Part shown: one piece after another, positions 1 through 64,000 of the stretch | How the letters are laid out: each line of letters starts with the position of its first letter | Numbering within the stretch: position 1 is the stretch's first letter | Source of the DNA: Luminiphilus sp. | Lineage (GTDB): Bacteria > Pseudomonadota > Gammaproteobacteria > Pseudomonadales > Halieaceae | Assembly (NCBI GenBank): GCA_029242325.1 | Contig: JAQWUD010000026.1 | Coordinates: 1-64,000 of the forward strand | DNA: 64,000 bases | Direction: 5' to 3' | Notes under the pieces: model-generated | What the model saw: only the letters and a program-made list of their open reading frames with translations | What the model was told of the DNA's origin: nothing | Database searches by the model: none | Translations under genes and position numbers: made by a program

Positions 1-1230
1 GGTATAGAAGAACCCGTCATCCGCATGCGCTTCTGTATTTTGATCTGGGTCGGCATAGCCCAAGAACATCCCCGAACCACGCGCAGTAATCTCGCCATCC
101 TCACCGTCGGGGACCACCTCGCCATTGTCATCGACAATACGCACCTCGTAGCCATAAGGGTGGCCGTCGGTAGTCGCCGCTAGTTGAGCATCGTCGAGCC
201 AGCCCAGCGTAATAATGGGCGCCTCGGTGCTGCCATAAACGCGAACCGTCCGGCAGTTTTCGAGCACGTCATAAGCCCGCAATACCAACGCGGGAGGCAC
301 CGCAGCGCCACCACAGGAAAAGACCCGCATAGTCGGCAATGAATCGCCTCGACGTTCGGCCGCGTCTAATAACTCCTGTAGAAAGGGCGTAGCGCCAACT
401 GTCATCGTCCCGCCAACCCGGTGGATAAAATCAATGCACTGATCGGCGTCCCATCGCTCCATCAACGCCGAGCGCCCGTCGCGAACAAAAGGCAGGTTTA
501 GACCGCTGCTATAACCGGTGATGTGGGTAATCGGTGACGGCATTATCATGACGTCGGAAGCATGGGTACCGGAATGCTCGCTCGTATTATCGAGAATACG
601 AATAAGTGTGTTGTGGCTGTGTAATACCGCCTTCGGGAACCCGGTAGTGCCGGAAGTATAGAGCCGGCACTTTACGGAATTGGGATCAATACCTGGCAAA
701 TCAGCTTCGCTAGCTGGCTCGCAGTCAATCAGCTGCTCATATTGGGTGGCACCGGCATAGTCGGTACTCGATCGCAATGTCACGACATGCTCGAGACTAG
801 GAAGTTCCGAGCGAAGCCGCGAGATCATGTTGATATAATCGATGCTCCGATGTTGATCAGGGATAAATATCAGCTTGCTCGCGGCATCACTCAAAATGAA
901 GCGCAGCTCGGCGTCTCGGTAAATAGGCACAATGGGATTTACAACCAATCCCAGAGCCGCCGCCGCAATGTCGATAACAGCTCCCTCTCTCCAGTTGGGT
1001 AACTGAAAGCTGATCACATCACCCTGGCGCAAACCCAAAGAGTTTAGTGCCGCAATCAGCCGCAAGGCCTCTTCAGCAATAGCGCCATAGGTTGCGTCTG
1101 GTTCGTTCTCTAAATAAATGGCAACGTCATCGGGTTGCGCCTGCGCCTTTCTGAATGCTTCTACCGCTATCGTCGTATTGCGCCATTCTGAGGCGTCGCG
1201 GGACAGCCGGGCTTCGCTAATGGTGATCAT
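1..1230 (-). CDS. AMP-forming acyl-CoA synthetase (partial, C-terminus beyond the left edge)
   Basis: This gene is absent from the ORF track because its stop lies outside the window; I translated it by hand, 410 codons open to position 1. It should activate a carboxylic acid to its CoA thioester through an acyl-adenylate. The P-loop-like motif YTSGTTGFPKAV sits at about residue 191 and YGSTEAP at about residue 332, both diagnostic of the ANL superfamily; the C-terminal lid with the catalytic lysine is missing because of the edge. The ATG overlaps the stop of the upstream alcohol dehydrogenase (ATGA), so the two are translationally coupled. As the first CoA-forming step it fits island 1 as an acid degradation cluster. 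The substrate cannot be read from sequence. Confidence 0.93.
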   Translation of the reverse strand, partial: MITISEARLSRDASEWRNTTIAVEAFRKAQAQPDDVAIYLENEPDATYGAIAEEALRLIAALNSLGLRQGDVISFQLPNWREGAVIDIAAAALGLVVNPIVPIYRDAELRFILSDAASKLIFIPDQHRSIDYINMISRLRSELPSLEHVVTLRSSTDYAGATQYEQLIDCEPASEADLPGIDPNSVKCRLYTSGTTGFPKAVLHSHNTLIRILDNTSEHSGTHASDVMIMPSPITHITGYSSGLNLPFVRDGRSALMERWDADQCIDFIHRVGGTMTVGATPFLQELLDAAERRGDSLPTMRVFSCGGAAVPPALVLRAYDVLENCRTVRVYGSTEAPIITLGWLDDAQLAATTDGHPYGYEVRIVDDNGEVVPDGEDGEITARGSGMFLGYADPDQNTEAHADDGFFYT

Positions 1231-2243
1231 AATTCGATAAGCACCTTACACTGTGAGGTGGGCGATCTAAGCGCCTCAAAAGCCGCGGGCATCTCATCTA
1301 GCGTCACCACATCGGTAATCATGGCAGTCGCGTCTATTCGTTGCTGTCCCAGCATTGCGATAACCGTCTCGAAATCGTCGCGGGTATAGGCAATGGCAAA
1401 GTAAAGTCGAAGCTCTTTCACCAAAGCCTGCAGAGGCACAATTGTATCCGGATGTTCGCAAACGCCGACCGGGACAATGCGCGACCGACGAGGGGCAATC
1501 TCGATCGTCTCCTGCAGTAAGCCCGGGGCACCTACACACTCAAAAATAACGTCCGGAGCGCCCCCGCTCACGTCGCCGAACTCCTCGCCCAGCGTGGCGC
1601 CGGGAGTCAGGGTGCCGGTAGCACCCAGCTGCGTCGCCAACGCGAGCCTTTGTTCGGCCATCTCAGAGACCAACACGTGCTGTGCGCCAAAAAATTGACA
1701 CCACAGCGATACCGCGAGGCCCACCGGGCCACCGCCAATAATGAGCACTCGCTCGCCAGCCTTGAGCTGGGCTATGCGCACAGCGTGCAGCCCAACAGCC
1801 AGAGGCTCAATGAGCGCCGCGCTCTGCATGGCCAAGTCATCAGGTAATTTAAGCGTCTCACTGGCGCCGGTTTTGACATATTCGGCAAATCCGCCGGGGC
1901 TATTCATCCCCGTCAATTTCACTTGAGCACACTCAAATGGACGTCCGTTGACGCACGACAAGCAGACCCCGCAGCCGATGAAGGGCAGGGCCGTCACACG
2001 ATCACCAATCTCCCATTGATCTTTTAAGCCAGACCCCACCTCGGCAACATGACCACAAAATTCATGTCCCAAAATCGAGTCGCACTCCGCGGCGAAAGCC
2101 CCTTCTCGGGTCGAATGCAGATCGGTACCGCAAATGCCGCAATAGCTCACCTTTACCACCAACTCTGCAGCTTCAGGCGAGGGGTCTGGAACCGTCTCCA
2201 CCTGCAAAGGCTCTCCCAGATTCTTCAATACTGCTGCCTTCAT
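1227..2243 (-). CDS. Zinc-dependent alcohol dehydrogenase, MDR family
   Basis: A 338-residue medium-chain dehydrogenase that should oxidise a secondary alcohol or polyol with NAD(P). Catalytic zinc ligands are visible as CGICGTDLH (Cys38) and GHE (His60-Glu61). The structural zinc site has all four cysteines (Cys91, 94, 97, 105). The Rossmann glycine motif GGGPVGLA lies near residue 170. It most resembles the threonine/butanediol/sorbitol dehydrogenase branch. It is first in a minus-strand pair with the acyl-CoA synthetase (4-bp overlap) and is divergent from the P450 gene; the 307-bp gap between them holds a candidate double operator. It could oxidise a hydroxylated product of the P450, but that is inference. 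Confidence 0.93.
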   Translation of the reverse strand: MKAAVLKNLGEPLQVETVPDPSPEAAELVVKVSYCGICGTDLHSTREGAFAAECDSILGHEFCGHVAEVGSGLKDQWEIGDRVTALPFIGCGVCLSCVNGRPFECAQVKLTGMNSPGGFAEYVKTGASETLKLPDDLAMQSAALIEPLAVGLHAVRIAQLKAGERVLIIGGGPVGLAVSLWCQFFGAQHVLVSEMAEQRLALATQLGATGTLTPGATLGEEFGDVSGGAPDVIFECVGAPGLLQETIEIAPRRSRIVPVGVCEHPDTIVPLQALVKELRLYFAIAYTRDDFETVIAMLGQQRIDATAMITDVVTLDEMPAAFEALRSPTSQCKVLIEL

Positions 2244-2550
2244 AACGCCATCACCTCTACGCTTGCAATTGAGTCAAGCTCGTTGCAATCCATAAAACCA
2301 CGTTTACCAAAATGCCGCATCAAACTTTTTACTTGCTCACCTTAATGCTTTCAGCAAGTCTAATAGACAACACCCTGCAATCACTTTTTTGACTTTAACT
2401 CAAATTAAGTTGAGAATAACTCAAATAATTTCTAAGCCGCTGACGGAAATTGCAACGGTTTTCTACTCACAATATCAAGCTCCGGGACCCTGTAGTTCTT
2501 AAACCGACGCAGATTCACTGGAGACAAATCACTCACCACCGAGCGCACTG
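2244..2550. promoter_or_regulatory. Divergent promoter region of adh/acyl-CoA synthetase and P450
   Basis: This 307-bp gap has no convincing gene; track ORFs reaching into it are shadows. It is AT-rich around 2380-2435 and holds two tandem 15-bp inverted repeats (listed separately). A third arrangement, CTCAA-ATTAAG-TTGAG, is formed by the inner half-sites. No clear sigma-70 pair could be assigned. Confidence 0.6.
2389..2424. promoter_or_regulatory. Candidate TetR double operator A
   Basis: Two 15-bp inverted repeats, TTGACTTTAACTCAA (2389-2403, one arm mismatch) and TTGAGAATAACTCAA (2410-2424, perfect TTGAG-N5-CTCAA), have centres exactly 21 bp apart. The same pair with the same spacing recurs at 5887-5922. 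The distances to the flanking start codons (about 130-180 bp) are similar at both loci. Assignment to the TetR encoded at 3854-4489 is inference from proximity. Confidence 0.6.
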
Positions 2551-3789
2551 ATGACCACACAAACCGAGACGCTAGACTTATCCAGCGAAGCCTTTTTAAG
2601 GGAACCGCATGCCGCCTACAAGCAAGGCAGGGAGCAGTGTCCGGTCTATCGGGTACCCGACCAAAACGTTGTGATGGTATTTGGTTACGACGAGGTGCTG
2701 GAAGCACTGATGAAACCAAAGATCTTCTCGAGCAAAAATGAAGAGTCGATTCTGGGTGCGTCAGTTTATAACCCTAAGTGCCAGGAAATTTATGAAAAGG
2801 GCTGGCCTCAGGTCCCTACCCTGCTCACTAACGATCCCCCCTCCCATACTCGATTTAAAAAACTGGTGAATCAGGCCTTCACAAGAGATCGAGTCGCCGG
2901 AATGCAAGACCATATCGAAGAGATGGCCGACAGCTTAATTGACGCCTTTATTGATAAAGGCGAATGTCAATTTATCGACCAATTTGCAAACCCGCTTCCT
3001 TGTCAGGTCATCGCTGAGCAGCTTGGCTTTTGCGAGCAGGACATCGCCAAAGTGAAAGTCTGGAGCGATGCCTTTATTGACCTTATCGGGACCGAAATGA
3101 CCTCTGAAGAGCAGGTGGAGCGAGCGACGCGGGTGGTGGAGTTTCAGCATTACATGAAACAGTGTCTGGACGAGCGCCGCACCCAACCGCGAAAAGACGT
3201 ATTGACTGACCTGGTCAACGCTCGGGTCGATGACGAGACGCCCCTGAATGAAGCTGAGTTATTAAATGTTGCTCAGGCGTTGCTTGTGGCGGCAAACACA
3301 ACCACTTCGCATATGCTCTCGGGTGGACTCCTGACCCTGATCGACAACCCAGAGCAGTACGCTAAGGTCCGAGATAACCCGGCACTGATACCCAATATGG
3401 TCGAAGAACTCCTCAGATTTCAGACGCCTACTCAGGGCATGTGGCGACGGACCTCTGAAGACACTGAGTTAGGTGGCGTAACGATTGAGAAGGGGACAAT
3501 GCTGATGCTGTTGTTTACGTCAGCAAACCGCGACGATAAATATTTCACTAACCCCGATCACTTTGAAGTAGACCGAGATTTTTCGACGGCGCACGTTGCG
3601 TTTAGTCGCGGAGTCCATACCTGCATCGGCATGATGCTTGCACGCCAAGAATTGGTCTGCGCATTTAGACAAATCTTTAAGCGACTCGATAACATCAGGC
3701 TGTCAGAGAACAGCCCACGACCCCAATACGAAGCAAACTTGATCTTTCGCGGCCTTGACCAGCTCAACATCACGTTTACGACCCGGTAG
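2551..3789 (+). CDS. Cytochrome P450, bacterial soluble class
   Basis: A 412-residue heme monooxygenase of bacterial length without a membrane anchor. The heme-binding loop FSRGVHTCIG places the thiolate ligand at Cys358; the K-helix ExxR is Glu286-Arg289; the C-helix DPPSHTRF contacts heme propionates. The I-helix reads AANTTT (247-252), so the usual acid before the conserved threonine is replaced by Thr250, which can affect proton delivery. No ferredoxin or ferredoxin reductase gene is nearby, so redox partners must be encoded elsewhere. It is convergent with the TetR gene and divergent from the dehydrogenase. It probably hydroxylates the growth substrate or an early intermediate; no substrate is assignable. 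The SD is weak, so the start is moderately certain. Confidence 0.95.
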   Translation: MTTQTETLDLSSEAFLREPHAAYKQGREQCPVYRVPDQNVVMVFGYDEVLEALMKPKIFSSKNEESILGASVYNPKCQEIYEKGWPQVPTLLTNDPPSHTRFKKLVNQAFTRDRVAGMQDHIEEMADSLIDAFIDKGECQFIDQFANPLPCQVIAEQLGFCEQDIAKVKVWSDAFIDLIGTEMTSEEQVERATRVVEFQHYMKQCLDERRTQPRKDVLTDLVNARVDDETPLNEAELLNVAQALLVAANTTTSHMLSGGLLTLIDNPEQYAKVRDNPALIPNMVEELLRFQTPTQGMWRRTSEDTELGGVTIEKGTMLMLLFTSANRDDKYFTNPDHFEVDRDFSTAHVAFSRGVHTCIGMMLARQELVCAFRQIFKRLDNIRLSENSPRPQYEANLIFRGLDQLNITFTTR

Positions 3790-3853
3790 GCCGTCGCGGC
3801 GAGCCCGCAGGGACTCTGGCGACAGCGGATCAGGGCGGGCGTTGGCCTGAGAC

Positions 3854-4489
3854 TCAGTGATTGGCAAACCCGCACATGGGCAGCATGGCCTGTAAAAATA
3901 AACGGTGCGCGTCTTTCAAGCCGATGCCTTTGTCGAAATAAACAGACGAGCGCAATCCAATGGTGAGCGCATAACACACCTCAGCAGCATCAACTGCGTT
4001 CTGCCCCAGCGTAGAGGGTGCTTCCTCAAAAAGCGTGACTAAATAGGATTTGCATACTTCATCGAATTGATTTTTTGACCGACACAGTTCGGAATGATTC
4101 ACGGCCACACCGAAGCACTCCAGCATAATGCCAATCTCCTTGCGGGATCGCGCCTTACCTTTGAACCAAAAGTCAGCAAGAGCGTGAATCTGGTCCAGCG
4201 GTGTTTCTCTGCTTAATGCTTCGACCTGTTCCAAAATGCGGCCTGCAACCGACTCAAAGTACTCGAGCAAAATCGCGTCTTTACCGGAAAAGTAATAGCA
4301 GAGATGGCTAGCTGACATGTCGGCGCGGTTGGCGATATCTTGTAGCGACGTATTGACGTAGCCTTCGGCTTCGATGCAGTCGTGCAAGGACTTGAATATT
4401 TTACGGCGGCGTCGCTCCCCGGGGGCAACCGGCTTGTCTGAAGATTGTTTTTTTATTGCCAAAGTCGACTCACCGCATAACACAAACAC
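3854..4489 (-). CDS. TetR-family transcriptional regulator
   Basis: Up to 211 residues: an N-terminal helix-turn-helix (ADMSASHLCYYFSGKDAIL, about residues 53-72) matches the TetR signature, and the C-terminal half is a variable ligand-binding helical domain. The track start is a GTG; a TTG at 4462 (AIKKQSSDKP) preceded by GGTGAG is an alternative. It lies 123 bp downstream of the acyl-CoA dehydrogenase on the same strand, so both may be driven from the promoter at 5759-5950, giving autoregulation through the double operator there. The likely effector is a CoA thioester or the catabolic substrate, as in many TetR proteins beside acyl-CoA genes (inference). Confidence 0.92.
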   Translation of the reverse strand: MFVLCGESTLAIKKQSSDKPVAPGERRRRKIFKSLHDCIEAEGYVNTSLQDIANRADMSASHLCYYFSGKDAILLEYFESVAGRILEQVEALSRETPLDQIHALADFWFKGKARSRKEIGIMLECFGVAVNHSELCRSKNQFDEVCKSYLVTLFEEAPSTLGQNAVDAAEVCYALTIGLRSSVYFDKGIGLKDAHRLFLQAMLPMCGFANH

Positions 4490-4612
4490 TAGCGATCCAT
4501 GTTACCGAATGGTTATGGTCGTGGGAAATCGCGTGCCAAAGCCCATAGATCCTAAGGCCTGCCTAGCCACCCGCCAAGAGCGGACCGGGTGGGTGACCAG
4601 GATACCTGCTCA

Positions 4613-5758
4613 TTACAGGCCCAGTGAGCGCCCAATAATCTCCTTCATAATCTCGGTTGTCCCGCCGTATATCGTTTGCACACGACCGTCCCGCCAGGCT
4701 CGGGAGATGCTGTAATCGTCCATGTATCCATACCCGCCATGGAGTTGGAGACATTTATCGTTCACTTTGTTTTGTAGCTCCGTGGTCCACCACTTCGCCA
4801 TGGCTGCCTCCTCCGGGCTGAGCTCATTGCGGTTTAAGGCTACAACGCAGCGATCGACAAATTCCTGCCCTATGCGTATTTCGGTATTCATCTCCGCCAA
4901 CGCAAAGCGGCTATTTTGGAAAGAACCGATGGCTTGGCCAAATGCCTCTCTTTCCTTCACATAGGCTAGCGTCAGCTCAAAGCTGTATCGCGCCGCAGTA
5001 ATGGCCGATATCGCAATGTTCAGCCGCTCCTGAGGTAAATTAGACATCATGTAATAGAAGCCCTGATTTTCGCTCCCTAAGCGGTTCGAAACAGGTACGC
5101 GACAATCGGCAAAAGACAGCTCAGCCGTATCCTGGCAGTGACGACCGATTTTTTTAAGATTATTACTACGTGTGAAGCCCGGCGTGCCCGCCTCTACAAC
5201 CATCAGGGTGATACCTTTATGTCGATCAGTCCCTGTGCGAGCCGCTAACACCAGCACATCGGCGTTGATGCCATTAGAAATAAACGTTTTAGACCCGTTA
5301 ACCACATAGTGATCGCCCTTTCGCACGGCGGTTGTCGCCAAACGACCCAAGTCAGACCCAACACCCGGCTCGGTCATTGCGATAGCAGAAATCAGCTCGC
5401 CCGAACACAAGCCCGGTAACCACCGCTGCTTTTGTGCCTCATCGCAGAATTCAATGAAGTACGGAATGATGATGTCATTATGCATGGCGATACCCGAGCC
5501 CGCGCTGCCGACACCCGCTAACTCGAACTCCTCCATGATGATCTGGTTAAAGCGAAAATCGTCGACCCCCGCACCCCCGAGCTCGGTAGCCACTTGCGTG
5601 CCTAAAAAACCGCCGCTTCCCGCTGCAATGAACATCGAGCGATCACAGATACCGTTCGCCTCCCACCGCGCGTTATGAGGCACGACCTCTGCCTGCACGA
5701 ATTTTCGGAAGGCGTCTCGAAACAAAACATGATCTTGTTCGAAATGATTACGCTCCAT
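4613..5758 (-). CDS. Acyl-CoA dehydrogenase, long-chain/isovaleryl type
   Basis: Flavoenzyme of 381 residues introducing the alpha,beta double bond into an acyl-CoA. I start at MERNHFEQ (ATG at 5758, preceded by GGTGGGG) rather than the track start at 5827, whose extra 23 residues are not ACAD-like. The C-terminal motif IYGGTTEIM carries Gly where short/medium-chain enzymes carry the catalytic Glu, while LPQERL (Glu244) supplies the base position used by long-chain and isovaleryl enzymes. The FAD/substrate motif MTEPGVGSDL is present. It is divergent from the Rieske oxygenase and upstream of the TetR gene. It probably acts on the CoA ester made by the synthetase at 1-1230. Confidence 0.95.
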   Translation of the reverse strand: MERNHFEQDHVLFRDAFRKFVQAEVVPHNARWEANGICDRSMFIAAGSGGFLGTQVATELGGAGVDDFRFNQIIMEEFELAGVGSAGSGIAMHNDIIIPYFIEFCDEAQKQRWLPGLCSGELISAIAMTEPGVGSDLGRLATTAVRKGDHYVVNGSKTFISNGINADVLVLAARTGTDRHKGITLMVVEAGTPGFTRSNNLKKIGRHCQDTAELSFADCRVPVSNRLGSENQGFYYMMSNLPQERLNIAISAITAARYSFELTLAYVKEREAFGQAIGSFQNSRFALAEMNTEIRIGQEFVDRCVVALNRNELSPEEAAMAKWWTTELQNKVNDKCLQLHGGYGYMDDYSISRAWRDGRVQTIYGGTTEIMKEIIGRSLGL

Positions 5759-5886
5759 GGATCCCCACCGTGATTTTGAGAAAAAGGCGCTGCGCGCTGG
5801 CAGCGAAGACGCTCTGTGTCCATCCAAGGCATCTGATCACCCGGCCAGTGGCGATGGTAACCACTTTCAAAAGGCCCGGCAATAAA

Positions 5887-5922
5887 TTGAGTGTATTACA
5901 AGAAAAATTGAGTTCTTTTCAA
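5887..5922. promoter_or_regulatory. Candidate TetR double operator B
   Basis: TTGAGTGTATTACAA (5887-5901) and TTGAGTTCTTTTCAA (5908-5922) repeat the TTGAG-N5-CTCAA pattern with centres 21 bp apart, as at 2389-2424. It stands between the divergent acyl-CoA dehydrogenase-tetR genes and the Rieske operon. Arms are less perfect than in site A. Two dyads two helical turns apart are consistent with a pair of TetR dimers bound on the same DNA face. Confidence 0.55.
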
Positions 5923-6021
5923 TTAAAGTTCCGAAAACGGATTTAGTACGATATGCTCTCGAGAGTTGCGAGGGCGCCCATGCAGCGGCCTACTTCAATA
6001 CCGCAGTCAGAGGAAACTACC

Positions 6022-7422
6022 GTGGCCAAACAACACGCCCTTTATGAACCCAGCAGACATTCAGCCCAAAGCTATGAGGACATCCTGGCCTCTGATGCCG
6101 TGCCCTCTCCTGATTTTTATCGGGAAGGTGCAAACCCGGCCGCCGCACTGGAGCCATACGCCACGTCCCGTTACTACGACCCCGGTTTTTTCCAAAAAGA
6201 AGTGGATTACCTCTGGCCCAAAGTCTGGATATGGGCCTGCCGAGAAGAAGAAATACCCAATATCGGCGATCACGTGGTCTTTGATCTTGCGGGTTATTCT
6301 TTACTCATTGTTCGTTCATCTGCTTCGGAAATCAAAGCGCTTCACAACTCATGCTTGCACCGCGGACGCCAACTCATTGAATGTGACGGCCAAGGCGCCA
6401 AGGTGCTCCGCTGTCCCTTTCACGGTATGGCTTGGAACCTCGATGGATCATTAAAACTCAACCCGTTTGCCTGGGATTCGCCACAGTGGGAAAGCGAAGA
6501 CACGCGCCTACCCGAAGCCCTTGTCGCCACCTGGGGAGGCTTTGTCTTTATCAATATGGACCCCGCCGCCGCGCCCCTGGAGGACACGCTGGGCCCTATA
6601 CCCGATCACTTCGCACGATACGAATTGGAAAACCGATATAAGGCCGTGCACGTTAGCAAGAAAATCCGCGCGAACTGGAAAGCATCGACCGAAGCCTTCA
6701 TGGAGACGCATCACGTCGTTGGTACGCACCCACAAGGGCTACCTATGACTGCGGACTCTAATACCCAGTATGACCATCCCAGTGAGTATGTCGGGCGGCA
6801 AATCTGCGCGCACGCAGTGCAAAGCCCTCATATTGCCGGAGAACTCGCTGAGCAAGAGATCTTCGACGCGTTTTTCGGTTCCGGGCAGCACGATGTAGAC
6901 GACGAATCGAGACTGCTTGTGCCCGAAGGAATGAGCGCCAGAGCCTACGCTGCGCAGATTATGCGCACGCAACTGTCGACCATCACGGGCGAGGATTACA
7001 GTGAAGCAGGGGACGCCGAATTTACCGACTCGCTAATGTATAACGTCGCGCCAGCGATGAGTTTCTGGGGCGGCTTTTATCAAAATATCATCTACCGATT
7101 TCGGCCCAACGGTAACGACCCAGAGAGCTCGATTATGGATATCGTGATTCTTAGACCCGTACCGAGAGACGGGCCCCGCCCAGATCCCGTTCCCATCATG
7201 CATCTCGACTTTGATGATCCCGTGACGCTGGCCGGCGAAACGATGGGCGAGGGGCTTGCCGTCGTATTTGAGCAAGACGCCATTAACCTGCCATGGGTCC
7301 AGAAAGGTCTCCGTGCCAGCCGAACCGGCACGGTGGAATTTACGAACTATCAGGAGATGCGCCTTCGCCTGCATCATCGACTGATCGATCGCTTAATTGC
7401 AGAAGGAGAAGCCGCGGAATGA
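6022..7422 (+). CDS. Rieske non-heme iron oxygenase, alpha subunit
   Basis: Terminal oxygenase of an aromatic-ring or related hydroxylating system. With the GTG start at 6022 (AGAGGA seven bases upstream) it has 466 residues; the track ATG at 5953 would add 23 residues without a good SD. The [2Fe-2S] Rieske ligands are Cys111-x-His113 and Cys131-x2-His134; the mononuclear iron site begins with EAFMETHH, His231-x4-His236. No beta subunit, ferredoxin or reductase gene follows, so it may be an alpha-only oxygenase using electron carriers from elsewhere. It heads a plus-strand series and overlaps the next small gene by ATGA. Its substrate is unknown. Confidence 0.94.
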   Translation: MAKQHALYEPSRHSAQSYEDILASDAVPSPDFYREGANPAAALEPYATSRYYDPGFFQKEVDYLWPKVWIWACREEEIPNIGDHVVFDLAGYSLLIVRSSASEIKALHNSCLHRGRQLIECDGQGAKVLRCPFHGMAWNLDGSLKLNPFAWDSPQWESEDTRLPEALVATWGGFVFINMDPAAAPLEDTLGPIPDHFARYELENRYKAVHVSKKIRANWKASTEAFMETHHVVGTHPQGLPMTADSNTQYDHPSEYVGRQICAHAVQSPHIAGELAEQEIFDAFFGSGQHDVDDESRLLVPEGMSARAYAAQIMRTQLSTITGEDYSEAGDAEFTDSLMYNVAPAMSFWGGFYQNIIYRFRPNGNDPESSIMDIVILRPVPRDGPRPDPVPIMHLDFDDPVTLAGETMGEGLAVVFEQDAINLPWVQKGLRASRTGTVEFTNYQEMRLRLHHRLIDRLIAEGEAAE

Positions 7423-7811
7423 GGTCAACAATATTTGCGCTATCAGTCTTGGCAATCTGCTTTTCATTAGCGTCCTATCAGGCGGTCGCAGACGTCGCAG
7501 AATCGTATAAATGCAAAATGAATGCAGGCGTGACCAGAGCGCAAATTGCCGAGATGGGCGAAACGTATATCAAGCTTGGCGAATCCAAAAACTTTAGCGA
7601 TTTTCAGCTCAGTATTTTATTCCCCATGTATACGTCCGATATGTCAGCGGGCACCTTCTTCTGGAACGGTACCTCTCCCAGCCTCAGCAGGCTAGAGGAA
7701 GCGATTGCCATATGGGAAAGCCCTGAAAACTCCGAAGCCCAGACGTTATGGCTGAAATACGTTAAAGACTGCGAGAGCGCCAGTCTCTTCAGCTTCATAC
7801 CGATTAACTAG
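7419..7811 (+). CDS. Small exported protein of unknown function
   Basis: I do not recognise this 130-residue protein. The start at 7419 overlaps the Rieske stop (ATGA); the track ORF from 7293 is an upstream extension in another frame of the oxygenase. A signal peptide is clear: MRSTIF, a hydrophobic core LAICFSLASYQ and a likely AVA|DV cleavage site. The mature part has two cysteines (one near SYKC, one near VKDC) that could form a disulfide. Coupling to the oxygenase suggests a linked periplasmic role such as substrate capture, but this rests only on position. Confidence 0.75.
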   Translation: MRSTIFALSVLAICFSLASYQAVADVAESYKCKMNAGVTRAQIAEMGETYIKLGESKNFSDFQLSILFPMYTSDMSAGTFFWNGTSPSLSRLEEAIAIWESPENSEAQTLWLKYVKDCESASLFSFIPIN

Positions 7812-7857
7812 TCCCCACTACAAGCACGACCCGTAGCGGCGAGACCGGAGAACACCA

Positions 7858-8658
7858 ATGCTCATTGCGGAAAATTATCACTCTATGACGATAGAGCGGC
7901 GTGAAAACGGCGTCGCCATCGTCACGCTTAACAGACCCAAAAAGCTCAATGCTGCTGATAGCGTCATGCACACAGAGCTCGCTCGCTTCAGCACTGATTT
8001 TGCCAATGATGATGATCTACGAGCACTGATCATTACTGGCGCTGGCCGTGCCTTCTGTGCTGGCGGAGATTTCAGTCCAGAAGACCAGGTCTCGGGCGGT
8101 GACGACGGTAAAAAGCTCTGGAGAGAGTCCCGTCAGATTGTGGAAAACATGCTCGCCTGTGAAAAACCGATTATCGCAGCCGTTAACGGGTATGCACTGG
8201 GACTGGGCGCTACGGTGGCACTACTCGCGGACGTAGCTGTGGTATCACCCTCGACTCAGTTTGCCGATACGCATGTCAATATGGGGATAGGTGCTGGCGA
8301 TGGCGGGCAGGTGATATGGCCCTTTCTTATCGGCGTCAATCGCGCCAAGTATTACCTTATGAGTGGTGACAAAATTGGCGGTAGAGAGGCGGTAGAAATG
8401 GGCCTCGCAAGCTTTATGGTTTCTGAAGACGAACTGTTATTGCCTCGTGCGATCGAGATCGCCTCGAAGCTCGCGGACGGTGCACCGCTTGCGGTGGCCG
8501 CATCAAAAATGGCGGTCAATGCCTACCTGAGATCGGTTAGCGCCATGGTCTTCCCTCTCGCGGCGCACGCTCAAGAAAACACAATGGCGAGTGCCGATCA
8601 TCAGGAGGCCATTCTGGCTTTTCGAGAGAAACGGTCTCCCCACTTTAAGGGGCGATAG
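7858..8658 (+). CDS. Enoyl-CoA hydratase/isomerase (crotonase) family protein, atypical active site
   Basis: A 266-residue crotonase-fold protein. The oxyanion-hole segment CAGGDF is present near residue 68, and NGYALGLGA forms the second half of the site. The two hydratase glutamates (rat Glu144 and Glu164) are not found: the GGGCEL position reads GLGATV and the QPEI position reads DTHV. It is therefore unlikely to be a simple hydratase and could be an isomerase, C-C bond lyase or thioester hydrolase of the superfamily. A GGAG SD precedes the ATG. It sits between the Rieske/exported-protein pair and an MDR reductase in a plus-strand series. Confidence 0.88.
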   Translation: MLIAENYHSMTIERRENGVAIVTLNRPKKLNAADSVMHTELARFSTDFANDDDLRALIITGAGRAFCAGGDFSPEDQVSGGDDGKKLWRESRQIVENMLACEKPIIAAVNGYALGLGATVALLADVAVVSPSTQFADTHVNMGIGAGDGGQVIWPFLIGVNRAKYYLMSGDKIGGREAVEMGLASFMVSEDELLLPRAIEIASKLADGAPLAVAASKMAVNAYLRSVSAMVFPLAAHAQENTMASADHQEAILAFREKRSPHFKGR

Positions 8659-8728
8659 CATGTTTGCCGCCCCTCGGGCACCGCTTTCCCCGCAGCCAAA
8701 CGCTTAACTACAGCAAAGGACCCAGTCG

Positions 8729-9727
8729 ATGTCAGAAACCTATAGAAAAATAGTCGCGCACAAGTATTCGAAGAACTTCCGGGAAGCTAGCGAGATCGTC
8801 ACTGCTGACATCGTTGAGCCCGGTCCGGGTCAATTGCTGATTAAGACGCGTTTTGGGGGAGTGAACGCATCGGACGTCAATATTAGCGGCGGCGTCTACT
8901 TTTCAGACGGAAAATTTCCCTTCGATCTCGGCTGCGAATCTGTTGGCGAGGTTGTCGCGGTTGGACCCGATGTGACCCAGTTCAAAGTGGGCGACGCAGT
9001 CGCCTCACCGCAAATGGGTAGTGCTTATACCGAGATGCTCTGTCGTGATATCGACCAATTCATCAAGGTACCCGATTGTTCTCCCGACTATTTAGCGGTA
9101 TCGGTGGCGGGCTTAACAGCCTCCATTGGGTTATTCGAAGCCGGCAACATGGGGTCGGGCGAGACCGTTCTGATCACAGCGGCAGCGGGCGGTGTGGGTA
9201 ATTGGTGCGTCCAACTGGCCAAACTGGCAGGCAATCATGTCATCGGGACCTGCAGCACAAAAGAGAAAGCGGAGGAGCTCAAAGGCATTGGTTGTGACCG
9301 AGTCATCGTTTACTCAGAAGAAGATCTTGGAGGCGTTCTGGCGACCGAGTATCCCGACGGCATCAATTTAATTTTCGAGCAGGTCGGGGGTGCAACCTTT
9401 GACACCTGTGTCGATCACCTTGCGCAACGCGGGCGAATACTGATTTGCGGTTTCATATCGGAATATATGGGAGATCCCGAAGCAGTGACTGCCCCCCGGA
9501 TTTATCACAAGCTGCTATGGAAATCAGCGCAGCTGCAGGCATTTCTCTATAAAGATTGGCCCGATCAGCTCGCAAGCCACCTTGAAAAGCTGATGGGGCA
9601 AGTTGCTAATGGTGACATTAAGCCCCTACTCGACCCCAAAGTGTTTCAGGGTATAGAAAGCGCAGCAGACGCGCTGGAATACCTTCATGCGGGAGAGAAC
9701 ACAGGCAAGGTCGTGGTGAGGTACTGA
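8729..9727 (+). CDS. Zinc-free MDR oxidoreductase (quinone oxidoreductase/enoyl reductase-like)
   Basis: NADPH-dependent medium-chain reductase of 332 residues. The nucleotide motif AAAGGVGNWCVQLAK is near residue 152; the zinc ligands of alcohol dehydrogenases are absent, which places it with quinone oxidoreductases, zeta-crystallin and prostaglandin reductase-3-like enzymes. Members reduce the double bond of enones, quinones or enoyl-thioesters. It follows the crotonase by 70 bp, so it may reduce an unsaturated intermediate in the same pathway (inference). Confidence 0.9.
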   Translation: MSETYRKIVAHKYSKNFREASEIVTADIVEPGPGQLLIKTRFGGVNASDVNISGGVYFSDGKFPFDLGCESVGEVVAVGPDVTQFKVGDAVASPQMGSAYTEMLCRDIDQFIKVPDCSPDYLAVSVAGLTASIGLFEAGNMGSGETVLITAAAGGVGNWCVQLAKLAGNHVIGTCSTKEKAEELKGIGCDRVIVYSEEDLGGVLATEYPDGINLIFEQVGGATFDTCVDHLAQRGRILICGFISEYMGDPEAVTAPRIYHKLLWKSAQLQAFLYKDWPDQLASHLEKLMGQVANGDIKPLLDPKVFQGIESAADALEYLHAGENTGKVVVRY

Positions 9728-9792
9728 CTGCGGCGATGCCCACAGCTACGATACGAGCACATGCTCTCAGGCGTAAGACACGGGATTGACCT

Positions 9793-10335
9793 ATGAAAAA
9801 ACATAGCTTGGCTTGGTCATTGATATTTCTCGGAGCCATGACACCGATATGGGCGTCTGCCTCGGAACTTGCCTCACCTGACCCATCTAATACTCTCCAA
9901 CGCAATGCAGGCCCTGTAGCGGATCGGCTCGCGATCCGCGAGTTGATTGAGTCCTACAACGCTGCCGTTATAGAGAAAGACGCCGACAAATGGATTGCTA
10001 ACTGGGCTGAAGATGGCGTCTGGAATCTGGGCGGGGGCAATATCTATGGCAAGGAGAAAATCCTCGAATCGTGGTTGACCATCATGGCGCCCTACGAACA
10101 CGCCGCCGTCTTCGGCCAACCTATATTCATCCAGGTAGAAGGTGACGAGGGCATTGCTCACTGGCATACCAATGAGCGACTAAAGCTGTTCAGCGGTAAC
10201 GAAATGCTGGCTGTCGGGCGTTATAAAGATCGCTACATCCGCTCAAATGGAGTCTGGAAAATCAAGCTCCGGGATTACAGCGTGGTCTTCACCAGCACCA
10301 CCGCACCGGTCTCTGCCAAAAAGAGTGATGAGTGA
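9793..10335 (+). CDS. Exported SnoaL/NTF2-like protein
   Basis: A 180-residue protein with an N-terminal signal peptide (MKKHSLAWSLIFLGAMTPIWASA, cleavage probably after ASA). The mature part carries the alpha+beta cone fold signature seen in SnoaL-like and scytalone-dehydratase-like proteins: DRLAIRELIESYN, then a region with WIANWAEDGVW and a C-terminal VWKIKLRDYSVVF strand. Family members are small dehydratases, isomerases, epoxide hydrolases or binding proteins. Export is unusual for such enzymes in a CoA pathway and suggests action on the substrate before uptake. It pairs with the next gene, a second exported member. Confidence 0.82.
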   Translation: MKKHSLAWSLIFLGAMTPIWASASELASPDPSNTLQRNAGPVADRLAIRELIESYNAAVIEKDADKWIANWAEDGVWNLGGGNIYGKEKILESWLTIMAPYEHAAVFGQPIFIQVEGDEGIAHWHTNERLKLFSGNEMLAVGRYKDRYIRSNGVWKIKLRDYSVVFTSTTAPVSAKKSDE

Positions 10336-10450
10336 ACGCACCCTGCTCCGCAGTGCGGGACCATGAGGCAGATAACAACATCTGGACTCGCTCCCTACTT
10401 TGACGCCACCGGAGCGAGACACTCCCCAACAGCATAAAAAGGAGCTTTTC

Positions 10451-11062
10451 ATGTCAATTAATAGACGCCAGTTATTAGCCAGCAGCGCCGCAGTGAGCGC
10501 GATGGGTACCGCAATGAACACCTCGGCAAAAAAAGCCGATAGCCGCGCCTCGCAAGAACCTATTAGTTCATTCGACGGCTCGCAGGACACGCTTCCCGGG
10601 GCGACCGGCTTTAATATCGAAGACAGGCTTGCCATCGCGAATCTCTGTAACTCTTATGCCAGCGGTTACGATGCCGATGATTTTGAGCGCTGGCTCATGC
10701 AGTTCACTAGCGACCCCGTTTGCACCATTTATAATCCTGGCGCAGAACCCATCCGGGTCGCGGGAGACGAGTTCCGTCACCTGTTTAAGCAATTTCGCAC
10801 CAGCGCCACGAATGACAATGTGCAGCCCCTGCATTACAACGGCAATCTGATGATAAAGGCGCAAACAGTAGATTCTGCGATTGCCGAGATGTATATGTTC
10901 TATATTCCTTTCGACGTCACGGCACAAGACAATAGCGGTATCCACTCAGGCGCCCTTAGCATCACTGGCACCTCCCGATACCGGTTTGAGATGGTGAAAG
11001 GTGGCGATAATGTCTGGCGTATTGCCGAGTACACCATCTCGTTTGATCAGAAGACCGTCTGA
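10451..11062 (+). CDS. Tat-exported SnoaL/NTF2-like protein
   Basis: With the ATG at 10451 (AAAAGGAG upstream) it has 203 residues; the track start at 10400 lies in an untranslated stretch. The N-terminus MSINRRQLLASSAAVSA has a twin-arginine followed by a mildly hydrophobic alanine-rich segment, suggesting Tat export of a folded protein. The body begins with EDRLAIANLCNSYASGYDADDFERW and ends WRIAEYTISFD, matching SnoaL-like domains and loosely the preceding gene, so the two may be diverged duplicates. Tat export can imply a bound cofactor or pre-folded oligomer. Exact activity is unknown. Confidence 0.82.
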   Translation: MSINRRQLLASSAAVSAMGTAMNTSAKKADSRASQEPISSFDGSQDTLPGATGFNIEDRLAIANLCNSYASGYDADDFERWLMQFTSDPVCTIYNPGAEPIRVAGDEFRHLFKQFRTSATNDNVQPLHYNGNLMIKAQTVDSAIAEMYMFYIPFDVTAQDNSGIHSGALSITGTSRYRFEMVKGGDNVWRIAEYTISFDQKTV

Positions 11063-11263
11063 CGATCCGGAGTGTTGGTGGCCAATAACGTGTCTAAACG
11101 GGGCGCTGAGCTGGATCACATTCACGTCACAGCCCTGACTAAATCATCGGCCTCTAGCCAATGAGCCAGACCGATGATACAGCCCTGTGCTACCCGAAAA
11201 TGGCGCTGCTGCGCGCGTGCGCCAACTTTTAATTACTACACAACCCGCAGAGAACATACAAAA

Positions 11264-12112
11264 ATGAAATTAGTACGACACGGAGAACCGGGAAAAGAAA
11301 AACCGGGCCTAATAGATAGCCGCGGTGAAATCAGAGACCTATCGGCGATATTAGATGACGTTAACGGCTCCACTTTGTCAGATGACGTGCTCCAGTCGCT
11401 TCTGGGTCACGACCCCTCATCACTTCCAGTGATCGCCCCAGAGACCCGCCTCGGCCCTTGTGTTGGCAATGTAGGAAATCTAATTTGTATTGGCTTGAAC
11501 TTCGAGGACCATGCCAGAGAGGCAAATTTACCCATTCCTCAGGAGCCGGTCGTATTTATGAAGTCCACCAGCGCAATAAGTGGCCCTTTTGACAACGTGA
11601 TCCGCCCAAGAGATTCGCAAAAAATGGACTGGGAGGTTGAGCTGGCAGTTGTCATTGGCAAACGCGCAGCGTACGTAACGGAGGAACAAGCAGAGAGCCA
11701 CATCGCGGGCTACTGTGTTGCAAACGATCTGTCTGAGCGCGAATTCCAGTTCGAGCGAGGGGGTCAATGGGACAAAGGGAAAAGTTGCGAAACCTTCGCT
11801 CCCATTGGACCCTGGCTGGTAACGCGAGACGAAGCTGCCGACATGACGAATCGCGCAATGTGGCTAGAGGTCAACGGGCATCGCTATCAAGACGGATCCA
11901 CATTGCATATGATCTTCCGGCCGGGTTTCCTCGTGCATTATCTTTCTCGATTTATGACGCTGATGCCTGGTGACGTTGTGCTTACCGGCACCCCGCCAGG
12001 AGTCGGTTTTGGGCTGACACCACCCGTGTTTCTGGAGCCGGGAGATTCCATCACCCTGGGTATTGAAGGGCTTGGCGAGCAACGAGCGGTTGTTGTCGAA
12101 GCGCCCCTTTGA
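11264..12112 (+). CDS. Fumarylacetoacetate hydrolase (FAH) family protein
   Basis: A 282-residue member of the FAH superfamily, which cleaves C-C bonds of diketo acids, decarboxylates or hydrates 2-oxo acids using a divalent metal. The start is MKLVRHG at 11264; the track ORF adds 30 non-homologous residues. The core begins ICIGLNFEDHAREA, and the metal-ligand signature is visible as DWEVELAVVIG and VANDLSERE. The C-terminal LTGTPPGVGFGL is typical. It is 40 bp upstream of the FAD oxidase gene, so a 2-oxo or 2-hydroxy acid may pass between them. Confidence 0.92.
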   Translation: MKLVRHGEPGKEKPGLIDSRGEIRDLSAILDDVNGSTLSDDVLQSLLGHDPSSLPVIAPETRLGPCVGNVGNLICIGLNFEDHAREANLPIPQEPVVFMKSTSAISGPFDNVIRPRDSQKMDWEVELAVVIGKRAAYVTEEQAESHIAGYCVANDLSEREFQFERGGQWDKGKSCETFAPIGPWLVTRDEAADMTNRAMWLEVNGHRYQDGSTLHMIFRPGFLVHYLSRFMTLMPGDVVLTGTPPGVGFGLTPPVFLEPGDSITLGIEGLGEQRAVVVEAPL

Positions 12113-12152
12113 ATATGCAAAGGTAGTGAAGCAGAAGATTGAGGCAGTGGGC

Positions 12153-13532
12153 ATGACGGACATTATTAGTGCATTAGCGGAGTGCCTCGGTGACCAGCAC
12201 GTCATACTTGGCGCTGATATCACAAACAGAGCAACGAGTTACTGGCGTCCGGAACCAACGCAAACCCTAGCTTTGCTTAAACCTCGAAGCACAGATGAAG
12301 TTAGCCAAATTTTGGCATTGTGCCATGCCCATAACCAACCGGTGGTGGTGCAGGGCGGGCTCACCGGCTGCGTAGACGGCGCAATATCGACAGATCAAGA
12401 AGTGATCATTTCCCTTGAACGAATGAACAAGATCGAGTCAATCGACCCTATTGGCGGCACGGCGACGGTTGAGGCCGGTGTCATCCTAGAAGTACTCCAC
12501 TCTACCCTCGCCGACGAGGGGTTGATGTTCCCCCTCGACCTTGGCGCACGCGGGAGCTGCACTATTGGCGGCAATATCTCGACTAACGCCGGGGGCATCA
12601 ACGTATTGCGATACGGCATGATGAGAGACTTGGTGCTTGGCCTTGAGGCTGTGCTGGCAGACGGCACGGTCATCTCCTCAATGAATCAAATGATCAAAAA
12701 CAACGCGGGTTATGACATCAAGCAGCTCTTTATCGGGTCGGAGGGTACGCTTGGGGTAGTAACGCGCGCGGTCGTCAAAATCCACCCCCGGCCGACAAGC
12801 AAAAATTCGGCAATGGTGGCGGTTCAAGATTTCGATGCCGTAACCGGCTTTTTACAGTACTTGCGCGGCGCCCTCGGCGGCACGTTAAGCGCCTTCGAGG
12901 TGATGTGGGGCAACTATTTTTATGCAGTGACCGAACCCGGCTGGCACCGTTCGCCGATGCAGCGTGATCATCCTTTTTACATCATGATCGAGACCGAAGG
13001 CTCGGATCCGGAGACTGACACGAGTCGCTTCAACGACACACTAGAGCGGGCTTTTGAGACGGAGATCATTAGCGACGCGGTCATCCCGAAATCAGAAGCC
13101 GAACGCAAATCACTCTGGGATATCCGAGAAAATTTTGAGGCGATTCTCGAAAAGCAGCCTTATTACCTCTATGACGTTAGCCTACCTATTAAAGACATGC
13201 CAGAATACGTATCGAGAGTGCATACCGCTTTGCACGAACAGTTTACTGATGCCGCATGCTATGTGCTGGGTCACGTTGCGGACGGCAACCTACATCTGTT
13301 TCTCTGTCCCGGCGAACCCGGTAACTGGCATGAAAGCTGCGATCAGGTCGTTTACGGCCCTTTAGAAAGCTTCAACGGATCTATCTCGGCAGAACACGGA
13401 ATAGGAACTGAAAAGATTAGCTGGCTAGGCATCAGCCGAAGCGAGCCGGAGATCGCGTTAATGCGGCAACTGAAAACCACGATGGACCCCACTAAAATAT
13501 TGGGCGCCGAGCGAGTCATACCGCGAACTTAG
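12153..13532 (+). CDS. FAD-binding oxidase, GlcD/D-2-hydroxyacid dehydrogenase type
   Basis: Flavoprotein of 459 residues oxidising a 2-hydroxy acid (glycolate, D-lactate or D-2-hydroxyglutarate type). I start at MTDIISALAE (12153, GAGG eight bases upstream); the track start at 12063 overlaps the FAH gene. The FAD_binding_4 segment QGGLTGCVDGA is near residue 70, TNAGGINVLRYG follows, and the C-terminal FAD-oxidase domain has the metal motif HVADGNLH and SAEHGIG. No GlcE/GlcF partners are present, so it probably works alone, passing electrons to an electron-transfer protein or quinone. It is the last gene of the plus-strand island 1 series. Confidence 0.92.
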   Translation: MTDIISALAECLGDQHVILGADITNRATSYWRPEPTQTLALLKPRSTDEVSQILALCHAHNQPVVVQGGLTGCVDGAISTDQEVIISLERMNKIESIDPIGGTATVEAGVILEVLHSTLADEGLMFPLDLGARGSCTIGGNISTNAGGINVLRYGMMRDLVLGLEAVLADGTVISSMNQMIKNNAGYDIKQLFIGSEGTLGVVTRAVVKIHPRPTSKNSAMVAVQDFDAVTGFLQYLRGALGGTLSAFEVMWGNYFYAVTEPGWHRSPMQRDHPFYIMIETEGSDPETDTSRFNDTLERAFETEIISDAVIPKSEAERKSLWDIRENFEAILEKQPYYLYDVSLPIKDMPEYVSRVHTALHEQFTDAACYVLGHVADGNLHLFLCPGEPGNWHESCDQVVYGPLESFNGSISAEHGIGTEKISWLGISRSEPEIALMRQLKTTMDPTKILGAERVIPRT

Positions 13533-13612
13533 CCTAGAGAAATCCAAGGCGGGCTGGATCACCTAGCCGCTGCTGCCAACGCAAAAACTTCTGGACAGTA
13601 TTTGCCGCGGGT

Positions 13613-14828
13613 TTAAGGCTCTCCGGCCTCCATAGACTCCAGCTTCTCTTGCTCTGCAATCCACTGGCTCTCCAGCACCGCCAATTCCAGCTTTATTGCG
13701 CCCTCTTCCCTGAGCAACTGAGCCAGCTCCTCACTGTTTGACTGCTCATAGAGTTGTCCGTCGGCCAATCGGCCCTGAAGCACCAGCAATGACTGTTCAG
13801 ATTCTTCGATACACCGCTCTAATTTTTGCACTGCTTTTTTCAGCGGCTGTAATTGCGCTCGCTGATCGGCCGCAGATTGTCGACGCGCTTTCCGATCCGC
13901 CGCCGGAGCAGACGAACTGATCTGTACATCAGAGGCATCAGGTTCTTGCGAGTTTCCTGCCGATAAAACCTATTTTTCGTAGCTCTCTGCGTCACCAGAA
14001 TAGTCAGAGACCGCCCCGTCGTGGACGAGCAGCAGCTGCTCCACCGAGTTGCGGAGTAAATGACGATCGTGGCTGACCAGCACGATAGCGCCCGCGTAGT
14101 TCTGAAGTGCCACCTCAAGGGCATGACGCATATCGAGATCAAGGTGGTTCGTGGGCTCGTCAAGAATCAGTACGTTCGGCGCCTGCCACACGACATTTGC
14201 CAGCGCGAGTCGTGCTTTCTCCCCGCCCGAAAAAGGTCGAATCGCCTCTTTGGCGCGGTCTCCACGGAAATTGAACCCACCTAAAAAATCGAGAATCTCT
14301 TGATCCCGCGCCTTGGGAGATAACCTTTGCAAGTGAAGAAGCGGACTCGCATCCAGATCAAGTACTTCGAGCTGTTGCTGGTCAAAATAGCCTATCTTCA
14401 GATGAGCCCCCTCGGTGCGCTCTACCGCCATTAATGGGAGGTCGCCAGTAAGACTTTTGAGCAGCGTCGACTTGCCGGCGCCGTTTTTCCCCAACAGCCC
14501 AATACGATCCCCGGGACTCAACGACAACGACACTCCCGACAACACTGCTCGCTCCCGATGTCCCGACGACGCGTCGCTGAGAGTCAGTAGCGGGTCACTG
14601 ACTTTACCGGGCGCCGGAAAGGTAAAGGCTGAAGGGTGAGTCGACGTGTGCCTGAGCGACTTTCTGCATGCGCTCAAGCTCTTTAAGCCGCGACTGTGCC
14701 TGGCGCGCTTTAGTGGCTTTAGCCCTGAAACGACGAACAAAATCCTCGATATCCGCGATACGTCGCTGCTGTTTCTCACATGAGGCCTGCTGTTGTGCCA
14801 TATGGGAGATACGCAGCCCCTCCACGTC
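13613..14828 (-). pseudogene. Decayed ABC-F ATPase (YheS/Uup-like) fragment
   Basis: The remains of a YheS-like ABC-F protein, with three lesions. The N-terminal ABC domain is missing: similarity begins only at the interdomain linker (AKATKARQAQSRLKELERM, in the frame of the 14604-14825 ORF). Near 14628 a one-base shift moves the reading into the frame of 13970-14875, which carries the second ABC domain: GLLGKNGAGKST, the FSGGEKARLALA signature and LILDEPTNHLDLD. At about 13970 an in-frame TAG follows SYEK where homologues have Trp; the same frame then continues as the C-terminal coiled coil (LQPLKKAVQKLE to the stop at 13613). The 5' end abuts the hydantoinase operon terminator. A functional copy may exist elsewhere. 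Confidence 0.85.
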
Positions 14829-14838
14829 GATCGACCAT

Positions 14839-14864
14839 AAAAAAGCCGGGCTGAACCCGGCTTT
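14839..14864 (-). terminator. Rho-independent terminator of the hydantoinase operon
   Basis: On the minus strand AAAGCCGGG-TTCAG-CCCGGCTTT is a perfect 9-bp stem with a 5-nt loop followed by a T run, starting 26 bp after the stop codon of the hydantoinase B gene. It also marks the break point of the ABC-F fragment. Confidence 0.88.
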
Positions 14865-14890
14865 GTGAGTGCCAAAGAGCCGGAGCTAAG

Positions 14891-16813
14891 TCAGCCGCGC
14901 GCCATTTTAACGCGACCTTTGGGTTTGGGCTGTTGCTCGAGGAACTTCAATGCCCAAGCCTGAAACTCAGGTTGTCGCGGTGCATCGAGCCCCGTTTCCT
15001 TTTTGCACCGCTTCTTCAGCTCGGCGATGTCACCACCACGGTCAAACATCTTGACCTTGCCGCGCGACTTCGCCATACGCGCTCGCAGCGACTTGGTTTT
15101 CTTCTCGTCCACAGTGAGGTCTGCGTTCATGACCACGCCGTAACGTCGGGCACCCTCGGTTGAAACCAAGCCCGCTCGCACGTCAAATTCAACGCGTTCG
15201 GTCTCTCTCTTGAGAGGATCACCACAGCCTCCTCCACCCCAAGTGTTGAAGTACAGAATGTCCCCGGCGCTGACGGCGATGCGGTCACACTTACTTGGCA
15301 TCCGCTCTTCACTACCATCGACTCGCTTCAGGATTTTTTCTGAGCGGCGTCCCGGCAAGCCTCCATTCACACCCCAGGGATAAGTGAGCCACCGATCGTC
15401 ATGGATCGAGATCGTTCCCGGCTCCAAAAAGCAGTAACCCATACGCAGCCCGTTACCACCCCGGTTGTAGCCGGCACCACCACTGTCCGTGATAGTCTCG
15501 TAGGCCTCGATTCGCAGCGGAAAGTAGCTCTCGAGGAACTCATTGGGCACATTGGTAAAGCTCGGCCACAGTGAATGACCATCCGGGCCGTCGCCCGAGG
15601 GCTTCCCGGGGATACCACCAAAGCCAATTGAATACAGCTGATACCACTCGCCATTCTTATCGTAGCCCGAGTACATAAAATGAGGGCTGTCGGAGAACCC
15701 GGCTCCGGCGAGAAAATCCGGATCTCCTTGCCCCAACAAGCCGCCCAGCACATCGAATATACGGCCCAATGCGTGAGTTCGACACGACAGTGCGGCTGGC
15801 TCTCGTGGTTTCAACAACGTACCTTCCGGAATATGAACTTCCATCAGATCGTAAAAACCGTCGTTGAACATAATCTGGGGGTCAAACACCATAATCATGT
15901 AAACCCCGCAGAACATCTTGAACATCTCCTCGTTGAGGTAGAAGTTAATCGAGCTAATCGACTGCGGGTCAGTGCCATCAAAGTCGAAAATGACTTTGTC
16001 TTTATCGCGCCACATGGAGCACTTGATTCGATACGGGCCCATCCCTAAGCCGTCATCACAAATATAATCTTCGAAGTACTGCTTTTTCTCCGGGACGGTA
16101 TCTTTAATAAGCTTGGCCATGGCGCGCTTATTGCGGGCCAGAAGCTCATCAAGTGCAGAGTAATACTCGTCGTCACCGAAGCGCTCCGCCATCTCAATCA
16201 CGCGCTTTTCCGCCGTTCGCATTGCAGCCACCAGCGCATTGAAGTCACTGCGATTCCACGTCGGCATACGGCTGTTATGCAAAATGAGGTTAAGCACATC
16301 TGTCTGCAGTTCGTCATTTTTAAATATCTTGAGTGGCGGTACGCGAATACCCTCCTCAAAGATTTCTCGAGCGTCCGTGGGCAGACTACCCGGCACCTTG
16401 CCACCCACATCAGTCATATGGCCAAACATGGCGGCATAGGCAATCAAACGACCGTCTTTGAAAATAGGCCGCAGGAGCAACCAATCATTGATGTGACTAA
16501 TGGCGCCATTACAGGCGTAGGGGTCGGTGGTGAGAAACAGGTCTCCCTCTTCGATAGTGCCGTCATAAGCCTCTTTAAAGCCATGGATAAAGCTGCCGAA
16601 CTGGCCCACCACCATCTTGCCCTCGAGATTGGCAATCATTGGGAACATATCATTCTGCTCCCGGATACCCGGTGACATCGCCGTCCGAAAGACCACTGCA
16701 TCCATTTCGTAACGCGCATTCATCATCGCGTTCTCGATAATGTCGAGAGTGATAGGGTCGATATCCTTACGCTTCAATTTCTTTGAGTTTGTTTCAACGA
16801 TTGTTGCAGGCAT
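14891..16813 (-). CDS. Hydantoinase B/oxoprolinase family subunit
   Basis: A 640-residue HyuB-type subunit that works with HyuA to open a five-membered cyclic amide or imide with ATP; relatives include 5-oxoprolinase, N-methylhydantoinase and acetone/acetophenone carboxylases. I start at MPATIVETNSKK (16813, GAGGGG upstream); the track start is 11 residues longer. Family landmarks are DPITLDIIENAMMNARYEMD, QNDMFPMI, DPYACNGAISHINDW and TDSGGAGYNRGGNG. A lysine/arginine-rich C-terminal tail of about 90 residues follows the core. The gene lies 16 bp downstream of hyuA and before a strong terminator. The real substrate could be any cyclic amide, or the pair could be a carboxylase. Confidence 0.9.
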   Translation of the reverse strand: MPATIVETNSKKLKRKDIDPITLDIIENAMMNARYEMDAVVFRTAMSPGIREQNDMFPMIANLEGKMVVGQFGSFIHGFKEAYDGTIEEGDLFLTTDPYACNGAISHINDWLLLRPIFKDGRLIAYAAMFGHMTDVGGKVPGSLPTDAREIFEEGIRVPPLKIFKNDELQTDVLNLILHNSRMPTWNRSDFNALVAAMRTAEKRVIEMAERFGDDEYYSALDELLARNKRAMAKLIKDTVPEKKQYFEDYICDDGLGMGPYRIKCSMWRDKDKVIFDFDGTDPQSISSINFYLNEEMFKMFCGVYMIMVFDPQIMFNDGFYDLMEVHIPEGTLLKPREPAALSCRTHALGRIFDVLGGLLGQGDPDFLAGAGFSDSPHFMYSGYDKNGEWYQLYSIGFGGIPGKPSGDGPDGHSLWPSFTNVPNEFLESYFPLRIEAYETITDSGGAGYNRGGNGLRMGYCFLEPGTISIHDDRWLTYPWGVNGGLPGRRSEKILKRVDGSEERMPSKCDRIAVSAGDILYFNTWGGGGCGDPLKRETERVEFDVRAGLVSTEGARRYGVVMNADLTVDEKKTKSLRARMAKSRGKVKMFDRGGDIAELKKRCKKETGLDAPRQPEFQAWALKFLEQQPKPKGRVKMARG

Positions 16814-16829
16814 TTTTATTTCCCCTCGA

Positions 16830-18890
16830 TCAAGCTGACGGTGCAATCAGGATGTTGCCGAATTTATCGACGTTGCCGGTGTGGCCAGCCAAGATGACCG
16901 TGGTCGAATCCATCTCCAGCACAATCGCGGGCCCGTCAATTTTATTGCCGGCTTTGAGTTCGTTTCTTCGATACAGAGTGGCTTCCATGTCCTTGCCGTC
17001 CATAAAGACTTTTGAGGTGCCAATCTTGGCCGCGGCAACCGGTGTACGGCTTCCTGCTTTGGTCACCTTTTTCGAATCAATCTCTGCGCTCTTCCCTTGC
17101 GCAACTGCGCGCACGTTTACAATCTCTTTGTCTGCATCAAGCGCAAAGGTGAACAGTTGCCGATGCATCTCATCGAAGGGCTCTCCGATGACAGACAAGC
17201 CCTTGGACTTCAGCTTCTTGAGATCGAAATCGACTGTGAGCTGCAAGCCCTGGCCCGAATAACGGATATCCGCCTGATAGGTCACCGACCGGTGCGCCTT
17301 GGGGACCCCCTCTTTCTCGAGGGTCTTCAATGCCTTGCTGGCAAGCTGCTGAAAGATCCGGCTCAGTTCCGCAGGAGAAGTATTACCGAACCGGCGAATA
17401 AAGGTTCTCGAGGCCTCATCGCGCACACGGGTAGTGGCGTCACCGTAGGCACACAGTACGCCCGGCCCAGGAGGGATAATCACAGGCCAACTGTTCATCA
17501 GCTTGCCCAGGGCGTTAGCGTGCAGTGGTCCGGCCCCACCAAAACCGATCAAAGCGAAGTCCCGTGGATCGAAACCCTGCTCTACAGAAACCAATCTGAG
17601 CGCGCCGTACATGTTTTCGTTGACGATATCGATGATGCCCGCCGCCGCTCTTTTCATCGAAATACCGAGCGCGTCAGCGATCGGCTTGATCGCCGCCTCC
17701 GCGCGATCCTTGCGAATTTCCATGTCGCCGCCAAGGCGCACTTCACTAGGCAGGTAACCGAGCACGACATTGGCGTCGGTCACCGTAGGCAGCTCTCCAC
17801 CCATGTTGTAGGCGGCGGGGCCAGGCTCTGCACCTGCACTTTCCGGCCCAACCCGCAGGGCGCCCGTGAGTTCAGGCACGTGCGCGATCGAACCGCCACC
17901 GGCCCCTACGGTCCGAACATCGACTGACGAGGCCCGCACGGTCACGTCGCCAACGGTTGTCTCTCTTCGCAACTGCGCTTTACTATCTTGCACCAGCGCA
18001 ACGTCTGTAGAGGTCCCGCCCATATCGAAGGTGAGTAAGTTGGCAAAGCCTGCCTGCTTTGCCACCCAGACTGCTCCTGAGACGCCTCCCGCGGGCCCGG
18101 ACATAAGCAGATTCACGGGCAAAGATTCAGCCACTTTTGCCGAGGCCATACCGCCGTCTGAGCGGAGAATGTGAAGCTTCACATCTTTCATGGTGCTCTT
18201 GAGTTTTCGTTCTAGATTTTTGACGTATTGCGCCACCTTGGGACGCACATAGGAGTTCGCAACCGTCGTAATGGTGCGCTCATATTCCTGCATTTCGGGT
18301 ACAACGTTGTAAGATAGCGAGACAGGTATGTTCGGAAATACCTGCTTGGCAAGTTTCTCCACTTCCCTCTCGTGAGCCGGATTCGCGTAGGAATTCACCA
18401 ATGAAATGGTCAGCGCCTCGATATTTTCTTTTTTGAGCCGCTTAAGCTCTTTTGTGAGGACTGTTTTATTGAGCTTGCGCACCACCTTGCCATCGGCTCC
18501 CATGCGCTCATCTGCTTCTATCGTGCAGGCGAGTGGCGCCAACGGCGCGGATTTGTTGTAGATCACCCAACCACCCAGACCACCCGGCACGTAAGACCGT
18601 GCGATCTGCAGGACCTGTCGGTAACCCTTTGTCGTAACCAAACCGACCTTGGCGCCAGATCCCGTTAAGACGGTATTGGTAGCAACGGTCGTACCGTGCA
18701 TTACCTGAGCGATTTCGGCCGGATCGATACCCGCGTTGTCGCAGATCTTTGCCACCCCATTCATCACTCCGATAGACGAATCAGCGGGAGTACTGGGGAC
18801 TTTGGCGGTATAGATAGCGCCTGATTTCTCATCAACGAGAATCAGGTCGGTGAACGTGCCGCCGACGTCGACACCAAGACGATAAGGCAT
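16830..18890 (-). CDS. Hydantoinase A/oxoprolinase family subunit
   Basis: The 686-residue ATP-binding partner of the HyuB subunit. It begins with the actin-like phosphate-1 motif YRLGVDVGGTFTDLILVDE; TFDMGGTSTDVALV near residue 290 and GAGGGSIAHV near 332 are the other signature motifs. The SD GAGGAGG lies 5 bp before the ATG. It begins the minus-strand hyuAB operon, divergent from the class III CoA transferase, with a copy of the proposed GntR palindrome between them (18984-18999). In this setting it may open an imide or amide ring whose acid product goes to the CoA transferase. Confidence 0.93.
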   Translation of the reverse strand: MPYRLGVDVGGTFTDLILVDEKSGAIYTAKVPSTPADSSIGVMNGVAKICDNAGIDPAEIAQVMHGTTVATNTVLTGSGAKVGLVTTKGYRQVLQIARSYVPGGLGGWVIYNKSAPLAPLACTIEADERMGADGKVVRKLNKTVLTKELKRLKKENIEALTISLVNSYANPAHEREVEKLAKQVFPNIPVSLSYNVVPEMQEYERTITTVANSYVRPKVAQYVKNLERKLKSTMKDVKLHILRSDGGMASAKVAESLPVNLLMSGPAGGVSGAVWVAKQAGFANLLTFDMGGTSTDVALVQDSKAQLRRETTVGDVTVRASSVDVRTVGAGGGSIAHVPELTGALRVGPESAGAEPGPAAYNMGGELPTVTDANVVLGYLPSEVRLGGDMEIRKDRAEAAIKPIADALGISMKRAAAGIIDIVNENMYGALRLVSVEQGFDPRDFALIGFGGAGPLHANALGKLMNSWPVIIPPGPGVLCAYGDATTRVRDEASRTFIRRFGNTSPAELSRIFQQLASKALKTLEKEGVPKAHRSVTYQADIRYSGQGLQLTVDFDLKKLKSKGLSVIGEPFDEMHRQLFTFALDADKEIVNVRAVAQGKSAEIDSKKVTKAGSRTPVAAAKIGTSKVFMDGKDMEATLYRRNELKAGNKIDGPAIVLEMDSTTVILAGHTGNVDKFGNILIAPSA

Positions 18891-18983
18891 GCTGGCCTCC
18901 TCTTGTTATGGATCTTGTTGTGATCTCACTGCGAGTTGCAGTACACCGGCGATTCAGGACCTGACGTTATCGCCACTCGCAAC

Positions 18984-18999
18984 AATTGACCGGACATTT
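18984..18999. promoter_or_regulatory. Candidate GntR operator 1 (hyuA / CoA transferase)
   Basis: AATTGACCGGACATTT matches the proposed palindrome AAATGTCCGGACATTT at 14 of 16 positions. It lies 93 bp upstream of hyuA and 93 bp upstream of the CoA transferase, midway in the divergent gap, so one site could control both. Confidence 0.55.
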
Positions 19000-19092
19000 G
19001 CTACAATCTCGCTTCACCGACAACGATGCACCAAACTGCACACTGGTGCAAGGTATCATCCGATCCCATTTTGAAATCCATCGGAGCTTCCC

Positions 19093-20277
19093 ATGATGAA
19101 ACCCCTCGCCGGCATCCGCATATTGGCCATTGAACAATTCGGCGCGGGACCCTATGGGTCCATGTACCTCGCCGAGCTCGGCGCAGAAGTCATCAAAATT
19201 GAGAACCGTGCCACCGGCGGCGATCCGGCTCGGCAATCCGGTTCAGTAAAGTTGGCCGAAGACGATAGCGCCTACTTCCAAGCCTTCAACCTGGCGAAAA
19301 AGAGCGTCACGCTCAACCTCAAGAGTGACGAGGGTCGGAAGCTGTTCCATGAGTTGGTGCGCACCAGCGACGTGGTCTGGAACAACCTCCGGGGTAGCCA
19401 GCCCGCAAAAATGGGCTTGGATTACGAAACGCTTCAGGTCGTCAAACCCGACATCATCTGCACGCATATCTCCGCCTATGGGCGTGACAACGACCGCGCG
19501 GACTGGCCAGGATATGACTATCTGATGCAGGCTGAGTGCGGTTTTTTGTCGGTCACGGGCGAGCCCGGCACGCCGCCCGCGCGCTTTGGCCTATCGATGA
19601 TCGATTTTATGACCGGTGTCGTGGCGGCGCTTGGCTGTGTGTCGGCTTTGCTGGCACGAGCGAGTCAGGGTGGACGCGATGTCGATATCAGTTTGTTCGA
19701 TGTGGCTTTGCATCAGCTCACCTATCCCGGCACCTGGTACCTGAACCACGGCATTGAGACCGGGCGCGTGGCGCGCTCCGCGCATCCCTACAACACTCCG
19801 GTGCAGCTCTATAACACTGCCGACGGCTGGATCTTTATTATGTGTATGACCGATAAGTTCTGGCAGCTGCTACTGGAACGGATTGAGCACACGGCGCTCG
19901 CTGATGACCCGAGATTCAATTCCATGGCGGGACGGGCAGAGAACCGAGACGCACTGACCGAGGTCCTTGACGAGATATTTCAGACCGAAGAAACCGACCA
20001 TTGGTTCGCACTGTTGCAAACCTATATTCCAGTCGCACCCGTATATAACTTACCCAATGCGCTCGACAACCCTTTCGTTGCATCGACTGGCATGATGCAA
20101 ACCCTGTCGCATCGTGAGTTCGGTGAATACCGCGGATTGAGTAATCCCATCAAGATTGATAACCAGAGAATGACCACTCACTGTGGGGCCGGCCTCGGTG
20201 CCGATAACGCCGCAATTCTGGGTGGGGAACTGGGCGTTGAAAATCTTGAGGACCTGTCTGACCGAGGCATTATCTAG
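19093..20277 (+). CDS. Class III (CaiB/BaiF) CoA transferase
   Basis: A 394-residue family III CoA transferase that moves CoA between carboxylic acids through an aspartyl-CoA thioester. MKPLAGIRILAIEQFGAGPYGSMYLAELGAEVIKIE is the classic N-terminus, and Asp171 in IDFMTG is the likely catalytic aspartate. GGAG precedes the tandem ATG codons at 19093/19096. The same family supplies itaconate, mesaconate and succinate:acyl-CoA transferases. With the MaoC, CitE and PrpD genes at 34-38 kb it could be the activating step for a C5 dicarboxylate. It stands alone on its strand and shares a divergent promoter with hyuAB. Confidence 0.94.
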   Translation: MMKPLAGIRILAIEQFGAGPYGSMYLAELGAEVIKIENRATGGDPARQSGSVKLAEDDSAYFQAFNLAKKSVTLNLKSDEGRKLFHELVRTSDVVWNNLRGSQPAKMGLDYETLQVVKPDIICTHISAYGRDNDRADWPGYDYLMQAECGFLSVTGEPGTPPARFGLSMIDFMTGVVAALGCVSALLARASQGGRDVDISLFDVALHQLTYPGTWYLNHGIETGRVARSAHPYNTPVQLYNTADGWIFIMCMTDKFWQLLLERIEHTALADDPRFNSMAGRAENRDALTEVLDEIFQTEETDHWFALLQTYIPVAPVYNLPNALDNPFVASTGMMQTLSHREFGEYRGLSNPIKIDNQRMTTHCGAGLGADNAAILGGELGVENLEDLSDRGII

Positions 20278-20427
20278 GTGCTTGCTTTGACCGGCGAGCA
20301 GTTGACGTGCTTGCTCTCAAGTGTCACGGGCAGCCGACCCCCACAAAGAGGCTGATTGGTTCAACCGGTATTATGCTAAAGCTGTACAGCTAGCCTCGCA
20401 ACGGAGGGCTATCCCGTTTTTGGCCGA

Positions 20428-21231
20428 TCAATGGCTCCCAAGAAAGTCGAACAGGATTTTGCCGAACGCAATCTTTTCCTCTTTGCCTGCCACAACGTGA
20501 GCAACTTGATCCATCGTAACGCCCACTGAATTGCGCAGCCCTTCCTCCAACGGCTTCGTGGTCCGGGGCCCCGTGATGATGTCCTCGCCGGCGTGAATCA
20601 CCAGCGTAGGTGCTTCGATCTCGCCAAGGTGTGGCCGGATATCATGCCCGCGGCATGCCTGCACGAAGCGCAAGTGAGTTTGGATGCGTCCCTCAAGCGC
20701 GCCCCACACACCGCCGCTGCCAAGGAGCTTCTCGCGATTGGCATTGTAGTAATCGGGTTTGAACGAGAGAGAGGCCACCATCGACTGAAAGGCGTGAAAT
20801 CCTGCGTGCTCATGAATATCGCCGAATGCCTGTAAATGATCTGACAACATGGGGTCAGCCCAGGTCCAGCACCCCATATTGGCCATGCAACGCACGAGAT
20901 CAGGTCGCTTCACTGCCACCCATTGACCAATGCAGGCACCGATCCCCACGAGCCCGACGAAATACACCGACTTCATGTTGAGGTGATCGAGCAAGCCGAT
21001 AATGTCATCGGCAAACAATTGCGTCGAAGCGGGCACAGAGTAATCGTCAGTAGACTCACCCAGACCCCGGTAGTCGATGATGACCGTAGAAAACTGATCG
21101 GTCATTCCCCTCGCGAGGTAATGGTGACGCCCGTGGCAAAACGTGTCCCAGCCACCGATATAGACCGCCGGGGGGCCGTCTCCATGCACCTCGTAGTACA
21201 TGTCGTGTCCGTTGATATGGGCGATGGGCAT
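20428..21231 (-). CDS. Alpha/beta hydrolase-fold protein with unusual nucleophile elbow
   Basis: A 267-residue alpha/beta hydrolase: the strand-loop DGPPAVYIGGWDTF forms the oxyanion side, IIDYRGLGES is typical, and the acid (GEDII) and histidine (DQVAHVV) are visible near the C-terminus. The elbow that should read G-x-S-x-G reads VGLVGIGACIGQ, so the aligned serine is a glycine; a cysteine is nearby (GACIG) but in a shifted register. It may use Cys, be a cofactor-independent oxygenase-like or lyase member, or be non-catalytic. AGGAG precedes the ATG. It follows the isochorismatase gene by 43 bp on the same strand, so the two are probably co-transcribed. Confidence 0.88.
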   Translation of the reverse strand: MPIAHINGHDMYYEVHGDGPPAVYIGGWDTFCHGRHHYLARGMTDQFSTVIIDYRGLGESTDDYSVPASTQLFADDIIGLLDHLNMKSVYFVGLVGIGACIGQWVAVKRPDLVRCMANMGCWTWADPMLSDHLQAFGDIHEHAGFHAFQSMVASLSFKPDYYNANREKLLGSGGVWGALEGRIQTHLRFVQACRGHDIRPHLGEIEAPTLVIHAGEDIITGPRTTKPLEEGLRNSVGVTMDQVAHVVAGKEEKIAFGKILFDFLGSH

Positions 21232-21274
21232 AGCGGGGCTCCTGCTCGGAAATTGGGTTCAGTTATCGGATTGG

Positions 21275-21892
21275 TCAGAGTGTGTTGATATGCTCAAGTA
21301 CGCCCTGTAGATCAGTGACGTCGGCGTAGCGACGACCCACGTCACGCAAATTACTGGCGTGAGCATCTTCGTCCTGATCACCGCAGCAGTCCGCCGGGAC
21401 TATAGTGCGATAACCTGCCGAGAAGCTGTCGACAATTGACGCGCGTACACACCCCGAAGTCGTGCAGCCTGTGATGATGGTGGTGTCGATGCAATGTGTC
21501 ACCAACCAAGGCTTGAGAGGCGTCTCATAGAAAATGGATGGCGCGGTTTTGATGAACTGAAAAATGTACTCATCGTCTCTGATGCGAGGGTCCAATTCAG
21601 TGCATGGGTGTCCGTGATAAAAACTACCGTCGTACAGCGAGTCGATCTTCCAATACGTCATTTCATCGGGACCACCCCAGGACACCGCACAGGATGCTAC
21701 GGGGACACTCTTTTCTTTGCAGGCCGCCAGCAAGATCGCCGTATTATCCACCGCTCGCTGAACATGGTCGCTACGACCCAAAGGGTTACTCGCATCGGTA
21801 AATCCTTGCTGAAAGTCAACGATGATCAGTGCCGCTCTGGCACCAAAACCGATGTCCCGCTGTCCGTAGCCGGCTTCTGCGAACTTATCCAT
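21275..21892 (-). CDS. Isochorismatase-family amidohydrolase (N-carbamoylsarcosine amidase-like), paralogue 1
   Basis: Cysteine hydrolase of 205 residues starting at MDKFAEAGYG (21892, AGGAAG upstream); the track start at 22015 is excluded because it runs across the divergent promoter. The Asp-Lys-Cys triad is visible: VDFQ, FIKTAPS and the nucleophile in CTTSGCVRAS. The TTSGCVRA context is that of N-carbamoylsarcosine amidohydrolase and maleamate amidase rather than true isochorismatases, so it should release ammonia (or CO2 plus ammonia) from an amide or carbamoyl group. It heads a two-gene minus operon with the alpha/beta hydrolase, divergent from paralogue 2. Confidence 0.92.
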   Translation of the reverse strand: MDKFAEAGYGQRDIGFGARAALIIVDFQQGFTDASNPLGRSDHVQRAVDNTAILLAACKEKSVPVASCAVSWGGPDEMTYWKIDSLYDGSFYHGHPCTELDPRIRDDEYIFQFIKTAPSIFYETPLKPWLVTHCIDTTIITGCTTSGCVRASIVDSFSAGYRTIVPADCCGDQDEDAHASNLRDVGRRYADVTDLQGVLEHINTL

Positions 21893-21941
21893 GTCTTCCT
21901 GCCTCGCTCTCTTCGTCACGCTAGTCGCGCAATATGACTTA

Positions 21942-21957
21942 GAATGTACGAACATTT
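21942..21957. promoter_or_regulatory. Candidate GntR operator 2 (between divergent isochorismatase genes)
   Basis: GAATGTACGAACATTT matches AAATGTCCGGACATTT at 13 of 16 positions and keeps the TGTnCGnACA core. It covers the ATG at 21944 that the ORF track uses, which argues that the real start of the plus-strand gene is at 21977. Confidence 0.5.
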
Positions 21958-21976
21958 CAAGGACAGTGACCCCGCC

Positions 21977-22660
21977 ATGAGCCAGCCCAGCTTTATCGAT
22001 ACTTTCAGTCAGCAATTCACTCTGGAGCCCGCGCGCACCGCGCTATTGGTGATCGATATGCAAAACGCGACGGGCAACCGGGAGATGGGGCTTGGCAAGC
22101 TTTTGGCTGAACAAGGCAATAGCGAATCCGCACAATATCGCTTTGATCGCATTGATCATCTGCTGATCCCCAATATTCAAAAGCTCATAGTGGGCTTTCG
22201 AGCAGCCGGCGCGCACCTGATCTGGATTACCTACGGTGCCAATGCCGCCGATGCCAGCGATGCGCCCCGGCATATCGCACCGATCATTAAAGCGACGAAC
22301 AACATTGCGGGACAGCCTGAGCACGAGATTGTGGATGCATTGAAGCCCGGACCAAGCGATTTGGTGCTCAACAAGACGACCCAGGGGGCGTTTCGATCGA
22401 CTGCGCTGGATAGCTCCTTACGCGCGCTGGGGGTCGACACCGTGGTCTCTACGGGGGTGTCGACCAATAATTGTGTGGCCATGACATCAATGGAAGCCTG
22501 CGACCTGCAATACCGGGTGGTCGTCACCAGTGATGCCACGGGTACTGACAGCGACGAGATGCAGGAGGCCACACTGACGATGCTCCGAAGGTTGTGGGCG
22601 CGCGTGCTGACAACAGAAGAAGTGCTCAGCGAACTGAACGGCGGGAGCAGTCACTCCTGA
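21977..22660 (+). CDS. Isochorismatase-family cysteine hydrolase, paralogue 2
   Basis: About 227 residues from MSQPSFIDTF; the track start at 21944 would lie inside a candidate operator. The Asp-Lys-Cys triad is present as VIDMQ, VLNKTTQGAF and STNNCVAMT. STNNCV is the context of ureidoacrylate amidase/nicotinamidase-like members and differs from TTSGCVRA in the other two paralogues of this window, so substrate use probably differs. The C-terminus overlaps or abuts the EamA transporter gene, suggesting co-transcription. It probably hydrolyses a linear amide made after ring opening; the exact substrate is unknown. Confidence 0.9.
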   Translation: MSQPSFIDTFSQQFTLEPARTALLVIDMQNATGNREMGLGKLLAEQGNSESAQYRFDRIDHLLIPNIQKLIVGFRAAGAHLIWITYGANAADASDAPRHIAPIIKATNNIAGQPEHEIVDALKPGPSDLVLNKTTQGAFRSTALDSSLRALGVDTVVSTGVSTNNCVAMTSMEACDLQYRVVVTSDATGTDSDEMQEATLTMLRRLWARVLTTEEVLSELNGGSSHS

Positions 22661-23574
22661 TAACAACTCAACATCCCGGCGTAGTCGGTGGCCTGCTCGT
22701 TGCCATCGGCGCCATCCTGTTGGCCGCCAAGGGGCTCTTTGCAAAGACGCTCTATGAATTAGGCCTCACTTTTCACGACGTGGCGGCGATTCGATCGGTC
22801 TTAGCGGTGCCCGGGTTCGCGCTTTTAGCCTGGCTCTATCGCAGTAAAAGTTCATCAGGCTCCGGCGGCACTTATCAACGCAGCGATATTCTGCTGGCTA
22901 TCTTCGCAGGCGTGCTCTGCTATTACCTCGGCGCGTTGGCGAATTTTTATGCACTCACGATTATCGACGCCAGCGTTGAGCGGCCTTTGCTATTTGCCTA
23001 CCCCATCTTCGTCGTGCTCATCACCACCCTCATCACCCGAAAACTGCCGTCGCCGAGAGTGCTGATGGCATTGTTAATGACTTCCCTTGGGGTTGTACTA
23101 GTGACCGGCGCGTTCAGCACTGAACTGACGCCGGCGCAGTGGTCGGGAATGGCGTGGATCATGTTCTGCTCATTGAGCATTGCGATTTATTTTCTGATCA
23201 GCGGCGAACTGACGCAGCGTCTGGGCAGCGGCATGTTTACGCTCGTTGCCATGACTGCGGCCGCGATTGGTATGGCGATCCACTATCAGCTTGTACAGGG
23301 CTGGCAGCATATCGAACTATCCAGCACCGCCTGGCGGACGCTGGGTGCGCTCGTGATTTTTTCTACTGTGCTGCCTCTTTTTCTTATGGCGGAGGGGGTG
23401 CGAAGAGTCGGCGCCTCTCAGGCCTCCCTGATCAGCACGATTGGGCCTCCGGCCACAGCCATCATGGCCTTCGAAGTCACGGGAGAAATGCTAAGCGCTA
23501 CACAGCTTCTGGGAATTGTAACCGTCTTGATCGGGGTGCTCGCGCTGGAACTGGGCCGATCGAACCGTCGATAA
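22594..23574 (+). CDS. EamA/DMT-superfamily transporter
   Basis: Inner-membrane permease of up to 326 residues with about ten hydrophobic segments in two EamA repeats, starting at GGLLVAIGAILLAAKGLFAK. It should move a small metabolite in or out. The start is unclear: the track GTG at 22594 overlaps the upstream gene by 67 bp and gives a charged leader, whereas a CTG at 22657 would overlap the stop by 4 bp as CTGA. Either way it is coupled to isochorismatase paralogue 2. Import of the growth substrate or export of a by-product are both possible. Confidence 0.88.
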   Translation: MGARADNRRSAQRTERREQSLLITTQHPGVVGGLLVAIGAILLAAKGLFAKTLYELGLTFHDVAAIRSVLAVPGFALLAWLYRSKSSSGSGGTYQRSDILLAIFAGVLCYYLGALANFYALTIIDASVERPLLFAYPIFVVLITTLITRKLPSPRVLMALLMTSLGVVLVTGAFSTELTPAQWSGMAWIMFCSLSIAIYFLISGELTQRLGSGMFTLVAMTAAAIGMAIHYQLVQGWQHIELSSTAWRTLGALVIFSTVLPLFLMAEGVRRVGASQASLISTIGPPATAIMAFEVTGEMLSATQLLGIVTVLIGVLALELGRSNRR

Positions 23575-23609
23575 ATCGCCCACCATTCAGGGCTGTTGGT
23601 AATTACCTC

Positions 23610-23625
23610 AAATGTCCGTACAATT
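23610..23625. promoter_or_regulatory. Candidate GntR operator 3 (upstream of the TauD-like gene)
   Basis: AAATGTCCGTACAATT matches AAATGTCCGGACATTT at 14 of 16 positions. It lies 28 bp before the ATG at 23653, a position suited to blocking transcription. Confidence 0.52.
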
Positions 23626-23652
23626 GCGGCTTAACTGCTCAGAGGTGTAGAG

Positions 23653-24498
23653 ATGTACGCAACCCGCCCGCTCAGCGTCAGTTTTGGCGCTGAAATCCTA
23701 GACTTTCAGCTTTCGGACGCGCCCGCCGGCGAAGATATTATCGCAATTCGAAAGTTGTGGGCCGAACACAAACTGCTCTTATTTCGGAATCAGTCCTTTG
23801 ATGAAGCCGCACTAGTAGGGTTCAGCCGCAAATTCGGTGACCTCGAAATCCATGTACGTGAAGAGTATCTCTCTCCTGAGCACCCCGAGATATTGTACGT
23901 CTCTAACATCGAGCGCGACGGCCGCCACATTGGCATCCTGTCAGATAACGAAGTGGGCTGGCACTATGACCAGATCTATCTGCCGAAACCTGCGGTGGGC
24001 TCCTTGCTCATGGCCGACACACTGCCCCCGGAGGGCGGAAACACCGAGTTCGCTGACATGTGTGCGGCATGGGATGCACTACCCGAGCAGACCAAAACGA
24101 AACTGAACGGCTGTTTGGCGAACCAGTCCTACGAGGCCTTCAATCAGGCCTACAGCGTTCCCACAAATAACAAACAAAAGGCGCGATCACCGGACATTCA
24201 CCACCCCATTGCCCGAATCCATCCCGTCACAGGCAGAAAAGCGCTGTATCTTTGCCCCGGCATGACCACGGAGATTGTGGGGTGGGATCCTCAGGAAAGC
24301 GCCGACATGCTGGAGTTCCTGTTCGACTGGACCACACGTCCGGAGTTTGTATATTCACACCACTGGCAACCAGGTGACGCGGTGATGTGGGACAACGCCT
24401 GCACCATGCACCGGCGTGATCCTTTCGATCCTCGACACGAACGGTTGATGAAGCGCACGACGATTCTGCCACCCCCTCATCGGGCGGCACCGTTTTGA
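23653..24498 (+). CDS. TauD/TfdA-family 2-oxoglutarate-dependent dioxygenase
   Basis: A 281-residue non-heme Fe(II)/2-oxoglutarate oxygenase. The facial triad is visible as HYD in VGWHYDQIYLP (about residues 103-105) and a distal histidine in DNACTMHRRDPFD; RHERLMKRT holds the 2-oxoglutarate-binding arginine. Members hydroxylate carbon next to sulfonate, ether, amine or carboxyl groups, giving desulfonation or dealkylation. AGAGGTG precedes the ATG. It is the last plus-strand gene before the signalling block and has its own candidate GntR site, so it may prepare the substrate for the hydantoinase/amidase steps. Confidence 0.93.
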   Translation: MYATRPLSVSFGAEILDFQLSDAPAGEDIIAIRKLWAEHKLLLFRNQSFDEAALVGFSRKFGDLEIHVREEYLSPEHPEILYVSNIERDGRHIGILSDNEVGWHYDQIYLPKPAVGSLLMADTLPPEGGNTEFADMCAAWDALPEQTKTKLNGCLANQSYEAFNQAYSVPTNNKQKARSPDIHHPIARIHPVTGRKALYLCPGMTTEIVGWDPQESADMLEFLFDWTTRPEFVYSHHWQPGDAVMWDNACTMHRRDPFDPRHERLMKRTTILPPPHRAAPF

Positions 24499-24603
24499 AG
24501 CCGTATTGAAATCGCCGGAGAACCCTGAGCGCCTGTTCAGGCCTGTGACGAGGCGAAACCTTGGAATGAAGGGCATGCGAACACGCTCAGGGTTAGTGTT
24601 CGC
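24499..24603. repeat. 11-bp perfect inverted repeat in a convergent intergenic gap
   Basis: AACCCTGAGCG (24521-24531) and CGCTCAGGGTT (24584-24594) are exact reverse complements 52 bp apart, between the convergent TauD-like and cyclic-nucleotide-binding genes. A small internal hairpin CCTG-TT-CAGG lies inside. There is no T run. It may be a bidirectional 3'-end structure or a short repeat remnant. Confidence 0.55.
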
Positions 24604-25416
24604 TTAGGACGGTGCCTGCGCCATGCGACCCAATGATTTGCCATCACCGAGCACTCTACCTACGAAGCCTTTCACCACGCCAAACAAACCCTTATTCAGT
24701 TTGGAAACCACTGAGTAAGCCGCGTCCCCGTCGATACTCCAGGCGTTGATCGAAGACACCACATCCACTGCATCATCAAGATGCACTCCAGCCAGGACCT
24801 CTGCCAACCCGATCACAGCGCCCTCACCCAGTGAGCACTTTACCGAACCACGCCTGAGCTCGAGCTTGCCAGAACTGACAATGATGGCTCGGCCGGACAG
24901 GATATGATTTTGAATGGCGCTGCCGTCAGGCAAGTAAACAGAGTTCAATGTGGAACCCCGTTCAAAGGTCGACCAAGCATATTCCGACGCACCGCCGGAC
25001 TCTATTGTGAACGTGCCCGAGGACTCTTCGCTGTTTGCTACCGAAGCAATGTAGTTTCTTTGTAGCAGTTGTAATGTGAGCGCAGAGAAAACATTTTTGA
25101 GTAGTGGTGCCGCGCTATTGATTTGTCTGCCCAGCCAGTCAGCGGGGATCTCCAGACAAATAGCGTCTGATTTAGCAGTAGCCGTTGCCATTCGATATTT
25201 GGTGCCCACCACGGCCTGTTCGCCAAAGCTGTTGCCCTTCTCGAGGGTCGCCAGCACATGAGCCCCTTTGTTTATAGCAATGTCAATCGCGCCCTGCTGG
25301 ATGATATACATGGCATCAGCCCGGTCGCCCTCGTTGAACAAAACGGTGCCGGCAGACATGACAACCTCGGATAATTTGGGGTTGGCTTGGGAGCGCCTTC
25401 TTTGTATACCACTCAT
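24604..25416 (-). CDS. Cyclic-nucleotide-binding-domain protein, tandem CNB folds
   Basis: A 270-residue protein without an HTH. The first cyclic-nucleotide-binding domain (about residues 15-130) is well formed: AGTVLFNEGDRADAMYIIQQG, then SFGEQAVVGTKYRMATATA, which provides the FGE and arginine of a phosphate-binding cassette. The second (about 145-245) is degenerate, with GEGAVIGLAEVLAG in place of the cassette. Lacking a DNA-binding domain, it may act by protein-protein contact. It ends a minus-strand series with an adenylate cyclase and an HD protein, so it is a natural receptor for cAMP made next door (inference). Confidence 0.88.
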   Translation of the reverse strand: MSGIQRRRSQANPKLSEVVMSAGTVLFNEGDRADAMYIIQQGAIDIAINKGAHVLATLEKGNSFGEQAVVGTKYRMATATAKSDAICLEIPADWLGRQINSAAPLLKNVFSALTLQLLQRNYIASVANSEESSGTFTIESGGASEYAWSTFERGSTLNSVYLPDGSAIQNHILSGRAIIVSSGKLELRRGSVKCSLGEGAVIGLAEVLAGVHLDDAVDVVSSINAWSIDGDAAYSVVSKLNKGLFGVVKGFVGRVLGDGKSLGRMAQAPS

Positions 25417-25464
25417 TGTTTCCGCTACCTAAATCGATTCTTCGTAGTAGGAGAGGAACCCTCC

Positions 25465-26076
25465 TCAGTCATCTTTGCTCAATTCCTGTTCCAAGGCCAC
25501 AAAATTGGACTCTTTTTTTGCCGCAAACAGGCGTTTACCAGCAGGGCTTTGCCAATCGTGTCGCTCCATCAGGGCGCGCGTCATCGGCAGCATATTACCA
25601 ATCTCGATCCCAAGTTCCTTGGCCAATAGACTGGTTTGATCCCAAAAATCATCTCTACCCAAGTTGGCTAGATCCGCGTCCAGTAACCAGGGGGAGAGTC
25701 TGGAATTGGAGATCTGCGCAGGACCCTCCATAACCAATTGAGTATCGAGGATCATCTGCTCCACCAGATCCTGCTCAGATTGGCTGAACCGTCCCGAATC
25801 AGACATGGCCTGAACTGCCATTTGCGCTCCAATGGGCTCGTTTTTAGGGCGTTGCTCAAGAAAGCCCGCGTCATGAAACGCCGCGGCAATAGCCAGCAAC
25901 AACACATCACGCGAATCGAGGTCGTCCGCCTGCGCAAGCTCCATAGTTTGACGGAGCACATCTTTAGTGTGGTCCGGAGAGTGATAATAAAGTGTGGGAT
26001 CCAATCCGGACGCAAGGCGTTGCACCGTCTCTGTAACGAGCGGTTCAGCCTTAATTTTAGTACTTAGACTCTCCAT
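25465..26076 (-). CDS. HD-domain phosphohydrolase-like protein
   Basis: A 203-residue HD-superfamily protein. The metal ligands can be read in order: His in YYHSPDHTKDVL, the HD pair in AAAFHDAGF and a later Asp in LLDADLANLG, a pattern of the COG4339-type predicted metal-dependent phosphohydrolases. It lies 48 bp upstream of the CNB gene and 169 bp downstream of the cyclase, all on the minus strand. A cyclic-nucleotide phosphodiesterase role is attractive but unproven; HD proteins also hydrolyse nucleotides and other phosphate esters. Confidence 0.87.
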   Translation of the reverse strand: MESLSTKIKAEPLVTETVQRLASGLDPTLYYHSPDHTKDVLRQTMELAQADDLDSRDVLLLAIAAAFHDAGFLEQRPKNEPIGAQMAVQAMSDSGRFSQSEQDLVEQMILDTQLVMEGPAQISNSRLSPWLLDADLANLGRDDFWDQTSLLAKELGIEIGNMLPMTRALMERHDWQSPAGKRLFAAKKESNFVALEQELSKDD

Positions 26077-26245
26077 ACAACACCTTAAAGGAGACTCATC
26101 TCACCAGCCTTCCCGCTGTAAGCGAGCGCTGACCTCATTTATGAGGGCGAAGATAGCAAAAGAGAAAAATAAGCGCACCACGGTCGTGCAAAGTGCCAAA
26201 ACAGAAAAATCAAGGATTCAGGACGTTCACAGCCAGAACACAGCA

Positions 26246-28348
26246 TCAGGCGCGGAGCAGAAAGGTTTCCATGGCTCCTTTCCCTTTAATCTCCATAATC
26301 CCGCGGCTCTCGATGGCGAAACGGTCTTTGATAATGTTGGCGGTATCTGCACTCATATGAATTTTATTGGGGATGCCGTGTGACTCCATTCTGGCAGCCG
26401 TATTCACGGCGTCACCCCAGAGGTCATAAATAAACTTGCGCTTACCGATGACGCCAGCCACTAGAGGCCCAGAATGGATACCGATTCTCATAGAAGGTAT
26501 ATGGCCCTCCACTGGCTTCATCGCCTGAATATAACGCACCATTTTTTGACCCATCTCAGCGATTTTGTAGGGGTGCTCTGGGTCAAAATGGGGCACACCG
26601 CAGGCAACCATGTAGTTATCGCCGATGGTCTTAATTTTTTCCAACCCGAGCTCGTCGCTAAAGTCATCAAACGCGGTGAAGACTTCATCCAGAAACTCTA
26701 CCAACCGCTCTGCGCCCAGGTCCTTGGAGAGTTGCGTAAAGCCCACAATATCGCCAAACAGAATACTGCAGGATTCATGCGCATCGGCGATGACCTTCTC
26801 ATCCGCGAGTTTTCGATCAGCAATAGACTTTGGCAGGATGTTCAGCAACAGTTCTTCATTACGATCCAAGGCTGACTTGATTTCGCCGGTGCGTGCCTCG
26901 ATCAACGCCACCACTTCATCAGACATTCGTGACACGGCGATGGACATCAGTTCAGCCGAGGCCTCCTCAGCCTTGTCAAAGTCGTCTGTCTCAGTGAGGC
27001 TCTTCATCCGATCGATATCGGCCTCTAAAAGCTTCTTGGCATCCCCCTTTAGCTGGCTGGATAGCGACGCCATTTTATCCAACACGACCTTGTCACGCTG
27101 TTGCCGCTTCTGGGACTGAGTGGCTCTGATCGATTCCATTTCTATCAGGTGGCCCTTATAGGTCTCTAAAGATGTGTTGAGCTGCCCGACCTCATCGCGT
27201 TCGGAGTGGAGAAACCCGGGCTTTGGCATGGCCACATCGAGTTGGCCCCGAGTGAGTGCTGACAAAACACCAATAGCTTTACTGATGCCACCAAAAGAGT
27301 AGCTGGTTAACCAGGTAATAGCGCCCAAAATAAGCAAAAATACCGCTGCAAAAACCCCAAACGCGTACTGATCGGCGACGACCTGCTTGGATACCGATTC
27401 TCGCTTATTGCTAACAACCACCAATTTGCCATCTTCTATTTTGGCAAAGTCACTCAGGGCGATCGCGACATAAGACACACCCAAGTCCCGATTTAATTCT
27501 CCCCAGTAGCCCTTCTCTTGCATGGAAAGGAGGTTTTCATCAAGTAACGCTTCAAGCGGCTCTACAACGGGATCTATTTCACCCAGCTCGGCATAATCCT
27601 CAGCTTCAAAATAGTCATTAAGGTCAACCGTGTAGCCGCTGGATCCCAAAACGGCTTTCACAGAAAAATCATACTCGAAGATCTCTATGGCCTCGGCAAG
27701 ATTCTTCCCTAGCAATACTGAGCCCACTTTCTTCTGAGCATTGTTCAGGTCAATGAGTAAGGTTTGGTAAAAACCGGCAGCCAATTCTCCGGCATCATCA
27801 CGGATGGTGCTAACACTTCTCACCGCTCCCAGTGAAAATTCTTCCGCCCGCCCTGTCTTCAGGCGGCTAGTCGAAGTAGAGATAAAATCAGGGCGAGCAC
27901 TCTCTTCGCACGGGTCCACGCCATAGCCCTCGGCGGCTGTGCCGCAGTAGAGGCTATTACCCTTTTCGTCGAAGACCATTGCAAAACTGAGTTCACCCCA
28001 AATAAAAGCCTCCTCTAGCAAGACGTCCAACGAATCCGCAATCGTCTCCCGACCCAACACCGTGGTCACTGCAACGGGCAGATCAAAAAATTTTCCATCG
28101 ATATCTACTGCTTCCGCCCATAATGCAGCTTTATCGGGGTCACCGGACTGAGGATGGAATAACCCCAATGAAGAACTGAACGTATCGTTTAATACCGTAC
28201 GCCACGCCTGACCATAGATGGTGGCGCTAGATTCAATCGAAGAGGTCTCTTTTTGGCTGTCCTGATAGTCACTCAACGCAAAGAAAATGGCGCCGATGGC
28301 GATGTTGCCAAAAAGAGAAAGCAAAATGATGCGGGCTTTGATCGACAT
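26246..28348 (-). CDS. Membrane class III adenylate cyclase with periplasmic sensor and HAMP
   Basis: A 700-residue sensor cyclase. TM1 lies near residues 6-26, a large periplasmic domain follows (27 to about 325), then TM2 (FGVFAAVFLLILGAITWL), a HAMP-like segment and a helical linker, with the cyclase domain from about 520. SILFGDIVGFTQLS and IKTIGDNYMVACGVP contain the metal aspartates; Lys in KIKTIG and Asp in YDLWGDAVNTAARM are the ATP-specifying pair, so the product is most likely cAMP. The periplasmic part probably senses a small ligand. It lies 48 bp downstream of the TonB-CTD protein and upstream of HD and CNB genes. Confidence 0.93.
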   Translation of the reverse strand: MSIKARIILLSLFGNIAIGAIFFALSDYQDSQKETSSIESSATIYGQAWRTVLNDTFSSSLGLFHPQSGDPDKAALWAEAVDIDGKFFDLPVAVTTVLGRETIADSLDVLLEEAFIWGELSFAMVFDEKGNSLYCGTAAEGYGVDPCEESARPDFISTSTSRLKTGRAEEFSLGAVRSVSTIRDDAGELAAGFYQTLLIDLNNAQKKVGSVLLGKNLAEAIEIFEYDFSVKAVLGSSGYTVDLNDYFEAEDYAELGEIDPVVEPLEALLDENLLSMQEKGYWGELNRDLGVSYVAIALSDFAKIEDGKLVVVSNKRESVSKQVVADQYAFGVFAAVFLLILGAITWLTSYSFGGISKAIGVLSALTRGQLDVAMPKPGFLHSERDEVGQLNTSLETYKGHLIEMESIRATQSQKRQQRDKVVLDKMASLSSQLKGDAKKLLEADIDRMKSLTETDDFDKAEEASAELMSIAVSRMSDEVVALIEARTGEIKSALDRNEELLLNILPKSIADRKLADEKVIADAHESCSILFGDIVGFTQLSKDLGAERLVEFLDEVFTAFDDFSDELGLEKIKTIGDNYMVACGVPHFDPEHPYKIAEMGQKMVRYIQAMKPVEGHIPSMRIGIHSGPLVAGVIGKRKFIYDLWGDAVNTAARMESHGIPNKIHMSADTANIIKDRFAIESRGIMEIKGKGAMETFLLRA

Positions 28349-28396
28349 TAGCGCTGGCCGCCTCCTCTAATCACTGTATCTCACTCTGATCAATTG

Positions 28397-28846
28397 TCAC
28401 CGCCTGCTTGGATCAAAAACGAGCTTAACCGCCATTTCGTCAATATGGGTGGGAGACCCATTTAAAAGCGGGGGTTGGTATTTATAGGACTTGATGTGCT
28501 GCAGTGCAGCGCGCTCGAAGACCCCAGGTGGCTCACTAGCAACCACATAAGGGTCAGTGACTTTACCGCTTTGATCGATCCCGTATTTAACGATCACCTG
28601 ACCCACGTATTTGTAACGCCGCGCTTTCGGCGGATATCGCAGAGGGCCGGCGCCAATCAAATTACAAGAAACTTGCACTACCCCCGATTCCGTGGCCACC
28701 ACGCCTACACTAGTGCTTAAAATATTAGCCGCTGCAGACAGGCCGGGCACCAGCAAAAAGCATAGCGCCGCAAACAGGCATATTTTCAATGGGCCATGTT
28801 GCCGCTGTTGCAGAGCCGTGCCGTCTAACATAAACAAAAACCACAT
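28397..28846 (-). CDS. Short TonB C-terminal-domain protein
   Basis: A 149-residue protein (or 144 from the internal ATG at 28831) with a hydrophobic N-terminal segment CLFAALCFLLVPGLSAA, a signal peptide or anchor, and a TonB C-terminal domain: RYPPKARRYKYVGQVIVKYGID through AALQHIKSYKYQPP. The proline-rich periplasm-spanning region of classical TonB is absent, so it may not bridge to the outer membrane alone. No exbB/exbD accompany it. It sits directly after the TonB-dependent receptor, suggesting a dedicated receptor partner or a periplasmic sensor of receptor state feeding the downstream cyclase (speculative). Confidence 0.85.
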   Translation of the reverse strand: MWFLFMLDGTALQQRQHGPLKICLFAALCFLLVPGLSAAANILSTSVGVVATESGVVQVSCNLIGAGPLRYPPKARRYKYVGQVIVKYGIDQSGKVTDPYVVASEPPGVFERAALQHIKSYKYQPPLLNGSPTHIDEMAVKLVFDPSRR

Positions 28847-28984
28847 TTGAGCCGCGCCGTGACACAGGCCCCGTGTCCCAGATTCAGTATCCAGTGTGAA
28901 TAGTGCAATCCAAGATGTTCAATCATAGAAGGACCGTATACGGCGGGCCATCAGTGCGGGTATTTTTGGATATCGGCCCATTTT

Positions 28985-31900
28985 TTAGAAAACAGCTCCG
29001 ACTTTAAGGAAAAATGTCCGTCCATAAACATCGTAGTACTGTGAGTAGGTGTTCGAAATAGCCGGTGAACTATCTGTCCCTATCACCTCATTAAGTTCCC
29101 ACGAGTTGGAACCAATAGCTTCGGGTTGCTCGTCGAACAGGTTCCTGACACCTAGCGTCAACCGCAAACCGTCGCTGATCTGATACTGCCCAGAGAGATC
29201 AAACACTGAGTACGTACTGAGCTTCTCTCGGTAGTATACCCTCGACTCATCTCCATCGCTTAAAGACCCATTCAGGCGCCAGACCAGTTGCGCGTCGAAA
29301 TCACCTTTTGACCAAGCCGCCGTCATGCGATGCTTAAAATCAAAGACTGGATAACTAATGAGATTGTCGCAATCACCGTTGAATTCACCCACACACCGAA
29401 AATCAACGTTCCCAAAAGTATCGTCCTTGATTGATCGCTCTTGGATCTTCGTTGCAAAATAATTGACGTCCATGTACCCGGATAAAAACGGGAATCCGTA
29501 ATCAATATTGATGTCAAACCCGCGCACTCGGTGCAAACCGAGGTTTCGATACCCCACGTTAATGTAGTTCAGTCGGCCGTCTGCATCGCGGCCAAGCGAA
29601 TTACAGGAAGCCGAGCCAGGGCCGCCAATACCTAGCGAGGGGTCAAAGCAGTTTCGTATGAGGCCCCATACGTCGACCGGAGTTGTACTGATGTAGTCTT
29701 CGATTTCCACGTGGAAATAATCAAAGCTCATTGACAATCCGTCGACGCTATAAGGAGTCCAGACCACACCCAAGCTATAGGTCTTACCTTCCTCGTTGAC
29801 TAGATCGGCATTACCACCCAGATCCGCAGTACCAGTTACTTCTTTGAGTAGCGGATTATACAAATTCCCCTCCGGCATCCCCGTGGCCAAACAGGTAGCG
29901 GCTAATACCGGCGTCTTGTCTATCAAAATTGGGCCAAAATCACTCGGTCCAGCGATATTCGCTTGCGGCCCCGGCTGGGTACAGGGATCTTCCGCAAAGT
30001 TGTATTGAAACTGAGAGGCACGAAATAGCTCATTGATAGCCGGTGACCTCACCGCAGCATTGTAGGAACCCCTGAGCTGGATATCGGGGGTAGGGTAATA
30101 GGCAATAGCCGCTTTGTAGGTGGTTGCGCTACCCGTGAGGGAATGCTCAGAAAACCTCCAACCTAACTCAAGCTCCAGAAAGTCAATGCCGGGCTTGCCT
30201 GCTACGAGAGGTATTAGGGCCTCGCCAAAAATCGAGGTGATGTCGGTTGAGGCATCCATGCTAAAAGGGCTGTTGCTGAATCCCTCAAACAACTGCTGCT
30301 CAATAAATTCGGGCGTATCAATTTTTGCGTTTATCTCAAGGTACTCTGCACCGAGGACCAGCCCTATTGGCCCGGGATCACCGGGCAAAGTAAACCAGTC
30401 CGCGGTATTACCCGACAGCGTTGCCATGACAACGTTTTGCTCATTGGTCGTCACGGAACGGCCCGCTCCTTTTGGATAGGTTATGAAATCCCGAGCCTCG
30501 GCACCAATGTCATCGCCCCAAATATTTACGGGCACACATCCATTGGAAGGGTCCTGACACTCCCCATCTTCATTCAACAGCAGCCCTTGCTGGATTCGCT
30601 CTGGATTTAATAACGGGTATGGGTCAAGGACACTCTCCACCTCACCCAACTGGGCGTATACCTCATACCCCCAGGATGCGCTCAGATCACCCTTCACACC
30701 AAATTCAAACTGGATGGATTCAAAGGTCCTAGGATTTTCTGTAACTCCGACATCACGACTGAAGATACGAAACAAAAATGGCAATTTAAGCGTATCGGCA
30801 ATTCCATTCTGGTTGTCGTCTACGTAATTCACGCGCTGCGGTAAAAACAGACTGTAGATATAGTAATTCGCAGAAACTAATTGCTTCGTTTGATCAGACC
30901 AAAACGGATTGTTTTCTACCGAAGCTTGGTAACCATATGAGGTGGGAAAGCCCAGAAAAGGGCCGCCCCACTTAAAGGGGACCTCACTTTTGGAGTAGTA
31001 AACGTCCGCGTAAGCCTCTACTTTCCCAAAATCATAGGCAACTTTGCCCTTAAATGAGGCCCTCTCTTGCGGCAGCTGCAGATAAGAAAACCCATTAATG
31101 TTCTCAAATTCAGAGTTCCCATCCGATACACCCCAAAAATCTGGTCCAGTGTCTGACTCTGTAAATTGGGACCTAGTAATGTTTCCATCATTGCCGAATA
31201 GTCCAAAGCAGCAGTTCGGAGTGCCCCCGATAAAATCAGGGATGGCAATACCTGCGTTGGGCGTAATCGGAAATCGATTCGCCGCAAACTCGAGACCCAA
31301 CGCACCAGTATCACTGATTGAGTCAACCAAACCCGCTTTCGTTAAATCGCGATCTGTAAAGAGAAGTGGCTCTCGCTCTAGATAGTCAGCATGCACCAGG
31401 TAAGATCCCCTACCCCCCGCAAACGTTCCCCCGTTAGTGAGATTGAAGTTAAATATCTCAGAGTCCCCCTGCTCCGTGATCTCTGCCCCTGCGTTGAACT
31501 CCCAACCATCAGTCTCTTCCTTGAGAATAAAATTAATCACTCCGGCCATCGCGTCAGACCCGTAAGCCGCCGAAGCACCACCCGTCAGAATCTCGACTCT
31601 GTCAATAAGACCAACAGGGATGAAATTGAGGTCGACAGTCCCGCCGTCGGGGAACGTAGGAACAAATCTACGGCTATTGATGAGGACTAATGTTCGGTTT
31701 TCGCCCAGACCCCGCAAATTCGCAGTGGCAATACCCTGCCCAAAGCTAGACGACCGATCCGCACCGCCAACAACCTGCGGCATCGTGTTTATTAGGTTCT
31801 CGACATTGACGGCATTCGACATCTCGAATTGACTCGAGGTGATCGTTGCGATGGGGGCCTTAGAATCGAAATCGCCTTTGGGAAGCAGAGAGCCAGTTAC

Positions 31901-32110
31901 ATATACTTCTTCTATCTGCGCCTCTAAAACTGGCTCCTTTTCGTCGGCCAGCACGACCTCTTCCTGAACGACATCGGGGGGCTCTGATTGTGCGGCACCT
32001 GTCAATGGCAATGTAAATAAAGAGAGGATTGACGCTACATACACCACATTGGGAAAATGTTTGCGGCGCCACACAGCACCTCTGCCTAATTCGCCAAACA
32101 AACTGCTCAT
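28985..32110 (-). CDS. TonB-dependent outer-membrane receptor
   Basis: A 1041-residue receptor starting at MSSLFGELGR (32110, GGGGAGG upstream; the track start is 9 residues longer). The signal peptide region ends near TGAAQS. IEEVYVTGSLLPKGDFDSKAPIATI is the TonB box/plug entry; the plug continues through LRGLGENRTLVLINSRR and GGASAAYGSDAMAGVINFIL, followed by a large 22-strand barrel ending FFLKVGAVF. There is no N-terminal signalling extension. The sequence is more AT-rich by eye than its neighbours. A Fur-box-like sequence lies 62 bp upstream. The cargo is unknown: iron chelate, polysaccharide fragment or the catabolic substrate. Confidence 0.94.
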   Translation of the reverse strand: MSSLFGELGRGAVWRRKHFPNVVYVASILSLFTLPLTGAAQSEPPDVVQEEVVLADEKEPVLEAQIEEVYVTGSLLPKGDFDSKAPIATITSSQFEMSNAVNVENLINTMPQVVGGADRSSSFGQGIATANLRGLGENRTLVLINSRRFVPTFPDGGTVDLNFIPVGLIDRVEILTGGASAAYGSDAMAGVINFILKEETDGWEFNAGAEITEQGDSEIFNFNLTNGGTFAGGRGSYLVHADYLEREPLLFTDRDLTKAGLVDSISDTGALGLEFAANRFPITPNAGIAIPDFIGGTPNCCFGLFGNDGNITRSQFTESDTGPDFWGVSDGNSEFENINGFSYLQLPQERASFKGKVAYDFGKVEAYADVYYSKSEVPFKWGGPFLGFPTSYGYQASVENNPFWSDQTKQLVSANYYIYSLFLPQRVNYVDDNQNGIADTLKLPFLFRIFSRDVGVTENPRTFESIQFEFGVKGDLSASWGYEVYAQLGEVESVLDPYPLLNPERIQQGLLLNEDGECQDPSNGCVPVNIWGDDIGAEARDFITYPKGAGRSVTTNEQNVVMATLSGNTADWFTLPGDPGPIGLVLGAEYLEINAKIDTPEFIEQQLFEGFSNSPFSMDASTDITSIFGEALIPLVAGKPGIDFLELELGWRFSEHSLTGSATTYKAAIAYYPTPDIQLRGSYNAAVRSPAINELFRASQFQYNFAEDPCTQPGPQANIAGPSDFGPILIDKTPVLAATCLATGMPEGNLYNPLLKEVTGTADLGGNADLVNEEGKTYSLGVVWTPYSVDGLSMSFDYFHVEIEDYISTTPVDVWGLIRNCFDPSLGIGGPGSASCNSLGRDADGRLNYINVGYRNLGLHRVRGFDINIDYGFPFLSGYMDVNYFATKIQERSIKDDTFGNVDFRCVGEFNGDCDNLISYPVFDFKHRMTAAWSKGDFDAQLVWRLNGSLSDGDESRVYYREKLSTYSVFDLSGQYQISDGLRLTLGVRNLFDEQPEAIGSNSWELNEVIGTDSSPAISNTYSQYYDVYGRTFFLKVGAVF

Positions 32111-32171
32111 TTCACGCCTCCCCAAGTAACTGCGCACAATCCAATCCTACCTACCCCGTGCCAGCAACAAT

Positions 32172-32190
32172 ACTAACGATAATCATTGTT
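32172..32190 (-). promoter_or_regulatory. Fur-box-like site upstream of the TonB receptor
   Basis: ACTAACGATAATCATTGTT matches the 19-bp Fur consensus at 14 positions, with an unbroken GATAATCATT core, 62-80 bp before the receptor start. It suggests iron control, but a single imperfect site is weak evidence. Confidence 0.4.
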
Positions 32191-32579
32191 ATTTGCGACG
32201 TCCGTATGCAACGCTTCCTACTTTCTATATCGCTGAGGTCTTCATCCGACAGCGCTAGCCGCGTAAGGTAACATCCGTCGTTTCTACGAGAGTCGAGGGC
32301 TGTCAAGCAGGCGCTCATACCCCCACCACACCCTTGCGACCTTACAACCTTCGGGTGTTACTCTGCGCCGGCCTTTTATGTAATACACATGAATGCATGT
32401 GTTGCAAATTCGCAACATGAGTTATTTCGTGAGTTGACTGGAAGATAAGGCTGTACTTTCCTTACCACGCCCTGCTGAGTTGCATACCTAAGCTAATCAC
32501 CAGTAACCTCAATCCACAGGTCAAAGTGGTGAACTAGATCAAGTCTGCCCCGGTTAACTCGCCCTGAACACCTCCGAAA
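32191..32579. promoter_or_regulatory. Long intergenic region with nested inverted repeats
   Basis: The 469-bp gap between the receptor start and the HpaB/AbfD-like stop has no supported gene. Besides the Fur-like site it holds ACACATG-AATG-CATGTGT (32385-32402, perfect 7-bp arms) immediately overlapped by TGTTGC-AAATTC-GCAACA (32400-32417, perfect 6-bp arms), about 275-305 bp upstream of the receptor. These may be operators, or a structured leader or terminator for the upstream operon; no T run follows. Confidence 0.5.
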
Positions 32580-34133
32580 CTAGTCTTTTTCAGAGGCTGG
32601 CGGAGGTTGACACCCTGTCGCACAACACTGACCTGGTTGCTTTTGCCGGTTGGGCGCACCCGATGAACCAGTCTCGGCGACACCGCGATCCAGCAGTCTT
32701 TCTACCAGCGCGCGTCGCTCTTCGATCGGGTAGCGGCGAAAGATCTCGCGCTTCATTGCCTGGGGTGAACCACCGCCATGCAGACTGATCACCGAGTACC
32801 AGCCACCAGTTGAGGACGCCGATATATCACCCATAAACCTGGCAACCTGCGCGCGCTGGTCGTAAGGGATGTCCGCCCGGCCAGCCAGCAATGTCGCGAG
32901 ATCACCCGATGTTGCTGGGTTGTGATCTTCATCAGGCCCAGGTAGCGCAACAATTAATCCCCCCGACACCTCATGGGCGATCCGGTGCATGTCATAGATC
33001 TGTGTGGCCAGCAGCAGCTTGCCCACGTTAGAAAAAATAGGCTCGGGCATCCATGACCCGCAAGGATCCTCGACACCATAAACTGATGCCGCGACGCCGC
33101 AGGCAAAGAAACCTTCCACCAACTTGATGAGCTCCGCCATGCTGTCGCGCAGGTGCGGCACGGACGCCATGTCAAGTCCATTCGCTTCTGTCATCAATGC
33201 ACCGGCACCGATTAGCAGGTCACCAAACCCAGCCCGCGCACCAATGCAGCTATGTCGATGGTGATTCGCATAAGAGGTGACCAAGTGCTCGGTGTACTCA
33301 CTCTCGCCGGCAAAGAACACCTGATCCCAGGGCACCAAGACCTGATCGAAGTGACACACCGCGACACTCTGACCGTACTTGGCACTGAACGCCGCTTCGG
33401 CCTCGCCAGGGCGACCCGCAGGCCGAGAGATAATGGTGAGTCCTTTGGCGTCAATGGGCAAGGCGCAACACACAGCAAAATCTGCATCCTCTTTACGCAT
33501 GGTGCGACAAGGCATGACCAACAGCTCGTGCATGTAAGGACCGCCCGTAACGATCGCCTTCACACCCGAAATCACAATGCCTTCGGCGTTACGCTCGGTA
33601 ATGTGGACATAGGCATCGATCACCGCCTGGTCTCCAGGGCGCTTGCTGCGATCCCCCTTGCCATCAGTCATCGCCACGCCCAGCGTGAGATCTTCATCCT
33701 GAATACGATGCAGATAAGACAAAAAGCGCTCGTGCTGCTCGCCGCCGGTCTCCTCTGACATCTGCCAGGTTGTCTGATAAATGGCATTCAAGGCATCGTG
33801 GGTTAAATAACGCTGAGCGCAGCCACTTTCACGACACAGGAGCCGTACTGCCTCGAGTTTGGAAAGCAGATCCTCTGAATGGCGGTTAATGTGCAACATC
33901 CGGTTCACGGTTTTGCCAGAGGTGCTTTGCTCAGCCAGCATCAGTCCGCCGTATTCGGGCTTCTGCGCAAAATCGTACGTGACGCCCACTGCGCGGATAC
34001 CCGGTTGCAGCCGGGGCTCGTCCACCACCGACTCAACGCGATCACCATCGACATAGACCTTGGGGTTGTAACCACGGAGGCTCTCTGTGTACTCGGCTGC
34101 ACTCATGATGCGGCCACCAGCTTTCATTAACAT
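32580..34133 (-). CDS. HpaB/4-hydroxybutyryl-CoA dehydratase-like flavoprotein
   Basis: A 517-residue member of the 4-hydroxyphenylacetate 3-hydroxylase/4-hydroxybutyryl-CoA dehydratase family. From memory it aligns closely with clostridial AbfD (SAAEYTESLRGYNPKVYVDG; VAMTDGKGDRSKRP; HGGGSPQAMKREI). Of the four [4Fe-4S] ligands of AbfD (Cys99, Cys103, His292, Cys299), the first Cys and the His (HHRHS) seem present, but Cys103 aligns with Tyr (SGCAQRY) and Cys299 with Ala (IGARAG). It may be a cluster-free flavin oxygenase or an altered dehydratase. A Cys-rich tail (QCCATGC) is unusual. AGGGAG precedes the ATG; it follows prpD by 18 bp. Confidence 0.88.
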   Translation of the reverse strand: MLMKAGGRIMSAAEYTESLRGYNPKVYVDGDRVESVVDEPRLQPGIRAVGVTYDFAQKPEYGGLMLAEQSTSGKTVNRMLHINRHSEDLLSKLEAVRLLCRESGCAQRYLTHDALNAIYQTTWQMSEETGGEQHERFLSYLHRIQDEDLTLGVAMTDGKGDRSKRPGDQAVIDAYVHITERNAEGIVISGVKAIVTGGPYMHELLVMPCRTMRKEDADFAVCCALPIDAKGLTIISRPAGRPGEAEAAFSAKYGQSVAVCHFDQVLVPWDQVFFAGESEYTEHLVTSYANHHRHSCIGARAGFGDLLIGAGALMTEANGLDMASVPHLRDSMAELIKLVEGFFACGVAASVYGVEDPCGSWMPEPIFSNVGKLLLATQIYDMHRIAHEVSGGLIVALPGPDEDHNPATSGDLATLLAGRADIPYDQRAQVARFMGDISASSTGGWYSVISLHGGGSPQAMKREIFRRYPIEERRALVERLLDRGVAETGSSGAPNRQKQPGQCCATGCQPPPASEKD

Positions 34134-34151
34134 GAGGTACTCCCTGGGCGC

Positions 34152-35570
34152 TCAGTTCGCCTTGTTTGTCTCGGTGCGTAACAGCGCCATCAGCGCTGTT
34201 ACGTCCTCAAGCTCATCCATTCGTTGCAGAGACTCCCAAAGCGCCTCTGCCCGCTCAGTGCTTATGGTCAATGCGCAGTTCGCCATAAACTTCTCGTAAA
34301 CCTGCTCGGCACCCAGCAACCGACCCGCAGCGCCGCGGTTAATCTCTTCAAAATGCGCCAACACCCGCCCATCTTTGGTGTTGATGCGAACACCCCCGGA
34401 AAAAGCATCGGGGTAGCATGAGCGAGCGTCATGTTCACAGTGAATACGCTGCGCAAGGGCAAGTACGTCACTATTAAGTCGCGCGGCGTCCTCAAGCTCT
34501 GCCAACCCGAAGCGCCCCTTCACCAGCGCCGTTGCCACCGCATAGGGCACACTAAACTTGGCGTCGTACTCACTCTGCGGCACGCGCTTACTCTCGATCG
34601 GGTCAGCCACCACGCCAAACTGGCGTTCATCGAGCAGCGCCGTGACCGATTCAATCTCCTCCATCGAAACCCTATGCTGTTCTCGCAAGAACAATGCGGC
34701 GTCAACCGGCGCATGGTTAAAATGACAGATCGGATAGGGCTTGATGGCCACCGTTCTCAAGGCCCAATCCGTAAAGAGCTGCGCCGAGATCGTCTCTGTT
34801 TCCACGGCAGTTCCCGGCGCGTAAAGCGAGTAAAAGCCGTAGCGTCCGCCGTAGGCCTCTCCCGGGCCCTCAAAGCCACTGACACCCAGAGAGGCTGCCT
34901 GCAACGCGGCTGAGGCCGCCCAACCGGGATGCAGCCGTTTGGTCCAGCTCCCATCGTCCAGGAATGCCATGCTGCCGCTACTCAAACTGAGTGCGACACC
35001 CTGACTTCTCACTGCGGCCGCCTCATCACCGCCGAGCAAACGGGCGGCTGCCACCGCCGCGCCAAAAACACCCACCACACCGGTGGGGTGAAAACCCACC
35101 TGCTGGAATACCCCGCCTGCCTGCATGCCCAACAACGCATCAATTTCAATCGCTATCAGTGTCGCCAACAGGAGATTCTGGCCACTGAGCTGCTGCTGTT
35201 CGGCCAGCGCCAGCGCAGCAGGGAAGGCACTGGCAGAACAGTGCACCACTGAGGCCATATGGGTATCGTCGTAGTCGAGACCATGAATGAGCAAGCCGTT
35301 CATCAAAGCGGCGTCGCGCAGCGCAACCGTCCGCGCCTGCCCGATGATGCTCGCACTGCCCTGGCTACCCAATACGTCGAGTGATTGCAGTGATTTCGCG
35401 GCAAAGTCGTAATGTCTTGAGGCGAAGGCAATCCCCACGGCATCAGCAAGACACAGCTTCAAGTAGTCCCAGACATCCTGCGGCACATCATTCATATTCA
35501 GGGCCAGCGCGCGCGCTGCAATCGCCTGGCTCAGCGGCGCTATCTGATGTTTAACGTGGGAGGGTTGCAT
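34152..35570 (-). CDS. MmgE/PrpD-family protein
   Basis: A 472-residue member of the 2-methylcitrate dehydratase/cis-aconitate decarboxylase family, starting at MQPSHVKHQI (35570, GGAG upstream); the track extension to 35603 runs over a candidate operator. The landmark HGLDYDDTHMASVVHCSASAFPAALALAE (only part quoted: HGLDYDDTHMASVVHCS) and HPGWAASAALQAA fit the family. A PrpD-type gene of unclear function also occurs in the Pseudomonas itaconate locus. It could dehydrate, isomerise or decarboxylate a tricarboxylate or branched dicarboxylate. It precedes the AbfD-like gene in a two-gene operon. Confidence 0.92.
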   Translation of the reverse strand: MQPSHVKHQIAPLSQAIAARALALNMNDVPQDVWDYLKLCLADAVGIAFASRHYDFAAKSLQSLDVLGSQGSASIIGQARTVALRDAALMNGLLIHGLDYDDTHMASVVHCSASAFPAALALAEQQQLSGQNLLLATLIAIEIDALLGMQAGGVFQQVGFHPTGVVGVFGAAVAAARLLGGDEAAAVRSQGVALSLSSGSMAFLDDGSWTKRLHPGWAASAALQAASLGVSGFEGPGEAYGGRYGFYSLYAPGTAVETETISAQLFTDWALRTVAIKPYPICHFNHAPVDAALFLREQHRVSMEEIESVTALLDERQFGVVADPIESKRVPQSEYDAKFSVPYAVATALVKGRFGLAELEDAARLNSDVLALAQRIHCEHDARSCYPDAFSGGVRINTKDGRVLAHFEEINRGAAGRLLGAEQVYEKFMANCALTISTERAEALWESLQRMDELEDVTALMALLRTETNKAN

Positions 35571-35582
35571 CTGGGACTCCGT

Positions 35583-35598
35583 AAATGTCCGGACATGA
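35583..35598. promoter_or_regulatory. Candidate GntR operator 4 (prpD promoter)
   Basis: AAATGTCCGGACATGA contains the perfect 12-bp palindrome ATGTCCGGACAT and matches the proposed 16-mer at 14 positions. It is 13 bp upstream of the prpD-like ATG. Confidence 0.62.
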
Positions 35599-35727
35599 TA
35601 CACAAAGGCCCCAGCGATGCCGACCCTGATAGCCGCCAGTTGTTAGCGCAAGTCTGAATTGACGGGCAGCAGAGCGCATTTCACCTAAATTGGCGGAAAC
35701 GGGCTGGCCCCCGCTTATGGGATGGTA

Positions 35728-36618
35728 TCAGCCGCTCTGAAGCTTATCGGCCAGCGCAAGAATTCGCTGACTTTTATAAACGATGGGATAATCGATGAAG
35801 TAGCCATCTAGCTGGATGGAGGCAGAGCCCGCCGCCTCTGCCGCCTCAAATGCCTCGACCACCGCGCGCGCGTGAGCGATTTCGGCCTCTGAGGGCGAAA
35901 AGACCTGATGCGTAAGCGGCACCTGGCTGGGGTGGATACACAACTTACCCCCAAAACCAAACTGTTTGCCGTGCCCTGCCGATTGCAGAAAACGCTCGTC
36001 GTCGCGAATTTGTAGTACTACCGTATCGATCGGTGGCTCCAGATCTCCCAACCGCGATGCGTGCGAGAGCCTGGCTCGCGCGTATGCCAACACCGCCTCG
36101 TCTGCATGCCACTCGTAATTCAAATCCAGGGTGTAATCTCCCCCGCCAAAGGCCAGCCTGCGGATGCGGCTGTCTGCCGTCGCAATTTTTTTAGCCAACT
36201 CAACACCCGCCGCAGTCTCGATAATGGGCATGAGATCGAGCTGCCCCACGGGCATCCCCTGAGCCGCCTCTGCTGCCGCCAACAGCCTTTCAAGCTGATT
36301 CAGACAGGAGCGGGATTCGACTTTCGGCAAAACCACGCCATCCAGCCACGGACCGACTGTCGCCTTGATATCGTCTTGGCAGTAAGGAGTATCTACACCG
36401 TTCACCCGGACATAATGCTTGGCTTTGCTATTAGGCCGACTTTTGAATGCGTCCACAACACATTGGCGGGCAGCCTCCTTCTCGTTGATGGCCACGGCAT
36501 CCTCAAGGTCCAAGATGACCGCGTCTGCACCCACTTCAAAGACTTTCTCGACTCGCCGCGGATGATTGGAAGGTGTAAACAGAAAGCTGCGGATCGGCTC
36601 GTAATGAAACTCGGTCAC
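35728..36618 (-). CDS. CitE-like acyl-CoA lyase (HpcH/HpaI aldolase family)
   Basis: A 296-residue TIM-barrel lyase that splits or forms beta-hydroxyacyl-CoA thioesters such as citramalyl-CoA or malyl-CoA. IRSFLFTPSNHPRRVEKVFEVGADAVILDLEDAV is the classic start with the metal-adjacent aspartates; LMPIIETAAG carries the metal glutamate and LAFGGGDYTLDL another ligand region; GGKLCIHPSQ is the C-terminal signature. The start is GTG at 36618 with GGAG nine bases upstream. The gap to the gntR stop is 2 bp, so both share a message. By analogy with Ccl it would yield acetyl-CoA and pyruvate. Confidence 0.93.
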   Translation of the reverse strand: MTEFHYEPIRSFLFTPSNHPRRVEKVFEVGADAVILDLEDAVAINEKEAARQCVVDAFKSRPNSKAKHYVRVNGVDTPYCQDDIKATVGPWLDGVVLPKVESRSCLNQLERLLAAAEAAQGMPVGQLDLMPIIETAAGVELAKKIATADSRIRRLAFGGGDYTLDLNYEWHADEAVLAYARARLSHASRLGDLEPPIDTVVLQIRDDERFLQSAGHGKQFGFGGKLCIHPSQVPLTHQVFSPSEAEIAHARAVVEAFEAAEAAGSASIQLDGYFIDYPIVYKSQRILALADKLQSG

Positions 36619-36620
36619 GA

Positions 36621-37424
36621 TTAGTTACTCCAGGACCAATGGTCAGCAGTCTGCCAACCTCGGGTAAATTCAAAGGTGTAGCTGAAATTACTGGCGGGGT
36701 GCTCTGAAATTGATACTTCGAAAACGCGCCCGCCGTTTCCTCGATAAGAACGACACACACTGAGCGAGGGCGAGCCGGCGTCGACACCCAGCGCCTTGGC
36801 TTTCTGCGCGTTTAACACGCCAGCGGTCACACGAACGATGATCTTTTCTATGTTTTCCGAGAATGTGTCGGCAATCATTTCGTAGACCGGCCTGGAACTG
36901 CCGGCAAGGCGATGCGCGATCGACCCGTACTCGGGAATCACATAAACATCGGCCCAGCAGATAGGCATGCCGCCCGAGCCCAGCGTTCGCAGCCCGGAAA
37001 TCTGCACCCATTCCTCCCCTGCAGCGCAGCCCAGATCACTGGCGAGCGCCTTGTCTGCGGTGACACGCTCCTCCGCAAGTAACCTGAAAAGGCTGCTGTC
37101 GGGGTAGCTGAACAGCTCCGAGGGTGAGCGCACCGTTTGCACAAACGCGGGCGTGGCGTTGGTGGAGATAACGAGTGTCCCCCGCCCGCGCTGGCGCTTC
37201 ACCAAACCCATGTTCTCCAGCACCCTCAGCGCTTCGCGAATGGTGTGTCGGCTAGCGGCATAACGATCGATAAGATCAAGTTCCCCTGGCAGAAAGCTAC
37301 CCACCGGAAACTTTCCCTCGCTAATACCTTCCAACAGCGCGTCAGATATCTGGCGATACAAAGGTGCAGTCGAGGCACCGTTTTTACCTTTAAGCGCCTG
37401 GATTTTCCTACGTTCTACTTGCAT
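36621..37424 (-). CDS. GntR-family transcriptional regulator with UTRA domain
   Basis: About 267 residues from MQVERRKIQALK (37424); the track start at 37487 would translate the candidate operator. An N-terminal winged helix-turn-helix is clear: PLYRQISDALLEGISEGKFPVG, SRHTIREALRVLENMGLVKR and RGRGTLV. The C-terminal half looks like a UTRA (HutC-type) effector domain ending EVSISEHPASNFSYTFEF. It is co-transcribed with the CitE-like gene and divergent from the MaoC-acyl-CoA dehydrogenase pair. A palindrome shared by five promoters in island 2 lies just upstream, so it is the natural candidate for that regulon's repressor, with autoregulation. Confidence 0.92.
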   Translation of the reverse strand: MQVERRKIQALKGKNGASTAPLYRQISDALLEGISEGKFPVGSFLPGELDLIDRYAASRHTIREALRVLENMGLVKRQRGRGTLVISTNATPAFVQTVRSPSELFSYPDSSLFRLLAEERVTADKALASDLGCAAGEEWVQISGLRTLGSGGMPICWADVYVIPEYGSIAHRLAGSSRPVYEMIADTFSENIEKIIVRVTAGVLNAQKAKALGVDAGSPSLSVCRSYRGNGGRVFEVSISEHPASNFSYTFEFTRGWQTADHWSWSN

Positions 37425-37449
37425 GACGCGCCCCAACCCTCCAGACTTT

Positions 37450-37465
37450 AATTGTCCAGACATTT
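37450..37465. promoter_or_regulatory. Candidate GntR operator 5 (gntR / maoC divergent promoter)
   Basis: AATTGTCCAGACATTT matches AAATGTCCGGACATTT at 14 of 16 positions and lies 26 bp before the gntR start and 62 bp before maoC. It is followed by ACATTTTAAATGT, a further near-palindrome sharing the ACATTT arm. Confidence 0.6.
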
Positions 37466-37526
37466 TAAATGTATCTCTGACTGCCACAACCCAATTCGTC
37501 TCATTCCATACGACAGGTAGCTAACC

Positions 37527-38015
37527 ATGGCAAAAACCCCTGCAAGCGAGCGATATGCGCACCAGACCGGCCGTCTCTTTGAAGACTTCACAGTCGGAGA
37601 TGTTTACCACCACTTGCCCGGCAGAACGATCTCGCAGCAGGATAATGCCTGGTTCACCTTGCTGACAATGAACACTCACCCCCTCCACTTCGATGAGGAG
37701 TATGCAGCGGAAACCGAGTTCGGGCGCCCCTTAGTGGCGAGCCCTCTGACAGTAGCCATTGTAGTGGGTATGAGTGTTTCTGATGTGAGTGCCGCTGCCA
37801 TCGCCAATTTGGGCTGGAAGGAAATTAAATTGCCTGCGCCCGTTTTCCCCGGCGACACCCTCTACGCCAACACCGAGGTGCTCGATAAACGCGAGTCGCG
37901 ATCCCGTCCGAATGCGGGCATTGTCAGCGTACTGACCCGGGGCATTAATCAGGACGACACCGAGGTCTGTGTGTTCGAGCGCCAAATACTGATACCCAAA
38001 CGAAACGCCGCCTGA
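37527..38015 (+). CDS. MaoC-like hot-dog acyl-CoA hydratase
   Basis: A 162-residue MaoC/hydratase-2 fold enzyme. TGRLFEDFTVGDVYHHLPGRTIS begins the domain and the catalytic region reads TMNTHPLHFDEEYA, with the Asp/His of the hydratase-2 motif family; FGRPLVASPLTVAIVVGMS and ELPAPVFPGDTL-like strands follow. Relatives hydrate mesaconyl-, itaconyl- or other enoyl-CoAs. AGGTAG precedes the ATG. It is 24 bp upstream of an acyl-CoA dehydrogenase and divergent from gntR-citE. It would supply the hydration step before the CitE-like lyase in a C5-dicarboxylate route (inference). Confidence 0.92.
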   Translation: MAKTPASERYAHQTGRLFEDFTVGDVYHHLPGRTISQQDNAWFTLLTMNTHPLHFDEEYAAETEFGRPLVASPLTVAIVVGMSVSDVSAAAIANLGWKEIKLPAPVFPGDTLYANTEVLDKRESRSRPNAGIVSVLTRGINQDDTEVCVFERQILIPKRNAA

Positions 38016-38039
38016 GACCACTGTTTAAGGAGCGACAGC

Positions 38040-39188
38040 ATGAGCCACGATGCCTCAGTAGAACAACAGATTCTGGCCACCATCGACAAGTGGGTTGAGC
38101 AAGAGCTGCGTCCCATCGCACAGAAATACGATCAAGCGGATGAATATCCCAGTGATCTCGTTGAACAGATGAAAGAGCTGGGCCTTTTTGGCGCGACCAT
38201 CTCAGAGACCTATGGTGGCCTGGGATTGAGTGCTTCTACTTATGCCCGGATCGTCTCGCGAATTTGCGAAGTGTGGATGGCGCCATCTGGGATTTTCAAC
38301 TCACACCTCATTATGGCCAGCTGCGTGGAGCGCGCCGGTACCGAAGCCCAAAAAGAACACTTTCTGCCAAAATTCGCGACCGGTGAATTGCGCGGCGGCA
38401 TCGGCCTGACAGAGCCCGATGCTGGATCCGATTTGCAGGGTATTCGTCTGGCCGCGAGGAAAGAGGGCAACGACTACATTCTCAATGGCACGAAAACGTG
38501 GATCTCTAATGGAATCAAAGGCAACTGCCTTGCAGTGCTGACCAAAACTGATTCCAGCGCGTCGCCCCCTCACCGCGGCATGAGCCTGTTTATCTGTGAA
38601 AAAGGTGACGGGTTCAGCGTTGGCAAAAAGCTCAAGAAGCTGGGGTATAGATCCATCGACAGCGCGGAGTTGATCTTTGAGGACTTTCGCGTGTCCGCTG
38701 GCAACCTGGTCGGTGGAGAGGAAGGCAAGGGGTTTCAGCAGGTAGCGGGAGGGCTGGAGCTCGGGCGGATCAATATCGCTGCGCGAGGCGCAGGCATGGC
38801 TAAAGGCGCAACCAACATGGCGCTTCACTACGCTATGGAACGCAAGACCTTTGGCAAAACCATTGCGGAGCACCAGGCCATCCAACTCAAGCTCGCCGAA
38901 ATGTCCACGCGCGCGGCGGCGGCGGAGCTTCTGGTGCACCAGGCAGCGGATAAGTTTGACCGTCACGAACGCTGCGATCTGGAAGCGGGCCAGGCAAAAT
39001 TCTTTGCCTCGGAGGCGGCCGTACAAAACAGCCTGGATGCCATGCGGGTATTCGGCGGTTACAGCTACTCACCCGAATACGAGATCGAGCGGTTCTATCG
39101 TGACGCACCGCTCTTGTGTATTGGTGAGGGAACCAATGAGATTCAGCGGACGATTATTGCCAAACAAATGGTTGCGCGAGCCAGCTAG
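38040..39188 (+). CDS. Acyl-CoA dehydrogenase, short/branched-chain type
   Basis: A 382-residue FAD acyl-CoA dehydrogenase. LTEPDAGSDLQG and WISNG are the flavin/substrate motifs, and the C-terminal GGYSYSPEYEIERFYRDA and IGEGTNEIQR include the glutamate (GEGTNEI) used as base by short/medium-chain enzymes, unlike the island 1 paralogue. AAGGAG precedes the ATG. It pairs with the MaoC gene; an acyl-CoA dehydrogenase also stands in the Pseudomonas itaconate locus. A substrate such as methylsuccinyl-CoA or another branched acyl-CoA is plausible but unproven. Confidence 0.95.
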   Translation: MSHDASVEQQILATIDKWVEQELRPIAQKYDQADEYPSDLVEQMKELGLFGATISETYGGLGLSASTYARIVSRICEVWMAPSGIFNSHLIMASCVERAGTEAQKEHFLPKFATGELRGGIGLTEPDAGSDLQGIRLAARKEGNDYILNGTKTWISNGIKGNCLAVLTKTDSSASPPHRGMSLFICEKGDGFSVGKKLKKLGYRSIDSAELIFEDFRVSAGNLVGGEEGKGFQQVAGGLELGRINIAARGAGMAKGATNMALHYAMERKTFGKTIAEHQAIQLKLAEMSTRAAAAELLVHQAADKFDRHERCDLEAGQAKFFASEAAVQNSLDAMRVFGGYSYSPEYEIERFYRDAPLLCIGEGTNEIQRTIIAKQMVARAS

Positions 39189-39194
39189 TACCGG

Positions 39195-39863
39195 TCAATT
39201 CAGCACCGTCATAAACTCGCGCGCATCGAGACGATCTGTCCGATAACTGTTCACCCGTGCCGCTGGGTCTGCGTAACCGACGGACATGCCACAGACCAAC
39301 ATCTGCTCCGCCGGCGCCGCGAGTATCGGCATCACGCTGTCTTGATAGGGGCAAAAAGCCGCCTGCGCGCAAGTTTCCATTTCCATCTCGCGCGCAGCTA
39401 ACATAAAAGACTGCAGGAACATTCCGTAGTCGATCCAACTGCCCTGCTCCATGTCGCGATCAATGGTAAAAAACAGCCCCACTGGCGCGCCAAAAAACTG
39501 ATAGTTTTGCACGCGATAGCCTTGCACCGCCGCCACATCATGTCGGTCTACCCCGAGCAATCCGTATAGGCCAAAGCCTGTCTGTCGACGCCGACCAAGA
39601 TAAGGTTCGCGCCAAGCACGGGGGTAATAGTGATATTCGTAGGCCCCCTCATCACCACTGAGATAACGTGCTGAGCAGGCCTCTGTAATCGCGTCCTTGC
39701 TCTCACCACGCACGACATAGACATGCCAGGGCTGAATGTTCGAGCCAGACGGCGCGCGCGCCGCAACCGTCAGGAGCGCTTCGATCTGCTCGTCGGAGAC
39801 AGCCTTGTCAGAGAGAAACGCACGAATACTTTGCCGGCCAGTAATAGCATCGGATACCCGCAC
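39195..39863 (-). CDS. Nitroreductase-family flavoprotein
   Basis: A 222-residue FMN-dependent oxidoreductase: GRQSIRAFLSDKAVSDEQIEALL, then ARAPSGSNIQPWHVYVVRG is the FMN-binding start, and QSFMLAAREMEMETCAQA plus VCGMSVGYAD complete the fold. Family members reduce nitro groups, quinones, enones or semialdehydes. The start is GTG. It is convergent with the acyl-CoA dehydrogenase (6-bp gap) and lies 9 bp downstream of the HMG-CoA-lyase-like gene, so the two form a minus operon. Physiological substrate unknown. Confidence 0.9.
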   Translation of the reverse strand: MRVSDAITGRQSIRAFLSDKAVSDEQIEALLTVAARAPSGSNIQPWHVYVVRGESKDAITEACSARYLSGDEGAYEYHYYPRAWREPYLGRRRQTGFGLYGLLGVDRHDVAAVQGYRVQNYQFFGAPVGLFFTIDRDMEQGSWIDYGMFLQSFMLAAREMEMETCAQAAFCPYQDSVMPILAAPAEQMLVCGMSVGYADPAARVNSYRTDRLDAREFMTVLN

Positions 39864-39872
39864 ATTAACAGC

Positions 39873-40769
39873 TCATGCGCATTGCTTGGCTAACCAGGTG
39901 TGCGCCCGGCCACCCTGGGGGGCGCCGATCATCTCACTGAGGAGACCCACAGCATCCAGTAGCTGGGGCATATCGACTCCAGTCTCATAGCCCATGGACT
40001 CGCACAGCATGACCACATCCTCGGTAGCGACATTACCCTTTGCACCGGGCGCAAAGGGACACCCGCCCAGACCACCAGCGGATGAGTCAAACTGTCGCAC
40101 CCCTGCCAATAAAGCAGCGTAAACGTTGGCAAGACCCATAGCGCGGGTGTCATGGAAATGGCAACCGAGGTGCTCGGGACCATAACGATCGACCAGTTGC
40201 GTCATCATGGACTGCACCGCTGCAGGGTTGGCCGCCCCGATGGTATCGGCAATCATCAGCCTCGCCGGCTTATGCTGCATGAGTCGCTCAACCTGCTGGA
40301 GCACTAGCGCCTCCGGCACCGCACCCTCATAGGGGCACTCGAAGGCCACCGCAAGATACACATGGATCGCCACGCCTTCCTCAGCCGCGCGATCGAGGAT
40401 CTCCTCGCCCATCACAAAGGTGTCCTCGAGCCCCTTGCGAATGTTGTTCTCATTCATTTGCTCAGTAGCGGCAATCGCAATGGCATGGCTCTTGATGCCG
40501 GCCCGCACCGCCAGCTCATAGCCCTTCATATTAGGCACCAAAGCACTGTAGTCGAGTGCGGCGGGAGGGAGATTCGCTGCTATTTCATCCGTGCCCGCCA
40601 TTTGTGGCACCGCCTTGGGTGAGACGAAGGAGCCAATCTCCAACTCAGGCACCCCGGTTTTGGCTAGCGCAGCCAACAGACTGATGCGCTGCTCGACCGT
40701 CAAATGTTTTGGCTGAGCCTGCAAACCATCGCGGGCCGCAACCTCTTTAATCATCACTTTCTCTGCCAC
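39873..40769 (-). CDS. Hydroxymethylglutaryl-CoA lyase-like enzyme
   Basis: A 298-residue DRE-TIM barrel lyase. KEVAARDGLQAQPK carries the catalytic Arg-Asp; HFHDTRAMGLANV holds the metal histidines; GGCPFAPGAKGNVATED includes the catalytic-loop cysteine of HMG-CoA lyases. It should cleave a 3-hydroxy-3-methylacyl-CoA to acetyl-CoA plus a 3-oxo acid. Besides leucine catabolism, relatives act on other branched hydroxyacyl-CoAs. No other leucine pathway genes (mccA/B, ivd set) are beside it, so it may serve the island 2 pathway. It is co-oriented with the nitroreductase. Confidence 0.92.
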   Translation of the reverse strand: MAEKVMIKEVAARDGLQAQPKHLTVEQRISLLAALAKTGVPELEIGSFVSPKAVPQMAGTDEIAANLPPAALDYSALVPNMKGYELAVRAGIKSHAIAIAATEQMNENNIRKGLEDTFVMGEEILDRAAEEGVAIHVYLAVAFECPYEGAVPEALVLQQVERLMQHKPARLMIADTIGAANPAAVQSMMTQLVDRYGPEHLGCHFHDTRAMGLANVYAALLAGVRQFDSSAGGLGGCPFAPGAKGNVATEDVVMLCESMGYETGVDMPQLLDAVGLLSEMIGAPQGGRAHTWLAKQCA

Positions 40770-40961
40770 ATCAATTTCCTCTATCCATCTGACCTAAGGC
40801 GCCGAGCGCAATTACCGACGCGCAAACGTCTTGGGTCAACATATCATCGCCCAGAGAACCATTGGGATCTCAGACAATCGTCGCCTTGAAACAGGGTAAG
40901 GCGCTGCCGGGGAGTAAAGTGTAGCGCTGCCACTGGCTCGTCACCAGAATAATGATCAGGA

Positions 40962-43550
40962 TTAACCGTCAACCAGCGAGCGGGCAGTCTCGACGATCGA
41001 TGTGGCGTCAATCTTAAAGTATGCCCTCAATTCCTCACGCCGCTCACTGAGACCAAATCCATTAGCCCCAAGGGCTGTGTAGGGTCCCGGCATCCAGCTT
41101 GCAATCATTCGGGGCAAGGCCGTCATGTAATCTGTCACCGCAAGCGTCGGCACATTCGGGTCATCAAATAGCTGGCTGATCCAGCTTGCCTCTCCCTCCC
41201 CTGCTGCCGTTCTTGAAGCAATTTCTGCACGCTCGGCATCGCGCGCGAGTTCGACGTAGCTGGTAATACTGTATACCGCGACTGCATAACCTTGCGAGCG
41301 CAATTGCTCTGCCGCTCGCTGCACCTCAAAGAGGATCGTACCAGAACCCAGGAGGTTAATCCGCGCGCCATTTTTAGCAGCCGGCTCCAGCAAATAGCCG
41401 CCGCGCGTGACCCCCACATCGAGGTCCGGTAACTCAGGACGCGCAGGCATCGGTAGCGCTTCGTTGTACATCATCAGGTAGAACAGTTCGTCGTGATCTT
41501 CTATGAACATCCTCTGGATACCGAATCCGACCAAAATGGCAAGCTCCCAGGCAAAAGCAGGGTCATAAGTTCTGACCGATGGTACGGTGCTGGCAAGAAT
41601 GGGCGAATGGCCGTCCTGATGCTGTAAACCTTCTCCGTTCAGCGTGGTACGGCCGGCTGTGCCTCCCAATAGAAATCCGCGTGCCATCATGTCAGCGGAA
41701 GCCCAAATCATGTCTCCTACACGCTGAAAACCAAACATCGAGTAGAAAATGTAAAAGGGTATCGTGGGCACAGAAAAAGTGGCGTATGCGGTCCCCGCGG
41801 CAATAAATGAGGCGATCGCACCGGCTTCGCAGATGCCCTCCTGTAGGATCTGGCCATCAATCGCCTCTCGATAGGTATTGAGTGATTCGGCATCCACCGG
41901 GGTGTAGCGCTGCCCATCGGGGGAATAGATCCCCGCCACTTTGAAAAGCGCATCCATACCAAAGGTGCGCGCCTCATCGGGCACGATCGGAACAACGTAC
42001 TCGCCCACGTTCGGATCTTTCAAGAGTTTGGTGAGCAATCTCACCATTGCCGACGTGGTCGACAGCGGGCGGCCGTCTGAACCGCGATTAAACGCATCAA
42101 AAACCTCGGCATCGGGCGGCGCGAGTGTGGAAGCGGCCACCTCTCGCTTCGGCAGATATCCTCCTAACACCTCGCGCTGAGCGCGCAGATAGGCGATCTC
42201 TTCACTCTCTTCAGCGGGGCGATAAAAATCGGCACGAGCGATGGCATCTTCGTCGAGCGGAATACCCCAGGCATGGGCACAAGCAATACGCTCATCGCGC
42301 GAGAGATCTTTCTTTTGATGTGCTGTATTGCGCCCCTGCAGTGCTGACCCCATACCGTCACCCTTCACGGTTTTCACAAGAATCACAGTCGGACGATCCT
42401 CGCTCTCACAGGCGCGGCGATAAGCCGCATAGAGCTTCTTCGGATCCTGGCCTCCGCGTTTTATCTGCGCCACTTCCGCGTCGGTGAGGGTATTCATTAA
42501 CTGCTCGAGACGCGGATCACCATGCACCCAGTGTTCGCGCTGCTGGTCTCCCGGGAGGATAGAGTAGCGCTGATAGTCCCCATCGAGGCATTCCTCCATC
42601 CGGTGACGGAGGACACCATCATGATCTGCAGCCAGCAAGGCGTCCCACCCGCTTCCCCAAATCACTTTCAGGACTTGCCAGTCGGCCCCTCTGAAAGCGC
42701 GCTCCAGCTCCTGAATGATCTTACCGTTGCCTCGCACCGGCCCGTCCAGACGCTGCAAGTTACAATTAACAACCAAGACGAGATTGTCCAGGCGCTCGCG
42801 AGCGGCGATGTTGATCGTCCCGAGGACTTCGGGTTCATCGGCCTCCCCGTCGCCGATAAAACACCAGATGCGCGCGTCGTCCGCGGCGAGCAAGCCCCGA
42901 TGTTGCAGATATTTGGCATATCGCGCGATGTAAATCGATATAGGGACTGACAGGCCCATCGACGCATTGGGCACCTGCCAAAAATCGGGCATGGAGCGAG
43001 GGTGGGGATAGGATGACAACCCCCCACCGGCGCCTAACTCCCGACGATAATTGCACAACTGTTGCTCGCTGAGCCGCCCCTCCAGGAAAGCTCGAGCATA
43101 CACGCCTGGCGCAGCATGAGGCTGAGGCAGCACCAAATCACCACGGCCGGCGGCGCTGAAAATGTGGTGAAAGGCAGTTTCCATCGCCGTTGCTGCCGAG
43201 GCGTAGGTCGCAATGTGTCCGCCCAGTCCAGCGCCCGCATCCTGCGCCCGCAGAATCATGGCAGCCGCGTTCCATCGAATGATATTTTCGATCCGCTTCT
43301 CGAGGTCCAGATCTCCGGGGTAGGCGGGTTGCTCCGATGGCGCGATGGTATTGGTATAGGGTGTATTCAACAAAGAATCCGCGGGGGTCACTCCCTGATC
43401 AATGCTGTACTCCTGCAGACGACGCAACAATGCTCGCACCCCCTCATTACCAAACTCGCGACGAATATCCTCCAGCGCAGAACGCCACTCCGGCCAATCA
43501 GCGTCGAGTAGCGCACTGACATCTACAGGCGGGATAGACGGATCAGTCAT
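40962..43550 (-). CDS. Homodimeric pyruvate dehydrogenase E1 (AceE-type), orphan
   Basis: An 862-residue thiamine diphosphate enzyme of the AceE family, starting at MTDPSIPPVD (43550, AGAGGGAACG upstream); the track ORF to 43949 runs into the divergent gene. The ThDP/Mg motif GDGEADEPEV...NCN begins near residue 230, and TAGRTTLNGEGLQHQDGHS is a strongly conserved AceE segment. E. coli AceE has 887 residues. No E2 (aceF) or E3 (lpd) gene is adjacent, so it must borrow them or act on another 2-oxo acid, as proposed for MdeB in methionine-derived 2-oxobutyrate oxidation. In this island it could oxidise pyruvate or a homologue released by the CitE-like lyase. Confidence 0.94.
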   Translation of the reverse strand: MTDPSIPPVDVSALLDADWPEWRSALEDIRREFGNEGVRALLRRLQEYSIDQGVTPADSLLNTPYTNTIAPSEQPAYPGDLDLEKRIENIIRWNAAAMILRAQDAGAGLGGHIATYASAATAMETAFHHIFSAAGRGDLVLPQPHAAPGVYARAFLEGRLSEQQLCNYRRELGAGGGLSSYPHPRSMPDFWQVPNASMGLSVPISIYIARYAKYLQHRGLLAADDARIWCFIGDGEADEPEVLGTINIAARERLDNLVLVVNCNLQRLDGPVRGNGKIIQELERAFRGADWQVLKVIWGSGWDALLAADHDGVLRHRMEECLDGDYQRYSILPGDQQREHWVHGDPRLEQLMNTLTDAEVAQIKRGGQDPKKLYAAYRRACESEDRPTVILVKTVKGDGMGSALQGRNTAHQKKDLSRDERIACAHAWGIPLDEDAIARADFYRPAEESEEIAYLRAQREVLGGYLPKREVAASTLAPPDAEVFDAFNRGSDGRPLSTTSAMVRLLTKLLKDPNVGEYVVPIVPDEARTFGMDALFKVAGIYSPDGQRYTPVDAESLNTYREAIDGQILQEGICEAGAIASFIAAGTAYATFSVPTIPFYIFYSMFGFQRVGDMIWASADMMARGFLLGGTAGRTTLNGEGLQHQDGHSPILASTVPSVRTYDPAFAWELAILVGFGIQRMFIEDHDELFYLMMYNEALPMPARPELPDLDVGVTRGGYLLEPAAKNGARINLLGSGTILFEVQRAAEQLRSQGYAVAVYSITSYVELARDAERAEIASRTAAGEGEASWISQLFDDPNVPTLAVTDYMTALPRMIASWMPGPYTALGANGFGLSERREELRAYFKIDATSIVETARSLVDG

Positions 43551-43601
43551 CGCGTTCCCTCTTTCTGAAATCGCTGGCGCAGCGTTACAGGATAGATCAT
43601 C

Positions 43602-44243
43602 ATGCCGAGATACTACACGTTGGACACCGAGACAACAGCCATGAATGAACGTAAGGCTCTGGAACGTATTGACGGTGGTATGGGCCAAAAGCCTGCTTTG
43701 ATTATCGTTGATGTGGTAGTCGGCTTTACCGATCCGGCCTGCCCACTCGGTTCCGAGGCAGATTCGGTGGTAGCCGCCAACATTCAGCTTCTCGATGCCT
43801 TTCACCACGCGGAGCTCCCCGTGGTCCTGACAACCGTCGTCTATCGCAGCGATGATGAAGCTTCGGTATTTCGATCCCGCGTGCCCGCCCTGAACCTCCT
43901 TACGCCCGACTCTGATTGGGTAAAGTTTGATCCCCGGCTCCCCCTCCAAGCATCAGATCTAAAACTGGAAAAACGGCATGCCAGTAGTTTCCACGGCACC
44001 GACCTCGACGACTGGCTGAGAAGCCAGCAGGTAGACTCCGTGATAGTCACAGGCCTGACGACCAGTGGCTGCGTTCGGGCCACCGCAGTCGACGGCTTGC
44101 AAAATAATTATAGGGTGCTGGTGCCTCGAGAGGCGTGCGGGGACCGGGACCCGAAAGCCCACGAAGCCAACCTGTACGACCTCAATGCCAAATATGCCGA
44201 TGTGGTGACGCTGGACAACGTGCTCAAAGCCCTCGGCAGTTAG
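43602..44243 (+). CDS. Isochorismatase-family amidohydrolase (N-carbamoylsarcosine amidase-like), paralogue 3
   Basis: A 213-residue cysteine hydrolase with the Asp-Lys-Cys triad in IIVDVVVGF, LEKRHASSF and GLTTSGCVRATAVD. The TTSGCVRA context matches paralogue 1 at 21.3-21.9 kb, so they may be duplicates with related substrates. AGGATAG precedes the ATG at 43602; an internal ATG at 43641 is an alternative. It is divergent from the orphan E1 gene with a 51-bp gap. The reaction is probably deamidation or decarbamoylation of a linear amide. Confidence 0.9.
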   Translation: MPRYYTLDTETTAMNERKALERIDGGMGQKPALIIVDVVVGFTDPACPLGSEADSVVAANIQLLDAFHHAELPVVLTTVVYRSDDEASVFRSRVPALNLLTPDSDWVKFDPRLPLQASDLKLEKRHASSFHGTDLDDWLRSQQVDSVIVTGLTTSGCVRATAVDGLQNNYRVLVPREACGDRDPKAHEANLYDLNAKYADVVTLDNVLKALGS

Positions 44244-44246
44244 TGC

Positions 44247-44540
44247 CTACTTGCCCGCGTTGAAAGCGGCTTGTTGCTCAGGCATTGCCTCGGTTTGGTA
44301 TTGTGCTTTCCACTCGGCATAAGGCATCCCGTAAACGATTTCTCGCGCCGCCTCTCTATCGAGGCTCACGCCCTCAGCCTCGGCTGCTTCGGCATACCAT
44401 TTCGAAAGGCAGTTTCGGCAAAATCCTGCCAAATTCATCAAGTCAATATTTTGCACATCCTTGCGATTGTCGAGATGCGTCAGTAGCCGACGCAAAACTG
44501 CCGCCTCAATAAATTGTGTGCTGGGAGAGTCGTTATCCAT
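44247..44540 (-). CDS. DUF1244-family protein
   Basis: A 97-residue conserved proteobacterial protein of unknown function. The family core is obvious: DLMNLAGFCRNCLSKWYAEAAE and YGMPYAEWKAQYQ. The FCRNC pair of cysteines could bind metal or be redox active. It ends 4 bp from the stop of the convergent isochorismatase-family gene. It belongs by conservation to the core side of the window rather than to the catabolic island. Confidence 0.88.
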   Translation of the reverse strand: MDNDSPSTQFIEAAVLRRLLTHLDNRKDVQNIDLMNLAGFCRNCLSKWYAEAAEAEGVSLDREAAREIVYGMPYAEWKAQYQTEAMPEQQAAFNAGK

Positions 44541-44579
44541 TTATAGTTTCCTTTAACTTTACGGTTCCGGATTTGATGA

Positions 44580-44627
44580 TTCAGATCATTGATGGTTCAG
44601 GTCATTGATGGTTCAAATAATCGATCG
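44580..44627. repeat. Tandem 16-bp repeat
   Basis: TTCAGATCATTGATGG (44580-44595) is followed directly by TTCAGGTCATTGATGG (44596-44611, one change) and a degenerate third unit TTCAAATAATCGATCG (44612-44627); the 14 bases before may be a fourth. It lies in the 115-bp gap between the DUF1244 and NUDIX genes. Confidence 0.75.
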
Positions 44628-44655
44628 TGCAGTCATTCGGCCCGTCGTCCTGCGC

Positions 44656-45114
44656 CTAATGCTCGCGCCCGTCAATCAGTGAAAGGATGGCGTCACCCTG
44701 TTTGGGGTAACGCCAATGCTCCCCGGGAAGCTGGCGGGGATGCCACCAACCCACTGCTCGGACCTCCAGTGGACGGTGGACCCTCGCTTCATCAGCGGGC
44801 GCCGCCTGACACCAAAACAGATGGAAACCATTATCAAAGCGCGTCGCAAGCGATCCTGCAGACACTGCGAGGCCCGTCTCCTCATAGGTTTCTCTCTCCG
44901 CACCGCACCCCGCCGTCTCACCGCTCAAAACGCTCCCTCCGGGCAAGGCGAGTCGCCCACGCCAGTCTCGCACCAAGAGTATCCCGCGCTCTTCATACAC
45001 CAAGCAGCCCGCACTCTGAGCCAATTGCGTTACGACCGCGTGAGAGCACGGTGGTGGCGTCTCCCCGCAGGCAGTCAATGCAGCCACAACACCAAGCCAC
45101 AACTTACGACTCAT
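44656..45114 (-). CDS. NUDIX hydrolase with lipoprotein signal peptide
   Basis: About 152 residues from MSRKLWLGVV (45114), overlapping the dnaE stop by 11 bp; the track start at 45234 lies deep in dnaE. The N-terminus MSRKLWLGVVAALTAC ends in a good lipobox (LTAC), so the protein is predicted to be lipidated and exported. The NUDIX box reads GSVLSGE-x7-RETYEETGL, matching Gx5Ex7REUxEExGU except Thr at the first U. Typical members hydrolyse nucleoside diphosphate-X compounds; an extracytoplasmic one would have an unusual substrate pool. Translational coupling to dnaE is notable. Confidence 0.82.
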   Translation of the reverse strand: MSRKLWLGVVAALTACGETPPPCSHAVVTQLAQSAGCLVYEERGILLVRDWRGRLALPGGSVLSGETAGCGAERETYEETGLAVSAGSLATRFDNGFHLFWCQAAPADEARVHRPLEVRAVGWWHPRQLPGEHWRYPKQGDAILSLIDGREH

Positions 45115-48100
45115 AAATCCAGTCAGCCGCATCATGCCCCACGGTAATACGAAGCTCATCGAGCAAAGCATCGCTGGGATGAACCTGCCACGCACCACCC
45201 AGCCGAACGGCAACGGATCCCATCGGTTGCACATACTCCATCACGACAGGGCACTGCCCTCCCACGGAGGTGCGCAAAGTATTGGCCAGCAGCGTATTAA
45301 AGCGCTCATCAACGCAATGGCTGTGCACTCTCAAGCGCAGCTGGGAAACCTTGGCTTTTCTTGCCTCTTCCAGCGACCGAACCGTCTTGGTCCGCAAAGC
45401 CAAACCGCCGTTGAAATCATCGACCTGCAAACGGCCCTCCAACAAGACGATACGGTCCTTCTGCAGTAGGTCGCGGTGCTCTGTAAATACGTCGTTATAC
45501 ACTGTCGCTTCAATCTGCCCTGAACCATCGTCTAGCCTCAGCACTGCCATGGGCCCCCGCTGAGTCTTGATGGTGCGCAGATCCAGAATCAAACCCGCGA
45601 CAACAGCCTGATTACTGGCCTGTAATTCTCGAATCCTCCGCGGCGCAAATTTCCTGACTTCTTGCTCATATGCCTCCATGGGGTGGCCGCTCAGAAAGCT
45701 GCCCAGACTTTCCTTCTCCGCATTGAGCAGCTCGGTCAATGTCCATGGACGCGCCTGCCGGTGTTCTCGGTACGGGTCGTCAGCAGATTCCTCCGAGACA
45801 ATCACCTCACCAAAAAGATCTCTCATGCCGGCAGCGACATTGCTCGCCACCTGCTCCGCGGCACGAATAGCGTCATCCAACGACGCAAGTAACACCCAGC
45901 GTTCCACGCCAAGCTCATCGAGTGCACCGCTTTTAATCAGGGCTTCGAGCGCGCGTCGATTGACCTTTCGGGGATCGGTGCGTGCGCACAAATCAAACAG
46001 ATTTTTGAAAGCACCCGCCTCCCGCGCGGCCAATAAGTTGGCAATAGGCCCTTCACCCAATCCCTTAATGGCGCCCAGTCCGTATCGGATATGGCTTTGC
46101 TGATTGACCGAGAACGCATAGAGCCCTGCTTGAATCGATGGCGGCAATACCTGCAATCCCATTCGGCGGGCTTCATCCCGGAAAGTCAGCAGTTTGTCGG
46201 TGTTATCGATATCCGAACTCATCACCGCGGACATGAATTCAGCGGGATGGTGTGTTTTCAACCAGGCAGTCTGATACGACACCAAGGCATAAGCCGCAGA
46301 ATGCGATTTATTGAAGCCATAACCCGCGAACTTCTCTACCAGATCAAATATTTTGATCGCCAACGTAGGGTCAATGCCATTTGCAGCCGCACCCTCCTCA
46401 AAAACGCTGCGTTGCTGAGCCATTTCTTCGGGTTTCTTTTTTCCCATGGCGCGACGCAACAAATCTGCGCCGCCCAACGAGTAACCCGCCATCACCTGGG
46501 CAATCTGCATGACCTGCTCCTGATACAGAATAATGCCGTAAGTGGGCTCGAGAATGGGTTCTAGACACTCGTGCTGGTACTGAGCATCTGGAAAAGCAAT
46601 GGTTTCACGGCCGTGTTTGCGGTTAATGAAGTTCTCAACCATGCCAGACTGAAGAGGACCCGGGCGAAACAGGGCGACGAGCGCAATGATGTCCTCGAAG
46701 CAGTCGGGTCGCAGGCTCTTGATCAGCTCCTTCATCCCCCGGCTCTCTAGCTGGAACACTGCGGTGGTGTCGCCTGCTTGGAGGAGTTTAAAAACCTCGG
46801 GGTCATCGAGCGGAATGCGATCAATATCAAGATCACCGTGATCCCGGGCGTTGATCATAGCAATGGACCACTGAATGATGGTGAGCGTACGCAGACCAAG
46901 AAAGTCAAACTTCACCAGCCCCGCTTCTTCGACGTCGTTTTTGTCGTAGTGGGTAACGACGCCCGTACCGTCCTCATCACAGTAAATGGGGGAAAAGTCA
47001 GTCAGCTCGGAAGGCGCGATTACCACCCCGCCGGCGTGCTTACCCGCGTTACGGATCACGCCCTCCAGCTGGACCGCCATATCCCATATTTCCTGAGCAG
47101 AACTATCCTCCTGCAGGAGCTGCACGAGCTGCTCTTCCTGCTCCAATGCTTTTATGAGGGTCATGCCGACTTCAAAGGGAATCAGCTTCGACATGCGATC
47201 GGCAAGCCCATAGGGCTTGCCCTGAACCCGCGCCACGTCGCGGACAACAGCTTTAGCCGCCATGGTGCCAAAGGTAATAATCTGCGAGACAGCCTGTCTC
47301 CCATAGGTTTGAGCTACATATTCGATGACTTCATCGCGGCGCTCCATGCAGAAATCGACATCGAAATCCGGCATGGAAACGCGATCCGGGTTCAAGAAAC
47401 GCTCAAATAGCAGGTCATACTCAATCGGGTCGAGATCGGTAATGCCCAGCGCATAGGCCACCAAGGACCCCGCACCCGAGCCACGACCCGGGCCCACCGG
47501 AATATCCTGCTGTTTGGCCCAGCGGATGAAGTCCATCACCACCAGAAAATAGCCTGGAAATCCCATCTGATTAATCGTGGTGAGTTCAAAATCCAAACGC
47601 TCTTTATAGGGCGCGAGTTGCGTCTGTTCCCAGGCAGGGAAACGTTGATGTAAACCCTCGAGCGACAAGCGGCTGAGAAACGCCTCGATCGTCTCGCCGT
47701 CAGGCACAGGATAGTTGGGGAGAAAGGGCTGCCCAAGCACCATCGAAACAGAACACCGCTTTGCTATTTCGATTGTGTTCTCAACCGCCTCGGGGATGTC
47801 GGAAAACAGCGCCGCCATTTCCTCTGCCGTCCGGAGGTACTGTTGCTCCGTATATGCCCGCGCTCGGCGCGGATCATCGAGTGTTCTGCCATCCCCAATG
47901 CATACGCGGGCTTCATGGGCCTCAAATTCCTCAGGATGCAGAAATCGCACATCGTTTGTAGCCACGACCGGACAACCCTGCTCCCCGGCCAAGGCGACGG
48001 CGGCATGCAGATAATCTTCCTCATTGGCACGACCGGTTCGCTGCAATTCCATGTAAAACCGGTCAGGGAACCAACTCAGCCAGCGAGAGAGTGCTGCACT

Positions 48101-48547
48101 GGCATCCGCTTGGCGGCCGTTGAGCAAGGCCTGCCCGATATCGCCCTGTCGACCACCAGAAAGCGCGATCAAACCCTCGGCACGATCCTGTATCCACTCC
48201 AGTCTGACTCTGGGCCGGCCGAGGTACTGCCCGTGCCGATAGGATTGCGACAGGAGCAACATCAGTTGCTGGTAACCCATCTCGTTCTGAGCCAACAAAC
48301 AGAGCTCGTGATACCGCTCATCATCGGCGGGATCGATAACGTGGAGATCAGCGCCAATGATGAGCTTGATGCCCAAATCAGAGGCCGCTTTATAGGCTTT
48401 AACCAGCCCGAAGAAATTATGGTGATCGGTAATGGCGACCGCAGGCATACCCAGCTCGGCCACCCGGGTCATGGTCGGCCGGATCCGCAGTAATCCGTCG
48501 ATCAGTGAGTACTCGGTGTGTAAGCGCAGGTGAACAAAAGGCGTCAT
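45104..48547 (-). CDS. dnaE: DNA polymerase III alpha subunit
   Basis: The 1147-residue replicative polymerase catalytic subunit. The N-terminal PHP domain starts FVHLRLHTEYSLIDG; the family C polymerase core has PDFDVDF near residue 390 (two catalytic aspartates) and VKFDFLGLRTLT near 545 (third). An OB fold (VVAGLILDLRTIKTQRG) and C-terminal tau-binding region follow. Length is close to E. coli DnaE (1160). It lies 9 bp after rnhB in the lpx/rnhB series, as in many gammaproteobacteria, but is followed by a NUDIX lipoprotein rather than accA. Confidence 0.98.
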   Translation of the reverse strand: MTPFVHLRLHTEYSLIDGLLRIRPTMTRVAELGMPAVAITDHHNFFGLVKAYKAASDLGIKLIIGADLHVIDPADDERYHELCLLAQNEMGYQQLMLLLSQSYRHGQYLGRPRVRLEWIQDRAEGLIALSGGRQGDIGQALLNGRQADASAALSRWLSWFPDRFYMELQRTGRANEEDYLHAAVALAGEQGCPVVATNDVRFLHPEEFEAHEARVCIGDGRTLDDPRRARAYTEQQYLRTAEEMAALFSDIPEAVENTIEIAKRCSVSMVLGQPFLPNYPVPDGETIEAFLSRLSLEGLHQRFPAWEQTQLAPYKERLDFELTTINQMGFPGYFLVVMDFIRWAKQQDIPVGPGRGSGAGSLVAYALGITDLDPIEYDLLFERFLNPDRVSMPDFDVDFCMERRDEVIEYVAQTYGRQAVSQIITFGTMAAKAVVRDVARVQGKPYGLADRMSKLIPFEVGMTLIKALEQEEQLVQLLQEDSSAQEIWDMAVQLEGVIRNAGKHAGGVVIAPSELTDFSPIYCDEDGTGVVTHYDKNDVEEAGLVKFDFLGLRTLTIIQWSIAMINARDHGDLDIDRIPLDDPEVFKLLQAGDTTAVFQLESRGMKELIKSLRPDCFEDIIALVALFRPGPLQSGMVENFINRKHGRETIAFPDAQYQHECLEPILEPTYGIILYQEQVMQIAQVMAGYSLGGADLLRRAMGKKKPEEMAQQRSVFEEGAAANGIDPTLAIKIFDLVEKFAGYGFNKSHSAAYALVSYQTAWLKTHHPAEFMSAVMSSDIDNTDKLLTFRDEARRMGLQVLPPSIQAGLYAFSVNQQSHIRYGLGAIKGLGEGPIANLLAAREAGAFKNLFDLCARTDPRKVNRRALEALIKSGALDELGVERWVLLASLDDAIRAAEQVASNVAAGMRDLFGEVIVSEESADDPYREHRQARPWTLTELLNAEKESLGSFLSGHPMEAYEQEVRKFAPRRIRELQASNQAVVAGLILDLRTIKTQRGPMAVLRLDDGSGQIEATVYNDVFTEHRDLLQKDRIVLLEGRLQVDDFNGGLALRTKTVRSLEEARKAKVSQLRLRVHSHCVDERFNTLLANTLRTSVGGQCPVVMEYVQPMGSVAVRLGGAWQVHPSDALLDELRITVGHDAADWIYES

Positions 48548-48556
48548 GTCGCCACG

Positions 48557-49165
48557 CTATCTCACCTCGGGGTGTGCCAGCAACCGTTTGACCGGCCCAA
48601 AGCTCCGCCGGTGTATGCGTGATACCCCTAACCGCTCCAGCGCAGCAAGGTGGGCCTTGGTAGGGTATCCCTTATGGCGGGCAAACCCGTAACCGGCGTA
48701 CTGCCGGTCAAGTTCCATCATCTCCCGATCTCTCGCGACTTTTGCCAATATCGACGCCGCGCTAATAGCGGGTTCCGTGAGATCGCCCTTAACGATGGCC
48801 CGCGACTCATAGGGCCATGTGGGCAGCCGATTGCCATCTACAAGAACAAGGGTGGGTTGCACTGCCAAGGCCTCCACTGCGCGGTGCATCGCCAGGAGGG
48901 AAGCCTGCAGAATATTCAGTGCATCAATCTCCTCAACACTAGCACGCCCAAGTGCCCAGCAGAGGGCGTCGGTGCGGATCCTCTCAGCCAGTGTGATCCG
49001 CCTAGACTCCGATAACGCCTTGGAATCGGTGAGCCCCTCTGGAGCAGTGCTGCCCAGAATCACCGCAGCCGCTACCACATCACCCGCGAGCGGGCCACGA
49101 CCCACCTCATCCACACCCGCAATCAGATAGCCGTCGGTACCTTGGAACAGATCCGCAGTGTTCAT
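48557..49165 (-). CDS. rnhB: Ribonuclease HII
   Basis: A 202-residue RNase HII that removes ribonucleotides and RNA primers from RNA-DNA hybrids. The catalytic DEVGRG motif is Asp19-Glu20, [13 protein letters not shown] follows, and the further acidic residues lie in [10 protein letters not shown] and in the [13 protein letters not shown] segment region. The start overlaps lpxB by 4 bp and it is followed 9 bp later by dnaE, so it belongs to the long minus-strand operon. Confidence 0.97.
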
Positions 49166-50301
49166 TCGCCCTCAGTGAGGGGCAACAACGCCTCGACAAC
49201 GCGCTCAGCGAAACGACCACCAATCTGGCTGGCTATCTCTTCAAAAACGGCAGTCTGCTCATTGCCTCCATCATCTAGTATCTGCGCAATTGCGGTGGCC
49301 AAGTTTTCCGGTGTAGCGTCCTGCTGCAAGTACTCGGGTGCGACCAGCCGCCCTGCAAGAATATTGGGCAGCCCGACATAGGGGGTTTTCACCATACGAG
49401 ACATAATGTGCCACGACAGCGCCGCCATGCGGTAGGCAATGACCATGGGCTTGCCCATGAGCATTGCCTCGAGCGTCGCTGTGCCTGAAGCAATTAAGAC
49501 GGCATCGCTGGCACGCATGGCTTCTCTGCCCATACCCGATACCACTGTGACATCCAGTGCAGCATCTCTCAGCACTGATTTAATCAGGCGCTCGACTTCC
49601 CCAGTAGCGGCGGGAACCAGGAACCCTAAGCTGCGGTCACTCTGCTGCAAATGCACCATCGTCTGCGCGAATATGGGCATCAAATACCGAACTTCCGCCT
49701 CGCGACTTCCTGGGAGCACTGCCACCACAGTCTTTTCGCTTGGAAGGCTCAGTGTGCGACGCACCTGGTCTTTGCCCGGCATGTTTCGCAACTCATCCAC
49801 CAAAGGGTGTCCCACGCACACAGCGTCGATATGGGCGTCCTGATAGATCGTCACCTCGAACGGGAGCAGACAAAGCATCCTATCGACTGATTGGCGGATA
49901 CCCCTGATTCTGCCCTTACGCCAAGCCCACACCGAGGGACTCACCAAGTGCGCCGTCGGAATCCCCGCTGCACGTAGGCGCCGCTCGACTTCCAAATTGA
50001 AGTCCGGACTATCGATACCCAGGAACAGCTGAGGTGCCCACGCCTGCTGCTGCGCAATCAGTTCACGTCGAATTCTCAAGAGTTCGGGGAGTCTTTTTAA
50101 GGGCTCCACCAAGCCCATCACCGAGAGGCGATCCATAGGGCATTGGGAATTGAATCCAGTGGCCTCCATATGGGGACCACCAATTCCTCGCAGGGCGAGA
50201 TGCGGTTGCTGATCTCGCCACGCTCTGATCACTGCTCCTGCCAGAATATCGCCCGACGCCTCGCCAGCACACATCCCCAGCCGTGCTGCTTCAGCTGACA
50301 C
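49162..50301 (-). CDS. lpxB: Lipid-A-disaccharide synthase
   Basis: A 379-residue GT19 glycosyltransferase joining lipid X and UDP-diacylglucosamine to form the lipid A disaccharide at the inner membrane. [44 protein letters not shown] and [12 protein letters not shown] are strongly conserved LpxB segments, and [20 protein letters not shown] is the donor-binding region. Its start overlaps the lpxA stop by one base and its end overlaps rnhB by 4 bp. Confidence 0.98.
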
Positions 50302-51071
50302 TAACGAACGATGCCCCGCTGTGACTGCAGAAGAGAATCAACAAGAATCCGAACACTGGGGGTGTCCTGGACCATCCCTTGAAGTCGCTCAATGGCGATA
50401 TCGAGCGTCAAACTCTGTCGATAAATGACTTTAAAAGCCCGACGAAGCTCTGCGATTTCAGTCTCGTCAAAGCCGCGTCGGCGAAGACCCTCGACATTGA
50501 TGGTTTTCGCTTCAGCAGGACTCCCCGCAACGGTGACGAAAGCGGGCACATCCTTGCCAATAGAGGTTCCCATTCCGCTGAAACTGTGCGCACCAATCTT
50601 GCAAAATTGATGGACCAAGGTGTAACCGGAAAGGATTGCCCAATCTCCCACAATCACGTGTCCGGCCAACGCGGTGTTGTTAACCAAAATGGTGTCGTTA
50701 CCCACTACGCTGTCGTGTCCCACGTGAACATAGGCCATCAGCAGATTGCGGTCACCAATCTCGGTCCGAGCCCGATCCTGAACGGTGCCTCGATGAATCG
50801 TCACATTTTCGCGGATCACATTGTCGTCGCCGATGTGAAGCTCCGTAGGTTCATCGCGATATTTCAGATCGGGCGTGGCCTCACCGACCGTCGAGAACTG
50901 ATAAATGTGATTGCGTTCACCCATGCGGGTAGGGCCCTTAATCACCACGTGAGACTCGATAATAGAGTTCTTGCCTATCTCAACACCGGGCCCAATTAAT
51001 GTCCACGGGCCGACCTCAACCGATTCATGAACTCGGGCGTCGGCATGAACTATGGCGCTATCGTGTATCAC
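50301..51071 (-). CDS. lpxA: UDP-N-acetylglucosamine acyltransferase
   Basis: A 256-residue left-handed beta-helix enzyme catalysing the first step of lipid A synthesis. Hexapeptide repeats run from IVHADARVHESVEVGPWTLIGPGVEIG onward; the catalytic histidine is in AYVHVGHDSVVG, and a C-terminal helical domain (RRRGFDETEIAELRRAFK) completes it. It is near the usual length (E. coli 262). The gene sits 3 bp after fabZ, so lpxD-fabZ-lpxA-lpxB are tightly coupled. Confidence 0.98.
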   Translation of the reverse strand: MIHDSAIVHADARVHESVEVGPWTLIGPGVEIGKNSIIESHVVIKGPTRMGERNHIYQFSTVGEATPDLKYRDEPTELHIGDDNVIRENVTIHRGTVQDRARTEIGDRNLLMAYVHVGHDSVVGNDTILVNNTALAGHVIVGDWAILSGYTLVHQFCKIGAHSFSGMGTSIGKDVPAFVTVAGSPAEAKTINVEGLRRRGFDETEIAELRRAFKVIYRQSLTLDIAIERLQGMVQDTPSVRILVDSLLQSQRGIVR

Positions 51072-51074
51072 GTC

Positions 51075-51509
51075 TCACCGGTCGGCACACAAAATCGTGC
51101 CGGCGGCAGCAAGCTCTTCGTCCACACGCGCCTCTACCTCAAATTTCCAGATGCCTCGCCGCTCACTGATAATGCGGGCGTACAGCATCACCTGATCCCC
51201 CGGAACGCAGGGGCGTTTAAACCTCAGGCCATCCGCTCCAACAAAGTAGTAGATAGAGCCTTCTGCCGGCGTTTTACCCATGGTCACAAACCCGAGGATA
51301 CCGGCGGCCTGCGCCATAGCCTCCAAAAGCAGAACGCCGGGGAAAACGGGCATTCCAGGAAAATGGCCATCGAAAAATGGTTCATTGATGCTCAGGTTTT
51401 TATAGGCCTCAATATGCTCGCCGGGCACAACAGACACCACGCGATCAACCAATAAAAACGGGTAACGATGAGGAAGACGATTACGAATCTCTTCAATATC
51501 CAACTTCAT
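51075..51509 (-). CDS. fabZ: 3-hydroxyacyl-ACP dehydratase FabZ
   Basis: A 144-residue hot-dog dehydratase of fatty acid elongation. [13 protein letters not shown] is the typical N-terminus; the catalytic His is in [13 protein letters not shown] and the Glu in [11 protein letters not shown]. The ATG overlaps the lpxD stop (4 bp). Its place inside the lpx cluster balances use of 3-hydroxyacyl-ACP between lipid A and phospholipid synthesis. Confidence 0.98.
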
Positions 51510-52543
51510 GAGTCCTCGTGCTCCTCCTTGTCCACCGCCAACGCTTTCTCAAGATCAGCAATCCGGCGCGCCATCTGGTCGAGCTGGGTGAAACGCGACG
51601 CACTGCGCAACCAGGCGCGCAGTGGCTGGATCGGTGTTCCAGACGAATAGTGCCCGGGCTCGGTGACAGAACTTGCGACTCGGCCTTGTCCGCCAATATG
51701 CACATCATTGGCAATGGTTAAATGACCTGCCATGCCCACCTGACCCGCAATTACGCATCGTTCGCCAATCTGGGTGCTACCAGATATCCCCGCCTGAGAG
51801 GCAATTGCCGTGCGGGCTCCCACACGTGCACCGTGAGCAATCTGAACCAGGTTATCGATGATCGCACCGTCTTCGACAACCGTGTCTTCAAGCGCACCGC
51901 GATCAACGGCCGAATTAGCTCCAATCTCTACGTCGTCTCCAATGATCACAGACGCCAGTTGCTGGATCCTGACCCAGCCCTCAGCGCTCGGGGCGAAACC
52001 AAAGCCGTCAGCACCAATGGTCGCATTAGGATGAATCGTGCAACGCGCACCGATCCGAACCGCATGGCATACCACTGCACCCGGCTTAATAACCGTTTTT
52101 TTGCCGATGACGGACCCATGACCTATGTAGGCGCCAGCACCAATCCATACCCCATCACCTAACGTGACATCGGCCTCGATGCAGGCACCTGCGTCGATGG
52201 TGACGCCCTCGCCCAATGCGGCGGCATCAGACACCACTGCACTGCGGTGGACACGACCTGTGGCGACGGGGTGATTGTCAAAAATGAGGGTTGCTTTTGC
52301 AAAGGCCAGGTAGGGCGCTTCACTGAGCAGCGCGCTGCCTGCCCAACGTTCTATCCAGTCGGGATGAAGAATCAGGGCGCCCGCGCTGGTCTTATCAAGT
52401 TTGGACAGGTGCTTTTTTTCTGAGACGAAGCTCAGTTCGTCTGCGGTGGCGCGCTCCAGTGCCGCCAGCGCAACAATGGGGCGACCGGGATCGCCCCGCA
52501 GCTCAAGCCCCAGAGCAGCAGAAAGCTCCCCTAGCGCTGGCAT
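51506..52543 (-). CDS. lpxD: UDP-3-O-acylglucosamine N-acyltransferase
   Basis: A 345-residue trimeric left-handed beta-helix acyltransferase adding the second 3-hydroxyacyl chain in lipid A synthesis. The N-terminal uridine-binding domain ([14 protein letters not shown]) is followed by hexapeptide repeats with the catalytic His in [11 protein letters not shown], and the C-terminal helix ([16 protein letters not shown]) closes the fold. It follows skp by 6 bp and overlaps fabZ by 4 bp. Confidence 0.98.
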
Positions 52544-52549
52544 GCTGGA

Positions 52550-53065
52550 TTACTCCGCCCCCATCTGATTCATCTTGTCGGAGACTTTTGCAGTAATGTT
52601 GTAGCCCAAGTCGGCGTGAATCACGGCTTGCTGCTGAAGCAGAAGACCGATCTGTTCCGTCTCGATGATGGCGCGCAGCACTTCCTGAGCTTGCGGGGCC
52701 AGCTCCTGCATCACCCGCTGAGCATTCTGTGTTTGCAGAGTCTGCAGCTTCTTGGCCACATACTCGAGATCTGACTGCTTGCTGGCCATTTTCTGGCGCG
52801 CGGCTACCTGATCTTCCTCGCTCATCGCCGCCTGATCGCGCTGGAAGTCCTTCACTAGCTGATCGAGCTCCGCACGCAACGCATCAAACTGCGTCTTGTC
52901 ACTGGCAAAATCCTCACCAGCCTCAAATTCTTGCAGTCGTTGCTGCGCCACATCGGTCTGCAGAATCGCCTGCTCCAAATTCACCACGGCTATCCGGCCT
53001 TGCGCCATTACGATCGAGGGCACCACTGCCATTAAAAGCCCTGCAAGCCACACTCGTGCATTCAT
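52550..53065 (-). CDS. skp: Periplasmic OmpH/Skp-family chaperone
   Basis: A 171-residue exported chaperone that holds unfolded outer-membrane proteins. A signal peptide MNARVWLAGLLMAVVPSIVMA precedes QGRIAVVNLEQAIL; the rest is a long charged coiled coil (LVKDFQRDQAAMSEEDQVAARQ region) as in the Skp tentacles. Its location between bamA and lpxD is standard for gammaproteobacteria and links it to outer-membrane assembly. Confidence 0.95.
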   Translation of the reverse strand: MNARVWLAGLLMAVVPSIVMAQGRIAVVNLEQAILQTDVAQQRLQEFEAGEDFASDKTQFDALRAELDQLVKDFQRDQAAMSEEDQVAARQKMASKQSDLEYVAKKLQTLQTQNAQRVMQELAPQAQEVLRAIIETEQIGLLLQQQAVIHADLGYNITAKVSDKMNQMGAE

Positions 53066-53091
53066 CGAGACATCTCCATTTTTTCTTACTG

Positions 53092-55719
53092 TCAGAAACC
53101 TCTTCCCAGTGTGAACTGGAAGACTTCTCTTTCGTCAATCAGGCTGGCGTTCAGAGGCTTCGCCAGACTGAAAGTTAATGGGCCAAAGCCCGATAACCAT
53201 GTCACACCGATACCGACAGAGTAACGTAATTCACCGGCGTCGATACCAAAACAATTCACCTGATTTTCACGGCAATTTGTGTTGAAAACATTGCCCACAT
53301 CGAAGAACAGCGCCGAGCGCAACGAGCTACGATCCTTGATAAAAGGCATTGGAAACAGAATTTCCGCACTGCCTTCAATCAACACATTGCCACCAAACGG
53401 ATCCGGTTCATTGTAAAACTGCTGAAGCGGTACCTTGCCCGTTCGCGGATCGATGGCGTAGCCATAACCGCGACCATCGGCGCCGCCATATTCGGTTGGG
53501 CGACCGTTTTCATCGATACCGGTCACTGCCGTATTGGCGGTGTAAACAATGGGGGGGGTGCTACGCGGCCCCAGCGTATTGGTTTCGTACCCGCGCACGG
53601 AACCGAATCCGCCGGCAAAAAAGTGTTCATAAAACGGCAGCTCGCTCGTTGCACCAAACCCTTCGCCGTAGCCAAGCTCTCCGCGAAGATGCAGCGTGAA
53701 CTCTCCAAAAAGCGGCAAGTACATTTCGCCGCGGTAGTTCAGTTTGTAGAACTCCAAATCCGAGGGGGGCACGGCCACCTCGAGTGACACTGATTGTGAA
53801 GCACCTCGGGTAGCCAATTGGCCTCGATTCAATGTTGACTGGATCCAACTACCCGTCAGCGCCCAATTCAGGTACTGGTCCCCGTTGAGATCAAGAAAAC
53901 CTTCATTAGCCGGCGGCGAGAGCGCAGACAGTGGGATAGTGTCAATGGGCTGCAAGACCTCTGCTGCCGAATAGGTGCCGTTGGCCTGCAAGGTTGAGTA
54001 GTACCAATACTCTATTTCAGGCGCTAGCTTAGGACTGGAGGAAATTTCTTGCACAGCATATTGGCCAGAAGTGATCTTTGTGTCTGTGACGCCGAAGGAG
54101 AACCCCAACCGCTGGGTCTCACTGATGGGATAGCCAAAATTCACACTGCCGCCCCAGGTATCTGTGGTGTAGCTCGCCACATTGATTTTCGACAGATCAG
54201 TTTTGCGGTAAAACACACCGAAACCCCGACTGACACCGTCCTCGGTAAAGTACGGGTTGGTATAGTTGAAACTGATCACGTCCTGATAGCGAGAGGAATT
54301 CAGGGATACTCCTACCCTCCTTCCCGTTCCCAGAAAGTTATTCTGTTGGAGATTCAATCCCAGTATGAGTCCCGCATCTTGCGCATAGCCGAGGCTGCCT
54401 CCAATGGAGCCAAATGACTGCTCCTCCACGACAAAGTCCACGTCTATGAGGTCATCAGAACCCGGCACTTCATTCGTTTCGACTGATGCCATCTTGAAAA
54501 ACCCGAGCCGCTCCAGTCTGATCCGCGACTGTTCAATCGAAGCGGAGGACGCTGGGGCAGACTCCATCTGCCGCATCTCCCGGCGCAGAACGTCATCCAT
54601 TGTGGTCTGATTCCCTGCGAAACTGATGCGCCGGACGTAGGTTCGCTTGCCAGGATCGATAAAAAACTTCATCGCCACGGTATTCGTGTCTTCGTCGATC
54701 TCGGGCATACCCGTGACCTTGGCAAAGTTATATCCCTCGTTACCCAGGCGCCGGGTGAGATAGTCCTCAGTTGCCGTCACGAGTTGCTGTGAATAGACCT
54801 GCTCGGGCTGAACGATCAAAAACCGGTTCAAATCCTCCTCCGGCAGCACCAGGTCGCCGGACAAGCCCACCTGACTGATAGTGAACTTTTCTCCCTCGGT
54901 CACGTTGGCCGTGATGTAAACCTCCTCTTTGCTCGGAGAGACAGCCACCTGTGTCGAATCAATGTTGAACTGCAAGTATCCGCGATCGAGGTAATAAGAC
55001 GACAGCGTCTCGAGATCGGAGGTCAGCTTTTCTTTCGAGTATTTGTCATCGCTGGTAAAAAACGAAAGCCAACCGCCTGTCTTCAGCTCGAAAAGGTCAA
55101 TCAGATCCTCGTCAGTAAACACACCGTTGCCGACCACATTGATATGTTTGATTGTCGCGACCGTGCCTTCGTTTACATCAATCGCGATGGAAACCCGATT
55201 CCGCGGTTCGGCAATGACTTCGGAGTCGATAGTGGCATCGTACCGGCCCTGCAGCACGTACTGACGTTGCAGCTCAAGCTGCATACCCTCGAGGGTAGAA
55301 CGCTGAAATACCTGCCCCACCGCCAGACCCGCCCCTTTCAAGCCATCCAACAATGCCTCGGTTTCAATGGCCTTGTTACCGTCGATCGTGATCTCACTGA
55401 TACTCGGGCGTTCCGCGACCACCACAACCAGCACGCCGCCATCTCGAGCAATGGAAATGTCATCAAAGTTTCCCGTCGAGAAGAGGTTTTTGGCCGCCGA
55501 TCTGACAGCGTAGACGTCGGCCGTGTCGCCAACTCCAACCGGGAGCGCGGCGAATACGCTCCCCGGGGAGATGCGCTGCAGCCCCTCTACGCGAATGTCC
55601 TGAATGACGAATGGCTCAATCTGCGCCCATGCAAAGATGGGTTGCACCAGCGCGGCCAAAAGCAGCACCAGTTTGAGGCCCCCGCACGGTAGCAGACGGT
55701 TATTGTCACTTGTCAGCAT
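53092..55719 (-). CDS. bamA: Outer membrane protein assembly factor BamA
   Basis: The 875-residue core of the BAM complex. A signal peptide ends near IFAWA; five POTRA domains start with IEPFVIQDIRVEGLQRISPG, and the 16-strand barrel carries the conserved L6 motif VRGY in GSVRGYETNTLGP and ends in Phe (FTLGRGF), the beta-signal. It is some 65 residues longer than E. coli BamA (810), with extra length in barrel loops such as the YGGADGRGYGYAIDPRTG stretch. It lies between rseP and skp. Confidence 0.98.
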   Translation of the reverse strand: MLTSDNNRLLPCGGLKLVLLLAALVQPIFAWAQIEPFVIQDIRVEGLQRISPGSVFAALPVGVGDTADVYAVRSAAKNLFSTGNFDDISIARDGGVLVVVVAERPSISEITIDGNKAIETEALLDGLKGAGLAVGQVFQRSTLEGMQLELQRQYVLQGRYDATIDSEVIAEPRNRVSIAIDVNEGTVATIKHINVVGNGVFTDEDLIDLFELKTGGWLSFFTSDDKYSKEKLTSDLETLSSYYLDRGYLQFNIDSTQVAVSPSKEEVYITANVTEGEKFTISQVGLSGDLVLPEEDLNRFLIVQPEQVYSQQLVTATEDYLTRRLGNEGYNFAKVTGMPEIDEDTNTVAMKFFIDPGKRTYVRRISFAGNQTTMDDVLRREMRQMESAPASSASIEQSRIRLERLGFFKMASVETNEVPGSDDLIDVDFVVEEQSFGSIGGSLGYAQDAGLILGLNLQQNNFLGTGRRVGVSLNSSRYQDVISFNYTNPYFTEDGVSRGFGVFYRKTDLSKINVASYTTDTWGGSVNFGYPISETQRLGFSFGVTDTKITSGQYAVQEISSSPKLAPEIEYWYYSTLQANGTYSAAEVLQPIDTIPLSALSPPANEGFLDLNGDQYLNWALTGSWIQSTLNRGQLATRGASQSVSLEVAVPPSDLEFYKLNYRGEMYLPLFGEFTLHLRGELGYGEGFGATSELPFYEHFFAGGFGSVRGYETNTLGPRSTPPIVYTANTAVTGIDENGRPTEYGGADGRGYGYAIDPRTGKVPLQQFYNEPDPFGGNVLIEGSAEILFPMPFIKDRSSLRSALFFDVGNVFNTNCRENQVNCFGIDAGELRYSVGIGVTWLSGFGPLTFSLAKPLNASLIDEREVFQFTLGRGF

Positions 55720-55832
55720 GAAGTGTCATCGCTGGAACATTTGCTCACGCTGGGGCTGACCATCCCAACGCAGCGCAAAAGAGGCCCAGCCGGGCAAAAT
55801 AACGGGATGATGTGACCGGTCATGTGATGTCG

Positions 55833-57188
55833 TCAGATTTTCGAGAGGTCATTATACAGGGCAAACACCATGATGCTGAGCACTAAAACTACGCCCATCT
55901 GGTAACCCATCATCTGAATACGTTCAGGTAATGGCTTGCCAAAGAGCGCCTCACAACCGTAAAACACAAGGTGCCCGCCATCCAGAACGGGAATAGGCAA
56001 TAAATTGAGTGCGCCCAGGGAGACACTCAGTAGCGCCAAAAAGCCCAGCCAAGCCACCCAACCGGCCTCAGCAGTCGATGCCGCTACTTGGGCAATAGCG
56101 ATAGGCCCTGACAAATTGCTCGGTGAGATCAACCCCTGCAGCATTCGACCGATCGAAGTAAAGGTAAAACCGACCAGATCTAATGTCCGCTGCGCGGCGG
56201 CCCACAGTGCCTCAAGTGGCCCCCTTTCGAACCGCCGCTGCTGCGCCGCGGGGATATCAGGCAGCGAAACGGTCATCCCCACCGAGCCTATTTCGCCGCC
56301 TTCAGCTCCTACGGTGGCTGGCGTCACGCTCAGTGTCATCAGATCACCGCTCCGCTCCACCGTTACCTCGATTGGCTGGCCGGGGCGGGCTCGCACATAA
56401 GCAACCCAATCCATCCACAGATCAATGGGCTGCCCATCAGCGGACACGATAAGATCACCCGGCTCAAAACCTGCCCTGGTAGCTGCCCCATCCTCGATCA
56501 AAGCACCGGCAAGAGCGGTAACGGGCGGTGTTTTTATGGTGATACCGAATGCCTGAAGAAGGTTGGGTTGCTCCGCCTCGCGCAGCCACTGTGAAATTGT
56601 CACTTGCGATTCGTAAATGACATCCGAACCCGGGTAAGCGGCAGCCAAAGTCACTGTGCCTGTGTCGCCCAAACGTTCGAGCAGAGCGAAGTTCACCGCT
56701 GCGACGGTCGGCGTCGAGCGCGAATCAATCGCGAGAATCTCCTGACCTGACTCCAAACCCGCTGTCTGCGCGAGCGACCCCTCTGCCACCTGATCAACCA
56801 AGGGTACAACGCCGATTTCCCCTCTGAAAAAAAGCACCCACAGCACTGCAATAGCGAGCAAAAAATTTGCCATTGGCCCTGCAGCGGCGATCGCCATACG
56901 GTTGGCTACCGGCTGCCGATTATAGGCCCGTGGTAAATCCTCGGCGTCGACAGTACCCTCTCGCTCGTCCGCCATCCTAACGTAACCGCCCAAGGGCAAA
57001 GCGGCGATCACGTACTCAGTTTCATCAGCCCCCCGCCATCGCACAAGCGGTCGTCCAAAACCGACTGAGAATCGCAACACCTTGACGCCGGTAAACCGAG
57101 CAACCCAGAAGTGACCATATTCATGCACCGCTACCACAATGGCAAAAGTCGCCAGCGCCACGAAAATTGTTTGCAAAATTTCTAACAT
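55833..57188 (-). CDS. rseP: Site-2 intramembrane metalloprotease RseP
   Basis: A 451-residue inner-membrane zinc protease that makes the second cut in anti-sigma factors such as RseA, activating the envelope stress response. The HExxH motif is in VHEYGHFWVARFTG near residue 21, two PDZ domains occupy the centre (DQVAEGSLAQTAGLESGQEI; GAATRAGFEPGDLIVSADG), and the third zinc ligand is in PIPVLDGGHLVFY. Position between dxr and bamA is standard. Confidence 0.97.
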   Translation of the reverse strand: MLEILQTIFVALATFAIVVAVHEYGHFWVARFTGVKVLRFSVGFGRPLVRWRGADETEYVIAALPLGGYVRMADEREGTVDAEDLPRAYNRQPVANRMAIAAAGPMANFLLAIAVLWVLFFRGEIGVVPLVDQVAEGSLAQTAGLESGQEILAIDSRSTPTVAAVNFALLERLGDTGTVTLAAAYPGSDVIYESQVTISQWLREAEQPNLLQAFGITIKTPPVTALAGALIEDGAATRAGFEPGDLIVSADGQPIDLWMDWVAYVRARPGQPIEVTVERSGDLMTLSVTPATVGAEGGEIGSVGMTVSLPDIPAAQQRRFERGPLEALWAAAQRTLDLVGFTFTSIGRMLQGLISPSNLSGPIAIAQVAASTAEAGWVAWLGFLALLSVSLGALNLLPIPVLDGGHLVFYGCEALFGKPLPERIQMMGYQMGVVLVLSIMVFALYNDLSKI

Positions 57189-57197
57189 GAGTTTCCT

Positions 57198-58388
57198 TTA
57201 AAGGTCTTGATGCGCGGCCGCGAACGCCGCCACACCCTCTGCCGCGACGACTCGGGCAGATGAATCCAGATCTTTGACCGCGTCGAGGCTGGAAGGTTCC
57301 GACAGATTAACTGACCGTAACGCGTGATCAATCACTCGATCAATGTCAGTGAACCGGATACCAAGCGCCAGAAATGCCGCCACAGCCACCTCGTTAGCCG
57401 CGCTGTAAACGCACATCCCACCTGGCTGGGTTATCGCCCACTGCGCGAGGCTCAGACATGGGAAAGCCTCAAGGTCAGGTGCCTCAAAGTCCAGCCTGCC
57501 CACAGATACCATGTCCAATGCTTGCACACCCGCGTCAACCCTGTCTGGCCAGGCGAGACAATACGCGATCGGCGTGCGCATATCGGGCTGCCCCATTTGC
57601 GCCAGCACCGATCCATCTCGATAACGAATCATGGAATGCACAATACTTTGCGGGTGCACCACGATCTCAATCTGCTCGGGCCGCCGTTTGAACAGCCAGC
57701 AAGCCTCCGCTAGCTCAAGCCCCTTGTTGGCCAGGGTCGCAGAATCCACGGAGATCTTTTGCCCCATTGACCAGTTTGGATGAGCGCATGCTTCTTTGGG
57801 TGAGACGTTGTCCAGCGACGCTCGAGCGCGCCCTCGGAAAGGTCCGCCGGAGGCAGTCAGAATAATTTTTTCGACATTACCCATATCCGGTTGGCCGTTG
57901 GCGAGGACGGGTAAACATTGATGCATGGCATTATGTTCGCTATCAACGGGCAGTAGCACCGCGCCACCTTGACGCACCGTCTCCATGAATAGAGCGCCAG
58001 CACTGACCAGCGCCTCCTTATTGGCGAGCAAAATCGTTTTTCCTGCCCGTGCTGCACTCATCGTCGGGCGGAGCCCCGCAAATCCAACAATCCCGGCAAC
58101 AACACTGTCTACTGCGGCCTCGGCAACCAGATCGTCCAATGCATCGGCCCCTGAAGAGACCGTGACAGCCGACAAATCCCGCAGTCGATCCGCCAGATGC
58201 TCAGCAGTCTCTGCATCGCCCATCACTGCGTGAGCCGGCAAATGCTCGCGACAGAGCGCCTCCATTTCATCAACAGATCGATGCGCCGAGAGCAAGGTCG
58301 CCTGATATCGATCGGGGTGTCGGCGAATGACATCAAGGGTCGACTGGCCTATAGACCCTGTCGCACCCAACACCGCAACCCGCTTCAC
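57198..58388 (-). CDS. dxr: 1-deoxy-D-xylulose 5-phosphate reductoisomerase
   Basis: A 396-residue NADPH enzyme of the MEP isoprenoid pathway (also called ispC). The nucleotide motif AVLGATGSIGQSTLDVI opens the protein, ANKEALVSAG and PVDSEHNA are catalytic-domain signatures with metal ligands, and ILTASGGPFRGR is the conserved phosphate loop. It lies 2 bp after cdsA and 9 bp before rseP, in the usual order. Confidence 0.98.
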   Translation of the reverse strand: MKRVAVLGATGSIGQSTLDVIRRHPDRYQATLLSAHRSVDEMEALCREHLPAHAVMGDAETAEHLADRLRDLSAVTVSSGADALDDLVAEAAVDSVVAGIVGFAGLRPTMSAARAGKTILLANKEALVSAGALFMETVRQGGAVLLPVDSEHNAMHQCLPVLANGQPDMGNVEKIILTASGGPFRGRARASLDNVSPKEACAHPNWSMGQKISVDSATLANKGLELAEACWLFKRRPEQIEIVVHPQSIVHSMIRYRDGSVLAQMGQPDMRTPIAYCLAWPDRVDAGVQALDMVSVGRLDFEAPDLEAFPCLSLAQWAITQPGGMCVYSAANEVAVAAFLALGIRFTDIDRVIDHALRSVNLSEPSSLDAVKDLDSSARVVAAEGVAAFAAAHQDL

Positions 58389-58390
58389 GT

Positions 58391-59227
58391 TCAGTACCCC
58401 ACCAGCAAAAGGCCGAGCGTGTAAACCGGTGCCGCGCCGCAGATGCTGTCGAGGCGATCGAGAACACCGCCGTGGCCCGGTAACAAATTGCCCGAATCTT
58501 TTGCCCCCACCTCACGCTTCAACAGGCTGATCGTCAGGTCACCCACCACAGAAGCCCCTGCAGTGGCGAGCCCGAGGACCAGTAATGAGCCTAGGTCGAG
58601 ATGTAGGTGGGACAACGGCAGGTTTTGCCACACGACCAATGTAAGAGCGATGACACACACAACACCCCCCCAGAAACCTTCCCATGTCTTGCCAGGGCTA
58701 ATTGCTTCAGCGAGGGCGTGCTGTCCAAATCGGCGCCCCACGAAGTAAGCACCAATGTCTGCGGTGACAACGATGAGAATCAACATGAACAGCGCTAACA
58801 GCCCATTGCTCAGTAATAGGCATACCATCACTGATAACCACGTTGCCGTCAGCATAACCCACCCCATGAGGGCCCTGATCCACGGCTGCCGCCATACCCA
58901 ACCGCCAGTGGGGTAGTACTTCAAGCCAACCAGCATTGAAGACCAGAGAAACGCACTTGCTGCAAGCCAAGGCTGGGCGGTCGCCACGGGCTGGCCGTTT
59001 GTCATATCGATTTGCGACCACAATAGATAGCAGGACCCGGGCACCAGTATCATATAGAGCGCGCGAGTCGCCGGAGAGCGAACACCTACCAGATTGGACC
59101 ATTCCCAGGCGCCCGCCGTCGCAACGAGCGCGAACAGGATCGCTTGCAGTGTCAAAGGAGCAAAAACCAGCGTGGCAAGGAAAGCAGAGACCAAGAGCAG
59201 CCCAGTGATTACTCGCTCCCGTAGCAC
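58391..59227 (-). CDS. cdsA: Phosphatidate cytidylyltransferase
   Basis: A 278-residue integral membrane enzyme making CDP-diacylglycerol from phosphatidate and CTP. It has about seven to eight hydrophobic segments and the C-terminal signature SLLKREVGAKDSGNLLPGHG with the PGHGG end; SPGKTWEGFWGG precedes it. It is located between uppS and dxr, the conserved order in this operon. Confidence 0.97.
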   Translation of the reverse strand: MLRERVITGLLLVSAFLATLVFAPLTLQAILFALVATAGAWEWSNLVGVRSPATRALYMILVPGSCYLLWSQIDMTNGQPVATAQPWLAASAFLWSSMLVGLKYYPTGGWVWRQPWIRALMGWVMLTATWLSVMVCLLLSNGLLALFMLILIVVTADIGAYFVGRRFGQHALAEAISPGKTWEGFWGGVVCVIALTLVVWQNLPLSHLHLDLGSLLVLGLATAGASVVGDLTISLLKREVGAKDSGNLLPGHGGVLDRLDSICGAAPVYTLGLLLVGY

Positions 59228-59250
59228 TGTCTCACCTCCTCCGGCTTAGC

Positions 59251-59991
59251 CTAATAGCTATGCAGCAGCGGCCGAACACCAAAGCGCCGCTCCCTCACTG
59301 CATAATCGGCGAGCGCCAAGTCAAGCACGCTCTCGTCAAAGTCGGGCCATAAGGCCTCGGTGAACCAAAACTCAGCGTATGCAAACTGCCAAAGCAGGAA
59401 GTTAGACACCCGCGTTTCGCCTGCGGTGCGAATGCAAAGGTCAGGGTCAGGAAGATTGTCTGTGGCCAACCTTTCCGAAATCATCGCTTCATCGATCTCT
59501 TCAGGCTTCACAACACCAGCGGCCACGTCGCGCGCAATCGATTGCGTGACTTGCGTCACATCCCAGCGACCACCGTAATCCAGCGCCAATGTAAGCGTGG
59601 CGCGCGCGCACGACACAGTGGCCTGCTCTGCACTGGCAATCAGGCTTTGCAGACGGGGACTGAAGCGGTCGCGCCGGCCAATGACGCGCAACCGAACGCC
59701 ATCGCAGACGAGTTTCGACACTTCATTGCGAAGATAACGAGACAATAACGCCAGCAGCGCGCGCACCTCCGCTCGCGGCCTGCCCCAGTTCTCGCTGGAG
59801 AACGCAAACAGGGTGAGGTAGCGAATCCCACGCGCCTCACAGGCCTCTACAATCTCCCTAACGACCTCAGCGCCCGCGCGATGCCCAGCCACTCCGGGAT
59901 AGCCCTCACGCCGAGCCCAGCGATTGTTGCCATCCATGATGATGGCCAGATGTCGCGGGACCGTGCGGAGTTGGATGTCGGAGGCTTTCAA
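59251..59991 (-). CDS. uppS: Undecaprenyl diphosphate synthase
   Basis: A 246-residue cis-prenyltransferase producing the C55 carrier lipid for peptidoglycan and O-antigen. HLAIIMDGNNRWARREG holds the catalytic Asp, YLTLFAFSSENW and the C-terminal PDLCIRTAGETRVSNFLLWQ plus EFWFTEALWPDF are family signatures. Length is close to the E. coli enzyme (253). It follows frr by 19 bp. Confidence 0.98.
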   Translation of the reverse strand: MKASDIQLRTVPRHLAIIMDGNNRWARREGYPGVAGHRAGAEVVREIVEACEARGIRYLTLFAFSSENWGRPRAEVRALLALLSRYLRNEVSKLVCDGVRLRVIGRRDRFSPRLQSLIASAEQATVSCARATLTLALDYGGRWDVTQVTQSIARDVAAGVVKPEEIDEAMISERLATDNLPDPDLCIRTAGETRVSNFLLWQFAYAEFWFTEALWPDFDESVLDLALADYAVRERRFGVRPLLHSY

Positions 59992-60010
59992 CGGATTTCC
60001 TATCGGTCCG

Positions 60011-60568
60011 TCAGATGGCCATCAAATCAGTTTCTTTATCGCCCAAAGCACCCTCAACCTTAGCCACGTAGCTATCGGTCAGCTTTTGCACGACATCTTG
60101 CGCTCGGCGCTCCTCATCCTCAGAGATTTCTTTCTCCTTGAGCAGTTCCTTCAGCATGCCCAGTGCGTCTCGACGGGCGCTGCGGACCGATACTCGAGCA
60201 GACTCTGCCTCGGATCGCGCCTGCTTGATATAACCCTTGCGCGTCTCCTCTGTCAGAACCGGCATGGGGATTCGCATTACCTCACCAGCCGTGGCGGGGT
60301 TCAATCCCAGGTCTGATTTCAAAATGGCGCGCTCAATATCCGGCGTAATCGATCTATCAAACGCAATCACGCTCAGGGTGCGCGCATCCTCAATATTGAT
60401 ATTTGCCAGCTGATTAAGCGGTGTCTCCGCCCCGTAATACTCGACCCGAATACTCTCCAGCAGGCTGGGGTGCGCTCGGCCAGTCCGGATCTTGTTGAAA
60501 TTATGCGACAAAGCCTCTAATGCTTTACCCATGCGGTCTTCGGTTTCCTGCTTGATATCATCAATCAT
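60011..60568 (-). CDS. frr: Ribosome recycling factor
   Basis: A 185-residue factor that, with EF-G, splits the post-termination ribosome. [34 protein letters not shown] (quoted in part: [20 protein letters not shown]) and [18 protein letters not shown] are highly conserved. Length equals the E. coli protein. It lies 36 bp after pyrH in the translation/envelope operon. Confidence 0.98.
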
Positions 60569-60604
60569 CGCTTACGTCCCGCTATGTTTCCTTTACACAG
60601 ACCA

Positions 60605-61324
60605 TCAGGCCTGAATCAAAGTGCCCTCTTCTCCGCCACGCACAATACTTAGAAGTGCGCCGCGCTGGGCCATATTAAAGACCCGGACCGGCATATTGTG
60701 ATCACGTACCAGGCAGATCGCTGTCAAATCCATCACGCCGAGTTTCTTGTCCAGAACTTCGTCATAGGAGAGCACATCGTACTTAACGGCATTGGGGTCC
60801 GTGACAGGGTCGGCGCTGTAGACACCATCTACCTTGGTTGCCTTGAGGACCACATCTGCCTTCACTTCAATACCGCGCAGGCAGGCTGACGAGTCGGTGG
60901 TGAAAAATGGATTGCCTGTGCCGGCGGCAAAAATCACGACATCGCCGTTAGATAGTGCCCGAATGGCTTTACGTCGATCATAATGCTCGACGACACCGCT
61001 CATTGGAATGGAGGACATCGCCTGAGTCGCGATATTCGATCGCTCCAGCGCGTCTCGCAGGGCAAGTGCGTTCATCACCGTCGCGAGCATACCCATGTGA
61101 TCGCCTGTAACGCGATCCAGCCCCGCGGCGTTCAGCGCCGCGCCGCGGAAGAGGTTACCGCCCCCAACCACCAAACCGATCTGGACGCCAATACCCACCA
61201 ACTGGCCAATTTCCAGCGCCAACTGATCCAGGACTTTGGGGTCAATACCGAATGCTTCCTGACCCGTGAGGGCCTCGCCGCTCAGTTTGAGCAGAATGCG
61301 CTTGTAGACCTTGTCCGCCGCCAC
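60605..61324 (-). CDS. pyrH: Uridylate kinase
   Basis: A 239-residue hexameric UMP kinase of the amino-acid kinase fold. [13 protein letters not shown] begins it, [12 protein letters not shown] binds substrate, and [19 protein letters not shown] and [17 protein letters not shown] are signature segments. It sits between tsf (118-bp gap, probably with its own promoter) and frr. Confidence 0.98.
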
Positions 61325-61442
61325 CTATGCCCCTCCCCAACTGACGCTCATTCGCTCTTCATGCTACCGGCCTCAGGAGGTCAGTTCACACAAAAACCTT
61401 GGTGATTCTTATCATCGCAGGCCTGGGGGCGTGTGCTTCGGT

Positions 61443-62300
61443 TTATTTGCCCAGCTGCGCGGCAACCTCCGCTGCAAAATCCACTTTTTCGACCTCGATA
61501 CCCTCACCCACCTCAAAGCGGGTGAAATCCAGCACCTCAGCACCCGCGGAAGAGACCAGCTTACCAACCGTGGTATCAGGGTCCTTGACGAAGGCCTGCT
61601 CGGTTAAACTATTCTCTGCCAAAAACTTGCGAATGCGGCCTTCCACCATTTTCTCAACTATTTCGGCGGGCTTGCCTGAGTCTTGTGCCTGCGCAGAATA
61701 GATTTCACGTTCCTTAGCGACCACTTCCGTGGGCATTTGCGCCGGCGAGACCACCTGCGGACTGACAGCGGCAACATGCATGGCCACATCGCGAGCCAAC
61801 TCCCTGGAACCCCCCTTGAGTGAGACCAGCACTGCGATGCGATTATTACCGTGGACATAACCTGCCACCACACCTTCTGCGGCAGTATGCGTCACTACCC
61901 GGCGGACACTGATATGTTCACCGATTTTCTGAACCAAGGCCTGACGAGCGGTTTCCGTTTCGTCCGCCGCCAGAGTTCCAACATCATTGATTTTGTGATC
62001 AAAAGCTTTGTGGACAACTGATTTCACGAAACCCAGGAAGTTTTCATCGCGGGCAACAAAGTCAGTCTCGCTATTGACCTCAACCATGGCAGCGAAACTG
62101 CCATCGTCTGCGGTTTGAATCGCAACGACGCCGTCTGCCGCCGTTCTACCCGCCTTCTTCGCGGCCTTCATACCACTTGATTTGCGCAACGCCTCGATGG
62201 CGGCGTCTACATCACCTCCCGCGTCTGCCAATGCTTTCTTGCACTCAAGCAAGCCGAGACCAGTCCTTTCTCGAAGTTCCTTTACCAATGCCGCAGACAT
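61443..62300 (-). CDS. tsf: Elongation factor Ts
   Basis: A 285-residue guanine-nucleotide exchange factor for EF-Tu. The N-terminal UBA-like domain reads [20 protein letters not shown], and the exchange core has [15 protein letters not shown] with the conserved TDFV motif. It follows rpsB by 99 bp; the gap carries an inverted repeat (GAGGG...CCCTC) without a T run, which may attenuate tsf relative to rpsB. Confidence 0.98.
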
Positions 62301-62399
62301 GCTTTCACCTCTTTATGTCGTCCTCCTCAGAAGGACACGCCAATGCGTTGAGGGTGCAAAGGCCCTCGCGATGCGAATAATTGAACCACAGAAGCCGGA

Positions 62400-63260
62400 T
62401 CAGGAGGCAGGTGCGTCAGCCTCTGCTCTCTCACCCGCTTCAGAGGGCGCAGGCCCTGCCGCTTCGGCCGATTCCTCGGCTGAAGGAACAGCATCTTCTG
62501 CCGGTGCGGCTTCCTGCGCGACGGGCGCGGGCTCATCCATTACCTCGACAAATTCATCAGCAGCGATTACCTCTCCCGCCTGAGTTCTTCCAGCGAGCAC
62601 CGCATCCGCGACAGCCGCAACATAAAGCTTGATGGCCCGAATCGCGTCATCGTTCCCAGGGATCACATAGTCCACCCCATCAGGATTGCTGTTGGTGTCG
62701 ACAATACCGATTACGGGGATGCCGAGCTTATTAGCTTCGGTCACCGCAATACGCTCATGGTCCACATCCACCACAAACAGTACGTCGGGCAAACCCGACA
62801 TTTCCTTGATGCCCCCGATCGATCGCTCCAGCTTCTCTTTCGTCCTGGAGCGCATCAGCGCTTCCTTCTTGGTCAGCTTCGCAAAAGTGCCATCCCGCTC
62901 CTGCTCCTCAAGCTCTCTCAGTCGCTTGATCGAGGATCGAATCGTCTTGTAGTTGGTGAGCATTCCGCCCAGCCATCGGTGGCTGACAAACGGCATTCCA
63001 CAGCGTCTGGCTTGTTCCTCGATGATCTTGCCCGCCGCACGCTTGGTGCCAACGAACATGACCTGATTTTTCTTTTCAGCGAGCCGCTGAACGGTTTGCA
63101 ACGCGTCGTTAAAAGCGGGCACCGTATGCTCTAAATTAATGATGTGAATTTTGTTGCGCGCCCCGAAAATGTACTGATCCATTTTGGGGTTCCAGAATCG
63201 CGTCTGGTGTCCAAAGTGCGCACCTGCTTGCAGCAAGTCCCGCATGCTTACCTGCGTCAT
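62400..63260 (-). CDS. rpsB: 30S ribosomal protein S2
   Basis: I start at [20 protein letters not shown] (63260); the track uses a TTG two codons earlier. The S2 body is standard ([39 protein letters not shown]). At 286 residues it is about 45 longer than E. coli S2 because of an Ala/Glu-rich acidic tail after residue 240 ([20 protein letters not shown] region). It is divergent from map and is the first gene of the minus-strand operon. Confidence 0.98.
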
Positions 63261-63397
63261 AATCAAACTCTCTGTTTGGGTTTCACTTCCGCCCCCCCTG
63301 CGGCTCCAACCGGTTACACCGGCACCCGGGTCCGCAACTGCGAGGGAACGTGCTATTTGCCTTCAAGGCTTGTACTGAGGCTAGCCCAGCGGCGCGC

Positions 63398-63425
63398 TTT
63401 ATACCACAGACACGACCTCAGTAAA
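63398..63425 (-). promoter_or_regulatory. Candidate rpsB promoter
   Basis: On the minus strand TTTACT (63425-63420) and TATAAA (63403-63398) are separated by 16 bp and fit sigma-70 at 4/6 and 5/6 positions. Transcription would start near 63390, leaving a leader of about 130 nt with a stem CCGGT-GTA-ACCGG; S2 autoregulation through the leader is known in enterobacteria. Confidence 0.4.
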
Positions 63426-63502
63426 AGCGGCACCCCATTCCGCCCTAGAGTCGGTTACACTGCGCCTCGTCCCATTACGCCACCACATTAGCCCACGAGT
63501 TA

Positions 63503-64000
63503 TGACCGCCATCAAGCCAAAAACCGGACCTGAACTCGACGGCATGCGCGAGGCTGGACGTCTTGCTGCGGAAGTCCTAGAAATGATTGCTCCGCTGGTC
63601 ACAGTCGGCATGACCACCAGCGAGATTGACCGAATTTGTCACGAACACATCGTAAACGTTCAGAAAGCAATTCCTGCGCCACTCAATTATAAGGGTTTTC
63701 CAAAGTCCATCTGTACTTCAGTGAATGAGGTTATCTGCCACGGCATCCCCTCCGATACCAAGAAATTGCGCAACGGCGACATCATCAACATCGATGTCAC
63801 TGTGATTAAAGATGGCTGGCATGGCGATACGAGCATTATGCTGGGGGTGGGTGAAGTGGCACCGCACGCCGAGCGACTGATGCGAGTGACGCAGGAATGT
63901 CTTTACCGGGCTCTGGCACTGGTGAAACCTGACGCCACGCTGGGCGACTTGGGACACGTGATTCAGCAATACGCCGAAGCCAATTATTACTCAGTCGTCA
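63503..64000 (+). CDS. map: Type I methionine aminopeptidase (partial, runs off the right edge)
   Basis: Not in the ORF track because it has no stop in the window; I read 166 codons from ATG at 63503. The enzyme removes the initiator Met from nascent proteins. KTGPELDGMREAGRLAAEVLEMI is the typical start; SVNEVICHGIPSD carries the substrate histidine and GDIINIDVTVIKDGWHGDTS the two metal aspartates (IDV and GDTS). The remaining ligands lie beyond the edge. Divergence from rpsB is the standard gammaproteobacterial arrangement. Confidence 0.97.

Follow-up and report, generated by a model that had tools for sequence, protein, structure and literature searches.

Paired inverted repeats in two divergent promoter regions of a Luminiphilus catabolic island as probable operators of the neighbouring TetR-family regulator

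Two divergent intergenic regions near the start of a 64,000-nucleotide stretch of DNA from Luminiphilus sp. (contig JAQWUD010000026.1; the whole stretch is referred to here as the window) each contain a pair of short inverted repeats, raising the question of which protein recognizes them and whether the two regions are controlled together. The genes concerned belong to, or border on, an island of oxidative catabolism and are arranged as follows.

1..1230, minus strand: acyl-CoA ligase, behind the dehydrogenase and cut by the window start.
1227..2243, minus strand: zinc alcohol dehydrogenase (ADH), first gene left of predicted double operator 1 and outside the island.
2551..3789, plus strand: cytochrome P450, first gene right of predicted double operator 1.
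3854..4462, minus strand: TetR-family regulator (TetR_N), with an alternative GTG start at 4489.
4613..5758, minus strand: acyl-CoA dehydrogenase (ACAD), first gene left of predicted double operator 2 and upstream of tetR.
6022..7422, plus strand: Rieske oxygenase alpha subunit, first gene right of predicted double operator 2, with an uncertain start (5953-6022).
7858..13532, plus strand: rest of the island in the Rieske direction, encoding enoyl-CoA hydratase, zinc dehydrogenase, two SnoaL-like proteins, FAA hydrolase and FAD-linked oxidase.

The repeats form two 36-bp blocks, 2389-2424 and 5887-5922, each consisting of two TTGA-N7-TCAA dyads, and the only genes between the blocks are those of P450, TetR and ACAD.

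2389..2403, no strand: candidate operator dyad 1 of the ADH/P450 divergent gap, TTGACTTTAACTCAA, 4/5 arm pairs.
2410..2424, no strand: candidate operator dyad 2 of the ADH/P450 gap, TTGAGAATAACTCAA, 5/5 arm pairs.
5887..5901, no strand: candidate operator dyad 1 of the ACAD/Rieske divergent gap, TTGAGTGTATTACAA, 3/5 arm pairs, the weakest copy.
5908..5922, no strand: candidate operator dyad 2 of the ACAD/Rieske gap, TTGAGTTCTTTTCAA, 4/5 arm pairs.

All four 15-mers were found where the initial annotation had placed them, with dyad starts, and hence centres, 21 bp apart in both pairs, and the one perfect copy that it had reported is the dyad at 2410. The arms are imperfect in 3/4 copies and both blocks lie within AT-rich gaps. 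No dyad was found in front of any gene of the 7858..13532 segment, the gene order of which is kept in relatives. Solved relatives of the P450 and of the Rieske protein are remote only.

Single dyads were not rare, as TTGASN5STCAA with at most one mismatch occurred 8 times in the window against 6.5 expected. Two single dyads were rejected as operators: one at 16783-16797 (TTGAGTTTGTTTCAA), which sits in the first codons of a hydantoinase-like gene (MPATIVETNSKK) and varies at a synonymous site in its G096 counterpart, and one on contig C12 (37525), which lies within a reading frame. The double pattern TTGAN7TCAA-N6-TTGAN7TCAA, allowing up to three mismatches, was found at 14 sites in the whole 2.76-Mb genome, compared with 2 sites for the same pattern read backwards. 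This genome scan, proposed in the initial annotation, returned its two blocks as the best two matches (2389 with no mismatch and 5887 with one); one of the remaining sites had two mismatches and eleven had three, and no further dyad pairs of this kind were found by the whole-genome search. The genome-wide statements rest on pattern searches and the double pattern was derived from the 2389 and 5887 sites themselves, the independent evidence being comparative.

The same tetR was found in four other Luminiphilus genomes (G105, G099, G096 and G061) at 80-95% identity and in the same gene order, and in all five species both divergent gaps hold two dyads. The initial annotation had named dyad loss from relatives with tetR and the flanking genes as evidence that would speak against it; no such loss was seen (5/5 keep both pairs). 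Dyad spacing was 21 bp in 5/5 species at the ADH/P450 gap, while at the ACAD/Rieske gap it was 21 bp in the window, G105 and G061, 22 bp in G099 and 23 bp in G096. The identical 21-bp spacing first reported therefore holds for the window and for the P450 gap throughout, but ranges from 21 to 23 bp at the ACAD/Rieske gap. Likewise, the argument that equal geometry is unlikely by chance is borne out by the rarity of the pairing genome-wide, but weakened by the loss of the exact 21 bp at the second locus in 2/4 relatives. Given this drift, only a distance of about two helical turns between the dyads is conserved at the second promoter. Arm positions were invariant at 15/16 in each gap across the five species. 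The other block positions were invariant at 15/20 in the ADH/P450 gap and at 4/20 in the ACAD/Rieske gap, and the alignment columns outside the block at 42/271 and 71/227, respectively. The confinement of invariance to the arms in the ACAD/Rieske gap is what recognition of the dyad predicts.

Among 57 genomes of the genus, the double pattern was present in the five tetR-bearing ones, in G095 and in G094, and its backwards control in none. In G095, where a fragment of the same locus is present, the pattern lies next to the ADH and CoA ligase genes at the end of a contig; the copy in G094, a tetR-free genome, lies inside a coding frame and was rejected as an operator. In genomes G067 and G111, ADH (95-96% identity) and CoA ligase (92%) are kept without tetR, island or dyads. 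Their DNA homology to the window breaks off 65 bp short of dyad 1, at 2324, and returns near 13555-13617 in an ABC-F gene. An 11-kb stretch that begins on the P450 side of gap 1 and extends to the FAD oxidase thus distinguishes the two groups, only one of which has it. A short contig of G086 likewise carries this ADH and CoA ligase pair, again without a dyad. Since relatives that have the ADH and CoA ligase genes without the island are free of dyads, the dyads, judged by these comparisons, come and go together with the tetR island.

The regulator itself is a member of the TetR family by Pfam, with a PF00440 (TetR_N) helix-turn-helix at 37.6 bits against a cut-off of 24, and is not BetI. Its C-terminal half gave a weak match to the BetI-type TetR_C_6 (PF13977), just below the Pfam cut-off, and BetI, a choline-responsive TetR-family repressor, was its best curated family match; the score was, however, 46 bits against curated NCBIfam cut-offs of 118 and 201. 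No choline or betaine genes were found near tetR in the window. An AlphaFold model built from five close sequences was all-helical and of low confidence (pLDDT 55). The TetR proteins of the double-dyad loci (n=5) form one clade, with weak support for its placement among the single-dyad TetRs.

Homologues of this TetR with 43-59% identity (n=29) come from Halieaceae genera other than Luminiphilus and from three further families of the order. In Halieaceae, the homologue loci that were examined, of which L049 was read in detail, mostly comprise a different cluster, with SDR, two CoA ligases, LLM oxidase and another Rieske protein. TTGA-N7-TCAA occurred within 300 bp upstream of tetR in 29/29 of these distant homologues, nearly always as TTGAA-N5-TTCAA, against a background of 0.03 per kb elsewhere in the same loci. 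When all 4352 tetramer dyads with spacers of 0-16 were counted blind, it was the sole type present in 29/29 loci, the next non-overlapping type reaching 6/29, and it was also the sole combination found in 10/10 gap sequences of Luminiphilus (two gaps in five species), where the runner-up reached 5/10. Four homologues of about 30% identity showed no dyad. Most other genera have one dyad per locus, not two. The recognition-helix region reads SASHLCYYF in Luminiphilus and mostly SASHLLYYF elsewhere, and dyad position 5 is G in 60% of Luminiphilus arms versus A in 98% elsewhere. Such an association across different gene contexts argues for a strong link between this TetR and the dyad.

On this evidence the four dyads are very likely operators of the TetR encoded at 3854-4462, two in each divergent promoter region, through which both gaps would be repressed. 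Joint control of the ADH/CoA ligase and P450 promoters and of the ACAD and Rieske promoters by the neighbouring TetR, as first suggested, is likewise very probable from the conservation of the dyads with tetR. We infer a mechanism in which one TetR dimer would bind each 15-bp dyad (TTGAR-N5-YTCAA), so that two dimers could sit about two helical turns apart. Without inducer, TetR would block RNA polymerase at both gaps, repressing ADH/CoA ligase, P450, ACAD, the series from Rieske to FAD oxidase and probably tetR itself; an inducer, probably the pathway substrate or a CoA-linked intermediate, would release it. Two dimers per block, and their cooperative binding as proposed initially, are less certain, since the spacing is fixed at the P450 promoter only and most other genera have a single dyad.

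Repression by occlusion is suggested by the position of the dyads relative to promoter-like sequences. A divergent promoter-like sequence was recognized in 24/29 distant loci, its -35 box (TTGAAT/C) formed by a dyad arm and accompanied at exactly 17 bp by a TANNNT box (4% at control positions). A protein on the dyad would exclude RNA polymerase, and this overlap thus points to repression by occlusion. A predicted sigma-70-like P450 promoter, TTGACT-17-GAGAAT, lies exactly on the gap 1 block in 4/5 species; the left arm of the 2389 dyad coincides with its -35-like box, and the 2410 dyad overlaps its -10-like box, GAGAAT. Two promoter-like sequences were assigned in the ACAD/Rieske gap, both as weak consensus matches.

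5952..5957, plus strand: TATGCT, likely -10 box of the Rieske promoter, invariant in five species and 44-45 bp from the start of dyad 2.
5854..5882, minus strand: TTGCCG-17-TACCAT, weak ACAD promoter-like match with its -35 box beside dyad 1, in 4/5 species.

Here the dyads are located between the predicted promoters and not on them, making repression less certain at this gap. TetR might instead activate transcription, or act both ways, from just upstream of both -35 regions, using the same operators. The constant distance of TATGCT from dyad 2 and the abutment of TTGCCG-17-TACCAT on dyad 1 would centre both dyads near -48 of each promoter, and the TetR-family protein AtrA of Streptomyces provides a precedent, activating a divergent enzyme gene across a gap of more than 200 bp (PMC3511530). 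Activation is nevertheless improbable, as dyad and -35 box overlap directly at the P450 gap and in the 24/29 homologous loci, and the gap 2 promoter assignments on which the distances depend are weak. Under the preferred reading, repression by TetR, the regulator may also act on its own gene. The tetR gene lies 123-150 bp behind the ACAD gene on the same strand, and in the ACAD-tetR gap neither a dyad directly upstream of tetR nor a promoter-like site on the tetR strand was found, making autoregulation via the ACAD promoter plausible, presumably by co-transcription.

Recognition of the dyads by another regulator, for example of the FNR/CRP type, with TetR a mere neighbour, is considerably less probable than activation. 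The arms do resemble the FNR/ANR consensus, TTGAT-N4-ATCAA, but this has six bases between TTGA and TCAA, whereas seven are found in all four copies, in the 29/29 distant loci and in the ten gaps. The dyad also tracks the TetR subfamily across different clusters and is absent where tetR is absent, and a global regulator would give pairs elsewhere in the genome, of which none was found. Least credible of all is that the blocks reflect chance, or promoter boxes alone in AT-rich gaps with -35-like TTGAC/TTGAG. Conservation at gap 1 does extend to the spacer, and TTGACT-17-GAGAAT matches sigma-70; mirror-image arms are, however, no requirement of a promoter box, conservation at gap 2 is confined to those arms (15/16 vs 4/20) and TTGA-N7-TCAA is unique among the 4352 dyad types.

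The initial annotation had missed two points: the position of ADH and CoA ligase outside the island, together with their lack of dyads in island-free relatives, and a further site on another contig. This site, the dyad TTGAATATTACTCAA, precedes a TonB-dependent receptor gene carried by contig C14 of the same genome; G105 has an identical 15-mer there, embedded in different upstream DNA. In G061 the TonB-receptor gene is preceded by a full doublet, within an 89-bp stretch identical to gap 2 of that genome, and G095 has a perfect single dyad in this position; none was found before a TonB-receptor gene in G096, G099 or the tetR-free G094. In other genera, an exact dyad was located 46-172 bp before the start of such a gene in 7/12 loci where one was found. 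The predicted regulon thus probably reaches a distant TonB-receptor gene, where a single or double dyad would add uptake to it, and from the dyads in Luminiphilus and in the distant loci uptake seems to be part of the regulon in both lineages.

The proposed mechanism is classical TetR biology and as such ordinary. In the tetA-tetR divergent region, two 15-bp palindromic tetO operators are bound by dimers of the TetR encoded nearby (PMC3511530). The arrangement described here is similar in having two 15-bp dyads per divergent gap and a TetR-family gene nearby, with binding predicted, but differs in operator sequence, in the two gaps flanking the regulator, in the catabolic enzymes as targets and in that tetR of the window is not itself divergent to a target. 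AtuR/RdmA of Pseudomonas is a TetR-family repressor of acyclic terpene or DSF catabolism; its target is a CoA-linked catabolic operon whose promoter contains two inverted repeats, with sites AGCAAGCGCTTGG and CCAAGCGCTTGCT and a 40-42 bp spacer (PMC9973270). Two inverted repeats and CoA-linked catabolic target genes are shared with that system, whereas the dyads of Luminiphilus have TTGA/TCAA arms, lie 21-23 bp apart between centres and do not contain the AGCAAGCGCTTGG or CCAAGCGCTTGCT half-sites. The open literature that was searched yielded no match to the literal dyad motif, which may nevertheless have been described, and nothing on point on TetR in Luminiphilus or on 21-bp operator pairs.

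A possible history, offered tentatively, is that a single ancestral TTGAA-N5-TTCAA operator became a doublet as the regulator took on the Luminiphilus island, with the change from A to G at position 5 and from L to C in the recognition helix, and that the doublet was later copied to the TonB-receptor promoter (the 89 identical bp of G061). If this is true, operator duplication and regulon rewiring could be traced in this case. An operator can now be assigned, in testable form, to an uncharacterised TetR subfamily of the Halieaceae and three other families of the order, with a predicted regulon that comprises an island of oxidative catabolism and a TonB-dependent receptor. The natural series of loci with one, two or no dyads may show how operator number and spacing change with the targets of a regulator.

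The stretch between window positions 2325 and 13555, running from P450 through tetR, ACAD and Rieske to the FAD oxidase gene, was missing from G067 and G111, two Luminiphilus genomes without tetR, in which an ABC-F gene is reached almost directly from DNA upstream of ADH1. This stretch is an 11-kb present/absent island; 65 bp separate its left edge from dyad 1 in the window. The gene at its right edge is as follows:

Window 13613-14867: ABC-F ATPase gene, right edge of the island

The window copy of this gene is broken, with stops as well as shifted and missing parts, whereas the copy in G111 is intact.

A dyad was also observed in the window's own genome at L088 (G000:C14) 2994-3008, where TTGAGTAATATTCAA has a TonB-dependent receptor gene downstream; this dyad was unchanged in every letter in G105. 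The dyad-like TTGAGTTTGTTTCAA at window 16783-16797 is accounted for by coding: a hydantoinase B-like gene has its first codons there.

In G061, a TonB-dependent receptor gene is preceded by 89 bp (L095, G061:C12, 3081-3169) that were identical to the ACAD/Rieske gap of that same genome. The copy contains the full double dyad, and is either a promoter duplication or an assembly artefact.

Follow-up and report, generated by a model that had tools for sequence, protein, structure and literature searches.

The window analysed here, a stretch of 64,000 nucleotides from a Luminiphilus sp. contig, carries a gene for a homodimeric 2-oxo acid dehydrogenase E1 component, whose frame runs on the minus strand from an ATG at position 43550 to a stop at 40962 (Table 1). 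On one side the gene is flanked by catabolic genes and on the other by housekeeping genes, the first of which is dnaE. The original prediction had described it as a lone E1 within a catabolic island, divergent from an amidohydrolase and close to an HMG-CoA lyase-like gene, and much of this description was borne out: no E2 or E3 gene was present in the surrounding gene set, and the HMG-CoA-lyase-like gene lies directly downstream, after a gap of 192 bp. The divergent gene qualifies as an amidohydrolase in a loose sense, its product being an isochorismatase-fold cysteine hydrolase with N-carbamoylsarcosine amidohydrolase as its closest match (149 bits). Within the island, the HpaB-fold product scored 302 and 296 bits against vinylacetyl-CoA isomerase / 4-hydroxybutyryl-CoA dehydratase, versus 125 bits against HpaB.

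Table 1. Genes of the E1 locus and the adjoining island (positions within the window).
Feature	Position	Strand	Remarks
HpaB-fold protein	32580..34133	-	nearer vinylacetyl-CoA isomerase / 4-hydroxybutyryl-CoA dehydratase than HpaB oxygenases
MmgE/PrpD-family protein	34152..35603	-	closest: IDS epimerase, cis-aconitate decarboxylase
CitE-like acyl-CoA lyase	35728..36618	-	
GntR-family regulator	36621..37487	-	
MaoC / mesaconyl-CoA-hydratase-like protein	37527..38015	+	
acyl-CoA dehydrogenase family protein	38040..39188	+	
nitroreductase-family flavoprotein	39195..39863	-	PF00881; 3gr3, 226.7 bits
HMG-CoA-lyase-like enzyme	39873..40769	-	NF004283, 308 bits; PDB HMG-CoA lyases; lower border of the E1 slot
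orphan homodimeric 2-oxo acid dehydrogenase E1 (type-II clade)	40962..43550	-	862 aa, intact
divergent isochorismatase-fold / N-carbamoylsarcosine-amidase-like hydrolase	43602..44243	+	upper border of the E1 slot; kept in relatives

Among named models, the homodimeric aceE profile TIGR00759 matched the window E1 best (1089.7 bits over the whole length; cut-off 859.9), and the nearest solved structures, by sequence as well as by fold, were those of E. coli AceE (4QOY, 2G25, 1L8A); an AlphaFold model of moderate confidence (mean pLDDT 76) served for the fold comparison alone. The ThDP and catalytic residues are all kept, namely, in the E. coli AceE numbering used throughout, H106, Q140, H142, Y177, D230, E232, N258, N260, K392, H407, E522, E571, Y599 and H640. 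Relatives in metagenome-assembled genomes of Luminiphilus and Halieaceae share 82-87% identity with the window protein. The gene is intact and, where present, evolves under purifying selection, with dN/dS of about 0.02-0.18 for those pairs that had a computable dS. Literature searches retrieved no study of this E1 gene in Luminiphilus, and the window E1 apparently represents an uncharacterised branch of E1 enzymes.

Together with 54 further sequences, about 55-87% identical to it over their full length, the window E1 makes up a group referred to here as type II, whose members derive mostly from Gammaproteobacteria and also from Desulfuromonadales. All 55 of them formed a monophyletic group (support 1.0 in FastTree; SH-aLRT 100 in IQ-TREE), with both housekeeping AceE and the sequences named "mdeB" at NCBI falling outside in either tree; L124, L125 and L126, at first assigned to type II by identity, were counted on the housekeeping side after the trees. 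Judged from these phylogenies, type II is an old and deeply separate clade. Beyond the Luminiphilus set, ten type-II loci have an E2 gene that starts no more than 36 bp past the E1 stop, and in many of these E2-bearing loci a divergent Lrp/AsnC regulator is found, whereas neither an E2 within that distance downstream nor an Lrp/AsnC gene occurs in any Luminiphilus type-II locus. Two Halieaceae loci (L038, L043) retain the Lrp gene without an E2. As the E2-bearing loci are scattered across the base of the clade, loss of a dedicated E2 in Halieaceae is the likelier reading.

The Luminiphilus E1s sit on a long stem branch and all 17 lack the C-terminal ~30 residues, a tail that nearly all other members possess. 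Their N-terminal region is present, but unlike that of E. coli. This region is the general E2-binding part of alpha2 E1s (PMC8146983); since type-II members with their own E2 also differ there, it is uninformative as to AceF binding. For the same type of reason, absence of the N-terminal "DPxET" motif was not taken to prove that E2 binding is gone, as E2-bearing type-II proteins and the genome's own housekeeping E1 are without this motif as well. Besides, one Halieaceae genome (G027; L033 and L034) holds three homodimeric E1s, i.e. a housekeeping enzyme, a type-II enzyme beside an aldehyde dehydrogenase and a type-II enzyme with its own E2. In another assembly (G111), the E1 region is found, with identical match scores, at an end of contig C1 and again at an end of contig C7 (L036 and L037), which probably reflects an assembly overlap and not a duplication.

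Relative to E. coli AceE, the window E1 carries G141P, V192A, T191N, F189V, A388V, Y394D and E401Q, changes that are typical of type II in the pocket area (G141P, V192A/S, T191N, F189V/M, A388V/I, Y394D, E401Q). Two of these positions, 141 and 192, presumably line the substrate cavity, as the E. coli structure and their proximity to Q140, H142 and M194 in the sequence suggest. Of 52 housekeeping E1s, 51 have G141 and V192; the remaining one (L139) sits within the mdeB clade. By comparison, P or A at 141 and G or A at 192 were found in 14 out of 14 mdeB sequences, and P at 141 (A in one case) with A or S at 192 in each of the 55 type-II members. The active-site comparison thus separates the pocket from that of housekeeping E1s at positions that are also changed in the mdeB clade, and the pocket of the window E1 may be larger. 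The tree calls for two separate changes to the state with P141 and a small residue at 192, and a single clade uniting type II with mdeB met with borderline rejection (p-AU 0.054, IQ-TREE). Because the joint clade was barely rejected, an independent alteration of the same pocket positions in type II and mdeB appears likely rather than proved, and one event is possible.

The genome, an assembly of 2.76 Mb and 96.5% completeness, contains exactly one other homodimeric E1 (C41:68658-71210), which is 48% identical to the window E1 and has a long AceF-type E2 directly next to it. The canonical aceE-aceF pair for which the original prediction had proposed a search hence exists, and the window E1 is not the only E1 gene of its genome, so that the refutation named in the prediction fails on this point. 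Four E2 genes were detected in total, namely SucB, AceF and two shorter ones. One short E2 follows E1alpha and E1beta genes. The small contig that carries the other (C11) breaks off within an E1beta gene; in relatives, the corresponding operon consists of E1alpha, E1beta, a PQQ dehydrogenase and E2. On these grounds the C11 E2 was rejected as a partner of the window E1. Since each of the four E2s has an E1 of its own, either here or in relatives, the window E1 is the sole unpaired E1. Of the four E2s, AceF alone has a homodimeric E1 of this kind as its usual partner. As an observation in its own right, a PQQ-dependent gene of the alcohol-dehydrogenase type is embedded in an acetoin-like 2-oxo acid dehydrogenase operon at L168 (contig C11 of the window genome, G000), L193 and L194.

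The island is kept next to dnaE across Luminiphilus, in the order HpaB-fold, PrpD, CitE, GntR, MaoC, acyl-CoA dehydrogenase, nitroreductase, HMG-CoA-lyase-like, E1 and isochorismatase-like. At six loci (L169, L170, L173, L177, L178 and L181), the E1 slot is empty and the remainder of the island is retained up to the limits of the contigs; L177, L178 and L181 belong to the same subclade, and the stretch read for L177 bears no E1 remnant, the HMG-CoA-lyase-like and isochorismatase-like genes being close together. In L174 and L176, the slot is filled by an amidohydrolase-superfamily gene plus a small VOC-type gene. Because the island thus persists in relatives whose slot is vacant or occupied by other genes, the E1 is an island accessory with a weak tie: the notion of an E1 within a catabolic island stands as to location beside catabolic genes, but hardly as to a functional link, and the idea that the E1 is an obligate part of the island was weakened. 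As to the island itself, positions 14891-18890 of the window hold a gene pair resembling caprolactamase CapA/CapB of the hydantoinase family. A CapA/CapB-like pair adjoins the same HMG-CoA-lyase-like gene in L171, and two similarly sized genes are found there in L172, which hints at an island acting on a lactam or another N-containing compound.

MdeB of Pseudomonas putida, encoded in the mde operon, acts on 2-oxobutyrate. Neighbours of mdeB-clade genes include an ACC deaminase, which produces 2-oxobutyrate, and an acyl-CoA carboxylase, suggesting 2-oxobutyrate rather than 2-oxoglutarate as the mdeB substrate; the name of the NCBI records "mdeB: alpha-ketoglutarate dehydrogenase" (e.g. L203, L197) looks misleading. 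The window E1 itself scored 1034 bits against the mdeB-type model TIGR03186, under its cut-off of 1408.3, and falls into a different clade, so that membership in this family was rejected. That a second copy leaves the enzyme free to use a different 2-oxo acid, as was suggested by analogy with MdeB, is plausible in view of the pocket signature, yet not in the sense that the protein is an MdeB. Among type-II loci, L107 combines Lrp, E1 and a PLP enzyme of the cystathionine gamma-synthase / methionine gamma-lyase group, while other type-II neighbours point elsewhere (BKACE; an aconitase/IPM-dehydratase-like pair; an aldehyde dehydrogenase). Luminiphilus yielded no orthologue of the gamma-lyase-type gene of L107, which led us to reject methionine-derived 2-oxobutyrate for the window genome; a Cys/Met enzyme with 32-38% identity to that of L107 is present in most Luminiphilus genomes, with or without the E1. 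E. coli AceE turns over 2-oxobutyrate, but not the branched 3-methyl-2-oxobutyrate (PMC7696235). A modest shift of the pocket towards 2-oxobutyrate is plausible on this basis and, by the same token, the pocket signature need not signal a switch of substrate.

Taken together, we give about an even chance to the explanation that the window E1 is a paralogue that borrows AceF and Lpd and acts on a 2-oxo acid bigger than pyruvate, 2-oxobutyrate being the most likely one. Ancestrally, type-II E1s would have worked in a complex of their own, encoded with an Lrp-type regulator and an E2, and the dedicated E2 would have been lost in Halieaceae. The orphan E1 would then decarboxylate a 2-oxo acid slightly larger than pyruvate, with 2-oxobutyrate as the best candidate, and might transfer the resulting acyl group onto the lipoyl domains of housekeeping AceF, which the shared Lpd would re-oxidise, yielding an acyl-CoA such as propionyl-CoA. 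In a broader and more tentative version, which we regard as possible though doubtful, type II would be an unnamed, widespread E1 branch in which the pocket positions of MdeB changed independently, and in Luminiphilus, having lost E2 and tail, the enzyme would either plug into AceF or act as a stand-alone decarboxylase/carboligase.

Alternatively, the gene might encode a second, differently regulated E1 isozyme specific for pyruvate, with AceF common to both E1s. The conserved catalytic residues (including Y177, H407, Y599 and H640) and the aceE profile as best named model would fit, as would the CitE- and HMG-CoA-lyase-like enzymes of the island, which could release pyruvate or acetyl units. 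However, P141 together with A, G or S at 192 is never seen in housekeeping E1s of many lineages and nearly always in type II, and the age and deep separation of the clade likewise speak against an isozyme, which we hence deem unlikely. An enzyme that serves the neighbouring island by handling a specific 2-oxo acid made there seems improbable: several relatives, some of them close, dispense with the E1 while keeping the whole island, and other Halieaceae have it in unrelated surroundings, even though in all E1-bearing Luminiphilus genomes with assembled flanks it occupies the same position, with the HMG-CoA-lyase-like gene on one side and the isochorismatase-like gene on the other. Least of all do we expect an E1 acting solely by itself as a non-oxidative 2-oxo acid decarboxylase or acyloin-forming carboligase. 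The genome has a housekeeping AceF and reductive-acylation residues such as H407 are kept, both of which speak against it; in its favour are the missing cognate E2, the C-terminal truncation of the Luminiphilus copies and the precedent of E. coli AceE, which on its own catalyses carboligation with either pyruvate or 2-oxobutyrate (PMC7696235).

A single profile is the routine basis on which homodimeric E1 genes receive the name "pyruvate dehydrogenase", and the deep type-II clade, with a pocket signature of its own, lies hidden under it. Among the sequences examined, E. coli positions 141 and 192 separate type II and MdeB from housekeeping enzymes; if these residues set substrate choice, the sequence could be used to correct many annotations, in marine Gammaproteobacteria and elsewhere. 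Were the preferred explanation, an orphan paralogue drawing on AceF, to hold, this E1 would provide a natural example of two E1s sharing a single E2 core.

In comparison with known systems, the window E1 resembles E. coli AceE in fold, in its ThDP and catalytic residues and in exceeding the TIGR00759 cut-off. It differs from AceE in belonging to a separate clade, in being only ~48% identical to the genome's own AceE and in its pocket changes, which place it outside the housekeeping clade with its G141 and V192; besides, no aceF adjoins it, the genome's aceE-aceF being on contig C41, and the C-terminal tail of AceE is missing from the Luminiphilus proteins. Type II shares with MdeB-type E1s (TIGR03186) the character of a secondary homodimeric E1 with P141 and a small residue at 192, and in both groups an Lrp regulator is often near and an E2 sometimes absent. 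On the other hand, the window E1 stays below the MdeB-type cut-off and in another clade, type II has A or S rather than G at 192, and the mde-operon context of methionine gamma-lyase and Lrp is absent at the window E1, a gamma-lyase-type neighbour occurring only in the relative L107.
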